A stretch of DNA of 64,000 nt from NCBI GenBank assembly GCA_019358975.1, contig JAHHIL010000001.1, positions 248,001-312,000 on the forward strand. The letters are read 5' to 3'. Shown one piece after another: positions 1 to 64,000 of this stretch. Every line of letters starts with the position of its first letter. The stretch's first letter is position 1. This stretch comes from Trichocoleus desertorum ATA4-8-CV12. Its GTDB lineage: Bacteria; Cyanobacteriota; Cyanobacteriia; FACHB-46. Below the pieces are notes generated by a model. It was given only the letters and a program-made list of their open reading frames with translations, was not told the origin of the DNA and did not search any database. Position numbers and translations under genes: made by a program.

Positions 1-584
1 TATTCGTTTTGTTGAATATAGCTGGCTGCTTCGGCTTCGGCTTCCTCAAACCATTGTTTGAGCTTGGCAACTTCTCTAGTTTTTCCTTCTGCCTCAGCTT
101 TTGGAATACGTTCGGCCAGTAGATCCAAACGACTTAATAGAACTTGCTCAATGTCATAGTTTTTGGTGCCGATCCGCCGAGTGCCTTTAAAGGCTAAGTG
201 CTCCAGAAAATGGGCCACTCCAGTTTTGCCCTCAGGTTCATCGGCTCCTCCCACATCGGCGTAGGTAAGAAAGGAAACTACCGGAGCTTGGTGCCGTTCT
301 AGCACAATAAACTTTAAGCCATTGTCGAGACGGAATTCAGTCACCCGATCCATGACTCGGTCTAGGTAGGGCTGAATGGAGGGAGCAGGGGTAGGCGTTT
401 TAGCCTCTGCTGGGGGCGCTTGAGGTGTGGCAGCTAAGACTCCACTGGTTAGCGTGGTCCAGCTTAACAACATCGCCAAACCGATCGCGATCGCTTGTGG
501 CCACTTTTGCAGCCTTAAGCGTGCGATCGCCTGTGGTTTTACGAGCGACCTGAAAACTCGAAGAATTTGATGGAACTGAATCAT
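1..584 (-). CDS. M16 family zinc metallopeptidase, N-terminal part (runs off the window edge)
   Basis: The minus strand is open from an ATG at 584 to the window edge, giving 194 codons of the N-terminus. After a basic start there is a hydrophobic segment (about residues 30-50, ending near SGVLA), so export or membrane anchoring is likely. A proline/alanine linker follows. The peptidase domain then begins with FRLDNGLKFIVLERHQAP and reaches the inverted zinc motif HFLEH (HxxEH) followed by LAFKGT, the M16 signature. The family consists of zinc peptidases that degrade or process peptides, often as pairs of M16 proteins. The rest of the gene lies outside the window. A second, complete M16 gene is at 37291-38598, but the two are not adjacent. 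Family assignment is secure; the substrate is unknown. Confidence 0.9.
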   Translation of the reverse strand, partial: MIQFHQILRVFRSLVKPQAIARLRLQKWPQAIAIGLAMLLSWTTLTSGVLAATPQAPPAEAKTPTPAPSIQPYLDRVMDRVTEFRLDNGLKFIVLERHQAPVVSFLTYADVGGADEPEGKTGVAHFLEHLAFKGTRRIGTKNYDIEQVLLSRLDLLAERIPKAEAEGKTREVAKLKQWFEEAEAEAASYIQQNE

Positions 585-874
585 GAACTTTGAAGCAAAC
601 AGCACTGATCTACAGGATAGAGACTGCTCAGCTATCCCGCTCGTTTCCGCAGCCTCTCCCCTCTTAGCAATTTAAATCTAAGCTTCCTGCTGCGAAATCT
701 AAACTTCCTGCTGCAAAGTGGCGGCGAAGATTGCTCCGAAAAGATTTAATAACTTACAGAGGTGAACCTCACAATTTCCTTGAGATCAAGGGAAGCTAGA
801 AATAGCAATTAAGTTTGCGTGACGTCCCGCCCAGCCCTATGGTTGGGCTTTCTCTTGAGCAGAGATGACCAGGC

Positions 875-1168
875 TTAGTGATTGCGCAAATTTTGGTAGC
901 GGTAAAAGTTAAAAGTGTCGAACAAACCGCCGACCAAGCCACAAGTAAAGCCAATAATCACTAGCCCTTGAAACGGATGCCCACTGCCAAAGGTCGCGAG
1001 AAACTGTAAAACTTGCTGCAGTCCAGTTTCGCCAAGCGACCCTAGCAAGGGAACATAGCCTAGTAGAGAAAGACTGACTAAAATTGCCCCTACCAAAATC
1101 AAAGGCGCTGTAAAGCTCAAGATGCTTGTCAGAAGCAGTGAACGGAGAAAAGGAGGCAAAGTACTCAT
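875..1168 (-). CDS. Small conserved membrane protein, function unknown
   Basis: This 97-residue protein has three predicted hydrophobic segments, at about residues 9-37, 47-62 and 66-84. It ends in a short polar tail (FNFYRYQNLRNH). I do not recognise a named family. The gene starts at an ATG, is co-oriented with the M16 gene downstream (290 bp gap), and is divergent from the ABC permease at 1400. That arrangement leaves about 230 bp with two HIP1-type sites for both promoters. It is likely an inner or thylakoid membrane protein, but nothing in the sequence points to a partner. Confidence 0.65.
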   Translation of the reverse strand: MSTLPPFLRSLLLTSILSFTAPLILVGAILVSLSLLGYVPLLGSLGETGLQQVLQFLATFGSGHPFQGLVIIGFTCGLVGGLFDTFNFYRYQNLRNH

Positions 1169-1399
1169 GCAGAGAAGGCTACTCCGGTTGAACTGACAAT
1201 GAAGATGGGGTTAAGCATACTTACTGGCTTCTACAATAGTCGCGATCGCTCAGCCTAAAGGCAGATTTCAAAAATCTTAAATTTCCATCAAGAAGCTTGT
1301 TGAAGATCTGTGGCTAATCTCGCTGTTTTGAGTCGTTTTAAGGGTGGCGATCGCTCAGGAATTTAACAATTTTTTACTAAATTCGCAGGGCTTCTACCA

Positions 1400-2299
1400 G
1401 TGGTAAAGACAACTTCGGCTGTAGCACTTGAGGCAGTCTCTATCCGAATCGGGCTTTATCCGCTTATTCTGGATAAGGTTGTTGCCTGTTACCTCTTCCC
1501 TTTGAGCGAAACGACACCCGGTTCTAGTCTTGGTTTATGGAGTCAGCGATTGCTGGCAGCGATTCTGTTAGGTGGACAAGTACTGATCCATCTCCTAGCA
1601 GGTAAAATTCACCGCCGCAACACCTTCGATCAAATGGCAGTGGCGGGTCCAGAGTCATTGATGATTGCCCTCGTTACCGCTGCTTTTGTCGGGATGGTGT
1701 TCACAATTCAGGTAGCGCGTGAGTTTATTACCTTCGGTGCAACTAATGCGGTGGGAGGCGTCTTGGCGTTATCTCTAGCTCGCGAACTCGCCCCTGTCTT
1801 GACTGCGGTGGTATTGGCAGGGCGAGTTGGGTCTGCCTTTGCCGCAGAAATTGGCACGATGCAAGTCACTGAGCAGATCGACGCGCTTTATGTCCTCAAG
1901 ACTGACCCCATCGATTATTTAGTCATTCCGCGAGTGATTGCCTGCTGCTTGATGCTGCCAATTTTAACCATTATGTCCTTTGTGACGGGCATGGCAGGCG
2001 GGTTATTAATTGCGACGAATCTATATGATCTCTCGCAATCCACCTTTCTGAACTCGGCCCGTAATTTCCTGGATGTAGGCGATTTGTTGAGTGCGGTGAT
2101 TAAGTCAATTGTCTTTGGAGCACTGATTGCAGTCATTGGTACAAGTTGGGGACTAACGACCACAGGTGGCGCTAAAGGGGTCGGCCAATCTACGACGACT
2201 GCTGTAGTGACGGCGCTATTGGCTATATTTATCTCTAACTTTTTTCTGTCGTGGCTGCTGTTTCGTGGCACAGGTAGCGCAGTTCTAGAAGGGTTGTAA
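1400..2299 (+). CDS. MlaE-family ABC transporter permease
   Basis: This is a permease of the MlaE/TGD1 (DUF140) family, which with an ATPase and an MCE-domain protein moves lipids between membranes. The family block runs from about residue 47 to the end: the GGQVLIHLLAGKIHRRNT region, then GPESLMIALVTAAFVGMVF, RELAPVLTAVVLAGRVGSAF, the EIGTMQVTEQIDAL signature and a C-terminal GVGQSTTTAVV/transmembrane hairpin. At 299 residues it is longer than the usual 250-260. The extra roughly 40 N-terminal residues depend on a GTG at 1400 with no clear Shine-Dalgarno, so a start further in is possible. The next gene (DUF3119) begins 17 bp downstream, suggesting co-transcription. No ATPase or MCE gene is nearby in the window. 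Confidence 0.9.
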   Translation: MVKTTSAVALEAVSIRIGLYPLILDKVVACYLFPLSETTPGSSLGLWSQRLLAAILLGGQVLIHLLAGKIHRRNTFDQMAVAGPESLMIALVTAAFVGMVFTIQVAREFITFGATNAVGGVLALSLARELAPVLTAVVLAGRVGSAFAAEIGTMQVTEQIDALYVLKTDPIDYLVIPRVIACCLMLPILTIMSFVTGMAGGLLIATNLYDLSQSTFLNSARNFLDVGDLLSAVIKSIVFGALIAVIGTSWGLTTTGGAKGVGQSTTTAVVTALLAIFISNFFLSWLLFRGTGSAVLEGL

Positions 2300-2316
2300 A
2301 GCCGTGACCCTTTAGA

Positions 2317-2757
2317 ATGGGAATGCACTCAACAAGAGGGTTAGCACCTGTGACTGCCACTCCTGCTTCCACCCAATCGAATACCGTTGTAGAACTGTCA
2401 CCTAGTTATGTCTTGCCAGTGGTACTGGTTTTGGGTGCAGTGCCGCTTTTGCTGGTTCAGGTTTGGGCTGGCTTGGCGATCGCGCTATTTGGCCTCTTTT
2501 TGCTGGTCCAAGCCGCAACCCTGCGCTTACGTTTTACCGCTACTGATTTAGATATTTATCGCGGTGAAACATTGATTCGCCGTTTTCCTTACCAAGATTG
2601 GCAAAACTGGCAGATATTTTGGCCCCAAATTCCCATTTTGTTTTACTTCAAAGAAGTCAAGAGCATTCACTTTCTACCTATCTTATTTGACGCCAAAATG
2701 CTGCAAACTTGTCTAGAGCAGCATTGCCCGAGAGTTGATTCCAATTCAGGAATATAA
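2317..2757 (+). CDS. DUF3119 family membrane protein
   Basis: This 146-residue protein carries a DUF3119-type domain. A hydrophobic hairpin (about residues 30-68, ALFGLFLLVQAATLRLRF) is followed by a PH-like soluble part with TDLDIYRGETLIRRFPY and WQNWQIFWPQIPILFYFKE. The family is confined largely to cyanobacteria and plastids and has no proven function. It lies 17 bp behind the MlaE-type permease and ahead of the DUF3086 gene. The three probably form one transcription unit, although a GC-rich hairpin at 2787-2808 separates this gene from DUF3086. A second in-frame ATG lies two codons in, so the exact start is uncertain by six bases. Confidence 0.8.
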   Translation: MGMHSTRGLAPVTATPASTQSNTVVELSPSYVLPVVLVLGAVPLLLVQVWAGLAIALFGLFLLVQAATLRLRFTATDLDIYRGETLIRRFPYQDWQNWQIFWPQIPILFYFKEVKSIHFLPILFDAKMLQTCLEQHCPRVDSNSGI

Positions 2758-2786
2758 GTTTAAGTAAAGCTAGACCTCTCCCCCAT

Positions 2787-2808
2787 CCCTTCTCCCACGG
2801 GAGAGGGG
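2787..2808 (+). repeat. GC-rich hairpin within a cyanobacterial-type dispersed repeat
   Basis: The sequence CCCTTCTCCC is followed after two bases by GGGAGAGGGG, giving a near-perfect stem-loop with one G-U pair. It lies in a C/G-rich stretch (2775-2826) of the kind often scattered between cyanobacterial genes. It could weaken read-through between the DUF3119 and DUF3086 genes. There is no T-run, so it is not called as a terminator. Confidence 0.5.
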
Positions 2809-2872
2809 TGCCGCAGGCGGGATGAGGTTAACTCAGAGTAAAAATTTAGAATTATTCGTTGCTTGTAATCTC

Positions 2873-3952
2873 ATGAACTCAGACGAACTGCCAACGCCAG
2901 AACCTACCTTTGAAGTCAAGCTATCTTCGCAGCCATTGAATTTTGGGGACGCGATCGCCGAGACAGCAACCAATGGCACCGCAGACCCAGCCGAAAGAGT
3001 GGCTGAGTTGGAGCGTCGAGAGCAAGCGTTGCAGCAAGAGATTCAAGTGCTGCAAGCCACTTTGCAGCAGCAACAAGACCAACTGGCAGAAACCCAAGCC
3101 ACGATGGGGCGGTTGGTACAAGAAGGGCTACGGGAGTTGGAGCAGCGCAAGCAAACGCTACAAATTGCCGTGGAGCAGCTAGAGCGCCGTCAAGAGCGGG
3201 TGCGGACTGAAATGCGGACTACGTTTGCGGGCGTTTCGCAGGACTTAGCAATCCGCGTTCAAGGTTTTAAGGACTACTTAGTGGGTAGTCTGCAAGATTT
3301 AGTCAATGCGGCGGAAGAACTGCCACTGGTACCCGAAGCAGAGGAAGCAGTGACACCTGTAGCAGTGACGGAAGCCAGACCCGCAGAGCGCCAAGCTGCC
3401 TCTAATCCACAGTTTGCCGAGCAATCTTTTCAAGACCAAACCAAGCAAATTCGTAGCTTGCTCGATCGCTATCGCAATTCACCCGACTACTATGGCGCGC
3501 CTTGGCAGTTGCGGCGCACCTTTGAGCCTGTCCATGCGGAGCGCGTGTCCAACTGGTTCTTTACCCAAGGGGGACGGGGGGCGCTACGGACAATGGGGAG
3601 CCGCCTGCAAAATATTTTGGTTTCTGCTGCTATTGTTTCGATTTTGCGGCGGCTGTATGGCAATCGCTTACGCACTCTCATCTTGGCTAATACCCCAGAA
3701 CGATTGGGTGAGTGGCGACGCGGTTTGCAAGACTGCTTAGGCATCTCTCGCGCCGACTTTGGCCCAGAGCAAGGGATTGTGCTGTTTGAAGCGCCAGAGC
3801 CGTTGATTCAAAAAGCCGATCGCTTGGTGCAAGAAAATCAACTGCCGCTGATCATTGTGGATGACACAGAAGACCAAATTAGCCTGTCTTTATTGCAGTT
3901 TTCGCTGTGGCTGGCTTTTGCACCAGATCCTCAGATGCCAAGATTTTTCTAG
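2873..3952 (+). CDS. DUF3086 domain protein with N-terminal coiled coil
   Basis: The protein has about 359 residues. Its N-terminal part (roughly residues 40-125) is a heptad-rich coiled coil with many Gln/Glu/Leu residues (AELERREQALQQEIQVLQ). The C-terminal half is the cyanobacterial DUF3086 domain: QTKQIRSLLDRYRNSPDYYG, WQLRRTFEPVH, WFFTQGGRGALRTMGSR, then LRTLILANTPERLGEWRRGL. The reading frame is open back to an ATG at 2822, but those first 17 codons lie partly in a dispersed repeat, so the ATG at 2873 (MNSDELPTPEP) is preferred. Function is unknown. Pairing with DUF3119 is seen here and is typical of cyanobacteria. Confidence 0.8.
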   Translation: MNSDELPTPEPTFEVKLSSQPLNFGDAIAETATNGTADPAERVAELERREQALQQEIQVLQATLQQQQDQLAETQATMGRLVQEGLRELEQRKQTLQIAVEQLERRQERVRTEMRTTFAGVSQDLAIRVQGFKDYLVGSLQDLVNAAEELPLVPEAEEAVTPVAVTEARPAERQAASNPQFAEQSFQDQTKQIRSLLDRYRNSPDYYGAPWQLRRTFEPVHAERVSNWFFTQGGRGALRTMGSRLQNILVSAAIVSILRRLYGNRLRTLILANTPERLGEWRRGLQDCLGISRADFGPEQGIVLFEAPEPLIQKADRLVQENQLPLIIVDDTEDQISLSLLQFSLWLAFAPDPQMPRFF

Positions 3953-3958
3953 AGATGA

Positions 3959-3980
3959 CCTAACCCCCAGTCCCCTTCTC
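3959..3980 (+). repeat. Dispersed 3'-end repeat, copy 1
   Basis: A 22-base motif, cctaacccccagtccccttc plus two bases, begins seven bases after the DUF3086 stop codon. A close match lies in opposite orientation at 6971-6991, directly after the crtO stop. Such C-rich repeats are common between cyanobacterial genes; function is unknown. Confidence 0.5.
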
Positions 3981-4097
3981 TTCTAGGGAAGGAGGAGAAA
4001 GCTACAAGTGCTTCTCTGTGTCGGGTAGAAGTTTAGCAAGGGGGAAAATGGTGCAGTTGATTGGTTTGTAGTCTTAACTGGGTGAGGGGAAATAGGC

Positions 4098-4796
4098 ATG
4101 GCGCTATGGCTAGCGGGGAACGCAATTCTGTTGTTGGTGGCTTATTTTTTGGGGTCAATTCCACCTGGGTATTTGGCGGGTCGGTTACTCAAAGGCATTG
4201 ATATCCGGGAGCATGGTTCTGGCTCTACAGGGGCCACCAATGTCTTACGCACGTTGGGTAAAGGGCCAGCGATCGCAGTTTTGCTGATTGACATCTTGAA
4301 AGGAGTCTCAGCAATTGTCCTGGTGCGTTGGTGCTACTCCTTGGCGATCGCTCAAGACTTAGCAACGGGGGCAGGAGCACTCGCAAGTGGCGCAGCATTG
4401 GATTGGATGGTAACACTAGCGGGATTAGCAGCTTTGCTGGGGCATAGCAAATCTATTTGGCTAAACTTCACAGGTGGCAAGTCGGTAGCAACAGGTTTGG
4501 GGGTATTACTGGCGCTCTCCTGGCAAGTGGGTCTGTCTACTTTGGCTGTATTTGGGGTGGTGATGGCAGTATCGCGGATTGTCTCGCTCAGCTCCATTAC
4601 AGCGGCGATCGCGGTATTTGTATTCATGTTGCTGCTCGGCCAACCGTTGCCCTACCAGTTATTTGCGATCGCAGGTGGCTTATATGTAGTGTTGCGGCAC
4701 CGCACCAATATCCAGCGGCTATTGGCAGGTACTGAACCTAGAATTGGGCAAAAGCTGTCTCAAGAGCCTGAGCAAGGTTTGGAGAGTAATCCCTAG
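4098..4796 (+). CDS. plsY: Glycerol-3-phosphate acyltransferase PlsY
   Basis: This is the integral-membrane acyl-phosphate:glycerol-3-phosphate acyltransferase that makes lysophosphatidate, the first step of phospholipid and glycolipid synthesis. At 232 residues it matches the PlsY size. The conserved loops are present: GSIPPGYLAGRLLKGIDIRE, then GSGSTGATNVLRTLGKGPA near residues 40-58, a mid-protein LLGHSKSIWLNFTGGKSVATG, and a late VVLRHRTNIQRLLAGTE, with hydrophobic segments in between. A purine-rich GGGGAAAT precedes the ATG. Its stop codon overlaps that of the convergent gene at 4793 within a shared CTAG. Confidence 0.95.
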   Translation: MALWLAGNAILLLVAYFLGSIPPGYLAGRLLKGIDIREHGSGSTGATNVLRTLGKGPAIAVLLIDILKGVSAIVLVRWCYSLAIAQDLATGAGALASGAALDWMVTLAGLAALLGHSKSIWLNFTGGKSVATGLGVLLALSWQVGLSTLAVFGVVMAVSRIVSLSSITAAIAVFVFMLLLGQPLPYQLFAIAGGLYVVLRHRTNIQRLLAGTEPRIGQKLSQEPEQGLESNP

Positions 4797-5089
4797 TTGT
4801 TGTAGCGGCCCCATCTAAGTAAGGTGGTCACGATATAGAGCACGATCGCGGAGCCAATAACGGCGGGGATAATAGGTACGCCTTCAATTCGCCACTCTAA
4901 AAAACCGAAGCTGAGGTTGTATTGCCGCTTCAATAGGTTGGTGGTCCATTCGCCAAGCCACACCCCTGCCAACCCAACAATCAGCAAACCAAAAATCTTG
5001 CCAGGGATTTGGCGCGGAATCAGCATGTTGCCCGCTCCCGCACAAACCATCGCAATCATTAGCTGCACAAATAGGTGAGAGATATCCAT
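4793..5089 (-). CDS. Small membrane protein, GlsB/YeaQ/YmgE-like
   Basis: This 98-residue protein has three hydrophobic helices and glycine-rich turns (AGAGNMLIP, GKIFGLLIVGLAGVWLGEW, VIGSAIVLYIVTTLLRW). The pattern resembles the transglycosylase-associated/GlsB-YeaQ-YmgE group of small stress-linked membrane proteins. The match is by pattern only and the middle part (FGFLEWRIEGVPIIPA) is unlike the short enteric members, so the family call is tentative. It converges on plsY, sharing four bases at the stop codons. Confidence 0.6.
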   Translation of the reverse strand: MDISHLFVQLMIAMVCAGAGNMLIPRQIPGKIFGLLIVGLAGVWLGEWTTNLLKRQYNLSFGFLEWRIEGVPIIPAVIGSAIVLYIVTTLLRWGRYNN

Positions 5090-5173
5090 CCAAACCTCTC
5101 GGTCATTTTTCGTGAAAGATTTGCTTCTAAACTACCACTCGTGCTTCTGAAACTAGCAAAAGCCACCAAAATG

Positions 5174-5201
5174 CAAAAGAGGCACCTTTAGCAGGCACCT
5201 C
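5174..5201 (-). terminator. Rho-independent terminator for the exported protein at 5235-5603
   Basis: On the minus strand GAGGTGCC and GGTGCCTC flank a seven-base loop (eight pairs including two G-U), followed at once by TTTT. It begins 34 bp after the stop codon of the minus-strand gene. Confidence 0.6.
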
Positions 5202-5234
5202 CTAGCAGTTAAATTTCTTGTATATCAGCAGTTA

Positions 5235-5603
5235 CTACTTCCCTGCTGCTTTCCCAGCTAAGTTACGGGTGCGATCGATTTTCTTTTCAAAGCCGCTCGT
5301 TTGTGGAACCGCTTCTTGATCCGCCTTGATCTCTCTCGTATAGGGATCTTTCATTTTGGTGGGGTCTTCACCCTGTTGTCGTCGCTGCTGATACTCTTCT
5401 TCGCGGATACCCGTGCCCACTCGGATGCTATAGGCACGGTCTATCTTCTCTTCGGGGCTTAGAGAATTGCTGGTCTGAGCAGAAGCGTAGCTAGGTTGCT
5501 GTGAAAATGTAAATAAACCAGACAAACTAATTAATGTAATCAATCCTAGAACAAGTGCTTGTTGTAGTAGGGTTTTGCCTAACTTTAAGAAAATTCGCTG
5601 CAT
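5235..5603 (-). CDS. Small exported protein, function unknown
   Basis: This 122-residue protein has a clear N-terminal signal sequence: a basic start (MQRIFLKLGK), a hydrophobic core of about 18 residues and a likely cleavage after SYASA near residue 41. The mature part is short, charged and Gln/Glu/Lys-rich (EEEYQQRRQQGEDPTKMKDP, GFEKKIDRTRNLAGKAAGK), and looks disordered or helical. Export to the periplasm or thylakoid lumen is inferred. No named family is recognised. It is followed by its own terminator-like hairpin, so it is probably monocistronic. Confidence 0.7.
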   Translation of the reverse strand: MQRIFLKLGKTLLQQALVLGLITLISLSGLFTFSQQPSYASAQTSNSLSPEEKIDRAYSIRVGTGIREEEYQQRRQQGEDPTKMKDPYTREIKADQEAVPQTSGFEKKIDRTRNLAGKAAGK

Positions 5604-5723
5604 TAAAATTCCCTCACTATCTATTAATTCAAACTGAAAGGAATCCTACAAGCCTGCGATCGCGCTGCCTTCTGTCAGAGGGAACATTCTGGCTCCAGCC
5701 ATCCTTTTCACCCTCCTACAGCG

Positions 5724-6839
5724 CTACTTGATCGGCTCCCAAGTTTGCTCAATTTTCAGCCCTCGGCTTGCCATAACCTGCTCAAATAAGTCAGTTGGCA
5801 GGGCTTGTTCTACAGGCCAAACTCCTGGTTTTTTTAGTTTGCCCGCTAACATTAACTCTGCGAGAGTGCCTGTGCCGTAGCCCGCTGCGATCGCTGTATT
5901 TTCATGCACCAAGGTAGAGCAACAACGCACCGCTTCGCCTGCTTTCTGCCCACTCACCTCAGAGCGAATCGCGACTCCAATGCCACTAAAGCGATCGGTC
6001 ACGTCGGTCATGCCATGACTAACTTGAGATAAAAACTCAATCACCCCAGCGTTACGGAGCCAACTAGAAGGCCACCAATGAGCCACGCTCCAAGTTAGAT
6101 AGTTATAAAAATCTGGGACTGTGCCGAACTTGGTCACTACGGTTTTGATTTCAGGAAAGGTATCAGGCAGCGTAAAAGCTTCGGGCATATCAAACCAGTA
6201 GACTCCGGTGCGACCATAGGGGGCGGGAAACTGAATGGCTTCGCGATCGCTATAAGGCTTGATCTGCTGCCATTGGTTGTCCTTCCAGACATCAAAGGGG
6301 CGACGCAACCCTAGAAATGTGGTTCGCATCACCGTAATTCCAGCCCCACCAGAGCCACCGACCACATAGCTCAAGTGAATCCGCTCCGGTTGATCTAGTT
6401 GCTCCACATCCCGGCGAACCATGCTATTCGAGATGCCCGGAAAAATTCCTGTATTGACGATCGCGGTTACGCCTGCGGCTGTAGCTTCCGCTTTGTATTC
6501 CACAGCTTGACAGGTAAAAGAGCGGTGATCACTCACATCCAAGTAATCCACGCCCAAGTCGATACAGGTTTTGAGCACACTGGCATCCCGGTAGGGAAAC
6601 GGCCCCGCACAGTGAATCACCAACTGGGATTGGCTAATCGCTTCTCGGAGTTTATCCGATTCCGCTAAGTCGAGAGCCAAGAACTGTACCTGAGAACTTA
6701 AGCGATCGCTTACGGCTTGTCCAGCGATCGCGTCACGGCCTGTAATCGTCACCTGCGCTTGGGTGTGAGCCACGATATCCGCTGCTACATTGCTGCCGAT
6801 GCGCCCACTGCCACCTAAGATTAAAATTTGCTCCGTCAT
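5724..6839 (-). CDS. Saccharopine dehydrogenase-like NAD(P)-binding oxidoreductase
   Basis: The 371-residue protein opens with a Rossmann dinucleotide-binding loop (ILILGGSGRIGSN) immediately after the ATG at 6839, which is why this start is preferred over a codon 14 residues further upstream. The region around residues 75-140 (QLVIHCAGPFPYRDASVLKTC, VDYLDVSDHR) and the IVNTGIFPGISNSMVRRDVE segment are typical of saccharopine-dehydrogenase-like or trans-acting enoyl-reductase-like proteins. Such proteins reduce or isomerise diverse substrates, so the reaction cannot be named. It lies 154 bp downstream of crtO on the same strand and could share its transcript; a role in lipid or carotenoid modification is only inference. 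Confidence 0.8.
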   Translation of the reverse strand: MTEQILILGGSGRIGSNVAADIVAHTQAQVTITGRDAIAGQAVSDRLSSQVQFLALDLAESDKLREAISQSQLVIHCAGPFPYRDASVLKTCIDLGVDYLDVSDHRSFTCQAVEYKAEATAAGVTAIVNTGIFPGISNSMVRRDVEQLDQPERIHLSYVVGGSGGAGITVMRTTFLGLRRPFDVWKDNQWQQIKPYSDREAIQFPAPYGRTGVYWFDMPEAFTLPDTFPEIKTVVTKFGTVPDFYNYLTWSVAHWWPSSWLRNAGVIEFLSQVSHGMTDVTDRFSGIGVAIRSEVSGQKAGEAVRCCSTLVHENTAIAAGYGTGTLAELMLAGKLKKPGVWPVEQALPTDLFEQVMASRGLKIEQTWEPIK

Positions 6840-6970
6840 CAACCCAACACAAATTAACTCAGCAGAGGTACGCAACCCCATCCTTATAGTTCACCAGCTA
6901 CGAGGAGTTTCTACCTCAGTAGAGAGAACGACCTTTTTCTCCTCTTAAAGACTGAATTTCGTTTTCTATA

Positions 6971-6991
6971 GGGAAGGGGTTGGGGGTTAGG
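6971..6991 (-). repeat. Dispersed 3'-end repeat, copy 2
   Basis: Read on the minus strand this is cctaacccccaaccccttcc plus one base, closely matching the copy at 3959-3980. It sits immediately behind the crtO stop codon, as the other copy sits behind DUF3086. Confidence 0.5.
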
Positions 6992-6993
6992 CC

Positions 6994-8688
6994 TTAAGAC
7001 ATCCGAAACACTGATTTCGCAACTGATTTAAGAGAATTGCCTGCATCCGAGATAGTTGAGGCAAACGGCTGTTGAGCATGGATGAAGACGCGGGCACAGT
7101 TACGCCCAGGCATCCCAGAAATAGATCCACCCGGATGCGTCCCTGCTCCAGTCAGGAACAGCCCATCAATCGGTGTTTTGTAGTTCGCGAGTTCTGGAAG
7201 CGGGCGGAAGAACACCATTTGATCCAGGGTCATGTCGATGTGGTAGTAGTTGCCCTTGTAAGAGCCTAAGCGCTCTCCCAGTTCAGCAGGGCTTTCTACC
7301 CGACGGGCAATGACAGAGTGTTTCAGGTTGGGAGAGTAGTCTGCCAGTTTTTCTACACAGCGATCGGCCACTTTATTTTTTAGCTCATCCGTCCACCCCG
7401 TACCGCGTAGCCCAGTGCCTTCTGCACCATGAATTTGGTAAGGGGCAAAGAACTCGATCCAGACGGTGTGTTTGCCTTCAGGAGCTAATGAGGGGTCAAG
7501 CATCGAGGGCATGACCACATACATCGATGGGTCAGAATCGGGGATATTGCCTACACTCGCTTCACTGTGAGCCATTTCTACATGCCTAACAGAATCAGCA
7601 ATCAAAATTGAGCCGATCGAGTATTCATCCTGATGGTTATAGCGCTCAAACCGTAATGGCTCCGAGAGCGCGAGGTCAATCTTGAGGATTGTTTCGTTGT
7701 TGTTGACAATCCGCCGCTCCAGACGTTCTCGTAATTCTGGATCAGCACTATCCACATCGGAGTGATCCATACATTGTAGAAACAGCCGCTTTGCATCAAT
7801 GTTAGAAATCACGCCCTTGGTCGCTCTATATTCGGTACCCCCTGCAACTCGAACGCCCACTGCTTTCCCGCCATCGATCAGGACTTTTTCTACATGCTGG
7901 TCAGTTAGGATTTTGCCGCCCAAGCTAGTCACAAGATTCAACAAAGCTTTGACTAACGCCCCAGTACCCCCTCTAGGCCGAGCCATACCGGGGTTGTGGC
8001 GCATTGCCATCATGATCGCGCCTACCGCATTAGTCTTCTGAGAAACCGGAGTACCCAACTCGGCAGCTAATCGAGCCAGAGGAGCCTTCAAAAACTCAGA
8101 ATCGAACCATTCGTTGAGAATGTCTTCCGCGCTGGTGAGCATCGTGCGGATAAAGTCCAGTGTTTTGTTGGTAGAGCCAATGACAGAAAAGAGGTCTTTC
8201 ATCTTTTTGATGTCGTAGTTGCCCACGATATCAATGATGGATTTAGGCGGCGCATTGAAAATTGGCACCATTGAGCCAATCACCCGCTGCCAAAAATCTG
8301 TGTACTCTGCGTACTTCTGGGCATCCCGTTCACTGTAGCGAGCAATTTCTGCACAAGTCTTTTCGACCGAGCGATGGCCTAAAAAGTACTTGCCGTCAGG
8401 ATGGGGACAGAAGACAACGGGGTCGCAATAGAGGTACTCCAAGCCATATTTTTCTAGTTCCAGTTCCTCGACAACTGGGCCTAAATGGATAAATTCATGG
8501 TCGATCGCGCAGAGATTGAACTGAAAACCAGGGGCTTCGTTGGGTATCGCTTCCTCCGTTGTTGCCGCCCCACCAGGCACCGAACGCTTTTCCAACAGGA
8601 GAACGCTATAGCCAGCTTTGAGTAAGTAAGCGGCACAGACCAAACCGTTGTGGCCTGCACCAATAATGACAACGTCGTATGTTTCCAT
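6994..8688 (-). CDS. crtO: Beta-carotene ketolase CrtO
   Basis: This 564-residue flavoprotein belongs to the phytoene-desaturase superfamily. It has the FAD-binding GAGHNGLVCAAYLL loop at residues 11-24, an EKRSVPGGAATTEE segment, and the C-terminal GAGTHPGGSISGMPGRNCA signature. Blocks such as CAIDHEFIHLGPV, NEWFDSEFLKAPLARL, ARPRGGTGALVKAL and VESPAELGERLGSYKGN match, as far as I recall it, the cyanobacterial CrtO enzyme, which adds 4-keto groups to beta-carotene to give echinenone and canthaxanthin. Length fits (about 540-565). A paralogous desaturase-like function remains possible. The enzyme would act at membranes; echinenone is also the pigment of orange carotenoid protein, which is not encoded in this window. 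Confidence 0.82.
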   Translation of the reverse strand: METYDVVIIGAGHNGLVCAAYLLKAGYSVLLLEKRSVPGGAATTEEAIPNEAPGFQFNLCAIDHEFIHLGPVVEELELEKYGLEYLYCDPVVFCPHPDGKYFLGHRSVEKTCAEIARYSERDAQKYAEYTDFWQRVIGSMVPIFNAPPKSIIDIVGNYDIKKMKDLFSVIGSTNKTLDFIRTMLTSAEDILNEWFDSEFLKAPLARLAAELGTPVSQKTNAVGAIMMAMRHNPGMARPRGGTGALVKALLNLVTSLGGKILTDQHVEKVLIDGGKAVGVRVAGGTEYRATKGVISNIDAKRLFLQCMDHSDVDSADPELRERLERRIVNNNETILKIDLALSEPLRFERYNHQDEYSIGSILIADSVRHVEMAHSEASVGNIPDSDPSMYVVMPSMLDPSLAPEGKHTVWIEFFAPYQIHGAEGTGLRGTGWTDELKNKVADRCVEKLADYSPNLKHSVIARRVESPAELGERLGSYKGNYYHIDMTLDQMVFFRPLPELANYKTPIDGLFLTGAGTHPGGSISGMPGRNCARVFIHAQQPFASTISDAGNSLKSVAKSVFRMS

Positions 8689-8827
8689 GAAATCGGGCTC
8701 CGAGGGCGTAATCCTAAATCAATTGAAGTAGATGAGGGGATGGGGAATAGCTCAGGTTTGGCGATCGCGCAAGGCACTTCTTGAAGTGAGCAAAAAATAA
8801 CCGACAGCTCTCCTAAAACCGAGTTGT

Positions 8828-8954
8828 ATATAGCAATCCTTTTTGATTCTTGAATGGGGTGCAGGGTAAAACCCTTGAATGGGGTGCAGGGTAAAACCCT
8901 TGCGTGGGGGCGAAGCCCCACCCCCTGTTCCCAATCCATTTAGGATTGCTATAT
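8828..8954. mobile_element. MITE-like element with 13-bp terminal inverted repeats
   Basis: A 127-bp unit begins with atatagcaatcct and ends with its exact complement aggattgctatat. It encloses direct repeats and a GTGGGG/CCCCAC hairpin and has no coding capacity. This is the architecture of a miniature inverted-repeat element. No target-site duplication is evident, and no second copy was noticed in the window, so mobility is inferred. Confidence 0.6.
8850..8899. repeat. Tandem 25-bp repeat inside the MITE-like element
   Basis: Two perfect 25-bp units start at 8850 and 8875 (ttgaatggggtgcagggtaa...). A degenerate third unit at 8900-8920 forms a GTGGGG/CCCCAC hairpin. Confidence 0.75.
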
Positions 8955-9431
8955 CTAGCTAGCCAACTAATAAATTTGAGATAAGGTGCAGCATCTAATC
9001 AGCATTTAATCAGAATTTAAGAACTTGCTAGAAAAACCGGATTAAATTCAGCAAAAAATAACTTTTTACAGTTTATGAATATCGCTCCAAAAAGAAGTAT
9101 CAGCAAAAGAATATAGATTTGCTTTGCCTATATTACCCCTTTGGGCAGATGACGGATAGATTAGGTTAATCAGTCTTGTCGGTCTATGACTTCATGATTC
9201 TAAAGGCGGGTAGGGTAACTTAAAATTACAGACTTAAAAGTGCTAATAAGTTATACAAATTACTTTAATTATTTCTTATCAATCTATCAGAATCTAATTG
9301 CCTTTGTGCAGCTCAAAAACTAGTCTTCTACCCATTGAATCACTATTCTTCTCAGTCGAGTCAGTCGAGAGAAGGATGAAGCCCTTGAAGCGTCTGAGTA
9401 ATCTCAAGGATAGTTCTGATCCTATGATTAC

Positions 9432-9450
9432 TTAAGAGGAGAGCTTAAAA
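9432..9450 (+). promoter_or_regulatory. Strong ribosome-binding site flanked by a short dyad
   Basis: TTAAG and CTTAA flank AGGAGAG, placing the Shine-Dalgarno in a seven-base loop just before the ATG at 9451. The SD fixes the start of the hemerythrin gene. The five-pair AU-rich stem is weak, so regulation is only a possibility. Confidence 0.5.
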
Positions 9451-10494
9451 ATGGTAACAACGCTTGATGATACAAAGCGGATGATGATTGGTACCAAGCT
9501 AGCTGATATTAAAGCTATTCAAGAGTTGCTCATCGCTAATGAGCAAAGATTCATCAGCGAAATCAACGACCAAGATATTCGCCATCGTTTCCAAGAAATG
9601 CTCAAGGATGACCAGAAGAACATGGGCGTTCTGGAAACCGTGATTGTGCAATACGGTATCAAAGCTGAGCCCAAGCAAACCATTCGTGGTTTTGTAGACA
9701 AGCTACAGCAGTTGATGGGTGGCTCTGAGCTGAGCATTTTTGAGAAAGTGTTCCAGCATGAACTACTGAAGCACCAACAAGTCATGAGCGGCTTAATTGT
9801 TCATAAAGCGGCTCAAAAAGTAGGAGCTGACGTTGAACTCGCAATCGGGCCTCTTAACACCATCAATTTTGAAAGTCGGGCTCACCAAGAACAACTCAAG
9901 GGTGTGCTAGAAGTGTTGGGTGTGCGTGAACTCACCGGACAAGAAGCCGATCAAGGTCTGTGGGCGCGAGTACAAGACGCAGTTGCAGCCCTCTCTGGTG
10001 TAGCGGGCAGCGTGATGACCCAATCCTCTGACAAATCCGACATGAATGTCCAGGATGTCATCCGTTTGGATCACAACAAGACCAACACCCTGTTTACCGA
10101 AATCTTGGGTTCTAACGATCCTCAAAAGATCCAAGAGTACTTCGGTCAGCTCTACAAAGACTTGAGCGTTCATGCTGAAGCAGAAGAGCGCGTGGTTTAT
10201 CCGGCTGTCCGTCCCTTCTACGGTCAAAATGACACCCAGGAACTGTACGACGAGCAAGCTGAGATGAAGCGCATGCTTGATCAAATCAAGGCGCTCAGCC
10301 CTGCTTCTTCTGAGTTCAAGGACAAAGTGCGTCAACTGATGGAAGCGGTGGGTGACCACATCCGTCAAGAAGAGAGCACCATGTTTGCGGCCATTCGCAA
10401 TAACCTCAGCAGTGATCAGTCTGAGCAATTGGCGACCCAATTTAAGTCTGCGAAGAGCCAATTGCAAGACCAAATGTCTGCTTCTATGAAGTAG
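9451..10494 (+). CDS. Two-domain hemerythrin-like protein with a substituted iron ligand
   Basis: This 347-residue all-helical protein has two parts. Residues 1-190 form a ferritin-like/DUF892-like bundle rich in His and Glu (HELLKHQQ at about 103-110). Residues 200-345 form a hemerythrin HHE domain that would bind a diiron centre. Visible ligands are His208, His241 with Glu245 (HAEAEE), and His303 with Glu307. The position occupied by His80 in the neighbouring paralog (ESEHDE) is Gln here (YDEQAE), so one histidine ligand is missing. The ATG is fixed by AGGAGAG seven bases upstream. Hemerythrin proteins sense or carry O2, NO or iron; which applies is unknown. A UUCG hairpin follows the gene. 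Confidence 0.85.
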   Translation: MVTTLDDTKRMMIGTKLADIKAIQELLIANEQRFISEINDQDIRHRFQEMLKDDQKNMGVLETVIVQYGIKAEPKQTIRGFVDKLQQLMGGSELSIFEKVFQHELLKHQQVMSGLIVHKAAQKVGADVELAIGPLNTINFESRAHQEQLKGVLEVLGVRELTGQEADQGLWARVQDAVAALSGVAGSVMTQSSDKSDMNVQDVIRLDHNKTNTLFTEILGSNDPQKIQEYFGQLYKDLSVHAEAEERVVYPAVRPFYGQNDTQELYDEQAEMKRMLDQIKALSPASSEFKDKVRQLMEAVGDHIRQEESTMFAAIRNNLSSDQSEQLATQFKSAKSQLQDQMSASMK

Positions 10495-10547
10495 TCATTG
10501 GTTGCATTTGAAATATCACCTGTATAGCAAACCTCAATAACCTCACG

Positions 10548-10576
10548 TTCCCACTACTTCGGTGGTGGGAATTTTC
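10548..10576 (+). terminator. UUCG-capped intrinsic terminator or attenuator between hemerythrin genes
   Basis: TTCCCACTAC-TTCG-GTGGTGGGAA forms a ten-pair stem (one U-G) closed by a stable UUCG tetraloop and followed by TTTTCTC. It lies 54 bp after the first hemerythrin stop and 37 bp before the next ATG, so it could set the ratio of the two proteins. Confidence 0.8.
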
Positions 10577-10612
10577 TCAATTTTGCAAGTCGCAACACTC
10601 AAGGAGTTGCAA

Positions 10613-11092
10613 ATGATGGCCAAGGGCAAGAACCAAGACATTTTGGAATTGATCGCAACGGATCACCGCGAAGTTGAGCAGCTCTTTTCTAAAATCGAGA
10701 GCGCAGCTAATTTAGGGCAGTTGTACCAGTTCTTTAACCAACTCTATAAAGAATTCAATCTACATTCTCGGGCTGAGGAACTCGTCTTCTATCCGGGTCT
10801 AAGAGAATATGAAGATACGGACGAAATGATTCAGGAAGCGGAATCGGAGCACGACGAGGCGGTTGCACTCTTAGAAGAAATTAAAGCCCTCAGTCCTGAC
10901 TTGCCTGAATTTAAGGCAAAAATTGCAGAATTGAAGGAAGCGGTTCTGCATCATGTGCAGGAAGAAGAGTCTGAACTCTTTGAGGCGGCGCGAGACTGCA
11001 TGGATGACCAGCAGCTCAAGCAACTCGGTCAAGAATTTCAGCAAGCTAAAACTAAATTAGAAGACGAGGTTGTGGAAGCGGCATCCCTCTAA
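10613..11092 (+). CDS. Hemerythrin HHE-domain protein
   Basis: This 159-residue single-domain hemerythrin-like protein keeps the full ligand set: His18 (ATDHRE), His51 with Glu55 (HSRAEE), His80 (ESEHDE) and His113/114 with Glu118 (LHHVQEEE). The start is the ATG at 10613, preceded by AAGGAG at 10601. An upstream in-frame GTG at 10562 lies inside the terminator hairpin and is rejected. It is clearly a paralog of the C-terminal domain of the preceding gene, sharing EIKALSP and an EEES motif near the end. The probable role is binding O2, NO or iron in the cytoplasm. It may be partly co-transcribed through the hairpin. Confidence 0.9.
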   Translation: MMAKGKNQDILELIATDHREVEQLFSKIESAANLGQLYQFFNQLYKEFNLHSRAEELVFYPGLREYEDTDEMIQEAESEHDEAVALLEEIKALSPDLPEFKAKIAELKEAVLHHVQEEESELFEAARDCMDDQQLKQLGQEFQQAKTKLEDEVVEAASL

Positions 11093-11187
11093 ATCTGCTG
11101 GCTCAAGGGGCGATCGCTTGGTTAATCATCCGAGCTAAAACTCCAGCAAAGATTTTGAGCGTTCAGTAATCTAGCTTGATATTGCTT

Positions 11188-11231
11188 GCCGTATGAAGCG
11201 TTAAACTCAACGCCTCGTGCGGTTTATTTTA
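11188..11231 (+). terminator. Hairpin downstream of the hemerythrin gene, probable terminator
   Basis: CCGTATGAAGCGTT and AACGCCTCGTGCGG pair at 13 of 14 positions around a six-base loop (aaactc). TTTATTTTAT follows. The outer GCCGTATG...CGTGCGGTTT pattern also resembles a hairpin found in group II introns, but no other intron part is present. Confidence 0.6.
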
Positions 11232-11313
11232 TGGAAAAAGGCGATCGCACTGCATACGATTAGAAATTCTGGCTTAAGCTGACAGATCGGCGGGTTGAGG
11301 GGAGCACAAAAGC

Positions 11314-11682
11314 ATGATGCGTTGCAAATCTGCCTGGGTCACGATCGCTGCTACTAATTTCGATCGCTTGCTGGAGTTCTATTGCCAACTCTTACAGCAA
11401 GACCCTCACCTGCACCTACCTAATAGCTACGCCGAGTTTCAGCTTCCTGGCTTAAGACTAGGAATTTTTCAGCCGAAAACTAGCCATCAGCCAGAGTTTC
11501 AATCTCAAGAGCATAGTGGTATGAGCTTATGTCTGGAAGTAGAAGATTTAGAAGCAGCAATTTCTCATCTAGAGGCGATCGCCGCTCCTCCACCCAGCAA
11601 AATGATCGTGGCTGCTCATGGTCGTGAAATCTATGCCTACGATCCGGAAGGCAATCGGTTGATTCTGCATCAAACTTTTTGA
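11314..11682 (+). CDS. VOC (glyoxalase/bleomycin-resistance) superfamily protein
   Basis: This 122-residue protein has two beta-alpha-beta-beta-beta modules. The first opens with AWVTIAATNFDRLLEFYCQLL and the second with LCLEVEDLEAAISHLEAI. It ends in AYDPEGNRLILHQTF, the typical VOC strand carrying a metal-site Glu-like position. Members bind a divalent metal and act on varied small molecules, so no substrate can be given. The start ATG (doubled, ATGATG) follows GGGGAG by ten bases. The gene stands alone between the hemerythrin terminator and the Crp/Fnr gene. Confidence 0.75.
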   Translation: MMRCKSAWVTIAATNFDRLLEFYCQLLQQDPHLHLPNSYAEFQLPGLRLGIFQPKTSHQPEFQSQEHSGMSLCLEVEDLEAAISHLEAIAAPPPSKMIVAAHGREIYAYDPEGNRLILHQTF

Positions 11683-11899
11683 TGGAATTGTATAGGCGAT
11701 CACAGAGGCTGCAATAGTACTTAAGGCCAGTTTTGCTGCGATCGCTAGTTATAGTAAGAGTAGGAAATGTCTGCTTCACCGAGGCCATTTAACTCTCAGT
11801 AGAGTTTGATGGCTTAACGGCCACTGTGAATTCAGATGGCTCAAAGTTTTCAGTTTGGCCGAGTTTAGCGTTCTGTCCCTTTCCTAGCTAAGAAGACAG

Positions 11900-12643
11900 A
11901 TGGATTCAACATCGACTCAACTCCTAAAAGGCCAGCAAATCAAAAATCGCTTGCTGGCTAAAGTATCCAATGAAGAGCTGGAACTTCTGCGTCCGCATCT
12001 AGAAGAGGTTGAGCTGACTCATGGTCAGCCTCTGATTATGCCCTATGAGCCGATTCCCTACATCTACTTTCCAACTACGGCACTCGCTTCTTTAGTGACG
12101 GTGTTGGAGGATGGGGCAAGTGTAGAGTCTGGTTCGGTCGGCTGTGAAGGCGTTGTGGGTTTGCCTGTCTTCTTGGATGCTGGCATAACTCCGATGCAGA
12201 ACATGGTCCAGATTCCCGGTCAAGGCATACGAGTTAGGTCAGACATTGCCAAAGCGGCCTTCGATCGCAGGGGAGGCTTCTACGACCTGATTCACCGTTA
12301 TACCCACACCGTCCTTGTTGTTGCTTCTCAATCAGCCGCTTGTAACCGCCATCACGCCATAAAAACGCGGCTCTGTCGCTGGCTACTAATGAGTAGTGAT
12401 GGAGTGGGTTCAGACGAGTTGGCTTTAACTCAGGAGTTTTTGGCAACGATGCTAGGAGTGAGGCGCTCCGGAGTGACGGAAGCAGCTCTACAACTACAGC
12501 AAGACCAGTTGATTACCTATAGTCGCGGCAAGATCCAGATTCTAGACCGCGATCGCCTAGAAGCATCAGCCTGCGAGTGCTACAAGGCAGTCAAAAAGGA
12601 ATTTAGTCGCCTATTGAGCCTGAAAAGTGATCACCTAAGTTAG
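11900..12643 (+). CDS. Crp/Fnr-family transcriptional regulator
   Basis: The 247-residue protein has an N-terminal cyclic-nucleotide-type beta barrel (about residues 15-150; EEVELTHGQPLIMPYEPIPY, ASVESGSVGCEGVVGLPVFL) and a C-terminal winged helix (about 165-235; LALTQEFLATMLGVRRSGVT as recognition region). The barrel lacks the usual Arg-containing cAMP phosphate cassette, so the ligand is unknown. There is no N-terminal Cys cluster for an iron-sulfur centre as in FNR. It precedes the polyamine-type cluster by 175 bp on the same strand and could regulate it; that is inference from position. Confidence 0.88.
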   Translation: MDSTSTQLLKGQQIKNRLLAKVSNEELELLRPHLEEVELTHGQPLIMPYEPIPYIYFPTTALASLVTVLEDGASVESGSVGCEGVVGLPVFLDAGITPMQNMVQIPGQGIRVRSDIAKAAFDRRGGFYDLIHRYTHTVLVVASQSAACNRHHAIKTRLCRWLLMSSDGVGSDELALTQEFLATMLGVRRSGVTEAALQLQQDQLITYSRGKIQILDRDRLEASACECYKAVKKEFSRLLSLKSDHLS

Positions 12644-12818
12644 CTGCTAATCGCATTCTCTCCCGCTTCACTAGAGAAATGCGGAAATGGGGCTACTGAA
12701 ATTGTATTGGCACTATTAGCAGGCAGCATTGCGGCTGGGAACTCTAGATTTTACTAGGGTGCTTTCGCGTGGAGTGCCTGAGTGGCCTTGGTGAATCACT
12801 GCAAGTTGAGGAAAGCTT

Positions 12819-13808
12819 ATGTCTGTACAAGTACAAACCCAGCGATTGGGCCGCTTTATGGACCCTTGGCCTTACTTGACCTTAGCTACAGCGGTGGTGA
12901 TGTTGCTGGGGTTAATGAATGCTGGTTTTGTCGGCAAGACGTTGCTCGCCACTAGCCTGAATGTAGACCCAGAAGAAGCGGCAGAACTCCAACCCATTCA
13001 GGTTGAAAAAACACCGATTGGAGCTTTGCGAATCGAGACCCAAGCGACGATTCCAGACAACCATTGGGTTACTTACGAAATCCAACTGCGCGATCGCCAA
13101 GGTAACTTACTGGCGAGCGGTATTAAGCAAGCCTGGAATGAGTCCGGCACCTGGAGTGAGGAGGGTGAATCAGGCACTTGGCAAGAATCGGATTTAGCAG
13201 GTGGTTTGGATGTGCGCCCTAACCAATCCGAACCCATGACGATCGCTATTCAAGTCTTGGACTATACCAGCACCTCTGGGCAAGAAATTGATCAGCCCGT
13301 GAACTTTAGCATCACGGTGCAGAATGGGGTGGTGGATGGCCGCTATCTCTGGGCTGGATTCCTTGGCACCGCTAGTTTAGCCCTGTTGTCGTTATTTGCT
13401 GTTCCGATCACAGGCGCTCAGGTCATCGACAAGACCATTCCGGATAGCGATGTGGGCGATCGGGCGGTGATGGGTGGGAGCGATCGCTTAGTGCGGGTCA
13501 CAGTGGACATTACCTCTGATGAAACTTCTCCAAAAGCATTGCAAGTCGAGTTGTTTGTCAAAGACCAGAGTGGTGAGCAGATCTATACCAATTCGTTTCC
13601 AGTCAAGCTCAGCTTGTCCAAAGAAAACGGCAAAGTAGATGAAGGTACTGGCACCCTCACCGTGTTTTTTGTTTTAGAGCCGCGCAGTTCCTATGGCTTT
13701 TACGCTGAAGTGGTTCCCGACGGCCCCATCGATAAAACCACATTAGTGGTAAGGGATGGAGCCAAAACCTTGGGCTGGCCTAAAGTGATTCACCTGAAGA
13801 CGACTTGA
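12819..13808 (+). CDS. Two-TM beta-rich membrane protein, first gene of the polyamine-type cluster
   Basis: This 329-residue protein is not assigned to a family. A transmembrane helix lies at about residues 18-44 (PYLTLATAVVMLLGLMNAGF) and another at about 178-200 (YLWAGFLGTASLALLSLFAV). The roughly 130 residues between them are beta-rich (ALRIETQATIPDNHWVTYEI, DRQGNLLASGIKQAW) and would sit on one face of the membrane, probably outside. The last 110 residues form another beta-rich region (RLVRVTVDITSDE). The gene is followed 44 bp later by a small membrane peptide gene and then by the spermidine-synthase-like, DUF4178 and AdoMetDC-like genes, all co-directional. A structural or sensing role for that cluster is inferred. 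Confidence 0.7.
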   Translation: MSVQVQTQRLGRFMDPWPYLTLATAVVMLLGLMNAGFVGKTLLATSLNVDPEEAAELQPIQVEKTPIGALRIETQATIPDNHWVTYEIQLRDRQGNLLASGIKQAWNESGTWSEEGESGTWQESDLAGGLDVRPNQSEPMTIAIQVLDYTSTSGQEIDQPVNFSITVQNGVVDGRYLWAGFLGTASLALLSLFAVPITGAQVIDKTIPDSDVGDRAVMGGSDRLVRVTVDITSDETSPKALQVELFVKDQSGEQIYTNSFPVKLSLSKENGKVDEGTGTLTVFFVLEPRSSYGFYAEVVPDGPIDKTTLVVRDGAKTLGWPKVIHLKTT

Positions 13809-13852
13809 CGTAGTTCCGGTAGATATTTTTTGCAAGTTAGAGATTGTATATT

Positions 13853-14080
13853 ATGACTCCTGCATTTGCGATCGCGGCTGTCCTGGTTACAGGTATTACG
13901 CTCACCGCTGGGTACACCCAAAGTTCCTCGCTGCACCTCCGGGAAGAACGGCAACCGATGTATTGGCCCCGATACGGCACCAGCTTATCGGGTCGCTACC
14001 ATAACCGCACTTGGATTCCTGGCCCCGAACGCACTAGCTATGGTGAGTTTCGTGGGGGTGGACCCGGAGCAGGCAAATAA
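13853..14080 (+). CDS. Small membrane or exported peptide ending in GGGPGAGK
   Basis: This 75-residue protein begins with a single hydrophobic helix (MTPAFAIAAVLVTGITLTAG) that may be a signal sequence or anchor. A Tyr/Arg/Trp/Pro-rich tail follows (YWPRYGTSLSGRYHNRTW), ending in FRGGGPGAGK. The ATG at 13853 is preferred over an upstream TTG. The stop codon is one base before the ATG of the spermidine-synthase-like gene, so the two are very likely translated in tandem. Its aromatic/basic tail with a Gly-rich lysine end could be a membrane-surface ligand or a modification target. The family is not recognised. Confidence 0.65.
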   Translation: MTPAFAIAAVLVTGITLTAGYTQSSSLHLREERQPMYWPRYGTSLSGRYHNRTWIPGPERTSYGEFRGGGPGAGK

Positions 14081-14081
14081 A

Positions 14082-15698
14082 ATGGCATCTCTAGGGCAAG
14101 CGACCATGCAGGCTGGGGAGCCAGAACTCAGTCTAAGTCGGCGGCAGCGGCATTTGTTGTTAGCGGCGACGGCGATTTCTTCCAGTTGCGGATTAGCGAT
14201 TGAACTGCTGCTGGGCACTTTGGCGAGCTACTTAGTCGGCAATCAAGCGCTCGCTTATGGGGTGGCAGTGGGTGGCTTTTTAGCCGCAATGGGAGTTGGG
14301 TCTTATTTGAGCCGATTCATTGCAGTTCCTGAATCAGGCAAGGAGCTAGTCGGTGTTGAGTCAGAGAGCGATCGCCTGCGACAGGAGCAGCAGCAACTCC
14401 TAAATGCTTTTGCTCAGATTGAACTCGCGATCGCTCCGCTGAGTGCGCTGTTGCCATTAGGACTATTCATTTTATTTGTGGTCAATGGGCCTGTCTGGAT
14501 TGGTTTGTTTCTAGTGACGTTGCTGTTGGGCACCCTGGCAGGCTTGGAAGTACCGCTGCTGACTCGGGTGCTGGAGCAAGAGGCAGGAGTACGAGATGCT
14601 CTCTCTGGGGTTTTAGCGCTGGATTACTTGGGCGCACTGGTAGGCTCGTTGGCGCTGCCTGTGGTTTTGTTACCTACAGTAGGGATGTTTCCTGCGGCGG
14701 CGTTGATTGGGGCGTTACCTGCTCTCATGGTGTTTGCCCTCGGTCGAACTTTTCCCCAACTACGACGTTGGCGACGCTGGGGGCTAGTGGTTTGTTTTGG
14801 CCTCTTTGCCTTGGCTCCGCTGACGGTACCATTGGGCGATCGCTTGGAAAACACGCTCTACAATGCTCCGGTGATTAGCCGCATCCAGTCACCCTATCAG
14901 CGGATTGTGCTGACTCGCCAAGCGGGAGATGTGCGCCTGTTTCTGGATGGAGATTTGCAGTTCTCCACTCTAGATGAGTACCGCTACCACGAAGCCCTGG
15001 TACATCCCGCCATGAGTGCCAGTCGCGATCGCCGTCGGGTATTACTCATGGGCGCAGGCGATGGTTTGGCGTTGCGGGAAGTGCTGAAATGGCCAGAGGT
15101 AGAGCGGGTGTTGTTAATTGACCTAGATGCAGCAGTGATTAATTTGGCGCGACGACATCCTTTTCTCGTGCAAGCCAATGCTCACGCTTTGGATGATCCG
15201 CGTGTAGAGGTCAGACAGGCGGACGCTTTCTTAACTGTACCGACGCTGCCCGAAACCTTTGATGTGATTATTGCAGACTTTCCAGACCCCGACCGAGACA
15301 CACTCGCCAAACTCTATGCTCAAGGCTTTTATCAACGTCTGTTACCACGCTTAGCGCCTGCTGGAGTATTGGTGACGCAGGCATCGAGTCCATTTTTTGC
15401 CCCGCGAGCTTTTGCTTGTGTTGCCGCGACGCTGGAGTCGGTTGGTTTATCGGTGCATCCTTACGTCACGGATGTACCGAGTTTTGGGCCTTGGGGCTTT
15501 GTTTTGGCAATGCGTGCCCCCTTGCAAGCTGCAACTCTAAGGTTACCTGTTGCCACCAAGTTTTTGACGGAGCCACTGTTGCAACAACTATTCCAACTGC
15601 CTAAAGATGTGCAACTTGGCAATGTAGAAATCAATCGCTTAGCGAACCCAGTGCTGGTGAAGTATCAAGCTGATCCACGTTGGGCCGCTTATCACTAA
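14082..15698 (+). CDS. Membrane-embedded spermidine synthase-like aminopropyltransferase
   Basis: The 538-residue protein has an N-terminal set of about six to seven hydrophobic helices (residues 20-250) and a C-terminal Rossmann domain of the spermidine/spermine synthase type. Recognisable sites are DGDLQFSTLDEYRYHEALVH, the SAM-binding GAGDG at residues 324-328, IDLDAAV for the ribose contact, and ADFPDPD at 398-404 in place of the soluble enzyme's SDxxDP, so the catalytic Asp is kept. Known soluble enzymes transfer aminopropyl from decarboxylated AdoMet to putrescine or spermidine. The start at 14082 is preferred because the upstream extension overlaps the small peptide gene in another frame. 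Substrate unknown; product may be made at the membrane. Confidence 0.85.
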   Translation: MASLGQATMQAGEPELSLSRRQRHLLLAATAISSSCGLAIELLLGTLASYLVGNQALAYGVAVGGFLAAMGVGSYLSRFIAVPESGKELVGVESESDRLRQEQQQLLNAFAQIELAIAPLSALLPLGLFILFVVNGPVWIGLFLVTLLLGTLAGLEVPLLTRVLEQEAGVRDALSGVLALDYLGALVGSLALPVVLLPTVGMFPAAALIGALPALMVFALGRTFPQLRRWRRWGLVVCFGLFALAPLTVPLGDRLENTLYNAPVISRIQSPYQRIVLTRQAGDVRLFLDGDLQFSTLDEYRYHEALVHPAMSASRDRRRVLLMGAGDGLALREVLKWPEVERVLLIDLDAAVINLARRHPFLVQANAHALDDPRVEVRQADAFLTVPTLPETFDVIIADFPDPDRDTLAKLYAQGFYQRLLPRLAPAGVLVTQASSPFFAPRAFACVAATLESVGLSVHPYVTDVPSFGPWGFVLAMRAPLQAATLRLPVATKFLTEPLLQQLFQLPKDVQLGNVEINRLANPVLVKYQADPRWAAYH

Positions 15699-15714
15699 GG
15701 AAGAGAGGTGGGGG

Positions 15715-16308
15715 ATGATCACATTAGTTTGGCTTGGCGTTATCGCAGTGGTGGTAGTTGGTGTCGTTTTGGTCGTGCGCCAGTCGCAGGGGCGTTTACC
15801 CAACCAGGGCGATCGCGCTCAACTCCCCTCCCTGGCTCGTACCATCTTCACCTTAGAGGTGGGAGATATTGTGCAATACATGAGCACAGATTGGGTCGTA
15901 GAGGGCAAGCTTACCTACGACAGCAACGGCTACACCTGGTTAGAGTACTTGTTGCAAGATGGCGATCGCCTCCGCTGGCTTTCCGTGGAAGAAGATGATC
16001 AGGTAGAAGTGAATTTCTTGGAGCCAACGCAAGGGTTAGATATTCCTAGCACTCCTCCCACTCATCTGACGTTTGGCGGTGTCGCTTATCGGCAAGTGGA
16101 AGCGGGCACAGCCCGGATGACTCGGGTGGGCACTACCCTGAACCGCCAAGCTGAACAATGCCGTTACTTTGACTACGCTGCCTCTGATCACCAAGTGCTC
16201 TCAGTTGAAGATTGGGAAGGAGAGCTGGAAATCACGGTGGGCAATCGGATTCACCCTACGGCTCTCACTCTGCTACCTGGAGATGGCCGCCGAGTTTATG
16301 GTGTCTAG
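15715..16308 (+). CDS. DUF4178 domain protein
   Basis: This 197-residue protein has one N-terminal transmembrane helix (residues 3-22) followed by a DUF4178 domain. That domain is beta-rich with TLEVGDIVQYMSTDWVVEG, GYTWLEYLLQDGDRLRWLSV and a closing VEDWEGELEITVGNRI. DUF4178 has no proven biochemical role, but it recurs beside AdoMetDC-like and spermidine-synthase-like genes in many bacteria, as here. It begins 16 bp after the synthase-like gene and is followed 34 bp later by the AdoMetDC-like gene, so it is most likely in one operon. It probably faces the cytoplasm. Confidence 0.85.
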   Translation: MITLVWLGVIAVVVVGVVLVVRQSQGRLPNQGDRAQLPSLARTIFTLEVGDIVQYMSTDWVVEGKLTYDSNGYTWLEYLLQDGDRLRWLSVEEDDQVEVNFLEPTQGLDIPSTPPTHLTFGGVAYRQVEAGTARMTRVGTTLNRQAEQCRYFDYAASDHQVLSVEDWEGELEITVGNRIHPTALTLLPGDGRRVYGV

Positions 16309-16342
16309 TCTCTTTTAGGTTTCTCTGATTTTTCCGATTTTT

Positions 16343-16735
16343 ATGGATGATTGGCGATCGCTCATGACCCCCTCCACACTTAGCTCTCACCATCTCTCTG
16401 CAATTCTTCCGGCTGCCGCTGCTGTGTACCAATGGACAGAAGCTGATTTTCTCAGTTTGCTGCAAAGTGTCGTTGGGCAAGTAGGGTTGACGATAGTGGG
16501 AGAGCTGGCATTTACCTTTCAGCCCCACGGTGTTTCTGCGATCGCCCTGTTAGCGGAATCCCACGTAGCTCTACATTTCTGGCCAGAGAAAGCCAAGATC
16601 ACGGTTGACATTCACGTCTGCGATTTTGAGCAAGGCAACCAGATCAAAGCTGAACAGTTAGCGCAACTGCTGAGCTTGCAAATTACAGGGGAGAGTGGTG
16701 TAGAGCATTGGCACTGTTTATCAATCACAAGTTAA
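16343..16735 (+). CDS. S-adenosylmethionine decarboxylase-like proenzyme (SpeD family)
   Basis: This 130-residue protein fits the short bacterial AdoMet decarboxylase type. These proenzymes cleave themselves before a serine to form a pyruvoyl group and then supply decarboxylated AdoMet for aminopropyl transfer. The cleavage motif LLAESH is present with Ser73. The processing His78 (HFWPE) and the catalytic Cys93 (VDIHVCDF) are in the expected places, so activity is plausible. The N-terminal 20 residues are unusual, and a second ATG at 16364 is an alternative start. It closes the co-directional cluster with the membrane aminopropyltransferase-like gene; a joint pathway is inferred. Confidence 0.85.
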   Translation: MDDWRSLMTPSTLSSHHLSAILPAAAAVYQWTEADFLSLLQSVVGQVGLTIVGELAFTFQPHGVSAIALLAESHVALHFWPEKAKITVDIHVCDFEQGNQIKAEQLAQLLSLQITGESGVEHWHCLSITS

Positions 16736-16878
16736 CCCTGTCGTAGAGAAAACTGTGGGAGAAAAGGTAAATCACCCGAGTAGTATTTTTTACCTGTTGT
16801 GAATGTGTAAGCCAGTCTGCGCTTAGGGGGAATGATGAGATACAGCATCCGCCTAGCGATTTCTCGGCAAAACCAACC

Positions 16879-19800
16879 ATGCAGACTTCGGTAAACGATT
16901 TAACCTTGTCCCAAAGCTTTCTGATGAAAGTGATCAATGGGATGCCCGACCCCATTTTTATCAAGGATCGTCAACACCGATGGCTCTTTCTCAACGATGC
17001 CTTCTGCGACTTTTTGGGTCGTAGTCGTGAGACCTTGCTCGGCAAATCAGATTATGAATTTTTTCCCCAGCAGCAAGCAGAAGTCTTTTGGCAGCAAGAT
17101 GAATTGACCTTTACGACGGGCATCCCTCAGGAAAACGAGGAAAGCTTTACTAACGCCCGTGGAGAAACGTATATTGTCGCCACCAAGAAATCAGTCTTTG
17201 AAGATGACACAGGCAACATCCTGCTGATTGGCACCATTCGTGACATCAGCGAAGCGAAGCGCGACGAAAACGAACGCAAGCAAATCGAAGCAGAACGCCA
17301 ACAATCAGAACTGGCTCTCCAACGGCGGGAGGAGCAAGTACGCCTGTTTGTCGAACATACCCCTGCGGCAGTAGCAATGCTCGATCGCGAACTGCGCTAC
17401 CTGATGGTTAGTCGCCGCTGGCTCGATGATTACGGTTTAGGCGATCGCGACATTCAAGGTTGCTGTCACTACGATCTTTTTCCAGAAATCCCCGATCGCT
17501 GGCGGGAGATTCACCAACGTTGTCTAGCCGGGGCTGTGGAGTGTTGTGATGAAGAAGCATTTCTCCAAGCCGATGGCACCGTAGATTGGCTGAAATGGGA
17601 AGTACGGCCTTGGTATGACCGCAGTGGAGAAGTGGGCGGCTTGATCATGTTTACCCAGGTGATCACTAAGCGCAAACAGGCAGAATTGGCTCTGCAACAA
17701 GCCAACGAAGAATTAGAGTTTCGCGTCGAAGTCCGAACCGCTAAATTGCAGCAGCTCGTCGCTCGACTCCAGCAAGAAATTTGCGATCGCGAAGCCAGTG
17801 AAGAACGCTTCCGAGCCATCTTTGAAAACTCTGGTATGGGGATTGCGGTAGTAGGGCCAGACCTGAAGTTTCGCCAAGCCAATTCTTGCTGGCAACAACT
17901 GATTGGCTACGGCGAAGCAGAATTACCCATCATGACCCCCCAAGACCTAACCTTGCCGGAAGATTGGGCGATCGAGGAACCCTTGTGTCTGGCTTGCATC
18001 ATGGGCACGAGAGACAGCTTCCAGCGAGAACGTCGTTTTCTTTGTGCCGACGGTAGCCTAGTCTGGGCCAACTTAACCGTTTCAGCGATTCGAGATCCGA
18101 GGGGACAGTTTCAATTTTTTGTGGCGCTGGTCGAGGATATTACCGAACGCAAACGGGCAGAAGATGAGCGCAAACAGGCGGAATCAGAGCGCGATCGCTT
18201 CTTTACCCTGGCTGGGGATATGTTGGGCATTGCTGGAGTCGATGGCCACTTCAAGCGGATCAACCCTGCTTTCGAGCAGACGCTGGGGTACACAGCCGCA
18301 GAGTTAACCGCTCAGCCGTTCATTGATTTTGTCCATCCTGAGGATCAATCAACGACTGCTGCCGAGACTGCCCAACTTTTAAGTGATAAAGGCAGCATTT
18401 CTTTCGAGAATCGCTACCGCTGCAAGGATGGTTCCTACCGCTGGCTCTCTTGGACTTCCACACCTTACGCTCAAGAAGGGCTAATCTACGCCACTGCTCG
18501 CGATATTACCGAGCGCAAACAAACCGAAGAGGCGCTCAAAGCTAGTGAATCCCAGTATCGCGACTTGGTACAGACGGCCAATTGTATTATTCTCCGCTGG
18601 GATACAAGTGGTACGATTCGGTTTATCAATGATTACGGAGCCCGTTTTTTTGGCTTCGCTACAGGCGAACTGGTGGGACAGAATGTAGTTGGCACCATTG
18701 TTCCTGAGACCGAAACTTCTGGCCGAGATCTGCAAATGTTGATGATCGCCATTCATCAGCATCCCGAAGACTACGCCTACAACGAAAATGAGAACCGCTG
18801 CCAAGATGGGCGACGGGTGTGGATTGCCTGGGCGAATAAACCGATCCTGAATGAACAAAACCAGCTGATTGAAGTTCTTTCGGTGGGCACGGATGCGACC
18901 GAGCGTAAACAGACGGAAGAAGCTTTGCGCCAGAGCCAGAAACGCTATGCCACCCTAGCTGCCACCGTTCCAGTGGGCATCTTTCGCACCGATGCGGTGG
19001 GTCACTGTATTTATGTGAATCAGCGTTGGTGCCAGATTACGGGTCTGACTCCTTCCACAGCTAAGGGCAGCGGTTGGGTGGGGGCGATTCATCCTGAAGA
19101 TAGCGATCGCGTCTCGCTAGCATGGCAGCAATCAGTCCAGGCTAAACAAGCCTTCCGCCTAGAGTATCGCTTCCAGCGTCCTGATGGCTCCATTTCCTGG
19201 GTCTTTGGGCAGGCGGTGGCGGAAAAAGGCATTGAGGGCGAAGTGGTGGGCTATGTCGGCACTGTGACGGATATTAGCGAACGCAAACTGGTTGAAGATG
19301 AGCGCAAACAAGCCGAAGCGCAACTCCAGCAACAAACCGCAGACCTCGCAGCCGCCTTGCAAGAACTCCAGCGCACCCAAGCCCAGATGGTACAAAGCGA
19401 AAAGATGTCGAGCTTGGGGCAGCTAGTGGCAGGAGTCGCCCATGAAATTAATAATCCAGTCAACTTCATTTATGGCAACCTGAGTCATGCTCGTACCTAC
19501 ACGCAAGATCTCCTGGGCTTAGTGCAGCTTTACCAAGAACACTACACCACTCCAGTTCCGGCGATCGCGGCTGAAGCTGAAGCTATTGACCTAGAGTTTC
19601 TGCTAGAGGATTTGCCTAAGATTCTCGATTCGATGCAGGTGGGAGCCGAGCGGATTCAAAAGATTGTGACCTCCCTCCGGACTTTCTCGCGCATGGACGA
19701 AGCGGAGGTGAAAGCGGTAGACCTACACGACGGCATCGATAGCACCGTGATGATTTTGCAGCATCGTTTTAAGGCCAAGAGCGATCGCGTTGAAATTCCC

Positions 19801-20211
19801 GTGATCAAGCACTACGGAGATTTACCCCGGATAGAATGCTATGTCGGGCAACTCAATCAGGTGTTTATGAATATCTTGAGTAATGCGATCGATGCCCTAG
19901 AAGAGGCCCTAGAGCAGGGTAAGCAGTTTACGCCTACGATTCAAATTCAGACCGAACTGACTCCTCATCAGGAGGCAATCATTCGGATTACAGACAATGG
20001 TTGGGGTATTCCCGCCCAGATCAAGCAGCGATTATTTGATCCTTTCTTCACGACTAAAGCGGTGGGTAAAGGCACAGGCATGGGGCTATCGATTAGCTAT
20101 CAGATTGTCACCGAAAAGCATGGTGGCTCTCTGGCTTGCACCTCGGAACTGGGCCAAGGAACTGAATTCGTGATTACCATTCCGTTGCACCAAGCCGCTC
20201 ACCTCAACTAA
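16879..20211 (+). CDS. Six-PAS multisensor histidine kinase
   Basis: The 1110-residue protein is soluble, with no signal or transmembrane segment. Six PAS/PAC modules lie at about residues 15-125, 145-265, 308-425, 437-545, 555-677 and 688-803, each closing with a DITERK-like PAC end. A coiled coil (about 803-840) leads to the dimerisation domain with phospho-acceptor His855 in AGVAHEINNP. The ATPase domain has the N box around NILSNAID (998-1005), the G1 motif ITDNGWGIP with Asp1039, and GKGTGMGLS (1064-1072). No receiver domain or response regulator is adjacent. It lies 143 bp behind the AdoMetDC-like gene on the same strand. Signals sensed are unknown. Confidence 0.93.
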   Translation: MQTSVNDLTLSQSFLMKVINGMPDPIFIKDRQHRWLFLNDAFCDFLGRSRETLLGKSDYEFFPQQQAEVFWQQDELTFTTGIPQENEESFTNARGETYIVATKKSVFEDDTGNILLIGTIRDISEAKRDENERKQIEAERQQSELALQRREEQVRLFVEHTPAAVAMLDRELRYLMVSRRWLDDYGLGDRDIQGCCHYDLFPEIPDRWREIHQRCLAGAVECCDEEAFLQADGTVDWLKWEVRPWYDRSGEVGGLIMFTQVITKRKQAELALQQANEELEFRVEVRTAKLQQLVARLQQEICDREASEERFRAIFENSGMGIAVVGPDLKFRQANSCWQQLIGYGEAELPIMTPQDLTLPEDWAIEEPLCLACIMGTRDSFQRERRFLCADGSLVWANLTVSAIRDPRGQFQFFVALVEDITERKRAEDERKQAESERDRFFTLAGDMLGIAGVDGHFKRINPAFEQTLGYTAAELTAQPFIDFVHPEDQSTTAAETAQLLSDKGSISFENRYRCKDGSYRWLSWTSTPYAQEGLIYATARDITERKQTEEALKASESQYRDLVQTANCIILRWDTSGTIRFINDYGARFFGFATGELVGQNVVGTIVPETETSGRDLQMLMIAIHQHPEDYAYNENENRCQDGRRVWIAWANKPILNEQNQLIEVLSVGTDATERKQTEEALRQSQKRYATLAATVPVGIFRTDAVGHCIYVNQRWCQITGLTPSTAKGSGWVGAIHPEDSDRVSLAWQQSVQAKQAFRLEYRFQRPDGSISWVFGQAVAEKGIEGEVVGYVGTVTDISERKLVEDERKQAEAQLQQQTADLAAALQELQRTQAQMVQSEKMSSLGQLVAGVAHEINNPVNFIYGNLSHARTYTQDLLGLVQLYQEHYTTPVPAIAAEAEAIDLEFLLEDLPKILDSMQVGAERIQKIVTSLRTFSRMDEAEVKAVDLHDGIDSTVMILQHRFKAKSDRVEIPVIKHYGDLPRIECYVGQLNQVFMNILSNAIDALEEALEQGKQFTPTIQIQTELTPHQEAIIRITDNGWGIPAQIKQRLFDPFFTTKAVGKGTGMGLSISYQIVTEKHGGSLACTSELGQGTEFVITIPLHQAAHLN

Positions 20212-20226
20212 TCAACGCTAGGACGC

Positions 20227-20802
20227 TCAGCCAAATCTAGCTTTCCATTCGGGACGGAGGAGACCGTAAAGGTACATATCGTAGCGATCGCCGCTGCGGT
20301 GGACAAACTCTCGGTAGACTCCCTCGCGTTGGAAACCGAGCTTTTCGTATAGAGCGATCGCGCGATCGTTGTAGCTAAAAACGGTGAGTTGGATACGGTG
20401 CAGATTCAGCTCTTCGAAGGCAAAGGTCAGCGCCAGTTGCATCGCTGCGGAGCCATAACCCTGTCCCCAATGCTCCTCCCCAATGGCAATGCTAATCCAG
20501 CTGACTTGGTGATTCCACAGAATCCCGTCTAGTTCTACATATCCCAATAAAGTGTCGTCGGTTGTCACGACAGGTGCGGCTGGACTGGCAGGACGCACAG
20601 CAAAAATAAAAGCCTGATTAGATTTCTGGCGTTCTTCCAGCCATTGGCCTAAAAACGTTTCGGAGTAGGGGTAAGCGGGCTGAGCATCTAACAACCGTAG
20701 GAAGTCAGATTGTTGATACCACCGGGCTAAAGCGGGTAAGTCTTGGGGCATCCAGCTCGTTAATCGCACGCGATCGCCAGATAGGGAAGTTTTGCCCAAC
20801 AT
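20227..20802 (-). CDS. GNAT-family N-acetyltransferase (RimJ/RimL-like)
   Basis: This 191-residue protein shows the RimJ/RimL-type acetyltransferase pattern. RLTSWMPQDLPALARWYQQS opens the fold, SWISIAIGEEHWGQGYGSAA carries the acetyl-CoA-binding Q/RxxGxG/A loop, and LNLHRIQLTVFSYNDRAIAL with YEKLGFQREG forms the closing motif. It transfers acetyl from acetyl-CoA to an amine or a protein N-terminus; the acceptor is unknown. It converges on the kinase gene with a 15-bp gap and is followed upstream on the same strand by the SRPBCC-like gene. Confidence 0.85.
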   Translation of the reverse strand: MLGKTSLSGDRVRLTSWMPQDLPALARWYQQSDFLRLLDAQPAYPYSETFLGQWLEERQKSNQAFIFAVRPASPAAPVVTTDDTLLGYVELDGILWNHQVSWISIAIGEEHWGQGYGSAAMQLALTFAFEELNLHRIQLTVFSYNDRAIALYEKLGFQREGVYREFVHRSGDRYDMYLYGLLRPEWKARFG

Positions 20803-20855
20803 GGCTTACTGCCCTCCGCTGCCTGTTGGTGCTGCCAACCTGACGCTGAGTGACA

Positions 20856-21245
20856 TTAAGTGTCAGCCTGTCTAGTTAGAAATTGCCGCAAACTCAAAAG
20901 CGCCACCGTTTGGCCCGCATTAAGCGGTAAGAGCGAAACCCCTTCTAGGCGCGATTGCAGCCAGCCATCACCCCAACACCACTCATGGAAGCCATCTACC
21001 CCTTGGCTTAGGAGCAAGCGCAGACAATTCGGTTCCGCTACATCTACTTGATGCTGAATTGCGATCGGACCAAGCCAACTGGTGAACGATAGCCCAGCAT
21101 GCAACTGTTCTGGCAGTCCAGGGGCGATGCGCTCTGGCCACAACCACTTTTGCAGTTGAGTGGGTTGGAGCAAACTATCCCGAATGGTAGTAGCTGAGGC
21201 ATTGACCTCAATTCGCAAATTGCTTTGTTGAAAAGTACCCCACAT
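20856..21245 (-). CDS. SRPBCC-like protein, function unknown
   Basis: The 129-residue protein looks like a small START/SRPBCC-type lipid- or ligand-binding fold. It opens with SNLRIEVNASATTIRDSLLQ and has a PTQLQKWLWPERIAPGLPEQ segment. The beta-rich middle (AGLSFTSWLGPIAIQHQVDV) ends in a C-terminal helix (SLRQFLTRQ). The assignment rests on pattern only. It lies 53 bp upstream of the GNAT gene on the same strand and may share its promoter; the 190 bp to hslO would hold divergent promoters. Confidence 0.55.
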   Translation of the reverse strand: MWGTFQQSNLRIEVNASATTIRDSLLQPTQLQKWLWPERIAPGLPEQLHAGLSFTSWLGPIAIQHQVDVAEPNCLRLLLSQGVDGFHEWCWGDGWLQSRLEGVSLLPLNAGQTVALLSLRQFLTRQADT

Positions 21246-21435
21246 AGGCTTGAGTAGTTGCTCCGCAAATTAACAGTGGTTCTTTCAGTATGCCAAGTCC
21301 CAGTAGCTCTTGACCGAGCCACGAGAAACGCGATCGCCTTGTGTAACCCGTGCCAGAATCAGCGCGATCGCTCTCAAGCCCATCAACCCACAACTTAGAA
21401 TAGAAACAGTGAATTAAGAAATGTAAGGTTTTTTC

Positions 21436-22332
21436 ATGGCGGATCAGTTAATGCGGGCAACTGCGGCTGATGGAGGCATTCGGGCGGTAGGGGTCATCAC
21501 CACTCGTCTTACCGAGGAAGCTAGACAGCGGCATCAGCTCTCTTATGTGGCGACAGCGGCTCTAGGGCGTACCATGTCATCCGGTTTGCTGTTGGCATCA
21601 AGTATGAAACGGCCTGGATCGCGAATCAACATCCGCATTCGGGGAAATGGGCCCCTAGGCGGCATTTTAGTCGATGCGGGCTTAGACGGTACCGTGCGGG
21701 GGTATGTCGATAATCCAGAGATTGAGCTGCCTCCTAATGCCAAAGGCAAATTGGATGTGGGCGGGGCTGTAGGTCACGAAGGCTACGTGTATGTGGTGCG
21801 GGATGTGGGTTACGGCTATCCCTACTCCAGCACTGTAGAAATTGTTTCGGGTGAGGTTGGAGAGGATATTGCCAATTATTTAGTCACTTCGGAGCAAACC
21901 CCCTCAGCGTTGGTTGTGGGTGTGTTTGTCGGTGCAGAAGGCGTGACTGCGGCAGGTGGATTACTGATCCAAGTCCTGCCTAAGGCGGCTCGCGACGAAG
22001 AACTAGTGGCAACTCTAGAGTCTCGCATTGGTCAACTTGCTGGGTTTACCCCCCTGTTGCAAGCAGGCAAATCGCTGCCAGAAATGTTTGAGCAACTGCT
22101 GGGTGATATGGGATTAGAAATCTTTCCAGAAACTCAGTTGGTGCGGTTTCATTGTGGTTGCTCCTTCGATCGCATGCTAGGCGCTCTCAAGATTCTGGGA
22201 GAAACGGAACTGCAAGACATGATCGAAAAGGACAATGGCGCTGAGGCGACTTGTCACTTCTGCAATGAGGTCTATCAAGCTAGCAGCGACCAGCTAGCCC
22301 AGCTAATTTTAGAATTGCGAGCAGAATCTTAG
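21436..22332 (+). CDS. hslO: Hsp33 redox-regulated chaperone HslO
   Basis: This 298-residue Hsp33 is activated by oxidation and holds unfolding proteins in the cytoplasm. The N-terminal domain shows MADQLMRATAADGGIRAVGV, RTMSSGLLLASSMK and GNGPLGGILVDA. The zinc-binding redox switch is complete: Cys240 and Cys242 (HCGC) with Cys273 and Cys276 (CHFC). Length is normal. The start is the only ATG in good context. It is flanked by unrelated genes. Such chaperones typically protect against peroxide and heat, which matches a photosynthetic host. Confidence 0.97.
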   Translation: MADQLMRATAADGGIRAVGVITTRLTEEARQRHQLSYVATAALGRTMSSGLLLASSMKRPGSRINIRIRGNGPLGGILVDAGLDGTVRGYVDNPEIELPPNAKGKLDVGGAVGHEGYVYVVRDVGYGYPYSSTVEIVSGEVGEDIANYLVTSEQTPSALVVGVFVGAEGVTAAGGLLIQVLPKAARDEELVATLESRIGQLAGFTPLLQAGKSLPEMFEQLLGDMGLEIFPETQLVRFHCGCSFDRMLGALKILGETELQDMIEKDNGAEATCHFCNEVYQASSDQLAQLILELRAES

Positions 22333-22510
22333 CAGCATCCTGGTGATGGATGGGGAGGTTTGAATTACTTTAGACGTAGGGTTATTAGGCAGCATGTCCT
22401 TTAGGCGTTAGTGTCATCTAAAACTAAAAATTTGACTTTTTAGGGCTTGAGGAGGGTAGGATGGCAACTACTGCATTTGCTTTGGGGTAGCCAGAGCCGT
22501 TGCGCTACGA

Positions 22511-22538
22511 GTTGTTAGGTGGGAGTTGTTAGGTGGGC
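22511..22538 (+). repeat. Tandem 14-bp duplication overlapping a ribosome-binding site
   Basis: gttgttaggtggga at 22511-22524 is repeated as gttgttaggtgggc at 22525-22538, ending one base before the ATG at 22540. The duplication doubles the AGGTGG element, and only the second copy is suitably placed. Confidence 0.7.
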
Positions 22539-22539
22539 T

Positions 22540-24633
22540 ATGACCAGAGATCGTGGAACTCCAGACCGTAGGCCAGCCGATCGGCCTCCCCGCAGGAAGA
22601 ATTCAAGCAACTTGCCAGATCGCCCTCCTGCTCCTCGTCCCTCATCCAATCCGATGCCACGTCCTGTGGTCAGAGCTGTGCCTCCATCAGTTCGGCCTGT
22701 CGTTTCGTCACTGGGCCAGACGGAGGAACCTGCCTATGCGGTATCGGGGCCTGCTACTCCACCGCTGGCTAAGCCCCCCATTGCTCGCGATCGCAAAGGA
22801 TTACAACTGCCCACCAGTTTACGGTTTTGGGGCCTGACTACCCTGCTCTTTACGGGAGGAGCGGCAGTTTTCTCTGTGGCGCTATTGGTACGATCGCCGG
22901 CGCTACCCAATTGCCCTTCGATTTTCTGGCCGATGGCTTCTGCTTCCATGCGGCTCTACTGCGCCCAAGTTGCGGCCAACAAGCAAACCCTGAAGAACTT
23001 GCTAGAAGCGATCGCCCTAGTGAATAGTTTGCCTGCTGATCACCCGCTGCGCTCCGATATTGATCGCTCGATTCAGCAGTGGTCATCAGATATTTTGAAC
23101 TTGGCTGAAAATTCCTTCAACGCAGGCAAGCTTGACGAGGCGATCGCGACGGCCCGCAAGATTCCAGAAAATACAGCCGCTCATGCTCTGGTGAATGAAC
23201 GCATCGACCGCTGGCAATCGATCTGGCAGAAAGCAGAGGCAATTTATCAAAAATCGGAATTAGCCCTGCGAGAGCGCAAGTGGCACCAAGCGTTTACTGA
23301 GGCGGTGCGCCTGCTTTATGTGGGTAATACCTATTGGGAAACCACAAAATATCAAGAACTGAATGAACGGATTCGGGTCGCTAGGGATGAAGGCAACAAG
23401 TTAGCCAAAGCCGAAGAACTAGCAGATATTGGCGGTCTCGACAATTTGCTTAAAGCGATTAAGCTGGCCGAGTCCATTGGCCCTAACAGCTACATCTATA
23501 AAGAGGCGCAAACGGCGATTGGCAAGTTTGGTCGCAAAATGTTGAACCTCGCGCAAGCCACCCTAGAGCAACGCAACGCCACAGAAGCGATCGCCATTGC
23601 CCGCAAGATCCCTACAAGTGCCAACTTAGAAGCAGAAGCCCAGGACTTTATTGATCTAGCTGATGCTCAAGCTCAGGCGTGGCAAGGCACAGTCGCAGAT
23701 CTAGAAGCAGCGATCGCTCAAGCCCAAAAACTTGATTCCAAGCGCCCCATGTACGCCAGAGCCCAGCAGTTAATTACCCGCTGGCAACGAGAAATTGAGG
23801 GTGTGGCTCATCTAGATCGAGCCCGTCAATTAGCGCAAGGGGGGACTCCCAATGCCTTAGGCGCGGCGATCGCTGAGGCTAGCTTGGTTAATCGTTCCAA
23901 TCCTCGCTGGGATGAAGCGCAGAAAGAAATTGGACGTTGGCGCAGCCAAGTCGAAACCACAGAAGATCGGCCTTACTTAGATCGAGCCGATGAATATGCG
24001 CTCGCTGGAGATGCCACTTCTCTGCAATCCGCGATCAATGAGGCAAGCCAAGTGGGTCCAGGCCGTGCCCTTTACAGAGAAGCCCAAGACAAGATTGGTC
24101 AGTGGACGCGAGAAATACAACGGCAGCAAGACCAACCCTATCTAGACCAAGCCCGCGCTTTTGCAAGTGCTGGAGATTTGCCTAGCGCGATCGCTACTGC
24201 TGAACAAATTACTTCTAATCGTTCTCTCTATGATGAAGCCCAAGATGAAATTCGCTCTTGGCGTGGTCAAATTCAGGCAGAGCAAAATTGGCAGGAAGCC
24301 CAAAGCTTAGCGACTGCCGCGACCCCAGATGCCCTAGCCGCAGCCATTCAAAAAGCGGATCAAATTCCTGCCTCTAGTTCCTTGCGAGTTGATGCTGAAG
24401 CTGCGATCAATCAGTGGAGCCAATCCATTTTAGTCTTGGCGCAAAATCAAGCGAATTACAACTTGCCCAGCGCGATCGCGATCGCCCAAAAGGTTCCTCC
24501 CCAGACAGAAGCCTATGCCCCAGCCCAACTCCAAATTGGCGAGTGGCGGAAGGCGCTACAGCCCCCTGAACCTCCCAGAGTCCTCCTAGAACCCAGTCCC
24601 CCGCAAATTCGCCCTCCAGAGCTGGGTCGTTAG
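22540..24633 (+). CDS. Long helical-repeat membrane protein, function unknown
   Basis: This is a roughly 697-residue protein. The first 85 residues are basic, Pro/Arg-rich and disordered (RRPADRPPRRKNSS). One transmembrane helix follows (about residues 98-118, TTLLFTGGAAVFSVALLV). The remainder is 10-12 imperfect helical repeats of about 45-60 residues built on a pattern like YxEAQxxIxxWxREI, with ALAxAIxxAxxI between, plausibly a TPR-like solenoid. It ends in a Pro-rich tail. The ATG at 22540 is chosen over an upstream GTG because of the adjacent AGGTGG. An external protein-binding solenoid anchored by one helix is inferred. No family name is given. Confidence 0.75.
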   Translation: MTRDRGTPDRRPADRPPRRKNSSNLPDRPPAPRPSSNPMPRPVVRAVPPSVRPVVSSLGQTEEPAYAVSGPATPPLAKPPIARDRKGLQLPTSLRFWGLTTLLFTGGAAVFSVALLVRSPALPNCPSIFWPMASASMRLYCAQVAANKQTLKNLLEAIALVNSLPADHPLRSDIDRSIQQWSSDILNLAENSFNAGKLDEAIATARKIPENTAAHALVNERIDRWQSIWQKAEAIYQKSELALRERKWHQAFTEAVRLLYVGNTYWETTKYQELNERIRVARDEGNKLAKAEELADIGGLDNLLKAIKLAESIGPNSYIYKEAQTAIGKFGRKMLNLAQATLEQRNATEAIAIARKIPTSANLEAEAQDFIDLADAQAQAWQGTVADLEAAIAQAQKLDSKRPMYARAQQLITRWQREIEGVAHLDRARQLAQGGTPNALGAAIAEASLVNRSNPRWDEAQKEIGRWRSQVETTEDRPYLDRADEYALAGDATSLQSAINEASQVGPGRALYREAQDKIGQWTREIQRQQDQPYLDQARAFASAGDLPSAIATAEQITSNRSLYDEAQDEIRSWRGQIQAEQNWQEAQSLATAATPDALAAAIQKADQIPASSSLRVDAEAAINQWSQSILVLAQNQANYNLPSAIAIAQKVPPQTEAYAPAQLQIGEWRKALQPPEPPRVLLEPSPPQIRPPELGR

Positions 24634-24653
24634 GGATTGGTACGTAGATTTGT

Positions 24654-27600
24654 TTAGGATGATTTGCGATCGCCTGACGCCGTCTCTGGCAATGTTTCTT
24701 GCACCACCTGCTGATAAAACGCTTCTAGCGCTCTAACACAGTTTGGATGATCAAAAAGCCGAGCATGGCCTTGGGTAACGCGCGCTCCCATCTCCTGCCG
24801 CCACGCAGAATCCAGCCCTAACTTAACTGCGATCGCCACATAGTCTTCTGGGCTAGCCGCGATCGCCTCAGGGATATCCAAAGCTTGTAGAATTCCCGCC
24901 GCATGTCGTCCTCGCATAAATTCACTAGGGCACGTGACAACGGGTAGATGGCAAGCGATCGCCTCTAGCGTGGTGTTGCCGCCGGACCAGGCAAAGGTAT
25001 CCAAAAAGATATCGGACAGTAGATTGAGTTGCAAATAACCCACTTGGTTCTGTCGAGGCAAAATGATGCAATAGTCTTCGCTATTTAAGCCCACCGCTGC
25101 GAAAGCTCGTTGTAAGCGCTGGCGAAACTTTTCGGTGACAGCCGCGCTAAAGTGAGCCAGAAAGGCAAACTGGGCCTGGGGAACTTGTTGCGCGATCGCA
25201 GCAAACACAAAATCATACTGCGGTAAGTACTTGAACAGCGACTGGCAAGATAAATACACCACCGCGTCTTCCCGCAATCCCAAATCAGCTCTGGTTTTGG
25301 TCAGTTCTGGAATCGTAGGTTTCGCGTAAGCAATGCCGAGCTGAGGTAGCCGCACCAATTGCTCCGAGTAGTGTTCCTCACCGTTTTCAGGCTCCATCAG
25401 GTCGCTAGAGAGAAAATAGTCAACCGTGGGTAAGCCCGATGTCACCGGATGGCCCCAAGTCATACACTGCACTGGAGCCAAGCGTAAACTGGCAATCTGG
25501 CTAGCTTTGGGATGCATGCCAATATCGAGAAACGTCAGCACATGCAACTCATCGTTCAAAATCTGCTGACACATGCCCTCTAGATCCCCAGAAATCTGAT
25601 GAAACGCATCGCTGTAGTGTTGAACTTCCTGGGCGATCGCATCCTGTTCTCGATTCAGAGAATAGCAATAAATTTCAAATTTTTGGCGATCGCAATGGCG
25701 CAACCAACCCAAAAACAATTTGCCTACCGTGTGCTGTCGGAGGCAGTCGGAGAGATAGCCAATGCGAATTTTGCCACTAGGGCTTAAAGGTGGCATGGGT
25801 CGATCTTGCACCCACTGTGGGTAGTTGGTGGCCATAATCTGATGCACCAGCAGCCCATACTCTTGTTGCAGCGGGCGATCATTTTCACCTTGGTAAGCCA
25901 GATAGAAGTTAGCGTAACGGCTAACTCCATTGAGAGCGTTTTGGCTGGCTTCTGCTGTAGATAAATCCAGTTCCGCGCTAATCCGGGCTAAAGCTTGGGT
26001 GAAGCGTTGCCGCGACTCGGCAATTTCAGTCACACTCTCATACAAAATTGGCAGAGTCATCTGCTGGGCCAACTTGAGAGAAAAATCGTCGGGGATTAAG
26101 CTCAAGCCTTGGGTGGCCGTGGCGATCGCGGCTTCCGTTTGGCCGTTGTCTCGCAGCGCAGAAATGAGGTCAAAATAAAGCTTGGCGATCGGGTAAGCTT
26201 GCACCGCTTGCTGATAAACCTCAATTGCTGCGTCGTACTGGCCTAAGCGCTGGAAGCAGTCACCCAAGCACTTGTAAACTCGCTGAATCAATTCTGGGGC
26301 GACCCCTACTTTCTCGCTTGCCAAGAACTTCTGGTACCGCTCGATCGCAGCTTGATACTTGCCTTGACGGTATAAAGCAAACCCTAGGTAAAAGTCAGCC
26401 CGCATGCGAGATTCATCTGCCTTGGCTTTGTAAGCGGTGCCTAGATCATGCAAAGCTGCTGGATCACGCGGGCTCAACTGATGGGCTTTGTCAAAAGCTT
26501 GAATCGCATCTTCGAGTTGGTGCTCGGCTAACAAGCTTCTGCCCACTTGCTGGTAATGTTCAGAGGTTTCGGCTGGGAGAACGGGATCTGAAACTAGCGT
26601 GGGTTCCGGCTGAGCCACCTCCCGGCTCAAAGCATTTTCTCGAAAGATAACCTGTCGCTCATCTACCGAGGCGATCGCGAGAGGGGGCGTGTAAGGCTCA
26701 GGCGTAGGAGCCGCTTGCACCGCTGCCATCAGCGCTTCACACACAGTTTTGGCCATCTGGAGCCAAGAAAACTGCTTGGCTTGGGCGAGTCCTGCCTGAA
26801 CTAAAGTGTGACGAACCTGCGGTTGCTGAACCTTTTGCAGAGCCGCTGCCAGCCCCTCTACGTCTGTGTGGTTAACATAAATAGCCGCTTGACCCGCCAC
26901 TTCTGGAATGGAGCCGTTAGGGCAGGTAATGACTGGGCAACCAGAGGCCATTGCCTCGACAATCGGTAGGCCAAAGCCTTCGTACTGCGAGGGGTAAACC
27001 AGAGCGATCGCGCCTGCGTAGGCCATGCGTAATTCGGCATCGTCCAGTTTCAGTAGATGCACTCTTGTACCAATCGGTAAGCAATCACTGAGTTCAGGCT
27101 CTAGAGTCGGGTTTCCTCCGGTACAGACAAGACTGAAGTGGGTGGCGTTGGCGAGTTTGGCAAAGGCTTTGTAGAACAAAATCGTGTTCTTGTAGCCATT
27201 TCTAGTGCCTACAGTCAAGAAATACGGCTGAGTAATCTGATGCTTCTGTCTAAATGCAGCGATTTCTGCCTCAGTGGCTGGTGTGAAGTGGGGTTGCACG
27301 CCACAAGGGGCAACGGTGATCGCTTTTGGATCGACGTAAGGGAAAAATCTGACCAAATCGCGGGCCGTATTTTGTGAAATCGCTAAGTAGCGGAAAGCCT
27401 GTTGAATGGCATAGTGTTTTTCCCGCCACATAAATTGGTCTACATTCCAGCCAATGCGCTCTGGAATCATGTCATAGGCCATGAACACCGAAGGCGTAGA
27501 AATTGGAGCCGTGTAATAGGTAGAAACGAATAAACTTGCCTGCTCTGCATCACAAATCTGTTGCAGCATGGCTCGGTCTAGCGAGGTGTTGCGGTAGTTA

Positions 27601-30578
27601 TAGGGCGGAATCGTGCGATAGCGAATGCCCTCAACTTTGGGAGCAGTTCCAGCGCGATCGAGCACCAACAGGTAAGGGGCAAAATTACTCCGCGACCATT
27701 CTGCGAGCAACGTGCTCCAAACTCTGGCAATGCCCGTGTTGATCAGTTGGAAAAAGACCCCATCAATTATGATCAGCGGTTGTTTGGTAATTTTTGGAGG
27801 TATAGTTGCTGCTACCTGGGGCTGGACAAATTGCCAAGTGTTGGAGGGAGTGAGTTGAGCGATCGCCGATATCCCCAGCCTTTCCAGCCGATCCACCGTG
27901 GTATTGTCTTGCACCCAAGCAAAATAGTCGCGCAGATAAACTGGAAACTGGCTTTGTTGCTGTAACTTACGCCATTGCGCTTCGGCCTGGGTGTAGCCGT
28001 AATACTGCTCTTTAAATCGCAACTGTTCTGGCGTGACATAGGCAAAGTGCTGGAAGACTAAGCCTTGCTGCTCCGTTTCCTGGTGTCGAAAAGGATTAAT
28101 CCGAGCGACTTCCTGCCATTGGCCGTTGGCGGCGGGTTGAGCCAGACGAGGTGGCTCATGAGATAACCAAATGGCTCCTGGTTGATAGCGCCAAGTCCGT
28201 AGCCACTCTTGACGAGGGTTTTGGCTGTAGCAATTGCGGCTCGTCACTACTAAGTTGGGGCCGACGAAGTACCAGCACCAATAAAATGCTGCGGTTTTCT
28301 CTGGATGCTCGATAAACAACTGCCGCGTTTTGCGTAGTTGCTCCACTGTCCACAGTTCATCCGCGTCAATCTGCCAAAGCAAGCATTCATTCTGGATATT
28401 GGACAAAGGCGCACTCACCATTTCACGCTTGCCATCCCAGAAGACACCGTTGGGCTTGCGGTAAATTGTGATGTTATCTGGATATTGCTGAGCTAGTTTG
28501 TCCAAGTATTCAGAGGTGCCATCGCAACTGCGGCCCTGGCGATGCAACTGGTCTGTAATCTTGCCACCGGAGGGCAAGCTCCAAGCGGTATCGTGCTTGA
28601 GATCTGCGACTCCTTCCACAATGTGCCAATGCCACTGGAATGGAAGCTGTTTAAAAACTTCGATGTGATAGCGAATGAAAGGCTCACCATTGAGAACAAT
28701 CGTGAAAAACTCCACAGGCAGCGGATCGGCTGGCTGGGCAGATGGTTGAGCGGCGATCGCAGCTTTACGAGCCGCTATTTGGCGCTGATGAGCGGCAGGA
28801 CTGGTGAGCACTGTCTGCAAGAAGCGCTCTGCGGTTGGGATGGGGCTGTAGTTGGCTAAGGCCCATTCTCGGCCTGCTGCACCAATCTCAGCCAAGAGAT
28901 CGGGGTCTTGTTGCAGCCGAACCAGCGTGGCATCCATGTTATCTAAGTCAATCCCCACGTAATGACGCCCGTTTTCTGGCATGACGGGCAGGGTAATGCC
29001 GTACTTGTCGAAATCTAGATGAAAAGTGGCACAACCCGCAGCTAGCGATTCCCAGAACCGCCAACTGTCCCACCAATGCCCGATCGGTTCTCCTGTGACA
29101 GGGTGTGACTCAAGGCGACCGCCAAAGCAGGCACAAGCGATCGCCTTGAGTAGGCGTTGGTAGTAGCGAGGGTAATGGCGTCGGCCTGTTTGCTGCCATT
29201 GCAACAGGTCTTCGGGTGTTGACGGGATATCGTTGAAACTTTCAACCGTGGTATCAACGGGCAAAATTGACTGAACTTGAGGCAGAAATTGCTGTTCAAT
29301 CGTGTCTCTGAGCGGATGAGCATGTCGAAAATTCAGCAACAGGTGGCGATCGCGATCGATAGAATCTGTGGCTGCTTGAGTCGCTCGCAAAATCCGGTTA
29401 GACAGCCCAAAAGCCCAAGGTACAAAGTTGCTAGGATAATCAGCTTTGCGGTTGTAGTGTGGCCGAAAAATTAGATCAAATTGTCGGAAAGGCGGATCAT
29501 AAGCGGGGGTTTCTGCACCATCCTCGAAGTCCATGTAAACCGTCAAATAAGACCGTTCTGGGTGAAATAAGTTGTCGGGGAGGGGATGGTGGAAACGAAA
29601 CCAATGGTGATCGAGAATGACGATGGAACAATCACTCAGGCGAACGGATGGATCGTGGCGAAATAGATAATCTGAGCCTGGAGCAGTTTGCCAATAGTTG
29701 ATATTAGAGTAAAAAGGAATATTTAATGCTTTTAAGCCCTCAGCTAAGCAAACAAAAGCATGAAGATAAGCTACTTTATGAGGATCGCTGGAAAGACCAC
29801 AAAAGAAAAAGATTGGCCCTCGCAAGGAGACTTGTGGATCAGTATCTCCTAATGTGAATTGCTGTGGTGTATTAGGGGTGGATTTGGGTTCTTTGACTCG
29901 GCGAAAAATAGCATAGCCATTGCGAACTTGTTGGTTTTCTTGAATTAACTCGTAGTTAGTATCTTTAAGTAGCTTCTGATAGTTTTTGTAATTTTTTAGC
30001 GTGTTACTATCGTCTAGAAGAATAAATTTAGCGCCATAAACCTCTTTTAGTTCAGCTTCGCCTGTGAATTCTGAACCATCAATCAAGACTAAATCAAAAT
30101 ATTGAATCTGATGTTCCTGTTTAATTCGATCAATGCCAGCATCAGGAACCCCAGAGTTTTTTACATAATCGATGTCTTGGCGTAACCACAATAAAATTTG
30201 ATCTAAAGGATAGCGATTAAGTCCTGTGGGTTGCGTTTGGTAGAATTCAATTACTTCTGCTTCGGAAGGAAAACCTTCTAAACTGACCGAGGAAACGTTA
30301 TAGCACTGAACAAAGCTATCTTGGGCATATCGTTGTTGGAGTGCCGCAAAACGAGTTTGGGAAATCTCCATACAGAAAAGCAATGGCTGGTTGGGATTAA
30401 GCCTTAAACCTGTGACAAACGCTTCTGTGCTTCCTCCTCCAGCAGAAGAACCAATTTCTAAAACAGTTTTAATCGTAGGTTCTTGGACTAGATTTTTAAT
30501 CGCGTAATAGAACTCATCATCCTTAATTTCAGGGGGGATGAGGTAGTTTAATTGGGAGTTTGTAAATTCGTTAGTCAT
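24654..30578 (-). CDS. 1974-residue fusion: methyltransferase-like, three glycosyltransferase modules, TPR and GT41
   Basis: Domains in order: class-I methyltransferase-like fold (about 1-235; VLEIGSSAGGGSTEAFV), a GT-B-like glycosyltransferase (about 250-610; GHWWDSWRFWESLAAGCATF), a GT2-like domain (about 615-920; LLWQIDADELW gives the DxD), a GT4 glycosyltransferase (about 925-1290; YPSQYEGFGLPIVEAMASG), TPRs (about 1320-1530) and a GT41/SPINDLY catalytic domain (about 1550-1960; RLAPVQCMTWGHPVTSG, WSGGNTTLEAIACHLPVV). It overlaps the upstream gene by 4 bp (ATGA), implying translational coupling. It could assemble a short glycan on a protein acceptor selected by the TPRs; that is inference. 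The N-terminal 300 codons are more AT-rich than the rest. Confidence 0.88.
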   Translation of the reverse strand: MTNEFTNSQLNYLIPPEIKDDEFYYAIKNLVQEPTIKTVLEIGSSAGGGSTEAFVTGLRLNPNQPLLFCMEISQTRFAALQQRYAQDSFVQCYNVSSVSLEGFPSEAEVIEFYQTQPTGLNRYPLDQILLWLRQDIDYVKNSGVPDAGIDRIKQEHQIQYFDLVLIDGSEFTGEAELKEVYGAKFILLDDSNTLKNYKNYQKLLKDTNYELIQENQQVRNGYAIFRRVKEPKSTPNTPQQFTLGDTDPQVSLRGPIFFFCGLSSDPHKVAYLHAFVCLAEGLKALNIPFYSNINYWQTAPGSDYLFRHDPSVRLSDCSIVILDHHWFRFHHPLPDNLFHPERSYLTVYMDFEDGAETPAYDPPFRQFDLIFRPHYNRKADYPSNFVPWAFGLSNRILRATQAATDSIDRDRHLLLNFRHAHPLRDTIEQQFLPQVQSILPVDTTVESFNDIPSTPEDLLQWQQTGRRHYPRYYQRLLKAIACACFGGRLESHPVTGEPIGHWWDSWRFWESLAAGCATFHLDFDKYGITLPVMPENGRHYVGIDLDNMDATLVRLQQDPDLLAEIGAAGREWALANYSPIPTAERFLQTVLTSPAAHQRQIAARKAAIAAQPSAQPADPLPVEFFTIVLNGEPFIRYHIEVFKQLPFQWHWHIVEGVADLKHDTAWSLPSGGKITDQLHRQGRSCDGTSEYLDKLAQQYPDNITIYRKPNGVFWDGKREMVSAPLSNIQNECLLWQIDADELWTVEQLRKTRQLFIEHPEKTAAFYWCWYFVGPNLVVTSRNCYSQNPRQEWLRTWRYQPGAIWLSHEPPRLAQPAANGQWQEVARINPFRHQETEQQGLVFQHFAYVTPEQLRFKEQYYGYTQAEAQWRKLQQQSQFPVYLRDYFAWVQDNTTVDRLERLGISAIAQLTPSNTWQFVQPQVAATIPPKITKQPLIIIDGVFFQLINTGIARVWSTLLAEWSRSNFAPYLLVLDRAGTAPKVEGIRYRTIPPYNYRNTSLDRAMLQQICDAEQASLFVSTYYTAPISTPSVFMAYDMIPERIGWNVDQFMWREKHYAIQQAFRYLAISQNTARDLVRFFPYVDPKAITVAPCGVQPHFTPATEAEIAAFRQKHQITQPYFLTVGTRNGYKNTILFYKAFAKLANATHFSLVCTGGNPTLEPELSDCLPIGTRVHLLKLDDAELRMAYAGAIALVYPSQYEGFGLPIVEAMASGCPVITCPNGSIPEVAGQAAIYVNHTDVEGLAAALQKVQQPQVRHTLVQAGLAQAKQFSWLQMAKTVCEALMAAVQAAPTPEPYTPPLAIASVDERQVIFRENALSREVAQPEPTLVSDPVLPAETSEHYQQVGRSLLAEHQLEDAIQAFDKAHQLSPRDPAALHDLGTAYKAKADESRMRADFYLGFALYRQGKYQAAIERYQKFLASEKVGVAPELIQRVYKCLGDCFQRLGQYDAAIEVYQQAVQAYPIAKLYFDLISALRDNGQTEAAIATATQGLSLIPDDFSLKLAQQMTLPILYESVTEIAESRQRFTQALARISAELDLSTAEASQNALNGVSRYANFYLAYQGENDRPLQQEYGLLVHQIMATNYPQWVQDRPMPPLSPSGKIRIGYLSDCLRQHTVGKLFLGWLRHCDRQKFEIYCYSLNREQDAIAQEVQHYSDAFHQISGDLEGMCQQILNDELHVLTFLDIGMHPKASQIASLRLAPVQCMTWGHPVTSGLPTVDYFLSSDLMEPENGEEHYSEQLVRLPQLGIAYAKPTIPELTKTRADLGLREDAVVYLSCQSLFKYLPQYDFVFAAIAQQVPQAQFAFLAHFSAAVTEKFRQRLQRAFAAVGLNSEDYCIILPRQNQVGYLQLNLLSDIFLDTFAWSGGNTTLEAIACHLPVVTCPSEFMRGRHAAGILQALDIPEAIAASPEDYVAIAVKLGLDSAWRQEMGARVTQGHARLFDHPNCVRALEAFYQQVVQETLPETASGDRKSS

Positions 30579-32821
30579 ACAGTAAATTTAGTCTTGGAAT
30601 TTTGCTCAATCACTTGCCGATAAAACTGTTCCAACGCTCTTACGGAGCTTTGATCTTTATACACACAGGAGTGTCCTGCCTGAATCTTGGCTCGAAGGGT
30701 TTGTCGCCAATCTGCATCCAAACCAAGCTGCACAGCAATTTTGATATATTCAACTTCTGTATACGCAATGGTCTCGGTTATACCTAACTGCTTTAAGATG
30801 CCAAAAGAATGACGGCTCCGCATCATTTTTCCAGGGCAAGTCACGATAGGTAAATGACAAGCAATCGCCTCTAGCGCCGTGTTTCCGCCCGACCAATTAA
30901 AAGTATCTAAAAATACATCAGCAATGCGGTTTAAACTCAAATAGCCATTGTGACCTTGGCGAGGCAAAATCATACAATAGTCAGCACTCTTAAGCCCGTA
31001 CTGAGCAAAAGCCTGCTCTAAACGCTGAGAGAATTTATTAGTAATCGCGGCGTTTTTGTGGGCAATAAACGCAAACTGGGCTTGTGGTACTTGTTGAGCG
31101 ATCGCTGCAAAAATATAGTCATACTGAGGCAGATATTTAAATAGAGTTTGGCAGGATAAATATGAAACTGCATCTTCTCTCAACCTAAAATCAGCGCGAG
31201 TTTTTGTGGCTTCACTTAAGTCAGGCGGACTATAGGCAATACTAATATTAGGTAGGCATATAAGCTTTTCTGAATAGTGTTCGTCTGCATCTTCAGGCTC
31301 CATCAGTTCACTCGATAAGAAATAGTCAATGGTGGGAGAACCTGTAGTCACTGGATGCCCCCATGTGACACACTGAACGGGAGCAAGGCGAAGACTAGAA
31401 AACAAGCTCATGTAAGGATGCATACCCACATCCAGAAACACCAAAATATCAAGCTGATCGGTTCTGATCTGCTCACCTACCGCTCGGATGTAATCCAGTT
31501 CAATAACTTCTTTGACAGGTAGGTGGTGAAATACATCACAATGGTTGCGAAATTCAGCCGTGTAATCATCGGTGTGAGGATGCAAGTGGTAGCAATAAAC
31601 CTCAAACTTTTGGCGATCGCAATATCGTAACCAGCCAGAAAATAGCACTCCAACTGTCTGCTTCCACATACAAGTGGAAATATACCCAACACGAACTTTT
31701 CTGTTGTTATCTAATGACGTAGCTGTTAAAGGTTTTGTCCATTGAGGATACTGGGCAGACATCAATTCATGTAATAGTTGAGAGAATTGAATTTGTAATT
31801 CAACATCATTTTGGCCTTGATAATGTAAGTAGAAATTGGTTTGTGCCCCTAGCCCTTTTAAGAGGCTGGTGCAAACTTCTTCGCTATTAATATCAGGACT
31901 TGACTGAATTTGTTGAATCAGTTGGGCTAAACCCTGGGTGAATTGCTGGCGATAAACTTGGATTTCTGCGGTTGACTCATAAAGAATAGGCAAAATTAGG
32001 TGGCGATCGCGCTCAAACAGTACCATATCCGGAAAAAATTGGGCAGCTGTATTGGCGGCGGCGATCGCAGCTGAGGTGTTACCGCTACTCCGTAAGGCCG
32101 CAATCAAATTAATGTGAAAGTCAGCACTTTGGGGATAACGTTGGGCCGCAGCCTCGTAGATTTCGGCGGTACGTTCAGGTTGATTCAGGCGTTGCAGCGA
32201 GTCACCCAGGTAACGATAAACCCGCTGAATTGCTTCCGATGCAATTCCAGGCGCAGGGGACTCTAAAAACTTCTGATACTGTTCACTAGCTGCTAGGTAA
32301 TTTCCTTGGCGGTAATAACTAAAGCCTAAGTAGAAGGCAGATTTTAGCTCCGAGTCATGGGCTTTTGATGCATAGGCTTGCCCTAACTCAACCAGGATTT
32401 TGGCATCACGAGAATTGAGGTCATGAGCGGTCAGATAGTTATGAATTGCAGAATCATACTGAGCTTGTGCTAAAAAGATACGCCCTAATGCTAAGTAGGC
32501 TTCTAGCCATTTGGCATCTAGTTTGATTGTATTTTGATAAGCTTGAATCGCTGGCTCGGTTTGCTGGAGCTGCTCAAACACAAGTCCCAAACGGTAGTGA
32601 TAGAGAGGGACAAAGCGGCTTACTTCTATTGCTTGCAAGAGCATTGATAAAGCATCTTGAGGGCGACCAATTTGGTAATAAAGATGCCCTAAATCACTCC
32701 AAATTTCTGCTTGCTTGGGGTCCAGTTGTAAAGCTTGCTGATATTTTTTTTCTGCTTCTATAAAGGAGTTCTGCTTTTGCAGAGTTCTTGCTTCTTGATA
32801 TAAATTTTGCCAAGTTCCCAT
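30575..32821 (-). CDS. TPR protein with O-GlcNAc-transferase-like (GT41/SPINDLY) domain
   Basis: The 748-residue protein has TPRs over about residues 5-290 (AEIWSDLGHLYYQIGRPQDA, ILVELGQAYASKAHDSEL). A GT41 catalytic region follows at about 370-735 with RKVRVGYISTCMWKQTVGVL, LRLAPVQCVTWGHPVTTGSP, YSEKLICLPNISIAY and WSGGNTALEAIACHLPIVTC. The family transfers a sugar from UDP- or GDP-sugar to Ser/Thr of proteins; the donor and acceptor here are unknown. It starts 64 bp downstream of a paralog and overlaps the 1974-residue gene by 4 bp. The stretch is AT-richer than the flanking housekeeping genes. No receptor or S-layer target gene is adjacent. Confidence 0.9.
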   Translation of the reverse strand: MGTWQNLYQEARTLQKQNSFIEAEKKYQQALQLDPKQAEIWSDLGHLYYQIGRPQDALSMLLQAIEVSRFVPLYHYRLGLVFEQLQQTEPAIQAYQNTIKLDAKWLEAYLALGRIFLAQAQYDSAIHNYLTAHDLNSRDAKILVELGQAYASKAHDSELKSAFYLGFSYYRQGNYLAASEQYQKFLESPAPGIASEAIQRVYRYLGDSLQRLNQPERTAEIYEAAAQRYPQSADFHINLIAALRSSGNTSAAIAAANTAAQFFPDMVLFERDRHLILPILYESTAEIQVYRQQFTQGLAQLIQQIQSSPDINSEEVCTSLLKGLGAQTNFYLHYQGQNDVELQIQFSQLLHELMSAQYPQWTKPLTATSLDNNRKVRVGYISTCMWKQTVGVLFSGWLRYCDRQKFEVYCYHLHPHTDDYTAEFRNHCDVFHHLPVKEVIELDYIRAVGEQIRTDQLDILVFLDVGMHPYMSLFSSLRLAPVQCVTWGHPVTTGSPTIDYFLSSELMEPEDADEHYSEKLICLPNISIAYSPPDLSEATKTRADFRLREDAVSYLSCQTLFKYLPQYDYIFAAIAQQVPQAQFAFIAHKNAAITNKFSQRLEQAFAQYGLKSADYCMILPRQGHNGYLSLNRIADVFLDTFNWSGGNTALEAIACHLPIVTCPGKMMRSRHSFGILKQLGITETIAYTEVEYIKIAVQLGLDADWRQTLRAKIQAGHSCVYKDQSSVRALEQFYRQVIEQNSKTKFTV

Positions 32822-32884
32822 GCTGTTTTCGTACCCCAGCTATTCCTGAATCAGAAGTAGTTATAGTGACGACGACTCACTGCT

Positions 32885-35212
32885 TTAGTGATGCTCAATG
32901 ACTCGCTGATAGAAATTCTCTAAAGCTTTAACACAAGCTAAATCATCATAAAGAAATGGTTGGCGATCGCGCATTTCCTGAATGATCCTGTTTCGCCAAT
33001 CGTAATCCAAGCCTAATTTAACGGCAATTTCAATATATGTTGCTTCGTCTTTAGCAATTGTTGCAGTTACACCCAACATCTGTAAAATTGCGTAAGAATG
33101 TCGTCCTCGCATAAACTCACCTGGACAAGTCACGATGGGTAAGTTGCAAGCGATCGCTTCTAACGTGGTATTGCCTCCTGACCAGGCAAAAGTATCTAGA
33201 AAAATATCGGAGAGCAGATTGATTTGCCAATAGTCTGTCTGGCTCTGCTTTGGCAAAATAAGGCAATGCGATCGGTAATTAAGTTGATATTGAGCAAAGG
33301 CAGTTTCTAAGCGTTTTTCAAATTGCTGAGTTAATGCAGGATTGAAACTAGAAATAAAAATAAATTGGGCTTCTGGTACTTGCTGAGCAATTACTGGAAA
33401 AATATAGTCATATTGAGGTAGATATTTGAATAATGATTGGCAACATAAATAGGCGATCGCATCTGGCCGAATCTGGAAATCTGCCCGTGATTTGGATAAG
33501 GGTGGCAGTTCTGGTTTGCTATAACTAATACCAATATTGGGTAGACGAACTAACTTTTCTGAATATTGGGCTTCTGCTCCTTCTGGTTCCATCAAATCAC
33601 TAGAGAGGAAATAATCGATGGTGGGGGAACCGGATGTAATGGGATGTCCCCAAGTGACGCATTGAATGGGAGCCAGGCGCGATCCAGCGAGTGAGGTTAC
33701 AAAAGGATGCATGCCAATATCTAGAAACACTAAAACATCGAGTTGATTAGCTCGAATTGTCGCTCCAACGGCTTTAAAGTCTACCTCTAAAACTTCTTGT
33801 AGGGGTAAGTGATGAAACTGATAACTATGTTGACGAATTTGTTCTGTCGCTTGGTCAACTGGCTGACCTAGGTGATAGCAATACAGCTCGAATTTTTCTG
33901 GGTCGTGGTGGCGAATCCAACCGATAAAGAGTTTTCCAACTGTATGCTGCCATAGCAGGCTTGAAATATAACCCACTCGAATTTTTCGCTGCTGGTTAGG
34001 TTCGGGAAGACGAGGTTGTATCTGAATTGACCTGGCCCAGGCAGGATAATTGGTAGCCATGATTTGATTCATTAGTTGCCCATACTGAACCTGCAACGCC
34101 AAATCATTCTGACCTTGATATTGCAAATAGAAATTAGTTTGGTAACCAATTCCTAATAACGCTGCTTGCTTACCTTGAGGTGTTTCTAAATCCAACCTTG
34201 TCTTTAAACGATTTAACCCCGAAATAAAGTGATTTCTCCAATACTCGATTTCAGCTGCATTCTGATAGAGAATCGGCAGCATCAATTGCTGAGCCCTCAA
34301 CAAATGTAGATCGTCTGGAAGTTGCTTTAAGCCTTGAGTCGCAACCACGATCGCCTGCTCAACTTGCCCAGAATTTTGCAGTAGGGCCAGCAGCTCGTAG
34401 TAAAACGCCTGGGCTTCCGGGTAGCGTTGAATGCCTTGCTCATAGAGAGCGATCGCCTCAGTAGGCTGCTCTAGTTTTTGAAAGCACTCTCCCAAGTACT
34501 TATAAGCCCGCTGCATCGTTGCCGCTGCCGCTTCTGGATTGGGGATGTTGATAAATTCTTGGTACTGCTCTGCGGCGGCTGCATATTTTTCTTGACAGTA
34601 GAAACTGGCCCCCAAGTAAAAAGCAGCTCGTGCTTGGTAGCAGTTGGCTTGCAGCTCCAGAGCTTGGCCCAATTCCTGCAAAATCTGGGGATTAGTAGGA
34701 TTGAGTTGGTGAGCGACCTCATAGGCTTTAATCGCTTCTGGTAGCTGGGCTTTAGCGCCTAAAACTTGACCTAGCTGAAAGTAGCTCTGAGCTTGCTGGG
34801 GATGAACGGCGATCGCCTGCTGATACACTCGCTCAGCTTCATCCAGCTTGCCGGATGCCACCAATAACCGCCCTAGCTCGCTGTAGGCGTCACTCAGTTG
34901 TTCATCCAATTGAATCGCGTTGCGGTAGGCTTGCATGGCCTGGGTGCGATCGCCTAGCTTTTCCCAAACTAACCCCAACTTGTAGTGATAGTTGGCTTGC
35001 AGCCGATTGAGTTCTAGAGCTTTCAGCAGTGCTTGGGCGGCTGATTGGTATTGCCCCATTTGGTAATAGAGCCAGCCTAAGTCCTGCCAAACTGAGTCTG
35101 CCTGAGTCTGTGCTTGCAAAATAGCTTGATATTGCTGCTCTGCTTCCTGAAAGCGTCCCTGTGCTTGGAGGGAAACTGCCTCACGATGCAGCGCTGCCCA
35201 AGTTGTCCCCAT
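32885..35212 (-). CDS. TPR protein with O-GlcNAc-transferase-like (GT41/SPINDLY) domain, second paralog
   Basis: This 775-residue paralog has more TPRs than its neighbour (about residues 5-330; WQDLGWLYYQMGQYQSAAQA, YSELGRLLVASGKLDEAERV, SYFQLGQVLGAKAQLPEAIK). The GT41 domain lies at about 405-770 (KIRVGYISSLLWQHTVGKLF, RLAPIQCVTWGHPITSGSPT, WSGGNTTLEAIACNLPIVTC). It is the first of the three GT41 genes and begins 35 bp after the crtD stop, so crtD and the glycosyltransferases may share a transcript. Likely cytoplasmic. Conservation of all core motifs suggests an active enzyme. Confidence 0.9.
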   Translation of the reverse strand: MGTTWAALHREAVSLQAQGRFQEAEQQYQAILQAQTQADSVWQDLGWLYYQMGQYQSAAQALLKALELNRLQANYHYKLGLVWEKLGDRTQAMQAYRNAIQLDEQLSDAYSELGRLLVASGKLDEAERVYQQAIAVHPQQAQSYFQLGQVLGAKAQLPEAIKAYEVAHQLNPTNPQILQELGQALELQANCYQARAAFYLGASFYCQEKYAAAAEQYQEFINIPNPEAAAATMQRAYKYLGECFQKLEQPTEAIALYEQGIQRYPEAQAFYYELLALLQNSGQVEQAIVVATQGLKQLPDDLHLLRAQQLMLPILYQNAAEIEYWRNHFISGLNRLKTRLDLETPQGKQAALLGIGYQTNFYLQYQGQNDLALQVQYGQLMNQIMATNYPAWARSIQIQPRLPEPNQQRKIRVGYISSLLWQHTVGKLFIGWIRHHDPEKFELYCYHLGQPVDQATEQIRQHSYQFHHLPLQEVLEVDFKAVGATIRANQLDVLVFLDIGMHPFVTSLAGSRLAPIQCVTWGHPITSGSPTIDYFLSSDLMEPEGAEAQYSEKLVRLPNIGISYSKPELPPLSKSRADFQIRPDAIAYLCCQSLFKYLPQYDYIFPVIAQQVPEAQFIFISSFNPALTQQFEKRLETAFAQYQLNYRSHCLILPKQSQTDYWQINLLSDIFLDTFAWSGGNTTLEAIACNLPIVTCPGEFMRGRHSYAILQMLGVTATIAKDEATYIEIAVKLGLDYDWRNRIIQEMRDRQPFLYDDLACVKALENFYQRVIEHH

Positions 35213-35247
35213 AAGAATTTGCGATCGCCGGAGAAATCATGACAAGC

Positions 35248-36774
35248 CTATGGCCTGCCCTCCTTTGAGTGTGCCTCAATTTGCCGAACAACTGTCAGGG
35301 CTGAGTAACTAACTCCCGCAGTGCCTTCACCTGGATGAGTCGAGTCGCCCACCAGCCAGAGCTTCTGTATGGGCGTGCGGTTGGCGAACCCAAAGGGGCC
35401 GAAGGTGCTGACTCGTTGCCCAATCCCGCCCACAATGCCTTGTTCCCGCCCAGTGTAGTGGGCAAAAGTCCGGGGTGTCGCTGCTTCCTGGTGCAGGATG
35501 GTTTCTGGGGTGAGATGGAAGAATTGCCCCAGCCGAGCGATCGCCGTTTCAGTATACTGTTGCTTCAAACTTTCATAGTCAGGGCCATAGCCCGAACCCT
35601 GCCACCACAGCGTCGGATTGGTAAAGGAAGAAGCTACAATCGTCGCCTGACCGTCAGGAGCGCGGCCATCACCCGGATGACTGACTGAGACAAACAACGA
35701 GTTATTTTCCCCAATCGGCCCATCGTAATCGTAGAGAAACTGGAGATGGGGCGGACACCCCTTCGGGATAGCACTTTGATCCACACCGAGATAAATCACA
35801 AAAGCTCCAGAAGCTTGAGGTAACTTATCAACTCGTTGCTGATAACCAGAGGGCATGGCTGTGCCTAGCAAGGGCACTAAGTTTTGTACGGTCACATTTG
35901 CCACCACCTGATCAGCGGGTTCTGTCCAGGTCTCATCTGTTTTCTGGTTGCGAATCGTGACCGCCTGCACCACACCTGCTTCTACGTGAATCTGCTCGAC
36001 GCTGTGGCGCATCAGCAAACGACCCCCGTCACGCTCTAGGGCTTGCACGAGGCGATCGCTCAGCACTTGCATACTGCCTTGTAAGTGAAACAACCCGTGG
36101 GGGGCTTGAGAAACGCCTAAAGCAGTAGCAGCGTATAGCAGAGCTGTGTTCTCCGCGTCTACTTGGGAGTACAACTTCAGTTGCAAGTCTAGGAAAGTTC
36201 GTAATCGCAGGTTATCGGCGAGGCGATAGCCACGCAACGCATCCCCCACGGTCGAAAAGGTGTGGGGCAGAGTCAAGAGGGTATCGGGACGCACCGCTTT
36301 GGTAAGCTGCCAAAAATCCCAAATATTGCGCGGCGGCAGAATGGGATCGCGACCTTGAAACGACCAGCTATGGCGAAATAAATCTGCTAGAAGCTGCCAA
36401 AATGGCTCACTATTAGGGAATTGTCGTTGGCGCTCGGCTTGCCACTGAGCGCGATCGCACCAGACATTGATGGGGACGCTTTCACCTGGAAGATAGACCG
36501 CACAGGCAGGGTCGCAGGGAGTCGCCTCTGGTAGCTCAATCTCCAACTCCCTAAAAATCCGATGGTGAATGCCACCCGGTTCTAACCCCGCGACTTGAGT
36601 GGCTCCCACATCAAAAGTAAAGCCGCGTCGCTTAAAGCTAGAAGCACAACCCCCCGGCACTAAAGCTTGATCTAAAACGAGAACCTGATAACCGCGATGA
36701 GCCAGTAAGGCGGCTGCGGTCAGGCCCCCAATCCCTGCTCCTACCACGACGACGCGATCGCCCTTGCTGCCCAT
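35248..36774 (-). CDS. crtD: Carotenoid desaturase, probably CrtD (C-3',4' desaturase)
   Basis: This 508-residue FAD enzyme belongs to the phytoene-desaturase superfamily. It opens with VVVGAGIGGLTAAALLAHRG and VLDQALVPGGCASSFKRRGF, and ends with WLVGDSTHPGEGTAGVSYSA. The segment TFDVGATQVAGLEPGGIHHR is the pattern I associate with cyanobacterial CrtD. CrtD acts in the synthesis of myxol glycosides; the alternative, CrtH, has a different segment here (GSAGYFEREGYRF type). No other myxol gene is adjacent, but glycosyltransferase genes lie directly downstream. The identification rests on recalled family motifs. Confidence 0.75.
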   Translation of the reverse strand: MGSKGDRVVVVGAGIGGLTAAALLAHRGYQVLVLDQALVPGGCASSFKRRGFTFDVGATQVAGLEPGGIHHRIFRELEIELPEATPCDPACAVYLPGESVPINVWCDRAQWQAERQRQFPNSEPFWQLLADLFRHSWSFQGRDPILPPRNIWDFWQLTKAVRPDTLLTLPHTFSTVGDALRGYRLADNLRLRTFLDLQLKLYSQVDAENTALLYAATALGVSQAPHGLFHLQGSMQVLSDRLVQALERDGGRLLMRHSVEQIHVEAGVVQAVTIRNQKTDETWTEPADQVVANVTVQNLVPLLGTAMPSGYQQRVDKLPQASGAFVIYLGVDQSAIPKGCPPHLQFLYDYDGPIGENNSLFVSVSHPGDGRAPDGQATIVASSFTNPTLWWQGSGYGPDYESLKQQYTETAIARLGQFFHLTPETILHQEAATPRTFAHYTGREQGIVGGIGQRVSTFGPFGFANRTPIQKLWLVGDSTHPGEGTAGVSYSALTVVRQIEAHSKEGRP

Positions 36775-37290
36775 AAACGCTAAATTCTTAACTTCTTCAT
36801 ATTTCTTAATAAATTATAGGCGGTGGCTGCTTGTTCCTAATCACAAGGTTGTGGTTGACGAGCCTGCTTAATTTTTGCCAAAACTAGTCCTAGCCTTGCT
36901 GCTACTGCATTAGAGCCATTCAGGCAAGCTAGCTTCAACAAATACAAATCATTCCTACATGGAATCTTGAAGAAACAGTTCAGTTCTCAGGGGTCTCTCA
37001 GACTATAGTGACGGTAGAAATCGGTGCCCCAATTAAACTCAGGGTTTGCTAGACTCACACCGATCGCTCAGACAGCCATCGCATCTTTTCACCGTCGTGG
37101 TTTTGGCTGCTGCTTGGCCGATGCAATATCGTTATTTACTCAGTTTCTTGAGCGTTGGATGGGTGCCGCTTGGCGATCGCTTCAGTGCCACGAGCAATTT
37201 CACGAATTGTTGTGGACTTGTAATCATTTAGCTAACAGTACTCCTACGCTTACTAAGATAGATTAAGAACTCAGCCTGTTCGGAAGATCC
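36775..37290. other. Intergenic region (516 bp) between crtD and an M16 peptidase gene
   Basis: It lies between divergent genes and should hold both promoters. The first 100 bp upstream of crtD is AT-rich. A possible 80-codon reading frame at 37024-37266 has no ribosome-binding site and no recognisable protein features. I see no terminator, repeat or RNA gene. Confidence 0.5.
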
Positions 37291-38598
37291 ATGACCCCAA
37301 CCCTGATCAAATCGCCCCATGCTCCCCGACTGAACGCGCCTACGGTTCGTCGCTTAGCGAATGGCCTGACGATCGTTGCAGAGCAGCTCCCGATCGAAGC
37401 GGTCAACCTTAACCTTTGGTTGAATGTAGGTTCCGCAGTTGAAACCGATGCCATTAATGGGATGGCCCACTTTCTGGAGCACATGGTTTTCAAAGGAACC
37501 GCACAACTGGCGAGTGGAGAATTTGAGCGCTTGATTGAGGAGCGGGGCGCAGTCACAAATGCTGCTACCAGCCAAGACTACACCCACTACTACATCACCA
37601 CTGCTCCCAAAGACTTCGCAGAGCTAGCACCTTTGCAAATGGACGTGGTGCTGAATGCAGAAATCGCTGATGAAGCCTTTGAACGAGAGCGATCGGTGAT
37701 TTTAGAAGAAATTCGCCGCTCAGACGATAATCCGCGTCGCCGTACCTTTGCTAAAGCGATGGAAGTAGCTTTTGAGAAACTACCGTATCGCCGTCCAGTG
37801 CTCGGCCCTACCTCAGTCATTGAGCAACTCACATTTCAGCAAATGCGGGACTTCCACGCTCAGCATTACCAACCTCATTCCATGACTGCGGCTGTGGTAG
37901 GTAATTTGCCTGTAGAAGAATTGATTCAGATTGTTGAGGCAGCATTGGTAAAAGTGCAGGCCAATCGTCCGGCGATCGCAGCTCAGTCCTCCCTCCACGA
38001 TCTGCCTAGCTACAGCCTAGAGCCCGCCTTTGACACCATTGTGCGGCAAGAGTTTGTAGATGACAGCTTGCAGCAAGCTCGCTTGGTTATGGCGTGGCGT
38101 GCTCCCGGATTAGCCGATTTGCAAGAAACCTATGCGCTGGATATCTTAGCAACAATTATTGGTCAAGGCCGCACTGCCCGTTTAATCCGAGACTTGCGAG
38201 AAGAGAAAGGACTCGTCAGCAGCATTGCTGCTAGCAACATCACTTACGAAATGCAGGGAGCCTTCTACATCTCGGCTCAGCTTCCCGCAGAAAATATCCC
38301 GGTTGTAGAAGCCGCGATCGTAGACCATATCCGCAAAATCCAGACTGAGCCAGTGACAGAAGCGGAAATCGCCCGTGTTCGGACTCAAGTCGCGAATCGG
38401 TTTATCTTTGGCAACGAGACACCCAGCGATCGCGCTAGTTTATACGGTTACTACCAAGCCATGGTGGGAGATCTAGCTCCAGCCCTCCACTACCCCGCTC
38501 ACATTCAAGCTTTAGATGCTGCCAGTTTGCAAGCCTCTGCCCAACGCTATCTCTCAACTGATGCCTATGGAGTCGTAAGCCTCAAACCTTCTGCCTGA
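37291..38598 (+). CDS. M16 family zinc metallopeptidase (processing-protease type)
   Basis: This complete 435-residue M16 peptidase has RRLANGLTIVAEQLP near the start and the zinc motif HFLEH at residues 60-64 (HxxEH). MVFKGTAQLASGEFERLIEE follows, and ERSVILEEIRRSDDNP supplies the downstream Glu ligand. The second half has the RLIRDLREEKGLVSSI substrate-binding block that carries the R/Y pair. There is no signal sequence, unlike the M16 protein starting at 584, so this is a cytoplasmic member. It is followed 20 bp later by a fructosamine-kinase-like gene. Confidence 0.93.
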   Translation: MTPTLIKSPHAPRLNAPTVRRLANGLTIVAEQLPIEAVNLNLWLNVGSAVETDAINGMAHFLEHMVFKGTAQLASGEFERLIEERGAVTNAATSQDYTHYYITTAPKDFAELAPLQMDVVLNAEIADEAFERERSVILEEIRRSDDNPRRRTFAKAMEVAFEKLPYRRPVLGPTSVIEQLTFQQMRDFHAQHYQPHSMTAAVVGNLPVEELIQIVEAALVKVQANRPAIAAQSSLHDLPSYSLEPAFDTIVRQEFVDDSLQQARLVMAWRAPGLADLQETYALDILATIIGQGRTARLIRDLREEKGLVSSIAASNITYEMQGAFYISAQLPAENIPVVEAAIVDHIRKIQTEPVTEAEIARVRTQVANRFIFGNETPSDRASLYGYYQAMVGDLAPALHYPAHIQALDAASLQASAQRYLSTDAYGVVSLKPSA

Positions 38599-38618
38599 AT
38601 AAAATTTTAATCAGCCAC

Positions 38619-39548
38619 ATGTGGACGACTATTGCTGCCCATATCACTCAAATGACAGGATATGAATTTCAAGCTCTCAGTCATCGCGCGGTTAGTGGAG
38701 GCTGTATCAACCAAGGGTATGCGCTGCAAGGTAGCCCAACTAGAAACCAAGGCACCCATGCAGCTTGTACCTACTTTGTGAAGCTGAATCAACCGTCTCA
38801 AGTTGCCATGTTTGAGGCAGAGGCTTTAGGGTTGCAGCAGATGCGAGCCAAGCCAACGATTCGCGTCCCCGAACCGATTTGTTGGGGCGTGGCAGAAAAC
38901 TCCGCTTATATAGTCTTGGAGTGGATTGAGTTGGGACGGGGCGATCGCCAAGCTTGGGAAGCAATGGGTCGTCAGTTAGCCGCCATGCACCAAGTCATGA
39001 CTACAGCAGGTTTCGGCTGGGATCGCCATAACACCATTGGCTCCACACCCCAAATCAATCCTTGGACTCAAGATTGGGCAGAATTTTTTGTCGAGCACCG
39101 GATTGGCTATCAGCTAAAACTAGCTCAGAGACGAGGGGGGCACTTTCCCAAGCAGGATCGGCTACTCGCCGCCATTCCTGAACTGCTAGCCAATCACCAA
39201 CCTCAGCCCACCCTAGTGCATGGAGACTTGTGGTCAGGGAATGCTGCGGTGAGTCAAGCGGGAGAGCCAGTAATTTTTGATCCCGCTACTTATTTTGGCG
39301 ATCGCGAAGTAGACATCGCCATGACCGAGCTATTTGGAGGGTTTTCGCCTGAGTTCTACCGAGGCTACAACCAAACTTTGCCACTCGACGCAGGCTATCC
39401 ACGCCGAAAAAATCTCTATAACCTCTACCACATCCTGAATCATTTCAATCTGTTTGGCGGCAGTTATGAATCGCAAGCCAACCGCATGATTGAGCAAATC
39501 TTAGCTGAGGAACTGCCCATACCCACTCTGGCACTTCCTAGCGATTGA
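38619..39548 (+). CDS. Fructosamine kinase family protein
   Basis: This 309-residue protein matches the fructosamine/ketosamine-3-kinase family, which phosphorylates sugar adducts on proteins or amines so that they break down. AVSGGCINQGYAL gives the ATP-binding loop region, YFVKLNQ carries the lysine, LEWIELGRGD the hinge, and VHGDLWSGNAAV the catalytic Asp with EPVIFDPATYFGDREVDIAM as the metal-binding segment. It lies 20 bp behind the M16 peptidase gene, probably co-transcribed. Its 3' end overlaps the convergent DUF3611 gene by 11 bp. Confidence 0.92.
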   Translation: MWTTIAAHITQMTGYEFQALSHRAVSGGCINQGYALQGSPTRNQGTHAACTYFVKLNQPSQVAMFEAEALGLQQMRAKPTIRVPEPICWGVAENSAYIVLEWIELGRGDRQAWEAMGRQLAAMHQVMTTAGFGWDRHNTIGSTPQINPWTQDWAEFFVEHRIGYQLKLAQRRGGHFPKQDRLLAAIPELLANHQPQPTLVHGDLWSGNAAVSQAGEPVIFDPATYFGDREVDIAMTELFGGFSPEFYRGYNQTLPLDAGYPRRKNLYNLYHILNHFNLFGGSYESQANRMIEQILAEELPIPTLALPSD

Positions 39549-40116
39549 CTCGATTCAGGAGCCAGAAAGACGAAACCAATCCCGCAAAGTGACCAGCGAT
39601 CGTATTGGTATTAGCTTGTACGACAAAAAAGTCGAGGGGCCGAATAATGGGAATGGCATTGTTGCCATAAAGAGGATAAGCCTGAGGCTGGGCGATCGAA
39701 CGGGCAATCAAGCCACCTACAATAGCTTGAGCTCCAATGATTGTCAGCAACATGCCAACTAAACTAAATATGATACCCAACTGTAACAGCTGGATTGTAT
39801 CGGCCTTGCTAGGACGCAAACTGGTATTGGGAGCTTTTAGTTGTCGAGCGATACGAACATACCGAAAAGCCCAGTAGATATTGATCCCCAACACCACCAA
39901 GCCGCAAATTGCGAAAAAGACACCAAAGCCAGTTCCGACCCTACTGGTACCCGCTGTACCTCCAGTTTCCCGGCTAAAGTTGGCCACAATCAAGACGATG
40001 GTGGAAACAACGGCTAGAACCGACTGAGCCCAAAAACTAATCCATCCAGTCCAGCGAAAATAGGTGGCAATCTGACGAATGGCAGGAGGAATTTCGGAAG
40101 AATCTGACTTCAACAT
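39538..40116 (-). CDS. DUF3611 family membrane protein
   Basis: This 192-residue protein has four hydrophobic segments. IRQIATYFRWTGWISFWAQS opens the first, and FFAICGLVVLGINIYWAFRY and LLQLGIIFSLVGMLLTIIGA are the middle helices. The conserved C-terminal part includes IRPLDFFVVQANTNTIAGHF. This is the cyanobacterial/plastid DUF3611 family, without known function. The reading frame starts at an ATG and runs convergent to the kinase gene with an 11-bp overlap. It probably sits in the plasma or thylakoid membrane. Confidence 0.85.
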   Translation of the reverse strand: MLKSDSSEIPPAIRQIATYFRWTGWISFWAQSVLAVVSTIVLIVANFSRETGGTAGTSRVGTGFGVFFAICGLVVLGINIYWAFRYVRIARQLKAPNTSLRPSKADTIQLLQLGIIFSLVGMLLTIIGAQAIVGGLIARSIAQPQAYPLYGNNAIPIIRPLDFFVVQANTNTIAGHFAGLVSSFWLLNRVNR

Positions 40117-40672
40117 GGTGCTTTAAACGGGCGTAATTACCTGGCTATTCATCTATCCAAGCTAACTCAAAGCATAACTTTAATTGCTTCAGGCTCAGCC
40201 ATTGATTAAGTTGAGTCCTAACTCCTAAATCCGCCCCTTCTGATCCACCCAGATCACCCAGTTGGATGAAAGGTGAAATCCCTGTGAGATCTAGCAACCG
40301 AAGTCAGAATTAAATGTCTAGAATTAATATTACGCCCTCTAATTATTTGGCTTGAGTAGTTCGAGGGCAGACCATCTAGTCTGTCAATCACCAGAGTCAA
40401 CATTCAGCATCAGCTCTCTAAACTCGGTGTGAGAGTTAACGGCACCTTCTAGAGCTTTTTGAGTATGCATCTATTGCCATTTAGGTAACGACTAGGTAAC
40501 GACCAAACTCACTGTTCTAAAGGCTGGCCGCGAGCTTAGGCAGCACAGGCTTACATCATGACGGGAAATAGTTGGCATAGAGGACTCATTACATTGATGG
40601 TCGCTCACTCTCTGTTCCCGTTGTCCACGGCGGTAACGTCAACACCCTAGCTTTAATGTGGATTGATTAATT
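40117..40672. other. Intergenic region (556 bp) upstream of the PadR-type gene
   Basis: It lies between the divergent DUF3611 and PadR genes. It contains the 11-bp tandem repeat at 40482-40503. Nothing resembling an RNA gene, terminator or protein gene is seen. Confidence 0.5.
40482..40503. repeat. Tandem 11-bp repeat upstream of the PadR gene
   Basis: taggtaacgac occurs twice head to tail, 40482-40492 and 40493-40503, about 170 bp upstream of the regulator's start. The spacing of one helical turn would place two identical half-sites on one face of the DNA. Confidence 0.6.
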
Positions 40673-41047
40673 ATGGGTTTAACCATGCGATTTGAAGATA
40701 TCTACCAGTTTTTCCAAGATCCCCCACCCATTTACCTCAACAAAGAACTCGCCGTTTGTTATGTCTTGTCGGTGCTGCAACGAGGGGACTCTTACGGGAC
40801 AGAATTGATCCAGCTTCTAGAAAACGAATATCGCACTTACCGCCTTTCCGATACAGTCCTTTATAGCGCTCTAAAATTTCTGGAGGATGAGGGAGCCATC
40901 CAGGGGTATTGGCGCAAAGTAGAAGGACGGGGGCGGCCACGTCGGATGTATCAAATTCGTCCAGAGTGGTCTGAGCGGGCTCAAGAATTATCTCGTCTTT
41001 GGCAAGGATATGCAACTGGTAATCTCCCCGCTAGTGACAAAAACTAG
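40673..41047 (+). CDS. PadR-family transcriptional regulator
   Basis: The 124-residue protein has the PadR winged helix. The DNA-binding region runs from about residue 20 to 95: VCYVLSVLQRGDSYGTELIQ, RTYRLSDTVLYSALKFLEDE, then GYWRKVEGRGRPRRMYQIRP for the wing. It lacks the long C-terminal dimer helix of PadR itself (subfamily-2 size). The cyanobacterial circadian protein Pex is of this family, but I cannot assign that name. The protein may begin at the ATG four codons later (MRFEDIYQFF). A possible operator lies at 41146-41171. Confidence 0.85.
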   Translation: MGLTMRFEDIYQFFQDPPPIYLNKELAVCYVLSVLQRGDSYGTELIQLLENEYRTYRLSDTVLYSALKFLEDEGAIQGYWRKVEGRGRPRRMYQIRPEWSERAQELSRLWQGYATGNLPASDKN

Positions 41048-41145
41048 GTGGCGTTAAACCGTTGCAAGCGATCGCGCTAACCCAAACCCAAGCGATCGGT
41101 TCTTGAGCATTCCAGCTCTAGCAACCCCAAGTAGATTAAAGCTTT

Positions 41146-41171
41146 CTATACTTATGTAAACTAAAGTATAG
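41146..41171. promoter_or_regulatory. Dyad element between PadR and CCB1-like genes, possible operator
   Basis: CTATACTT and AAGTATAG are exact complements separated by ten bases. The element lies 99 bp after the PadR stop and 34 bp before the ATG of the CCB1-like gene. Short dyads of this kind are typical operators of PadR-family repressors; the link here is by position only. Confidence 0.45.
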
Positions 41172-41204
41172 GTAGTGTTGTTTGTCGTTTCTGCCACACC
41201 CTTT

Positions 41205-41738
41205 ATGAATGCTGCCATTCTGCCATCTATATTTGTGATGACCTTGCTAATGATGGTGGGTCTAATGTTTTTCATTCGAGCCTCCGTCAAAGACAGAACG
41301 CAAGAAGTGCAATTGGTTGCAGAACTGGCAGAGGAATCGTTACTCGATCGCCTACAGCAATACTTTGACCAACGGGCCTACAAAGTTGCAGCAGTAGATG
41401 CGGCTCAAAACCAGGTAACGTTTCAAGGGGTGGTGCGGCCTAGTTGGTTTTTGGCGGTGTTTTTAACGCTGTTGGCAGCGGCAGGCATTTTGTGTCTTGC
41501 TCTGGTGCTGTCAATGGTCCTACCGGGACTGACCCAACTTTTGTTAGGAGCAGTGCTTCTGGCACCCCTAGCAGGCTGTTTTTATTGGCAAAAAGCGAAA
41601 CGTCCCGAACAAGTTTCCCTCAAGATTGAACCAGTTCACTCCGATAAATCTCAGTCCCAGAGCCTCGTTACTGTCAAAGCTCATCGAGATGAGTTGTCTG
41701 AATTGCAGCGGGCCCTCAACCTCAAGGCTTGTAAGTAA
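41205..41738 (+). CDS. CCB1-like protein (cofactor assembly of complex C)
   Basis: This 177-residue protein has an N-terminal helix (about 5-24; ILPSIFVMTLLMMVGLMFFI), a soluble segment (ESLLDRLQQYFDQRAYKVAA) and a central hydrophobic hairpin of two helices (about residues 85-135), then a soluble tail. This topology and the segment VTFQGVVRPSWFLAVFLTLL match the cyanobacterial/plastid family linked to CCB1, which in chloroplasts helps attach heme c' to cytochrome b6. The ATG at 41205 is preferred over an upstream GTG. A strong terminator follows at 41814. Confidence 0.78.
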   Translation: MNAAILPSIFVMTLLMMVGLMFFIRASVKDRTQEVQLVAELAEESLLDRLQQYFDQRAYKVAAVDAAQNQVTFQGVVRPSWFLAVFLTLLAAAGILCLALVLSMVLPGLTQLLLGAVLLAPLAGCFYWQKAKRPEQVSLKIEPVHSDKSQSQSLVTVKAHRDELSELQRALNLKACK

Positions 41739-41813
41739 CTTACCAGTAACTTACCCCGTTTGGAAGCAGCTTCTGCTGTAGTCGTACTTGATCATTTAAG
41801 GTTCGATTAAATG

Positions 41814-41850
41814 ACCCCATTCAAACAACAACGCTTGAATGGGGTTTTTG
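41814..41850 (+). terminator. Rho-independent terminator after the CCB1-like gene
   Basis: ACCCCATTCAA and TTGAATGGGGT form a perfect 11-bp stem around a ten-base loop, followed by TTTTG. It lies 76 bp downstream of the stop codon. Confidence 0.9.
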
Positions 41851-41935
41851 TTTAGATCAGTTCGCCTGATTTCCCTAGTCAGCAAAGTATTAAATGTTCC
41901 CAACAGACTCATTTGCAAGCTCAATCGGTCGAGCT

Positions 41936-42253
41936 TTAGCGGCTAGTGACAGCCACAGGTGCATCTTCTGTATCACCAATCAATACTCTCAGACTGGGAA
42001 ACAAGAAATGGTTCTCTTCGACATACTGAGCACTGAAGAGCCCCTTTTCAGCCCAAAAGTAACGGTCTGTGGTGTGCTCGTTCCGCCTTACAAGTAGCAG
42101 AGCGGGCGGAAGAATAGCTTGCGCTTGAATGAACTTTCGAGCAGCTGTGACTGGTTTTTCTTCGCCACTTTCAATGCTAAACTGAGGCACTAACTCCAGA
42201 ATCCTACGCCCTTCTAGGCGACGACGGCTCTTACGCTTGCGTCTCCTTGCCAA
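41936..42253 (-). CDS. DUF3155 family protein (TTG start)
   Basis: This is a 105-residue protein. The basic start ARRRKRKSRRRLEGRRIL, then FSIESGEEKPVTAARKFIQA, PPALLLVRRNEHTTDRYFWA and YVEENHFLFPSLRVL are the cyanobacterial DUF3155 pattern. No ATG fits the family start. A TTG at 42253 is preceded seven bases upstream by AGGAGGT, the best Shine-Dalgarno in the area, so translation very likely begins there rather than at codons further upstream. Function is unknown; the basic N-terminus suggests nucleic acid or ribosome contact, which is inference. Confidence 0.82.
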   Translation of the reverse strand: MARRRKRKSRRRLEGRRILELVPQFSIESGEEKPVTAARKFIQAQAILPPALLLVRRNEHTTDRYFWAEKGLFSAQYVEENHFLFPSLRVLIGDTEDAPVAVTSR

Positions 42254-42602
42254 TCTCGGTACCTCCTCTTTCTGCTGACAGGTGTATTCATAGTTACAAA
42301 ACCGTCGCAAGTATATCGGCTTGAGTCCAAAATTTCAACTTCTTTTAAGTCCTTGATACAAAACTCCATGAATACCCTAAGCTTATATCTGGCAAACCTT
42401 TAGTCCCATTTAAGTCGGTAGATAAGCTCGGATAATTTTAATAAAAATTCAAACTTCTTAATGTCAAATACATAAAGTTAGGTTTAAAACTCATCTAAGA
42501 GCAGATAAAGGTGTAAATTAGCGGGCCATGATTGAGAAGGAGATCTCAGCCCTGGGAGTTAGAAAGAGCTCCGTTTTGATTTGAACATCTGCAACTGTCT
42601 GC
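42254..42602. other. Divergent intergenic region (349 bp) between DUF3155 and a histidine kinase
   Basis: AT-rich DNA that must hold both promoters. The DUF3155 ribosome-binding site is at its left edge. No repeat or hairpin worth calling was found. Confidence 0.5.
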
Positions 42603-44093
42603 ATGTTGATACCTACTAGCCCAGAATTTGTGGCGCTTTGTCGCGCTCAGGTAGAACTCTTGACCCAGGGGTTGGGAGCGTCTCTTAGCGTGGTTTACCT
42701 GACAGAGGAAATGGCAGATGGTACTGAGGCCAAGCTGATTCCAGTGGTTGCCTATCCTGAGAGCGTTGCTGCTTGGGATGAGGAGCCTTTTTTGTTGCCT
42801 GCGGCAGAAGCAAGGTTGCCACGATTACGAGCGGCAGATGCTAGCCTTGCGCCCACTCAGTTTGCCTTAAGCCCAAACTTTTTGCCAGAGGACGAAGTTG
42901 GCACTGAGCCAGAGCGATTGGATAGCGATGGGTTGCAGCACCAGCGCCAAGTCGTGTTGCCTCTGATGCATGAAGGTATGGTGATGGGCCTGCTCGTGAG
43001 TGAAAGGGACGATCGCGCTTGGAGTGAGCAAGAGCGATCGCAAATTGAGCGAGTGGCTCATACCTTGGCGCTAGGCTGTGTACTAGATCAACGGGGCCAA
43101 TGGTTAGAGCAGGAACAGCATCAACGACGGTTGCTCCAAGCCCAGCAATACAATCTGTTTGATAATTTGCTCCATCAACTCCGCAATCCCTTAACCGCAA
43201 TGCGAACCTTTGGTAAACTGCTGCTGCGGCGACTCGGAACTGGAGACCCAAACCGAGATGTGGCAACTAGTATTGTCCGGGAGAGCGATCGCCTACAGGA
43301 GTTATTGCAACAATTTGACCAAGCCATTCATGTAGGGAGGCGCGATTTAGCACCTTTGACGCTGCCTCCGGCTGGGTCACCCCAGTCAACGCCATCGACT
43401 AGCGAGCCAGCCAACGGTAGAGGAGTCAATTCCTTAGCCGCCTCCTCTACCGTTGGATCTGAGCCTACACCCGATGCTTTGACCAATGCTGGCGATGTTG
43501 TGACTGTATCACCGCTGCCCTTGCTACCAGCTTCGGGGTTTCTGGCGGGTGCGAGCCTTAGCTTAGAATCCTGTGCGATCGCCAGTATTTTGGACCCTCT
43601 TGTTGCTTCAGCCAGCGCGATCGCCCAAGAACGAGATTTAGCATTTTACGCCCAGGTGCCGTCTGATTTACCGCTCGTGAAGGCAAATGCTAAAGCGCTG
43701 CGAGAGGTGCTGAGCAATCTACTAGATAACGCCCTGAAATATACCCCCGCTTCAGGACAGGTCTATTTAGAAGTCATTACCCATTGGTCTGCTCCATTGC
43801 CTCAGGGGCAATCTGACTGGCTAGGCATCGCCATTTGGGATACAGGGCCAGGGATTCCAGCCGAGGATTTAGCTCATCTCTTTGAGCGCCACTACCGGGG
43901 TGTGCAGGCTCAGACAGATATTCCTGGTACTGGGTTAGGCTTAGCGATCGCTCGTGACTTGATGCAGCAAATGCAGGGAGAGATCCAGGTATTTAGTCCC
44001 GCACAGCAGAGTAACATTGTTCATTTTGTGCTGCCCATGCCGCCTACGACAGGCCCAGGAACCGCTTTTGTGGTTTGGTTGCCGCTCGCTTAG
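42603..44093 (+). CDS. GAF-domain sensor histidine kinase
   Basis: The 496-residue protein has no transmembrane segment. A GAF-like sensor covers about residues 5-165 (RQVVLPLMHEGMVMGLLVSE). The dimerisation helix carries His191 (LLHQLRNPLTAM), the phospho-acceptor. A variable Pro/Ser/Thr linker (about 250-310) follows, with an unusual inverted repeat in its DNA. The ATPase domain has NLLDNALKY, DTGPGIP and GTGLGLAIARDL. The GAF-HisKA layout resembles the Hik2/chloroplast-sensor-kinase group, but I cannot confirm that. No response regulator gene is adjacent. Confidence 0.88.
   Translation: MLIPTSPEFVALCRAQVELLTQGLGASLSVVYLTEEMADGTEAKLIPVVAYPESVAAWDEEPFLLPAAEARLPRLRAADASLAPTQFALSPNFLPEDEVGTEPERLDSDGLQHQRQVVLPLMHEGMVMGLLVSERDDRAWSEQERSQIERVAHTLALGCVLDQRGQWLEQEQHQRRLLQAQQYNLFDNLLHQLRNPLTAMRTFGKLLLRRLGTGDPNRDVATSIVRESDRLQELLQQFDQAIHVGRRDLAPLTLPPAGSPQSTPSTSEPANGRGVNSLAASSTVGSEPTPDALTNAGDVVTVSPLPLLPASGFLAGASLSLESCAIASILDPLVASASAIAQERDLAFYAQVPSDLPLVKANAKALREVLSNLLDNALKYTPASGQVYLEVITHWSAPLPQGQSDWLGIAIWDTGPGIPAEDLAHLFERHYRGVQAQTDIPGTGLGLAIARDLMQQMQGEIQVFSPAQQSNIVHFVLPMPPTTGPGTAFVVWLPLA
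43411..43456. repeat. Perfect 15-bp inverted repeat inside the histidine kinase coding region
   Basis: ccaacggtagaggag (43411-43425) and ctcctctaccgttgg (43442-43456) are exact complements with a 16-base loop. The repeat encodes residues 270-285 of the variable linker. Confidence 0.85.
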
Positions 44094-44097
44094 CTAA

Positions 44098-44131
44098 TAA
44101 AAACGATCGCAACTCTGTAAAGTCGCGATCG
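44098..44131 (-). terminator. Intrinsic terminator of the SLH-protein gene
   Basis: On the minus strand a ten-pair stem (CGATCGC/GCGATCG plus ACT/AGT, one mismatch, six-base loop) is followed by TTTTTATTAG. It lies about 75 bp after the SLH stop. The stem contains a HIP1 octamer. Confidence 0.65.
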
Positions 44132-44205
44132 CTGTCAAGCTTGAGGGCTTGAGTCAAACTGAAAGGTTACAGTTTAACTATGTTTAATGACTTCACTGAC
44201 AGAAA

Positions 44206-45465
44206 CTACTGATTGGTGGAGCCTGTGGGCAGTACTAGATCAGAACCTAGTGTCAGGTTGAGATCTTGATCGGGATCAATCCGCACGAGGGTAACGCGAT
44301 CGCGGCCTAGGAAGAGTCCGATTAAGGCTCCAATCCCTGCTCCACCTAAGACTTCCTCAGTAGCGATCGCCCGGTCGCCCGTGACAGCCGCAACCGCAGC
44401 CGCAGCCGCAGCACCCAAAGCCGTATCTTTAAGGATTGCGCCTGTGCTAGCACCCTTACGAATGTCCTCAGTGGTAGTGATCACTTCAGAGGTAGCACTC
44501 ATCTGAATCCGTTGACCGTTAGTCAACACTAGCTCTTGGGCTACGAACTGAGAACCGCCTTGAGCAGGTCGCAACTGACCTACCACTTGGCTACCAGCGG
44601 GGATCAAAATGGTGCCTTGAGAAGTAGTGATGTTTTGAGCGACGGTAAGAGTGAGAGGTGCAGTCTCATCTGGTGTGACCAAAATTCTTTCGGCTTCGTC
44701 ATACTTCACCGGAATCGTGGTGCCAGAAGGAATTCTGACTTGAGTCGGCGTTGTGACAGGAGGACGCTGACCCACTACATAGGGAGAAGTGATTGCGGTG
44801 GCTTGCCCAGAGCTAACCAAAGCTTGGTAGATAAAGGCTGCGACTTCAGCTCTGGTTGCGACTTGGTTGGGGTTCAGCAGTCGAATGTTGGGGTAGTTCA
44901 CCACAATCTGTTCGTCTGTAGCTGCTGCCACGCTACTGCGAGCGTAGCTAGGAACTTGAGACGCATCACTGTAGTACTGCTGCAAAATGGTTTCTACTTC
45001 AGTGCTGACGGAGTAGTCCAAACCATTTGCTAAGGAAACTAGAACTTGAACTCTAGGAATATTCTGGTTGGGCTGGAAGATATTACCGGGGTATCCAGAT
45101 AGGAAACCTGTTGTGTAGGCTTCCTGAATTGCACTGTAAGCCCAGTAGTTCTGCGACACATCGACAAAGTTCGTGCCAGAGCGCTCTTGGGGCCTGTTGA
45201 AGGCTTTACGGATCATGGCGGCGAATTGTGCCCGCGTTACAGGGTCATTGGGGCGGAAGGTGCCATCGGGGAATCCAGCAATCACATCGCGCTGGGCTAG
45301 TTCACTAATGAAGCTTGCAGCCCAGTAGCTAGAGGAAACGTCGGAAAAGCTAGTAGTTTGAGCTTGGGCAGGCATCATTACGACCATTGGGGCAGATGCA
45401 CCTGCAATGGTGGTCAGGGCTAAAAATGCAGCGGTTCCAGACTGCCAATGGTTGAAGCTAGACAT
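44206..45465 (-). CDS. Exported SLH-domain protein with glycine-rich C-terminal region
   Basis: This 419-residue protein has a signal sequence ending near PAQAQ, then SLH modules (about residues 40-165; FSDVSSSYWAASFISELAQR, IAGFPDGTFRPNDPVTRAQF, FLSGYPGNIFQPNQNIPRVQ) with a degenerate third. The C-terminal half has a beta-rich stretch (TIPVKYDEAERILV), a glycine/alanine-zipper-like segment (KDTALGAAAAAAVAAV and GGAGIGALIGLFLG) and ends in LNLTLGSDLVLPTG. SLH modules bind cell-wall polymers, so it is probably envelope-anchored. The ATG at 45465 is chosen over an upstream TTG. A terminator follows at 44131. Confidence 0.88.
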   Translation of the reverse strand: MSSFNHWQSGTAAFLALTTIAGASAPMVVMMPAQAQTTSFSDVSSSYWAASFISELAQRDVIAGFPDGTFRPNDPVTRAQFAAMIRKAFNRPQERSGTNFVDVSQNYWAYSAIQEAYTTGFLSGYPGNIFQPNQNIPRVQVLVSLANGLDYSVSTEVETILQQYYSDASQVPSYARSSVAAATDEQIVVNYPNIRLLNPNQVATRAEVAAFIYQALVSSGQATAITSPYVVGQRPPVTTPTQVRIPSGTTIPVKYDEAERILVTPDETAPLTLTVAQNITTSQGTILIPAGSQVVGQLRPAQGGSQFVAQELVLTNGQRIQMSATSEVITTTEDIRKGASTGAILKDTALGAAAAAAVAAVTGDRAIATEEVLGGAGIGALIGLFLGRDRVTLVRIDPDQDLNLTLGSDLVLPTGSTNQ

Positions 45466-45828
45466 ATTGAGGGCGTTCTCCAAAAAACAAGAAGCAAATC
45501 CGTTATCTTAATCAATTAGACCTTAGGGAAGCTAATTTGTTCCTAAAACTATCTACGGGTAGAAATCTGGTGGTTTCAATCACAAATTACCTAAAATCCC
45601 GTGATTTCTGGCCTAAGTTGACGTTTGACATTCTTAGGTTATGGACGTATAGGGAACTTAATTAGTTTCATCAATATAGAGAATTTAAGCGGTCAATTTC
45701 AGGGTGCTAATAAAAGGGATACAAGTGCTGCGACCTAAATTCGGGCACCAACGCAAAAATGGGAGCTGAATCAAGTTCAACTCCCACTGGTAGGCGAGCG
45801 ATCGCCCTTTAGCCCAAAATTCTAAGCG
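45466..45828. other. Intergenic region (363 bp) between two minus-strand exported-protein genes
   Basis: It contains the terminator of the adhesin-E-like gene at its right end (45755-45786) and must hold the promoter of the SLH gene. The left 200 bp are AT-rich with no other structure noted. Confidence 0.5.
45755..45786 (-). terminator. Intrinsic terminator of the adhesin-E-like gene
   Basis: On the minus strand TGGGAGTTGAA and TTCAGCTCCCA form a stem with one mismatch and a five-base loop, followed by TTTTTG. It lies 43 bp after the stop codon. Confidence 0.75.
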
Positions 45829-46254
45829 CTATCCCGCTTGAGGAGCATTGGTGCAAACGTAATCTAGAACTGCTTTGGCGCTACTACCTGGGGCAGGGTT
45901 AGCAAGTCTACCGCGATCGCTATAGTCAAACTTCTGGAGCACTTTGCGGCTCTGATCATAGGCAGTGAGTCGTCGCAGCCGCGTAGTGCCCGCTTGGCAG
46001 TCTACAGAACGGTAGATCACAGCTCCGTAAACAGGTTGGTTGACAGGAGAATCAAGAAACACATTGTTGGGTTGTTTGAAGTCGCGGTACTCCCAATACC
46101 AGACGCTATCGCCTCGCTTTGCGATGGAGCTGGCATCGACTAAAAAGCGATCGCCTACTGAGTTCACGGTGACTTGAACCCACTTTTCTGCAAAGGCTGC
46201 GGGCGCGTGAGCTAGTAGAGCTGCGATCACAGCTAGCTTTAGAAAATGTCTCAT
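45829..46254 (-). CDS. Exported protein resembling surface-adhesin E
   Basis: This 141-residue protein has a signal sequence (MRHFLKLAVIAALLAHAPAA, cleaved near AFAE) and a mature domain of about 118 residues. The pattern WVQVTVNSVGDRFLVDASSI, then WYWEYRDFKQPNNV and a Cys pair (VDCQAGTTR, DYVCTNAP), resembles the small PF16747 (Adhesin_E) family. The two cysteines would form a disulfide in the periplasm. It is separated by 29 bp from the TPR-IMS gene upstream on the same strand and is probably co-transcribed. Family call tentative. Confidence 0.65.
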   Translation of the reverse strand: MRHFLKLAVIAALLAHAPAAFAEKWVQVTVNSVGDRFLVDASSIAKRGDSVWYWEYRDFKQPNNVFLDSPVNQPVYGAVIYRSVDCQAGTTRLRRLTAYDQSRKVLQKFDYSDRGRLANPAPGSSAKAVLDYVCTNAPQAG

Positions 46255-46283
46255 AAGTGTCAAGTTTTCAGGAACGGCTATAT

Positions 46284-47564
46284 TTAATTGTTCTGGGTAT
46301 TGGTGCCAACTGCACGTTCTAAAACTGAACCATCCACAGTTTTATAGTCAGCAATTTTCCAGGCTCCGTTAATTGACTCCAAGCTATAGCGCACCAATCT
46401 GGTTTTGAAGTCAGTCTGAGTCGGATCAACTTTGCCGTCGCGGTATAGGGTGCGGTCTTCAGTAATTTTTAGCTCGACCGTCGCCTTGTTTTGATCTGCC
46501 ACAAATCGCTCGACCGACTCTACTTTCTGGACCCCAAAGCGATAGTAAGCTTGATTGTCTTTGAGCCAAGCGATCGCGCCATCATCCCTCACTAGGGAAG
46601 CATACAGTTCGCCTGTCGTGAACTGCTTCATGGGTTGCTGGTCGAAAGGAGGAGCGAAAATCTGTGACTTCGCTTGTAGCCATTCTGTAATTAGACCTAC
46701 AGCTTGGTTTTGGGAGATAGCTGTATTGTTTCTGGCTGCGATTGATTGGGTGGGTACGACTACCCCTGAGGTTTTAGGTGCAGAGCCATTTTCGTTCTTC
46801 ACAGGTTGCGGAGTTGGCTGTGGAGCAGAGTTTTGGCTGGCAGGAGCAGAACCAGAACGGCTCCGAGTCAGATATCTCTCCACGTTCTGAACTGCTTTTT
46901 GAGCATAGGGATCATTCGGACGTTCATCCACAGCTCGCTTAAAGTGCAACAGCGCGAGAGGATAGTCTCCCTTCTTAGTTGCGGCATAGCCAGCCTGCAT
47001 GTACCGTTCATATTCGTTTTGCGAGGCAGGGGCAGCAGCGCTAGCAGGAGTAGAGGAGTTAGAAGCAGTGGTAGAGGTGGCAGGGGCAGTGGAGGAAGTA
47101 GCAGGTCTAGAAGCAGCGTTGGGAGATTTCAGTTTTTGATAGAAACTGAGGACTTTGTTGGTGTAAGGGCTGGTTGCAGAATTGGTATAGCGAGTTGGAT
47201 CGCCCGTCATCCACCAGGCTGCGACTCGTTGCACCGCGATCGCCTCGTTATTGCCACTGGCAGGGTATTCATCTTGCAGGGCATCTTTGACAATGCAAGT
47301 GACAATGCTCCGCGCCGTGCTAGCATTGGCTCCAAATTGTTCTGGAGTCACTTCTCGGCCCGTACAAAACTTTGCCCAACGAGGGATATTACCAGGCAGT
47401 ACTTGCCAATCGCTGTACAAACCATCCTTAGAGGTTCCGGTTTGTGGGGCTGCTTGCCGAATTGCTTCTACGAGTGCATTGACTTGGGCATTAGAAACTT
47501 GCGCTTGCGCTGGCAATGTCCATAGCCCCAAACTGACAATCAGTCCACCCAGTAGTAACTTCAT
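46284..47564 (-). CDS. Exported TPR protein with ARC6-type IMS domain
   Basis: The 426-residue protein has a signal sequence ending in LPAQAQ. A globular N-terminal region (about 25-165; YSDWQVLPGNIPRWAKFCTG, WWMTGDPTRY) is followed by a Ser/Thr/Ala linker, a TPR pair (about 185-230; AGYAATKKGDYPLALLHFKR), another linker, and a C-terminal IMS domain (about 285-415; LITEWLQAKSQIFAPPFDQQ, ITEDRTLYRDGKVD, RYSLESINGAWKIADYK). The IMS domain is the intermembrane part of the plastid division protein ARC6/CDP1; here it is joined to a signal peptide. The start at 47564 is preferred because upstream codons lie in non-coding-like sequence. Confidence 0.8.
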   Translation of the reverse strand: MKLLLGGLIVSLGLWTLPAQAQVSNAQVNALVEAIRQAAPQTGTSKDGLYSDWQVLPGNIPRWAKFCTGREVTPEQFGANASTARSIVTCIVKDALQDEYPASGNNEAIAVQRVAAWWMTGDPTRYTNSATSPYTNKVLSFYQKLKSPNAASRPATSSTAPATSTTASNSSTPASAAAPASQNEYERYMQAGYAATKKGDYPLALLHFKRAVDERPNDPYAQKAVQNVERYLTRSRSGSAPASQNSAPQPTPQPVKNENGSAPKTSGVVVPTQSIAARNNTAISQNQAVGLITEWLQAKSQIFAPPFDQQPMKQFTTGELYASLVRDDGAIAWLKDNQAYYRFGVQKVESVERFVADQNKATVELKITEDRTLYRDGKVDPTQTDFKTRLVRYSLESINGAWKIADYKTVDGSVLERAVGTNTQNN

Positions 47565-47693
47565 AGCTTGCCTCGCACCAACTCTAAGCAATTTGCAATA
47601 GTAGAAGTTAACGTAATTATACAAATTTGTCTTTCCATCATCAGACAGACCCTGAAGGAGATTACTAAGTTCCTGATGGATACCTATATAAAA

Positions 47694-47766
47694 AGGGGCA
47701 GATTTAATCACAGAACTCTGATCATTCTCTGATCATTCAAGGAGAGCTGTGCTCAAATCCGCCCCT
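47694..47766. repeat. Imperfect inverted repeat with an internal 11-bp tandem repeat
   Basis: aggggcagattt (47694-47705) and aaatccgcccct (47755-47766) pair at 11 of 12 positions. Between them tctgatcattc occurs twice in tandem (47717-47738). It lies between the TPR-IMS and branching-enzyme genes. Confidence 0.55.
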
Positions 47767-47812
47767 ACAGGACAAATGAATTCAGGTCATTACTATTGAT
47801 TACACGAGTTGA

Positions 47813-49402
47813 TTAAAGTGGCCGATAGGTGCGGTAGTTGATGTTGGGAAAGATGTTGTCGATCTCCTCGACTTTTTCTAACCAGCCAGAATCAACTTTG
47901 CCTTGGTTGAGGTCATCGTAGAGTTTGTTAAAGCGCATCAAGTGCGATCGCGTGCGGCGGACTGCATAGGGCACCATTGTTCCTGTCCGCATAATGAAGG
48001 CCCAGTCAGAAGATTGAGCCAGCAACAGTTCGCGGGCCGCTTGGTTGAGGGCACGCCACTCTAGTTCATCCGCAGGCTCCCGTTTGCCCAACTCGATCAT
48101 CCGCTCCGCCCCCTTGTGCAAGTGCGGGTAGATCCAGGCATTGGTTTCATTCAGCCAGTATTCGTGGAAGCCTTTGTAGCCCCAACTCGACTGCGAGGGT
48201 TTACAAACTTGTTGCATCGGGTTCATCCGCAGGTAGTCGGCCAAGTGAGTCATTTCGTAAGATTGCTGGTCGTACCAAGACTTGCGGAACAGGTAGTCGA
48301 TAAACCAGGGGCCTTCGTACCACCAATGCCCGAATAACTCAGCATCGTAGGGCGACACAATAATGGGAGGTCGCTGCATGATGCCATGTAAGTGCTCAAC
48401 CTGTTGCTGGCGGTTGAACATAAAGTTGCTGGCGTGGTCTGCCGCTTTTTCCCGCGCCCAATAGGGGTCGTACAGGGCTTTGTCGCCTAAGCCTAGACCC
48501 CGCCCAGTGATCTTGTGATACTTAATGCCCACGTTTTTCCGCTGGCCGTTGGGCATGATGTAGGGCTTGATGTAGTCGTAGTCTGCTTCCCAGCCCAAGT
48601 CTTTGTAGAACTCGCGGTATTCTGGCGCGCCAGGATAACCAACTTCTGAAGACCACACCTGTTGCGAAGATTCGTGGTCACGCCCAAAAGCAGCAACCCC
48701 AGTTTCGGTAAAGATGGGGGCATAAGTACCGAACCGGGGCCGAGGACGAGCGTAGAGAATCCCGTGGCCATCGGTGAGGAAGTAGCGCAGCCCTGCGTCA
48801 GCCAGCATCCGCTCTACGCCTTCGTAGTAGGCACATTCTGGTAGCCAGATACCTTTGGGCGGTTGACCAAAGTTTTCTTCGTAATGCTCACAAGCGACTT
48901 TGATTTGGGACCACACGGCTTGTGGGTACATCTTCATCAGGGGAAAGTAGCCGTGAGTCGCGCCGCAGGTAATGATTTCTAAGTTATGGCTATCTAAAAA
49001 CTGTTTAAATCCTTTAACTAGATCGCGATCGTATTGCTCCCAGGTTTGCCGAACTTCCTTAAATTCTTTGGAGTAGTATTCGGCGAGGTAACGAATATGA
49101 CCGTTGTGCTCGTTGTGATCAATCTCTTTCTCTAATAACTCTTCTAGTTGAGCTAGGTGGTGATCAAAACGTTCCTGTAGCAGGGGGTCACGGAGCATGG
49201 ACACCAAGGGTGGCGTCATACTCATGGTGATTTTGAAGTCAATTCCATCCCGTTTTAAGCCTTCGAATACCCGCAACAAGGGCACGTAAGTTTCAATAAT
49301 TGCTTCATATAACCACTCTTCTTCCAGAACGTAGTCACTTTCGGGATGTCTGACAAAGGGTAGGTGGGCGTGCAGGACGAGGGCGAGATATCCGATGCTC
49401 AT
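47813..49402 (-). CDS. GH57 1,4-alpha-glucan branching enzyme
   Basis: This 529-residue protein is a family-57 glycoside hydrolase of the branching-enzyme type, which forms alpha-1,6 branches in glycogen. HAHLPFVRHP opens the catalytic barrel. The nucleophile is expected at Glu189 in WLPECAYYEG and the acid at Asp353 in SPYDAELFGHWW. The helical C-terminal part (HEYWLNETNAWIYPHLHKGA, LLLAQSSDWAFIMRTGTMVP) is the DUF1957 domain of this group. Length is normal. It starts at an ATG and stands alone on the minus strand; the next gene on the left is the unrelated TPR-IMS protein. Confidence 0.93.
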   Translation of the reverse strand: MSIGYLALVLHAHLPFVRHPESDYVLEEEWLYEAIIETYVPLLRVFEGLKRDGIDFKITMSMTPPLVSMLRDPLLQERFDHHLAQLEELLEKEIDHNEHNGHIRYLAEYYSKEFKEVRQTWEQYDRDLVKGFKQFLDSHNLEIITCGATHGYFPLMKMYPQAVWSQIKVACEHYEENFGQPPKGIWLPECAYYEGVERMLADAGLRYFLTDGHGILYARPRPRFGTYAPIFTETGVAAFGRDHESSQQVWSSEVGYPGAPEYREFYKDLGWEADYDYIKPYIMPNGQRKNVGIKYHKITGRGLGLGDKALYDPYWAREKAADHASNFMFNRQQQVEHLHGIMQRPPIIVSPYDAELFGHWWYEGPWFIDYLFRKSWYDQQSYEMTHLADYLRMNPMQQVCKPSQSSWGYKGFHEYWLNETNAWIYPHLHKGAERMIELGKREPADELEWRALNQAARELLLAQSSDWAFIMRTGTMVPYAVRRTRSHLMRFNKLYDDLNQGKVDSGWLEKVEEIDNIFPNINYRTYRPL

Positions 49403-49628
49403 AGAAATTCTGGGATAGACCGTTGTTGGATTCTGAATTCGGACTTACAGGATGCAAAGATTGTAAAGCGAAACTACAACAACAGGTAGCTTACAGGAAA
49501 GGCTGTGCTGTCTAGACCTAGAAAAGTATTTTGAGAAGCAACGGAGCGGTTGAGGAGTACCAACTTAGCGCGATCGCTGTTTTTTAATTGTTCACCCACC
49601 TGTTGTAGCGCAGGGGAGTTTTCCGCAC

Positions 49629-50348
49629 ATGCAAAAGTCTGTTCTCTCTGTGGTTTGGGTTTTAATGAGCAGTCTATGGCTAGGGCAAACGGCTCAAGCT
49701 CAAACTCACAAGGCACTTCTAGCTTTAGTTTCAACTCCATTGCCAGCCCAAGTTCAGCCGCGATCGCTCTTCGCTGCCGTCGATGTGGCTGTCGCTCAAG
49801 CGCAGACTAGCAAACCAACTCTACTCTTGCAGGACTTACCGACGGGGTTTCAGCCGCTTTCCGGGCCAGACTTGGGTGAGTTCAGCCAAAGCTTATCGGA
49901 CGGGGACTATCAACCTGAAAGCCTATTTGCTTTTCAAGAAGACGAGCATTTTCAGTACATCATGGGCTTTACAACCTTGCTAGCGACACCAGAAGCGCAG
50001 GCCGCTTTTGATGCCGAACTCCGTCAAACTAATTTTCTAGAGGAATTTGCCCAAGGGTTCCAGCAAGGTTCGGTAGGCATTGAGATCTCTAAGACGGGGG
50101 CTTTGAAGAACTTAGAGGGTATTGGGGATGCGATCGCAGGTTTAGGCTTTACGAGCAATATTCAAAGCATTCCAATCCGAATTGAACTAGTCGTCTTCCG
50201 ACGAAACCAAGTCGGCGCGTTTCTATGGACTATGTATCTTGATGGTGACAAGCCTGTGATTTCAGTGGATCAAGTTGCTCAAAAGTTAGACAGTCGTGTA
50301 TTAGAAGCTGCTAAAGCGGCCCAGCCACCGCAAGTAGTATTAGACTAG
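49629..50348 (+). CDS. Exported protein, function unknown
   Basis: This 239-residue protein has a signal sequence (MQKSVLSVVWVLMSSLWLGQ, cleavage near AQAQ) and a soluble mature part. The region from about residue 65 (LLLQDLPTGFQPLSG) to 235 appears to be one alpha/beta domain with FAFQEDEHFQYIMGFTTLLA and ELVVFRRNQVGAFLWTMYLD. No family is recognised. It is divergent from the branching-enzyme gene and followed 139 bp later by the EcsC-like gene. Confidence 0.65.
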   Translation: MQKSVLSVVWVLMSSLWLGQTAQAQTHKALLALVSTPLPAQVQPRSLFAAVDVAVAQAQTSKPTLLLQDLPTGFQPLSGPDLGEFSQSLSDGDYQPESLFAFQEDEHFQYIMGFTTLLATPEAQAAFDAELRQTNFLEEFAQGFQQGSVGIEISKTGALKNLEGIGDAIAGLGFTSNIQSIPIRIELVVFRRNQVGAFLWTMYLDGDKPVISVDQVAQKLDSRVLEAAKAAQPPQVVLD

Positions 50349-50487
50349 GTACTTTTTCTGACTCAAAGGAGATGAAAAGGTAGTCTGTGTCAACCTTTAA
50401 TAGATCTGTGAGAGTCGCCGATATAGCTAGCAGTCGTGAGAGCGATGCTCAGTTTTGCGTATTTAGTTGTCTGGAGCACCCTTGATC

Positions 50488-51825
50488 ATGACTGATCATT
50501 CCGCCAATTCTTCTGTTCCTCCCATCAATGCTACTCCTCAGAACCCAGCCACTCAACCGAAAGCGATCGCCACGCCTCCGGAGGCTTTACCTGCTACCGA
50601 AGCGATAGTAGAGGCATCACCCATAGACGTGCAAGACGTGGAAGCAGGCTCTCCTGAACAACCGCAGTCCTCGCTGTGGTCAGCTATGACTCACAATCTG
50701 CACAATCTAGGAGATACAGTGGGTAGTCGAGCCACGCAAGTCGGAAAAGCGGCTCGAAACACAGCAACTGGAGTTGGAGGTGCGATCGCCCACACGACCC
50801 TACAGGCGGGTAAAGCTGCCGTAGAGCTGGGGGAGGCCACAGTTAAACAAACTCAGCAGCTCTTGACTCAGGCAACCCAAGGGGCAGGAGAAGCCGCAGC
50901 TTTCGTCGGCAATAACCCAGTGTTACGCAAGGTTGGCACTCGCCTCAATTGGGGTTGGTTGCTGGATGCTACCAATCAAGTTGATTTAGTTAAAGCTGAG
51001 GTTGCCGTTCAGGACTTGCAACGCCAGCACCCCGACCATACCCCTAGCCAAATTGCCCATACCCTCATGGTGCAGAAAGCGGTGTACGCGGGTGGGGTAG
51101 GTCTGGCAACTAGCATGATTCCGGGGGTTGCTACAGCGCTATTAACAGTAGACTTAGCAGCCAATATGGCTTTGCAGGCCGAAATGATCTACCAAATTGC
51201 CTCAGCTTATGGTTTGGATCTCCGTGATCCAGCTCGTAAAGGGGAAATTTTAGCAATTTTTGGGGTAGCTCTAGGGAGCGGTCGCGCGATCAAATTAGGG
51301 TTGGGCTTACTGCGGAATACGCCGATCGCTGGAGCTTTGGTAGGCGCGAGTGCTAATGCCGCCATGCTTTACTCCCTAGGTTATGCGGCTTGCCGCTTTT
51401 ACGAAGCCAAACTCAACGAAGACCTCTCAGATGCCAAGCTGTCTGAAGTTCAGCAAGCGAGCCAAGAGTATCTGCAAGTGGCGCTCGCTCAGCAAGCAAT
51501 TATGGATCAAGTTCTGGTGCATATGATTTTGGCAGGAACCGACAAACGCTCTTGGGACGAGATTTTACCCACCTTAAAAACGCTGAATTTGCATCCCTCT
51601 TCTCTCAAGACCATCAGCGAAAACTTGCAAACTCCTAAGCCTTTATATCTTCTGCTCAATCAACTCAATCCCGATTTTGCCGTACCCTTATTAACCCAAA
51701 GCCGAAAAATCGCCTGTCGAAATGGCAAGGTGACACCCCAAGAAGCCAAGATTTTAGAGAGCATTGCCGAAAAATTCGAGCTTGAACCTCCTGCTAATGC
51801 TACCTGTGAAGGCGACATTAATTAG
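50488..51825 (+). CDS. EcsC-like/TerB-like membrane-associated protein
   Basis: This 445-residue protein has a disordered N-terminal region (about 1-60), an Ala/Gly/Thr-rich amphipathic stretch (about 75-135; LQAGKAAVELGEATVKQTQQ), then a hydrophobic core (about 190-300; GGVGLATSMIPGVATALLTV, LGSGRAIKLGLGLLRNTPIA, VGASANAAMLYSLGYAACRF) resembling EcsC-type proteins. The C-terminus (RKIACRNGKVTPQEAKILES) resembles a TerB-like helix pair. The ATG at 50488 is preferred over an upstream TTG. The stop overlaps the convergent VOC gene's stop by three bases. Function unknown. Confidence 0.65.
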   Translation: MTDHSANSSVPPINATPQNPATQPKAIATPPEALPATEAIVEASPIDVQDVEAGSPEQPQSSLWSAMTHNLHNLGDTVGSRATQVGKAARNTATGVGGAIAHTTLQAGKAAVELGEATVKQTQQLLTQATQGAGEAAAFVGNNPVLRKVGTRLNWGWLLDATNQVDLVKAEVAVQDLQRQHPDHTPSQIAHTLMVQKAVYAGGVGLATSMIPGVATALLTVDLAANMALQAEMIYQIASAYGLDLRDPARKGEILAIFGVALGSGRAIKLGLGLLRNTPIAGALVGASANAAMLYSLGYAACRFYEAKLNEDLSDAKLSEVQQASQEYLQVALAQQAIMDQVLVHMILAGTDKRSWDEILPTLKTLNLHPSSLKTISENLQTPKPLYLLLNQLNPDFAVPLLTQSRKIACRNGKVTPQEAKILESIAEKFELEPPANATCEGDIN

Positions 51826-52208
51826 CGCTCGTATAGTTCTAGGGGCAAGCTATCTGGGTCTTGAAAGAAAGTAAATTGCTTTCCGGTGAGGTGATCGAGA
51901 CGAATCTCCTCCACTGCAACTCCTTGAGATTTTAAGTGCGCTACCGCTTGCTCTAAATCGGTCACCGAAAAAGCAAGATGCCTCAACCCCTGCGCTTCAG
52001 GACTATTAGGTCTAGGAGGCGGTTCGGGAAACGAAAATAGTTCAATTTGGTCGCGATCGCCTACCCGCAAATCCAACTTATAAGAATTACGCTCAGGCCG
52101 AAACGTTTCTTGAATAATCGGAAATCCTAAAATCTCTACATAAAAATGCTTTGAGTTTTGATAGTTAGAGCAAATAATTGCCACGTGATGAAATTGATTT
52201 ATTTTCAT
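51822..52208 (-). CDS. VOC protein of the YaeR/GloA2 type
   Basis: This 128-residue protein matches the SMU1112c/YaeR group of glyoxalase-I-like metalloproteins: FHHVAIICSNYQNSKHFYVE, IELFSFPEPPPRPNSPEAQG, LRHLAFSVTDLEQAVAHLKS and the C-terminal FTFFQDPDSLPLELYE. Probable metal ligands are His (FHHVAI), Glu (QIELFSF), His (GLRHLAF) and Glu (LELYE). GGAG lies six bases before the ATG at 52208, which decides the start over an upstream TTG. Enzymatic substrate unknown. Confidence 0.88.
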   Translation of the reverse strand: MKINQFHHVAIICSNYQNSKHFYVEILGFPIIQETFRPERNSYKLDLRVGDRDQIELFSFPEPPPRPNSPEAQGLRHLAFSVTDLEQAVAHLKSQGVAVEEIRLDHLTGKQFTFFQDPDSLPLELYER

Positions 52209-52360
52209 CTCAAGCTCCAATTGACTAAGTAGTGAAAGAGTTCTCGCTAGAGCTTTACGCTGCTTTTATCAAAGGTTCATTGTTTATTCTTATTAAACGA
52301 AAATTTGTGTTGTAATTTCGGGAATCTTATTTCATGAGCTAATTTTCTAAGGGTGCCAAC

Positions 52361-52753
52361 GTGAAATTTTTGAGTACTTTGATCGGATGCACAGGTGGTT
52401 TGGTTGTAGCGATCGCCCCATCAGCGCTGACTCAAGCCACAGACAATTCCTTAAGCTACTCAGCCTCTCTAGGTTTACCAGGTAACTATAACGGCCCTGC
52501 TTGTATTCAATTAGGCCAATGGGATGGCAGTGCCGCGATCACTTTAGAAGCCAACAAATTTTATACTGGCATCCAAATTTCCAACTCCAGCAGTAGAGTG
52601 ACTAAAGCATTAAATATCAACATTAATCAAAATTTAGGACAAGTAATCAAGCTGTCTAGCGATCGCGCCCTTTACCCAACCTTAAATCAAGGACAGTGCA
52701 AAATCAAAAGTGGAGCTTTGCAAGTTCACTCCTTAAACTGGTTCCGACGATGA
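52361..52753 (+). CDS. Small exported protein, function unknown
   Basis: This 130-residue protein starts at a GTG with a hydrophobic signal-like N-terminus (about residues 1-25, LSTLIGCTGGLVVAIAPSAL). The mature part is Ser/Asn-rich and beta-prone (YSASLGLPGNYNGPACIQLG, KALNININQNLGQVIKLSSD), with two cysteines that could pair. No family is recognised. It precedes the slipin gene by 90 bp on the same strand. Confidence 0.6.
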   Translation: MKFLSTLIGCTGGLVVAIAPSALTQATDNSLSYSASLGLPGNYNGPACIQLGQWDGSAAITLEANKFYTGIQISNSSSRVTKALNININQNLGQVIKLSSDRALYPTLNQGQCKIKSGALQVHSLNWFRR

Positions 52754-52843
52754 AAACTGCGCTCGATCCTTAAGCAATTTCTCGGAATTGTCCCTTGGTC
52801 GCCCAGCTTAGAATACAGGTATCCAAGTTTGGATTAGTCCATC

Positions 52844-53701
52844 ATGGGACAGACCTTCTTACTGTTGGGCATTCTTTTCTTCTTGACTGCTTCTGGCCTC
52901 AAAATGGATCGCGAATACCAGCGAGGGGTTATCTTCCGCTTGGGCCGAATTAGAGGAGTCCAAGGCCCAGGAATGTATTGGATTATTCCTTGGATCGACC
53001 AAAAATCTCAGTTAGATATCCGCACTAAAACGGTTAATATTGAACCCCAAGAAACTGTAACCGCTGATAGTGTGACTATTAAAGTGAATGCAGTTTTGTA
53101 CTATCGAATTATCGATCCTGCCAAAGCCATTAATAAAGTTGAAAACTATGAGATGGCAGTTTATCAAATTGCTCTCACAACTTTACGCAATGTTGTAGGC
53201 CAAAACATTCTAGATGATGTGCTACAAAACCGCGACAAAATCAACTTCAAAGTTCAAGAAATCGTTGATGAAATTACCGAGCCTTGGGGCGTGGTGATTG
53301 AGCGGGTAGAAATGAAAGATGTAGAAATTCCGCCCAACATGCAACGAGCCATGGCTAAAGAAGCCGAAGCCATCCGAGAAAAACGGGCTCGGATCATTAA
53401 AGCAGCAGCAGAGCAAGAAGCTTCCATTAAGTTAGCTGAAGCCTCCAAAAATATCGCTGCAAATCCTTCTGCTCTAGAACTGCGGCGTCTGCAAATGCTG
53501 ACAGAAATTGGGGCCGAAAACAATACCACCACCATCATTATGATGCCGTCAGATTTTGTAGCCGTTGCTAAACGCTGGGCTGAAGGTGGTTTGGAGGGTG
53601 CTCCGCCTTTCCCTCAACCCTATCAAGGCACCGCTATCCCCTTCGTGCCACCAGTAGAACGTCCCTTAGAAACTCCTCTAGAAAGCGATCGATCCACCTA
53701 A
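52844..53701 (+). CDS. Slipin/stomatin-like SPFH membrane protein
   Basis: This 285-residue protein has an N-terminal membrane helix (about 3-20) followed by an SPFH/stomatin domain: REYQRGVIFRLGRIRGVQGP, YWIIPWIDQKSQLDIRTKTV, TVTADSVTIKVNAVLYYRII. The coiled-coil tail (about 165-230; AMAKEAEAIREKRARIIKAA) drives oligomer rings. A Pro-rich end follows. Slipins form membrane scaffolds and often work with NfeD proteins; no NfeD gene is adjacent. The start is an ATG at the natural N-terminus. Confidence 0.93.
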   Translation: MGQTFLLLGILFFLTASGLKMDREYQRGVIFRLGRIRGVQGPGMYWIIPWIDQKSQLDIRTKTVNIEPQETVTADSVTIKVNAVLYYRIIDPAKAINKVENYEMAVYQIALTTLRNVVGQNILDDVLQNRDKINFKVQEIVDEITEPWGVVIERVEMKDVEIPPNMQRAMAKEAEAIREKRARIIKAAAEQEASIKLAEASKNIAANPSALELRRLQMLTEIGAENNTTTIIMMPSDFVAVAKRWAEGGLEGAPPFPQPYQGTAIPFVPPVERPLETPLESDRST

Positions 53702-53759
53702 AAAACGCTTTCTACTCCTTTGCTGGGCTTCACACCATTCCTGCCCTTTTGGAGGGAGT

Positions 53760-53810
53760 CTGAGGGACGCAGCCGTCTCTCAGCGGGGGTTTGGGGGCAA
53801 GCGCCCCCAA
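53760..53810. terminator. Two tandem hairpins between convergent slipin and yajQ genes
   Basis: CTGAGGGACG-CAGC-CGTCTCTCAG (53760-53783) and TTGGGGGC-AAGC-GCCCCCAA (53791-53810) are adjacent stable stem-loops between two convergent stop codons. Neither has a long T-run. They look like a bidirectional stop or a dispersed repeat. Confidence 0.5.
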
Positions 53811-53821
53811 GGCATTTAATT

Positions 53822-54313
53822 CTAGCGATAATTATTAAACTGCAAAGCCACAGGCAAATCTTCCTGCTTTAGCCGTTGGATCACTGCTTGTAAATCATCC
53901 TTATCCTTCGCAGACACTCGCACCGCATCCCCTTGAATTGATGCCTGCACCTTCTTAAACTCGTCGCGAATCAGCAAAGAAATTTGTTTTGCGATCTCTT
54001 TGCTGATTCCTTTCTTCAACTTAATTTCCTGCCTAACTCGGTTGCCACTCGCCGACTCCACTGTGCCATAGTCAAAGATTTTGAGCGACAGATTACGCTT
54101 TGCAGATTTCGTTTGTAGCAACGTATGGACTGCATCTAGCGTAAACTCGCTATCTGTATTAATCGTAATGACATCTTCACCAAGCTCGATCGTCGTCTTG
54201 GTGTCCTTTAGGTCAAAGCGGCTCTTGATTTCACGAACTGTTTGATCGATCGCATTCACCAACTCTTGACGATCGAAGTCACTCACAACATCAAATGAAG
54301 AAGTAGCAGCCAT
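53822..54313 (-). CDS. yajQ: YajQ-family nucleotide-binding protein
   Basis: This 163-residue protein is a clear Yaj[41 protein letters not shown], the [20 protein letters not shown] block, [20 protein letters not shown], and [20 protein letters not shown] near the end. Some YajQ proteins bind cyclic di-GMP and act as transcription cofactors; others bind nucleic acid or nucleotides. Which applies here is unknown. Start ATG and length are normal. Confidence 0.93.
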
Positions 54314-54348
54314 AGAACCACAAAGAATATTAAATGTTCGAATTTAGA

Positions 54349-54762
54349 TTAATGCAGGGATGTCAAGCTTGTGCCCATCAATGTAGCAATACAAAGGGTA
54401 CCAATGCCAAACATCAGCGATCGCGCCAGGGGAATATCTAGAATATAAAACAGCGAAAACAGCAACCGCGCCACCAAATAAGCGATCGCCGCTCCCGCCA
54501 CCCAGATCGAATCTTGTTGCGTCACATAAGCCATCAAGGCTGCTGCCGCAAACAACATAAACGATTCAAATGAGTTTTGGTGCGCCCAAGTTGCTCGCTG
54601 AGCATAGGCTGGCAGCTTCTCAAAGATGGCTCTTGGGGCCCGCGAATCATACCCAACTTGTAGCCGACCGTAAGCGACGACGAGAAAGGGAACATAAACA
54701 AGCAATGCAGCCCCGGCAATGCTGTAGAGCAAAAGTGCTGAAACTGGCAATGGCACAGACAT
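54349..54762 (-). CDS. MAPEG-family membrane protein
   Basis: This 137-residue protein has four transmembrane helices in the MAPEG pattern. The conserved loop after helix 1 shows PRAIFEKLPAYAQRATWAHQ and NSFESFMLFAAAALMAYVTQ carries the Asn/Glu pair typical of the family. VARLLFSLFYILDIPLARSL marks helix 3-4. MAPEG proteins act in glutathione or eicosanoid chemistry, but bacterial members are mostly uncharacterised. It lies 35 bp upstream of yajQ on the same strand and 19 bp after the DprA-like gene, so the three may be one operon. Confidence 0.88.
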   Translation of the reverse strand: MSVPLPVSALLLYSIAGAALLVYVPFLVVAYGRLQVGYDSRAPRAIFEKLPAYAQRATWAHQNSFESFMLFAAAALMAYVTQQDSIWVAGAAIAYLVARLLFSLFYILDIPLARSLMFGIGTLCIATLMGTSLTSLH

Positions 54763-54781
54763 TGTTTACCTAAACAAGGAG

Positions 54782-55306
54782 CTAGTCAAAGTAAAACAGG
54801 GTGATAATTCGGCGCTGCTCCTCAGCATCTTGACAAGTCTTGAGCAACGTTTGGCTGTCATGGAAGGCGAAGCAAATGAGCTGCTGGCAGCGAGAAACAA
54901 TCTCCAGGTTGCACAACGCGCTTGCTTCAGCCAAAGTTAAACTGTCATGCTCCGGATTCTCTACCAGGTGCATTACCTGAGCCAATTGTTCGCGAGATTC
55001 GCGAGGTTGACGTTCCAAGCTCTGAGGCAGAATGACTGTCAGCAAGTTCGGATCAGCCCGCATGGCACCCCGAATCGCAGCAGAATTAGTTCCGGTTGCA
55101 CCAGAGGTAATGAGACGATTACCGGACAACACCAAGGCATAACTCATCATTTCAATTAAGTGTTGATGAGTAATCGGAACATGACGTGACCCCAGCAAGG
55201 CGATGCGTTTAGACCCTGTTTGCTGAATGGTCGCCAGCTCTTGTAAAAAATCGTCTACTTTAGGCAGATCTATCGATTGACTCAAAGCCAGTCTCAGGCT
55301 GAACAA
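54782..55306 (-). CDS. DprA/LOG-like Rossmann protein (cyanobacterial DNA recombination-mediator A annotation)
   Basis: This 174-residue protein has a Rossmann-like fold of the DprA/Smf type: SKRIALLGSRHVPITHQHLI, LSGNRLITSGATGTNSAAIR, LLTVILPQSLERQPRESREQ and ASALCNLEIVSRCQQLICFA. It lacks the other parts of full DprA, so a role in DNA uptake is not shown; homologs carry the name DNA recombination-mediator protein A. No ATG fits the start. A TTG at 55306 is used, and another TTG at 55285 (before SQSIDLPKVD) is equally possible. Confidence 0.7.
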   Translation of the reverse strand: MFSLRLALSQSIDLPKVDDFLQELATIQQTGSKRIALLGSRHVPITHQHLIEMMSYALVLSGNRLITSGATGTNSAAIRGAMRADPNLLTVILPQSLERQPRESREQLAQVMHLVENPEHDSLTLAEASALCNLEIVSRCQQLICFAFHDSQTLLKTCQDAEEQRRIITLFYFD

Positions 55307-55557
55307 CCTCGCTATTTTACCAGACAGAACCTGAAATTAGATGCCTGGACGCTGAAGTCGTACATAACTCAACCAAGTAGCTACATCGCTTCCTTTTACC
55401 AACCCAACCGATCTGTCTCTTAACCCGATGCTTTTGCGAAGATATATGTGGAGTCAATTTAAGGGCGATCGCATGAGGGCCAGTGACATCGAGCACTCGT
55501 TTTCTCCCCAGCCTGAATCTCAAATTTCAGCCATCTCAAATCAGGAGCAACTGTCCG

Positions 55558-57018
55558 ATGGTTAGTACCGCTCAACCGACACAAACTCAGGCCGCATGGT
55601 CTAAGGCCATTCCACCCACGAGTACGAATGCGATCGCCCAACCGATAAAAGAGTTTAATCTCACCCCCTTACCTGTGCTTTCGGGGGCAATTCCTAGCGG
55701 ATTGAGAGGTTCGCTCTATCGGAATGGCCCTGCTCGGCTAGAACGAGGTGGCTACGATGCTCAGCATTGGTTCGATGGCGATGGCGCAATTCTCGGCGTC
55801 CATTTCAGCGATGGGGGGGCAAATGGGGTCTACCGCTTTGTCCAAAGCACAGGCTACCAAGCAGAAGCTCAAGCAGGCTGTTTGCTCTATGGCGGCTATG
55901 GGACCATGCCCTCAGGCTCTCTATGGAATCGGCTGACCCAAGGGACGAAAAACGTTGCCAATACTTCTGTGCTGGCTCTATCAGACAAACTTTTAGCGCT
56001 CTGGGAAGGGGGGCAGCCTCACGCTCTAAATCTTCAAACCCTAGAAACTTTAGGTTTGGAAAATTTGGGCCAACTGGGTGGCGAACAGCGCTATTCTGCT
56101 CACCCCAAACGCGACCCACAGACTGGCGAGATTTTTAACTTTGGGGTGGGTTACGGCAAAACGGGTATCTTGCATATTTACCGTAGTGATAAAACGGGCC
56201 AAATCCGCCAGCACAATGCGATCGCCCTCGATGGTTTTCCGTTAATTCACGATTTTGTCCTAGCGGGACCGTATTTAGTGTTTTGCATTCCACCTGTGCG
56301 GCTAAATCCTTTTCCTGTCCTGCTAAAACTGCAAAGCTACAGCGATGCCCTCACCTGGAAGCCGCAGTTGGGCACCCAAATTTTAGTGGTGGATCGAGAG
56401 ACTCTCAGCGTTGTGAGCTGTGGTGAAGCCGACCCTTGGTATCAGTGGCACTTTGGGAATGGCTGCATGGATACCAGCGGTGCAGTGGTCGTAGATATGG
56501 TCCGCTATGCAGACTTTCAAACCAATCAATACCTAAAGGAAGTGGCGACCGGACAAACTCACACAACAGCGCAAGGAACTTTATGGCAACTGCGACTCCA
56601 GCCTGAATCAGGAAAGGTTGAAGCTATGACAGAAATGCTCGATCGCGGCTGCGAATTTCCGGTAGTAAACCCTCAAGAAGTAGGGCAAGCTTCTCGCTTT
56701 ACCTATCTCTCGGTTCATCGTCCTGACATTGATACCCGTCAAGAAATGTTTGGCGCGATCGCTCGTTTTGATCACCAAACTGGGCAACTAATGACCGCAG
56801 ATTTAGGCGATCGCTGCTACCCTACAGAACCCATCTACGCACCCGATCGCGAGAGTCCTGATCAAGGCTGGATTCTGACTGTGGTGTTTGATGGCAAAAC
56901 GGATCGCAGTGAAGTGCAAATTTTCGCTAGCGATCGCCTGAATGAGGCCCCGGTTTGTCGGTTAGCATTGCCCAGCATCATTCCCTTAGGCTTTCATGGC
57001 ACTTGGAAGCCAGCCTAG
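55558..57018 (+). CDS. Carotenoid cleavage oxygenase (apocarotenoid oxygenase type)
   Basis: This 486-residue RPE65-family non-heme iron enzyme is a seven-bladed propeller with four His ligands. Probable ligand regions are YSAHPKRDPQTGEIF, PLIHDFVLAGPYLVF, WYQWHFGNGCMDTS and LGFHGTWKP at the C-terminus. The RGSLYRNGPARLERGGYDAQ and HWFDGDGAILGVHF blocks near the start are typical of cyanobacterial enzymes that cleave apocarotenals to retinal. The ATG at 55558 follows AGGAG; an upstream in-frame start would add 25 unusual residues and is rejected. It is divergent from the DprA-like gene. Confidence 0.9.
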   Translation: MVSTAQPTQTQAAWSKAIPPTSTNAIAQPIKEFNLTPLPVLSGAIPSGLRGSLYRNGPARLERGGYDAQHWFDGDGAILGVHFSDGGANGVYRFVQSTGYQAEAQAGCLLYGGYGTMPSGSLWNRLTQGTKNVANTSVLALSDKLLALWEGGQPHALNLQTLETLGLENLGQLGGEQRYSAHPKRDPQTGEIFNFGVGYGKTGILHIYRSDKTGQIRQHNAIALDGFPLIHDFVLAGPYLVFCIPPVRLNPFPVLLKLQSYSDALTWKPQLGTQILVVDRETLSVVSCGEADPWYQWHFGNGCMDTSGAVVVDMVRYADFQTNQYLKEVATGQTHTTAQGTLWQLRLQPESGKVEAMTEMLDRGCEFPVVNPQEVGQASRFTYLSVHRPDIDTRQEMFGAIARFDHQTGQLMTADLGDRCYPTEPIYAPDRESPDQGWILTVVFDGKTDRSEVQIFASDRLNEAPVCRLALPSIIPLGFHGTWKPA

Positions 57019-57027
57019 GCCAACAAA

Positions 57028-58119
57028 TTATTGCAGGGTTACGGCAGGCTCTAGATTCAGTTTCGCCATGAGCTGGTCAATGTCAAAATGTTCTGCCACC
57101 ATCTGCTGAACATATTGCATCTTGATCGGCTCATGCAGGCGTACTTGACCAAAGGCGCGATCAATAATCTCTACCGTGGTTAGGGTATCGAGATCTACCG
57201 AGAGAATAGGAATTTCTAGATCGTCTGCCCGACTAATAATGGTGCGGGTAGGCGGCAAATGCCCAGTCAAAATCAGGCATTGCGTCGAGGTTTCTAGGGC
57301 GGCAAGCTGAATATCTGTGCGATCGCCCCCTGTGACCACCGCCATATTTCGCGCTTTCTGGAAATACTTCAAAGCGGAGCTGACATTCATCGCCCCGATC
57401 GTCAAGCTTTCCACCAGGAGATCTAAGCGATCGCCTCGGCAGAGCACTTCAGCATTGAGCTGATGGACCAGTTCGCGCACGCTGACACTGCGTAGCAAAT
57501 CACTACGCGGAAATAGACCTAGTACGGGAATTTCGTGTTGTGCCAAAAATGGCCGCATCACCTTGTCCACCGTCTCTAGCTGCTCCTTAGGAATGTCGTT
57601 AATCAATACCCCAATCAGGCGATCGCCCAGCTTCTGTTTAGCGGCCAGCAAGCCATCGACTAGCAACAACGAGTGACAACGAGCCACCAGCAACACAGCC
57701 GCATCAACGGTTTCTGCTACCTGAGACAGAGAGAGATCAAATAGACTCCCCTCCTCTAAAGTACCTGGCCCCTCCAAAAGCACCAGGTCTCCTCCTTGCA
57801 TCTGTAAGTACTGGTTGAGAGTTTGGCGGTAGTTCGTTCGATCCAGTCCTTGCAAGCGGTTTTGTACCGTCTGTTCGTCTAACGCAAGTAACGTAGGCTG
57901 CAAGCGATTTTCAGCTAAATTCAGGACTTGAGAGAAGAACCGCACATCCTCATCCAGCGCATCTGTTCGCGATTCGCTTAAGCAGGTGCCTAAAGGTTTA
58001 CCATAGGCGATGTCTAGCCCTCGCTCCTTCAATTGGTGAGCCACACCCAGGATCATGGCTGACTTACCACTGTAAGCTTCCGTTGATCCTACTAACAAAT
58101 ACTTCGGGGACTTTGGCAC
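57028..58119 (-). CDS. P-loop/DRTGG-domain protein of the phosphotransacetylase-like family
   Basis: This 363-residue protein has an N-terminal dethiobiotin-synthetase-like P-loop domain ([47 protein letters not shown]-type core [20 protein letters not shown]) and a C-terminal DRTGG domain (about 210-325; [40 protein letters not shown]). The same two domains form the N-terminal half of long phosphotransacetylases, but the catalytic acetyltransferase domain is absent. It may be a regulatory or nucleotide-binding protein. It converges on the carotenoid oxygenase gene with a 9-bp gap. Confidence 0.85.
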
Positions 58120-58205
58120 GTCCTCACTCCTGAATTAACCGCTTTGAACTTCGCTTGCTATCCCCTTCATTGTAGGGTGATACATTCCCCAACTCTGAAA
58201 TTAGG

Positions 58206-58580
58206 TTAGTCTTCTAGGCGCAAAAGCTTACGGTAAAAGGCTTGCGAGAAATCAGCGTTGCGACTGCGCTTAAAGGTCATTAGCAAGTCAATCAAGCAAT
58301 CGACAAACTCAAAGCTAGCCATCATCACTTCGTAGCTCAGTTCAGCATTGCCTTCAAACTGCATGCGGCAACGAGTTAAGTCTGCGGGCAACGTTGACAC
58401 GTTCCAGGTGGCAATAAAGGGAATGGCATCACCGCCCTCGATTTTGCGTTGTCCTTCTAAAGCTCCCTTCTGATAAAGGCTGATGGCAAGGGGCAGCACA
58501 TTCCGCTTGTTGCCCTGGTAGTAGGGCATATAGACGTTGACATCCCGGCTAGCAGCTGGCTGGAGTTGTTCGATGGACAT
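58206..58580 (-). CDS. EbsA-like protein (type IV pilus biogenesis), tentative
   Basis: This 124-residue cytoplasmic protein is conserved in cyanobacteria: NVYMPYYQGNKRNVLPLAIS, LYQKGALEGQRKIEGGDAIP, FIATWNVSTLPADLTRCRMQ, AELSYEVMMASFEFVDCLID. I associate this pattern with EbsA, a protein required for type IV pilus assembly and biofilm suppression in Synechococcus, but that identification is from memory. No pilus gene is adjacent. It lies 86 bp upstream of the P-loop/DRTGG gene on the same strand. Confidence 0.6.
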   Translation of the reverse strand: MSIEQLQPAASRDVNVYMPYYQGNKRNVLPLAISLYQKGALEGQRKIEGGDAIPFIATWNVSTLPADLTRCRMQFEGNAELSYEVMMASFEFVDCLIDLLMTFKRSRNADFSQAFYRKLLRLED

Positions 58581-58959
58581 GCTCGAATTTTCCTTAATTT
58601 CGGCTTCTATTCAAACCCCGTGGCAGACGGCATACCCAGAAAATATCTTGGTAAGTTGATGACTGCCAGTAGATAGTATTCCCAATTCCTCTCAGTATTT
58701 AAACACCTCCAACAACCACTCTTCGTTGATTTGGCTCACAGCTCGACCAAGACGCTATCTACTTACGGTTTAATTACGGCAGAGCTGGCCGTTAATTATG
58801 GCTTTGCTGTAGTATTCTGAGTTGACCTTACGCACTTTGATTCAAACGTTTCGATTCAGGCCAACTTCCCCGGATTCCAGATGCCCCTACTGAATTTTTT
58901 CCGCATCTGGAGCAAGATTGCCTATTCTGATACTTAATACCTGCTTCAGAATTAAAGTT
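58581..58959. other. Divergent intergenic region (379 bp) with an inverted repeat near the radical SAM gene
   Basis: It holds the promoters of the EbsA-like and radical SAM genes. The only clear structure is the inverted repeat at 58876-58911. No RNA gene or terminator is recognised. Confidence 0.5.
58876..58911. promoter_or_regulatory. Inverted repeat in the leader of the radical SAM gene
   Basis: TCCAGATGC and GCATCTGGA are exact complements separated by 18 bases, ending 48 bp before the ATG at 58960. It could be an operator or a leader hairpin; there is no direct evidence for either. Confidence 0.45.
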
Positions 58960-59934
58960 ATGGCACCTCTGGTTGCAAATTATTACTTGACCTACCGCTG
59001 CAATGCCCGTTGCCACTTTTGTGATATCTGGGCATTAGAGCCGCCTCAAGAAGCGAGTTTTGAGACCATCAAGCACAATCTACAAGATCTGCGACGATTG
59101 GGAGTGCGGTATGTAGACTTTACGGGTGGTGAACCACTGCTACGAGCCGATGTAGCGCAGATTTATACGGAAGCAAAGCGGCAGGGTTTCCAGACCAGCA
59201 TGACGACAAACACGATTCTCTATCCTAAGAAGGCGGAAGAGATTCAAGGTTTGGTTGATTTTCTCAATTTCTCACTAGATGGGGGTGACGCTGACACCCA
59301 TGATCAATCGCGGGGTGTAAGAATTTTTGACACTCTTGTCGAGTCAGTCAAGCTCGCTCATTCCTTGGGAGAGCATCCGGTTCTCAACCACACTGTAACC
59401 GCTCAAAATTACGAGCGGATTGGCGAAGTAGGTGAACTGGGTCTTCAGTTAGGGGCGCGCGTTTGGCTCAACCCTGCTTTCACCGCTCACAGCAACTATA
59501 ACGATAAGAAAAACCCAACGCCTGATATGGTGGCAGCGATCGAAGCGGCTGCTAAGAAATTTAACAATGTTGGTTACAATAAGGCTGCACTGGCTTTTAT
59601 TGAGGCTGGTGGTAATGACACCAAAAATCCTCGCTGTAAAGCGGTGGATGCTGTAATCGCTATTTCACCCGACGACAAATTGCTCTTACCCTGCTATCAC
59701 TTTTCTCAAACGGGTGTCTCGATTGAGGGACGGCTGTATGAACTCTATCGCCAAAATGAGGTGGTGGAAGAATATCGCCAGTCGCAGGGCAAACTGTCTG
59801 TATGTGAAGGCTGTACGGTTTGGTGCTATCTCATTCCCAGCTTCTTCAAGGGTGTCGATAAATATTGGTGGTTGAATCAAATAACCTATGCGGGAGAATT
59901 CCTGGCCCGGAAACGATTCCTTCAGCGAGCTTGA
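58960..59934 (+). CDS. Radical SAM protein with SPASM-like C-terminal cysteines
   Basis: The 324-residue enzyme has the radical SAM cluster motif at Cys14, Cys18 and Cys21 (YRCNARCHFC), followed by VDFTGGEPLL for SAM binding. The C-terminal part has six more cysteines (NPRCKAV, LLPCYHF, VCEGCTVWC), suggesting an auxiliary iron-sulfur cluster as in SPASM/twitch enzymes. Such enzymes modify peptides, lipids or sugars; the substrate is unknown. The ATG at 58960 is chosen over an upstream TTG because family members begin just before the cysteine motif. Its 3' end overlaps the start of a GT2 gene by 47 bp. Confidence 0.85.
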   Translation: MAPLVANYYLTYRCNARCHFCDIWALEPPQEASFETIKHNLQDLRRLGVRYVDFTGGEPLLRADVAQIYTEAKRQGFQTSMTTNTILYPKKAEEIQGLVDFLNFSLDGGDADTHDQSRGVRIFDTLVESVKLAHSLGEHPVLNHTVTAQNYERIGEVGELGLQLGARVWLNPAFTAHSNYNDKKNPTPDMVAAIEAAAKKFNNVGYNKAALAFIEAGGNDTKNPRCKAVDAVIAISPDDKLLLPCYHFSQTGVSIEGRLYELYRQNEVVEEYRQSQGKLSVCEGCTVWCYLIPSFFKGVDKYWWLNQITYAGEFLARKRFLQRA

Positions 59935-61354
59935 GTCCCTTGGCTCTCTTTTGACTGACTTATCGGAGGTAGAAGAGGATCTAGAAACTCCCTCTTATAA
60001 GGGCTTTAGAGGGCGGCGACGTAAAGCAGCTTTTACGCTCACAATGGTTTGGAGTGGCACGATCGCCCTCCATTTATTTTCTTGGGGCATTTGGGTTGTG
60101 ATTGGCTTAACCACAGTGGTGGGCATCCACGCCCTGCGGATTATGCTGGCTCGACCTCTAGTAGCTCCAGAACCTTTAGCCGAAGCGGATCAAGCAGATT
60201 GGCCTTTTGTCTCTTTGTTGGTTGCAGCTAAAAACGAAGAGGCAGTGGTTGGCAAGCTGGTAAAGACGCTGTGTGATCTTGATTATCCTGCCGATCGCTA
60301 CGAACTTTGGGTGATTGATGACAGCAGCACCGATCGCACCCCGATTTTGCTCGATCAGTTGGCCAGGGAGTACCCACAACTTAAAGTTCTGCACCGAGCG
60401 GCGGGCGCGGGTGGTGGCAAGTCGGGAGCCTTAAATCAGGTTCTGCCCTTAACCCAAGGGGAAATTCTGGCTGTCTTTGATGCAGATGCGCAGGTGTCTC
60501 AGGACTTGCTGAAGCGTGTATTACCTCTGTTCCAACGGCCTCAAGTGGGTGCGGTACAGGTGCGGAAGGCGATCGCGAATGCGGACACCAACTTCCTAAC
60601 TCAAGGGCAATCGATTGAAATGGCGTTGGATGCCTTTTTTCAAGAACAACGAATTGCTCTGGGTGGCATTGGCGAATTGCGGGGGAATGGTCAGTTTGTC
60701 CGGCGCTTAGCTCTAGAGCGGTGTGGTGGTTGGAACGAGGAAACCATCACGGATGACCTAGACCTCACCTTCCGCTTACACCTCGATCAGTGGGACATTG
60801 ATTTTCTAGCAGTGCCTGCGGTTGAGGAAGAAGGGGTGACGCGATCGCTAGCGCTTTGGCATCAACGCAATCGTTGGGCGGAGGGAGGTTATCAACGGTA
60901 TTTAGATTACTGGCGTTTCCTGGCTCGCAATCGTCGGCTCAGCCCTCGAAAGACGTTTGATTTATTCGTTTTTTGGCTGATCCAGTACATTTTGCCGACC
61001 GCTTCCGTACCCGACTTGCTGATGGCGATCGCCCGCAATAGCTCACCTCTCCTCAGCCCACTGGCTAGCTTGACGGTGATGCTCTCGTTTATGGGCATGT
61101 TTGTCGGTTTACGCCGCTACCAACAACCTAAACTAGCTGCAACTCCAGGGGAGGCTCAGGCAAATTTAGACGCTTCTTTCTGGACGACGCTGTCTCAATC
61201 TTTGCAAGGAACGGTCTATATGTTCCATTGGTTGGTGGTTGTAGCTAGTACGACAGCCCGTATTTCAGTGCGACCGAAGCGCTTGAAGTGGATCAAGACT
61301 ATCCATCAGGGTGCTGAAGATGAAGTTTGGCTAGATCTGCCAGAGCAAACCTAA
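59888..61354 (+). CDS. Membrane GT2 glycosyltransferase of the processive (QxxRW) type
   Basis: The 488-residue protein has an N-terminal helix pair (about 47-88), a GT2 catalytic domain with VIDDSSTD (Asp144/145), FDADA (Asp198/200), TDD at 288-290 and QRNRW at 326-330, and two to three further helices (about 355-450). The D, DxD, TDD and QxxRW set is that of processive enzymes such as cellulose, chitin or hyaluronan synthases, so it may build or extend a polysaccharide across the membrane. The ATG at 59888 lies inside the end of the radical SAM gene in another frame, implying translational coupling. Confidence 0.88.
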   Translation: MRENSWPGNDSFSELESLGSLLTDLSEVEEDLETPSYKGFRGRRRKAAFTLTMVWSGTIALHLFSWGIWVVIGLTTVVGIHALRIMLARPLVAPEPLAEADQADWPFVSLLVAAKNEEAVVGKLVKTLCDLDYPADRYELWVIDDSSTDRTPILLDQLAREYPQLKVLHRAAGAGGGKSGALNQVLPLTQGEILAVFDADAQVSQDLLKRVLPLFQRPQVGAVQVRKAIANADTNFLTQGQSIEMALDAFFQEQRIALGGIGELRGNGQFVRRLALERCGGWNEETITDDLDLTFRLHLDQWDIDFLAVPAVEEEGVTRSLALWHQRNRWAEGGYQRYLDYWRFLARNRRLSPRKTFDLFVFWLIQYILPTASVPDLLMAIARNSSPLLSPLASLTVMLSFMGMFVGLRRYQQPKLAATPGEAQANLDASFWTTLSQSLQGTVYMFHWLVVVASTTARISVRPKRLKWIKTIHQGAEDEVWLDLPEQT

Positions 61355-61401
61355 ATAGCGTAAAGGGCGATCGCTATCTAGATCGCTGCAAATGAATTTC
61401 T

Positions 61402-61433
61402 AAAAACGGTTGGTATGGAGCCAGCCGTTTTTT
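61402..61433. terminator. Bidirectional terminator between the GT2 gene and dnaX
   Basis: AAAAACGGTTGG and CCAGCCGTTTTT form a 12-pair stem (one G-U) around a seven-base loop, with T-runs on both strands. It lies 47 bp after the GT2 stop and 2 bp before the dnaX stop on the opposite strand. Confidence 0.88.
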
Positions 61434-61435
61434 GT

Positions 61436-64000
61436 TTAGAAGGGTACTTCATCTGCTTCTGCGCCTGAGTCGGTTTCATCCCACTCGCTGATTGGGGGCG
61501 CGACTACTAGCTCATTACCGTCAGAAGTCCAACCGCTTTCTAAATCCACGACCTTGCCTCCAAAGAACTCTGCGAGTCGCTTGGCTGCTCGTGTCACTTC
61601 GTCTTCTTCTTGCCAAGGAATGTTTTGCAGCGATGGAGGGTCGATCGCTGCGATCGCGTCCACTGAGGTAATAGGTTCTGGTGGAGTAGCTGCTGTAGAT
61701 GTTGGGGACGAGTGGGAGTGGTTCGTTTCGTGAGCAATGGCAGGAGGACTAGCGCCTTGTGGCCCTGGGTCTGGCGCTTGAGAGCTGCTCGATGGTGTTC
61801 TTTCTGCTAACCGAGGGGGTTGTGGTGCGATCGCCGCAGAGGGTTGAGCATGACCCTCAGGAGCTGCTGGGATGGCAGGTGCAGGTTCAGCGGCGGACGC
61901 TACGACTAAAGATACTTTGACAGGATAACCTACAGCTTTGTGAAAGGCTTCCTCCACGATTGGCAAACTGCGTTGAGCAATTTTGATCAGAGGTTGCGAT
62001 CGCACTCCAACCTTGGCTTGTTGTTTATCGAGTCCTAGCAAGTAGCACTGTTGACCCAATAATGCCTGCGTACCCCGCAACTCGATGCAACCTAGAACCT
62101 TTTGCCACAATTGCTCTAAGTTCAATGCTGGTGCTGCCTCAACCGCTGGTATTTCGTTGTCTGGCGGCTCAAGCAATTCTGGCTCCTGGGCAGCCGCTTC
62201 TTGCCAGGGACTGGGTTCGCCAATTGATGTAATGAGATCAGGCTCTGTAAATTCGATTGCTGCGGTTTCTACAACCGCGATCGCTTCATCAACTTCTACA
62301 TGGCTTGTTTCCACTACTTCGGCTCTGCCATTTTGAGCGGTTGCAGGGACTACAGTTTCAGTGACGACTGCCACTTGAGTATGACTGTTGGTTGCTACCG
62401 TTTCTGAAATCGATGCAACAGTGGGCTGAGGGGCAGAAATTAACGCACTCAAGGCACTGCGGAACTCCTGATCATGCAAAAGAGCTTGGGCGATCGCACC
62501 TGCTAGTACTTCTAAGTCTGCCGCTGGCGTAGATAGCTGATGTTTACTGGCAACTTGACTCAACAATTGCTGCAACTGACTAGCCACACTGGGCATTTTG
62601 CCATTAGAAGAGCTGGCTGTTGTTGTAGCGGGTAAGGGAGCTGAGGATGTTGGGACGGGTAGAATGGTTAGTGGAGTTGGAACCCACTGGGGCGCAATGG
62701 GAGCAGGCGCAATGGGAGCAGCAGTCACAACGGGCGGTTCTACTCCCAACTCAGAAGGCAACAAACCCAGCAATGTGACTTCTAGCCACAGACGGGGTTG
62801 AGTCGAGTTTTTAATCTGCACCTCTGCCGCTCGGAGATACTTTTGCCCTTCTAAAATTAGGGCGATCGGGAGTTGCTGAGCAAACTGACACAATTGTGCC
62901 CAAGTCGGCGGCGTAATCGCGACTAAATCTCCTCGACTTGGCGCAGTTTTAGCAATGAGTAGGTCACGGTAAAAGCTGGCTAAGTTTTGCAGGACAATCA
63001 GGGGTTCTCGGCCCCGATTCATTAAGTGACGTGCCCCATCTAGAACCTGGGCAGGGTCATTGGTGGCGATCGCTTGCAATAAAGCTAGCAAGTCTCGCTC
63101 TGGCACCGCTCCGACTAAATCCCAGACCCGCTCAACTGTTACTTGCCCTTCCAGCAAACTCAGTTGATCCAATAAGCTCTCGGCATCGCGCAACCCACCC
63201 TGAGCAATTTGCCCCACCAACTGCACTGCATCGGGAGCAATATTGATTGATTCGTTGTGGGCGATCGCGCTCAAGTGATGCACCATTGCCTCTAGCGGAA
63301 TCCGCCGAAAGTCGAACCGCTGACACCGCGAAATAATGGTAGGCAATACTCGTTGTGGATCAGTCGTCGCCAGCACGAACACCACGCGATCGGGCGGTTC
63401 CTCCAACGTCTTTAGCAGCGCGTTGAATGCGGCGGTACTGAGCATATGGCAATTATGTGCCAGCAGCCCATTTGCCACAAAGTTATGGTTGTCTTCAACC
63501 TCAATGTCGTAAACTGCCTCAGCCCCATCGAGGCGGACAGATTCGACCTGCTCCAAATTTGTAGTCCATTGATGGGAGGGCGTACTGCCGCAAGTCTGAG
63601 AGCCATTTTCGGCTAGTATCTGCTCCCATTGCCAAGTAGGAGTAGATTTTGCCTCTACTGGCTCTTGTGTAACTTCTAACGTTGGCTGGGTAGCCGCTTT
63701 CCGTAAGCCACTCTGCAATAAGTTGATTTTCGTTGGTTGAGTAGCCTTCTGTATGGAGCTGAATTTGCGGGCTACCTTGGGGCGTGAGAGTGAGTGAGCC
63801 GTCGTCCATATACCACCAGGCCAATCCTTCAGGAGTGAGGCGCTGGAGCCAGTTTCGAGAAACTTGTTTCTGATTGCCGGATGGTCTGACGACCTGAAAA
63901 ACTTCTGCGAGTTGGGGGTGACAGGCAGTACTGCCACAGGCTGACTCTTGCCCGTATCCCTGATTGGTTGCGGTTCTAAGTTTGGGGCGTAATCCTGCCA
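61436..64000 (-). CDS. dnaX: DNA polymerase III gamma/tau subunit, C-terminal part with an intein (partial at window edge)
   Basis: The clamp-loader extein is read from Cys at 63451 (CHMLSTAAFNALLKTLEEPP) through FVLATTDPQRVLPTIISRCQ, the sensor-2 GGLRDAESLLDQLSLL, and about 350 residues of low-complexity tau sequence to a conserved C-terminal domain (LNLEQLWQKVLGCIELRGTQ) and the stop at 61436 (671 residues). Directly upstream lies intein sequence ending in VYDIEVEDNHNFVANGLLAH plus Asn, with Cys as the first extein residue. The N-extein is outside the window. Within the window this frame stays open to 64000 without obvious family sequence in the endonuclease region, because that domain is encoded in another frame (see next entry). 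DnaX is essential, so the intein must normally splice. Confidence 0.9.
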   Translation of the reverse strand, partial: WQDYAPNLEPQPIRDTGKSQPVAVLPVTPNSQKFFRSSDHPAIRNKFLETGSSASLLKDWPGGIWTTAHSLSRPKVARKFSSIQKATQPTKINLLQSGLRKAATQPTLEVTQEPVEAKSTPTWQWEQILAENGSQTCGSTPSHQWTTNLEQVESVRLDGAEAVYDIEVEDNHNFVANGLLAHNCHMLSTAAFNALLKTLEEPPDRVVFVLATTDPQRVLPTIISRCQRFDFRRIPLEAMVHHLSAIAHNESINIAPDAVQLVGQIAQGGLRDAESLLDQLSLLEGQVTVERVWDLVGAVPERDLLALLQAIATNDPAQVLDGARHLMNRGREPLIVLQNLASFYRDLLIAKTAPSRGDLVAITPPTWAQLCQFAQQLPIALILEGQKYLRAAEVQIKNSTQPRLWLEVTLLGLLPSELGVEPPVVTAAPIAPAPIAPQWVPTPLTILPVPTSSAPLPATTTASSSNGKMPSVASQLQQLLSQVASKHQLSTPAADLEVLAGAIAQALLHDQEFRSALSALISAPQPTVASISETVATNSHTQVAVVTETVVPATAQNGRAEVVETSHVEVDEAIAVVETAAIEFTEPDLITSIGEPSPWQEAAAQEPELLEPPDNEIPAVEAAPALNLEQLWQKVLGCIELRGTQALLGQQCYLLGLDKQQAKVGVRSQPLIKIAQRSLPIVEEAFHKAVGYPVKVSLVVASAAEPAPAIPAAPEGHAQPSAAIAPQPPRLAERTPSSSSQAPDPGPQGASPPAIAHETNHSHSSPTSTAATPPEPITSVDAIAAIDPPSLQNIPWQEEDEVTRAAKRLAEFFGGKVVDLESGWTSDGNELVVAPPISEWDETDSGAEADEVPF
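63452..64000 (-). other. DnaX intein, C-terminal part (splice block and endonuclease region)
   Basis: The intein ends at the Asn codon 63452-63454, just before Cys +1. Blocks F and G are visible (VYDIEVEDNHNFVANGLLAH plus Asn). It interrupts DnaX at VIDE/CHMLS, a known cyanobacterial DnaX insertion site. The N-terminal splicing domain is outside the window. Confidence 0.9.
63519..64000 (-). pseudogene. LAGLIDADG homing-endonuclease region of the DnaX intein, out of frame with the C-intein
   Basis: In the frame beginning at 63998 the strand reads open to a stop at 63519. It encodes LTPEGLAWWYMDDGSLTLTP, IQLHTEGYSTNENQLIAEWL and SRKWLSDLRQYALPSMDYKF, the second half of a LAGLIDADG domain of the WYMDDGSL type. 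The splice domain and the DnaX extein are in the frame shifted by one base. The crossover must lie between about 63530 and 63560 (just after MDYKF). A one-base insertion, a real frameshift or an assembly error would each explain it. Confidence 0.8.

Follow-up and report, generated by a model that had tools for sequence, protein, structure and literature searches.

We analysed a 64,000-nucleotide stretch of the genome of Trichocoleus desertorum ATA4-8-CV12 (referred to here as the window), in which positions 12819–16735 contain five open reading frames (ORFs), all on the plus strand, with intergenic gaps of 44, 1, 16 and 34 bp. A first-pass annotation had described five co-directional genes with this spacing, and we reproduced the coordinates and gaps exactly. 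The first gene, g1 (12819–13808), encodes a 329-aa protein with two transmembrane (TM) helices, and the second, g2 (13853–14080), a small membrane-anchored peptide of 75 aa that is our candidate aminopropyl acceptor; neither matches a Pfam or NCBIfam family. The peptide terminates in GGGPGAGK (14054–14077), with AAA as the codon of the final lysine (14075–14077). Downstream lie genes for a membrane SpeE (14082–15698; 538 aa), a DUF4178 protein (15715–16308; 197 aa) and SpeD, a predicted class 1b AdoMet decarboxylase (16343–16735; 130 aa). The cluster is flanked upstream by a Crp/Fnr-like gene and downstream by a large PAS/histidine-kinase-like ORF. PspA and CesT/Tir genes do not adjoin the cluster in the window, and DUF350 (PF03994) had no match in the window genome (G000) at E 0.001.

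The gene order is conserved among cyanobacteria. A DUF4178 gene occurs in 28 of the 292 genomes of the phylum and g1 homologues in 7 of the 292, and all seven g1-bearing genomes fall within the 28. The order g1, g2, speE, DUF4178 is common to five genomes (G027, G207, G002, G066 and G174), and G288 retains this architecture, although its g1 and g2 are strongly diverged. Given the confinement of g1 to DUF4178-bearing genomes and the retained order, the cluster is not a chance arrangement: g1-g2-speE-DUF4178 is a real conserved unit. In a Leptolyngbyaceae metagenome-assembled genome (L076), g2, speE, DUF4178 and speD follow in that order, and among close relatives speD adjoins the cluster only there and in the window. 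The expectation that all five genes would be conserved together across cyanobacteria was thus borne out for the first four, which keep their order; speD usually lies elsewhere in close relatives, and we rejected a five-gene unit. We also discarded the proposed link to the upstream Crp/Fnr gene, which has no homologue beside the compared clusters. Separately, the G066 copy of the cluster is broken, with an interrupted g1 and a transposon-type ORF inside speE. For wider comparison we assembled 80 named membrane-SpeE loci from many phyla, nine earlier loci and the window; the neighbours of membrane SpeE loci across many phyla included DUF4178 (74), DUF350 (50), SpeD (29) and band-7 (15) genes. 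The recurrence of DUF4178 beside such genes, already put forward in the first-pass annotation, agrees with the published 7TM-SpeE/DUF350/DUF4178 operons (PMC11237479). Phage records yielded matches of soluble-type SpeE only.

Membrane SpeE scored 544.1 bits against NF002956 (membrane polyamine aminopropyltransferase; cut-off 472) and 112.5 bits against the Pfam family Spermine_synth. Its AF2 model (pLDDT 92.6) has seven helices within residues 20–257 (14139–14852), a 7TM domain that is further marked by its charge distribution and by four charged residues, within the helices or flanking them, that are invariant in 58 sequences (E41, E156, R162 and D181). Speculatively, these residues would fit the passage of a cation. 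The catalytic domain (residues 258–538; 14853–15695) has a spermidine-synthase fold (Z 36.1 over 275 residues to 1uir), and matches in the structure search were filled by this domain rather than by the 7TM part. The DFPDP motif, in which an Asp had been noted at first pass, is indeed at residues 399–403 (15276–15290). All 58 membrane SpeEs keep the catalytic Asp pair and the donor-site residues unchanged, and share them with the soluble SpeEs of the same cyanobacteria. The classes differ elsewhere: PTY is replaced by PSF (F468 in 58/58; soluble SpeEs have Tyr, 7/7), D-x-S-D-P by D-x-P-D-P (P401 in 58/58, against Ser in 7/7), and T278 stands where soluble SpeEs have Glu or Asp. The PSF and D-x-P-D-P changes would fit an altered acceptor.

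SpeD matched PF02675 (AdoMet_dc) with 62.4 bits (cut-off 25), and Ser73, His78 and Cys93 are at the positions claimed for them and align with solved AdoMet decarboxylases; Ser73, the pyruvoyl-forming residue, is encoded at 16559–16561. The protein scored 59.9 bits against the equivalog TIGR03330, below its cut-off of 75.65, so that it is a divergent member to which the equivalog name should not be applied. It is 55% identical to the SpeD of L076 and 48–53% identical to the SpeDs of other DUF4178 loci, compared with just 30–44%, over part of the length, for the canonical SpeDs of its relatives. The DUF4178 protein, which has an N-terminal TM helix, matched PF13785 with 141 bits (gathering cut-off 25).

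The AF2 model of g1 (pLDDT 90.5) comprises a TM helix (residues 17–37), a jelly-roll domain (40–171) predicted to lie outside, a further TM helix (175–197) and a second beta domain (200–328). Foldseek and VIA-align related the jelly roll to GOLD/P-domains (Z up to 11.7) and barely covered the second beta domain; as this likeness is generic, the fold does not tell the function of g1, and we rejected its assignment to a known enzyme. A Trp-rich motif (residues 103–125; 13125–13193), KQAWNESGTWSEEGESGTWQESD, is nearly invariant in an alignment of 16 homologues, with K103, W106, G110, G119, W121, E123 and D125 fully so. A profile search placed distant relatives of g1 upstream of a lysine-tail gene in six loci (L099, L038, L048, L079, L101 and L112), so g1 is not an orphan.

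All 70 loci that pair 7TM-SpeE with DUF4178, from many phyla, encode a membrane-anchored and mostly Gly/Ser-rich tail whose final residue is lysine, as in g2. The tail may stand alone as its own peptide or form part of the DUF4178 protein by fusion. An automatic rule recovered 62 of the 70 and inspection a further eight: in L109, L123, L126, L130, L131 and L136 the tail closes a longer reading frame in which DUF4178-type sequence is also present, in L111 it lies downstream, and in L093 it appears under another start. Nearly every locus has, near speE, a small single-TM ORF that shows no sequence relation between groups but has Lys as its very last residue, usually preceded by Gly or His. Small-TM ORFs with a terminal Lys were found in 51 of 115 cases on the gene strand and 7 of 71 on the opposite strand (Fisher p = 3e-7, a value that overstates independence because loci are related). 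Likewise, a hydrophobic ORF ending in [GHA]K lies upstream of speE in 65/83 loci, as against 8/83 on the opposite strand. The last 12 residues of the tails gave 57 distinct sequences, among which those of L078 and L129 are probably due to chance. The terminal lysine is encoded by AAA or AAG, every one of the four Gly codons occurs at the residue before it and each of the three stop codons is used, indicating conservation at the protein level. Plasmid loci with DUF4178, which were outside the discovery set (Novosphingobium, Alteromonas, Ensifer, Burkholderia, Gemmatirosa and Tritonibacter), all carry tails that end in Lys (6/6), including a 48-aa peptide ending in GPSHK and the termini GGGPESGK, YGSHK and RFRHGK; the Alteromonas tail is carried by a 510-aa lipoprotein (RGPSSGK), and in Tritonibacter the final Lys follows Val (NRVK).

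Presence of the tail tracks DUF4178 more closely than SpeE, given that 10 of the 13 loci without DUF4178 have no lysine tail. Some cyanobacterial clusters that combine DUF4178 and SpeE in a different arrangement (L046, L047, L049 and L051) have no such peptide. In the g2 peptides of cyanobacteria, conservation is highest in the C-terminal block. GGGPGAGK was rejected as a P-loop, as it forms the extreme C terminus of a 75-aa peptide and the final Lys is the sole constant across groups. The g2 of the window has no cysteine and hence no lipobox, and some tail proteins elsewhere have a lipobox cysteine. The initial view that the first two genes belong to no family was thus revised for both, with distant relatives of g1 in other phyla and g2-like Lys tails accompanying 7TM-SpeE and DUF4178. 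A search of the main text of openly accessible papers returned no earlier account of a C-terminal lysine in such a setting, and the phrase is absent from the main text of PMC11237479; as far as searchable, the C-terminal lysine tail is new.

Charge distribution and gene fusions both bear on the sidedness of the system. In SpeE, the Lys + Arg sum is 10.9 for the N terminus and loops 2–3, 4–5 and 6–7 and 0.6 for the other loops, which by the positive-inside count predicts a cytoplasmic N terminus and an external catalytic domain, facing the same way as the tail. Clostridial DUF4178 proteins themselves carry the tail as their C terminus, one TM helix beyond the DUF4178 domain; given this intervening helix, the tail and DUF4178 should be on opposite sides of the membrane. 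The SpeE catalytic domain and the tail are therefore predicted to be outside the cell. For the small peptides, charge gave no clear-cut orientation (25 N-in, 15 ties and 9 opposite). A catalytic domain on the outside would leave the donor supply unexplained, as decarboxylated S-adenosylmethionine (SAM) is not expected there. To our knowledge, decarboxylated SAM outside the cell would be unprecedented.

We propose that SpeD would decarboxylate SAM and that membrane SpeE would then aminopropylate the tail, here that of g2, on the epsilon-amine of its terminal lysine. The product would be an N-(3-aminopropyl)lysine end, in effect a short polyamine held by a protein at the membrane surface. DUF4178, predicted on the cytoplasmic side, and g1, with its jelly-roll domain predicted outside and its beta domain inside, may each serve as assembly, recognition or sensing parts. 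That the cluster represents, in cyanobacteria, a widespread membrane aminopropyltransferase system in which SpeE aminopropylates the C-terminal Lys, with the reaction, acceptor, sidedness and envelope role all inferred, seems to us to have about an even chance of being correct. The broader proposal is more tentative, and we would put it somewhat short of even: that 7TM-SpeE, SpeD and DUF4178 carry out, in many phyla, a modification undescribed as far as searchable, the aminopropylation of C-terminal lysines on Gly/Ser-rich tails, possibly on the outer face with decarboxylated SAM supplied via the 7TM domain. The first-pass annotation had suggested a membrane-linked or peptide-linked aminopropyl compound; the peptide-linked form fits the universal C-terminal Lys, and the membrane-linked (lipid) form has gained no evidence.

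SpeE might instead aminopropylate a lipid or small molecule, with the lysine tail as a recognition or sensing element. The Lys side chain resembles putrescine, so that the tail could be an autoinhibitory mimic that plugs the putrescine pocket. Consistent with such an acceptor, the enzyme is in the membrane, and the PspA, band-7 and DUF350 genes of many loci point to envelope stress (PMC11237479). We nevertheless consider this reading unlikely, given that the cluster showed no lipid enzyme and that a mimic would have no obvious need to sit exactly at the C terminus in all groups when the remainder of the peptide is divergent.

The exact C-terminal Lys, the flexible Gly/Ser linker and the predicted extracytoplasmic position of the tail also recall Braun lipoprotein (Lpp), whose C-terminal Lys is joined to peptidoglycan by L,D-transpeptidases. 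Like g2, Lpp is small, membrane-anchored and ends in Lys, but it has no link to SpeE or DUF4178. If the tail were anchored in this way, it would tether the membrane to the wall, and the substrate of SpeE would be something else. The window genome encodes six YkuD L,D-transpeptidase domains, although such proteins are common (6/14 control genomes and 8/8 searched) and their presence is weak evidence for a wall anchor. With no transpeptidase gene seen in the cluster, a tail that is genetically tied to DUF4178 and SpeE, and a g2 that lacks the lipobox cysteine, we judge wall anchoring to have a rather small probability.

Aminopropylation of the tail must finally be weighed against ordinary polyamine synthesis. 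In the window genome, this cluster holds the sole SpeE and the sole SpeD. The genome also has a deoxyhypusine-synthase-like gene, which is a possible other polyamine route; in that family, the homologue SpeY makes homospermidine (PMC10407285). With these genes, no other user of decarboxylated SAM is visible in the genome. In seven relatives, a soluble SpeE (~320 aa) is present besides the membrane SpeE, and a canonical SpeD lies elsewhere in six of the seven (none was found in G159). According to a 2025 paper (PMC12803844, citing Li et al. 2019), experiments showed that bacterial membrane-fused SpeE homologues take no part in spermidine or spermine synthesis. A membrane-bound ordinary synthase that converts putrescine into spermidine or some other free polyamine, with the peptide as an accessory subunit only, would suit the pairing of the only SpeE with the only SpeD, the NCBIfam name (polyamine aminopropyltransferase) and the intact catalytic residues, but is improbable given the second SpeE of the relatives, those experiments, the possible other route and a C-terminal lysine that it leaves unexplained. 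The cluster is thus probably not for ordinary polyamine synthesis, and the first-pass view of a special system gains support from the conserved unit, the separate soluble SpeEs and the 2025 paper.

Much of this special-system idea is in the literature (PMC11237479; Li et al. 2019, Biochem J 476:2579), which leaves the acceptor as the open point; the cluster is real and belongs to a class that has been published but not solved. Both bacteria and fungi have membrane-fused aminopropyltransferases, whose acceptor is left open in print (PMC12803844; Li et al. 2019). The proteins described there with AdoMet decarboxylase share the N-terminal membrane domain and SpeE-like domain of the window protein, and the passages on them name no acceptor and make no mention of a lysine tail. 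The tail makes this question specifically and cheaply testable, and a 2018 review considered that protein modifications using aminopropyl groups may be worth investigating (PMC6302742). Ravi et al. (2024; PMC11237479) described a PspA/CesT operon with 7TM-SpeE, DUF350, DUF4178 and a 'Ctha_1186' lipoprotein. Their group-2 PspA/SpeE operon has DUF4178 beside 7TM-SpeE, as in the window, but also PspA, CesT and DUF350, which do not neighbour the window cluster; the 'Ctha_1186' lipoprotein may be the counterpart of the tail peptide or of g1-type proteins in some groups. In diatoms, the lysines of silaffin-3 bear aminopropyl units (PMC3820600), on Lys side chains as proposed for the tail, although silaffins are eukaryotic and their modified lysines are internal, with iterated and N-methylated units.

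A bacterial parallel is found in Escherichia coli, where yjfM adjoins yjfC, annotated as a peptide-spermidine ligase, and has a DUF350 neighbour; the Gly/Ser-rich tail of YjfM ends in GHWGG. The E. coli operon yjfIJKLMC with its peptide-spermidine ligase YjfC was reportedly treated by Pederick et al. in 2023. As in the window, a protein with a Gly/Ser-rich tail is encoded beside an enzyme that joins polyamine to peptides, but YjfC is an ATP-grasp-type ligase (PMC11237479) rather than an aminopropyltransferase, and the yjf operon has neither DUF4178 nor SpeE. If the proposed aminopropylation is correct, bacteria would commonly carry protein-bound polyamines at the envelope, made by two independent chemistries, spermidine ligation by YjfC and aminopropylation by membrane SpeE.

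Membrane SpeE was also found in ten loci in which the lysine tail is absent and no neighbouring DUF4178 gene was detected (L082, L091, L096, L100, L113, L121, L124, L128, L132 and L139); the SpeE proteins of these loci may have lost their partners or may act on a different acceptor. A decaying copy of the cluster is present in genome G066 (locus L036, 3416–7830), with a split g1 and a speE disrupted by a 390-amino-acid open reading frame, the product of which resembles a TnpB-type transposon protein.

Loci L046, L047, L049 and L051 represent a second type of cyanobacterial cluster with a divergent DUF4178. The SpeE domain of this type lacks the N-terminal seven-transmembrane region, and towards its C terminus the protein has a Gly/Ser-rich stretch that leads into a transmembrane segment. 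These clusters also encode SpeD and a DUF350-like membrane protein of 290 amino acids, with an intervening FemX-like gene in L046 and L047, and no lysine-tail peptide was seen in any of these loci.

In some cyanobacteria, speE is followed by a glutathione-transferase-like gene (approximately 400 amino acids; neighbour-gene group spanning four loci), located in L062 between speE and DUF4178 (1835–3052 relative to the match). The Calothrix locus L065 encodes a second lysine-ending peptide (49 amino acids, C terminus FQGGGPSRGK; −2183 to −2028 relative to speE). Elsewhere in the window, two adjacent genes at 9451–11092 look like hemerythrin/HHE-type genes.

In Escherichia coli (L158), yjfM (10388–11026) adjoins the gene for the peptide–spermidine ligase YjfC, and YjfM terminates in a Gly/Ser-rich tail ending in GHWGG, which could be the substrate of YjfC.
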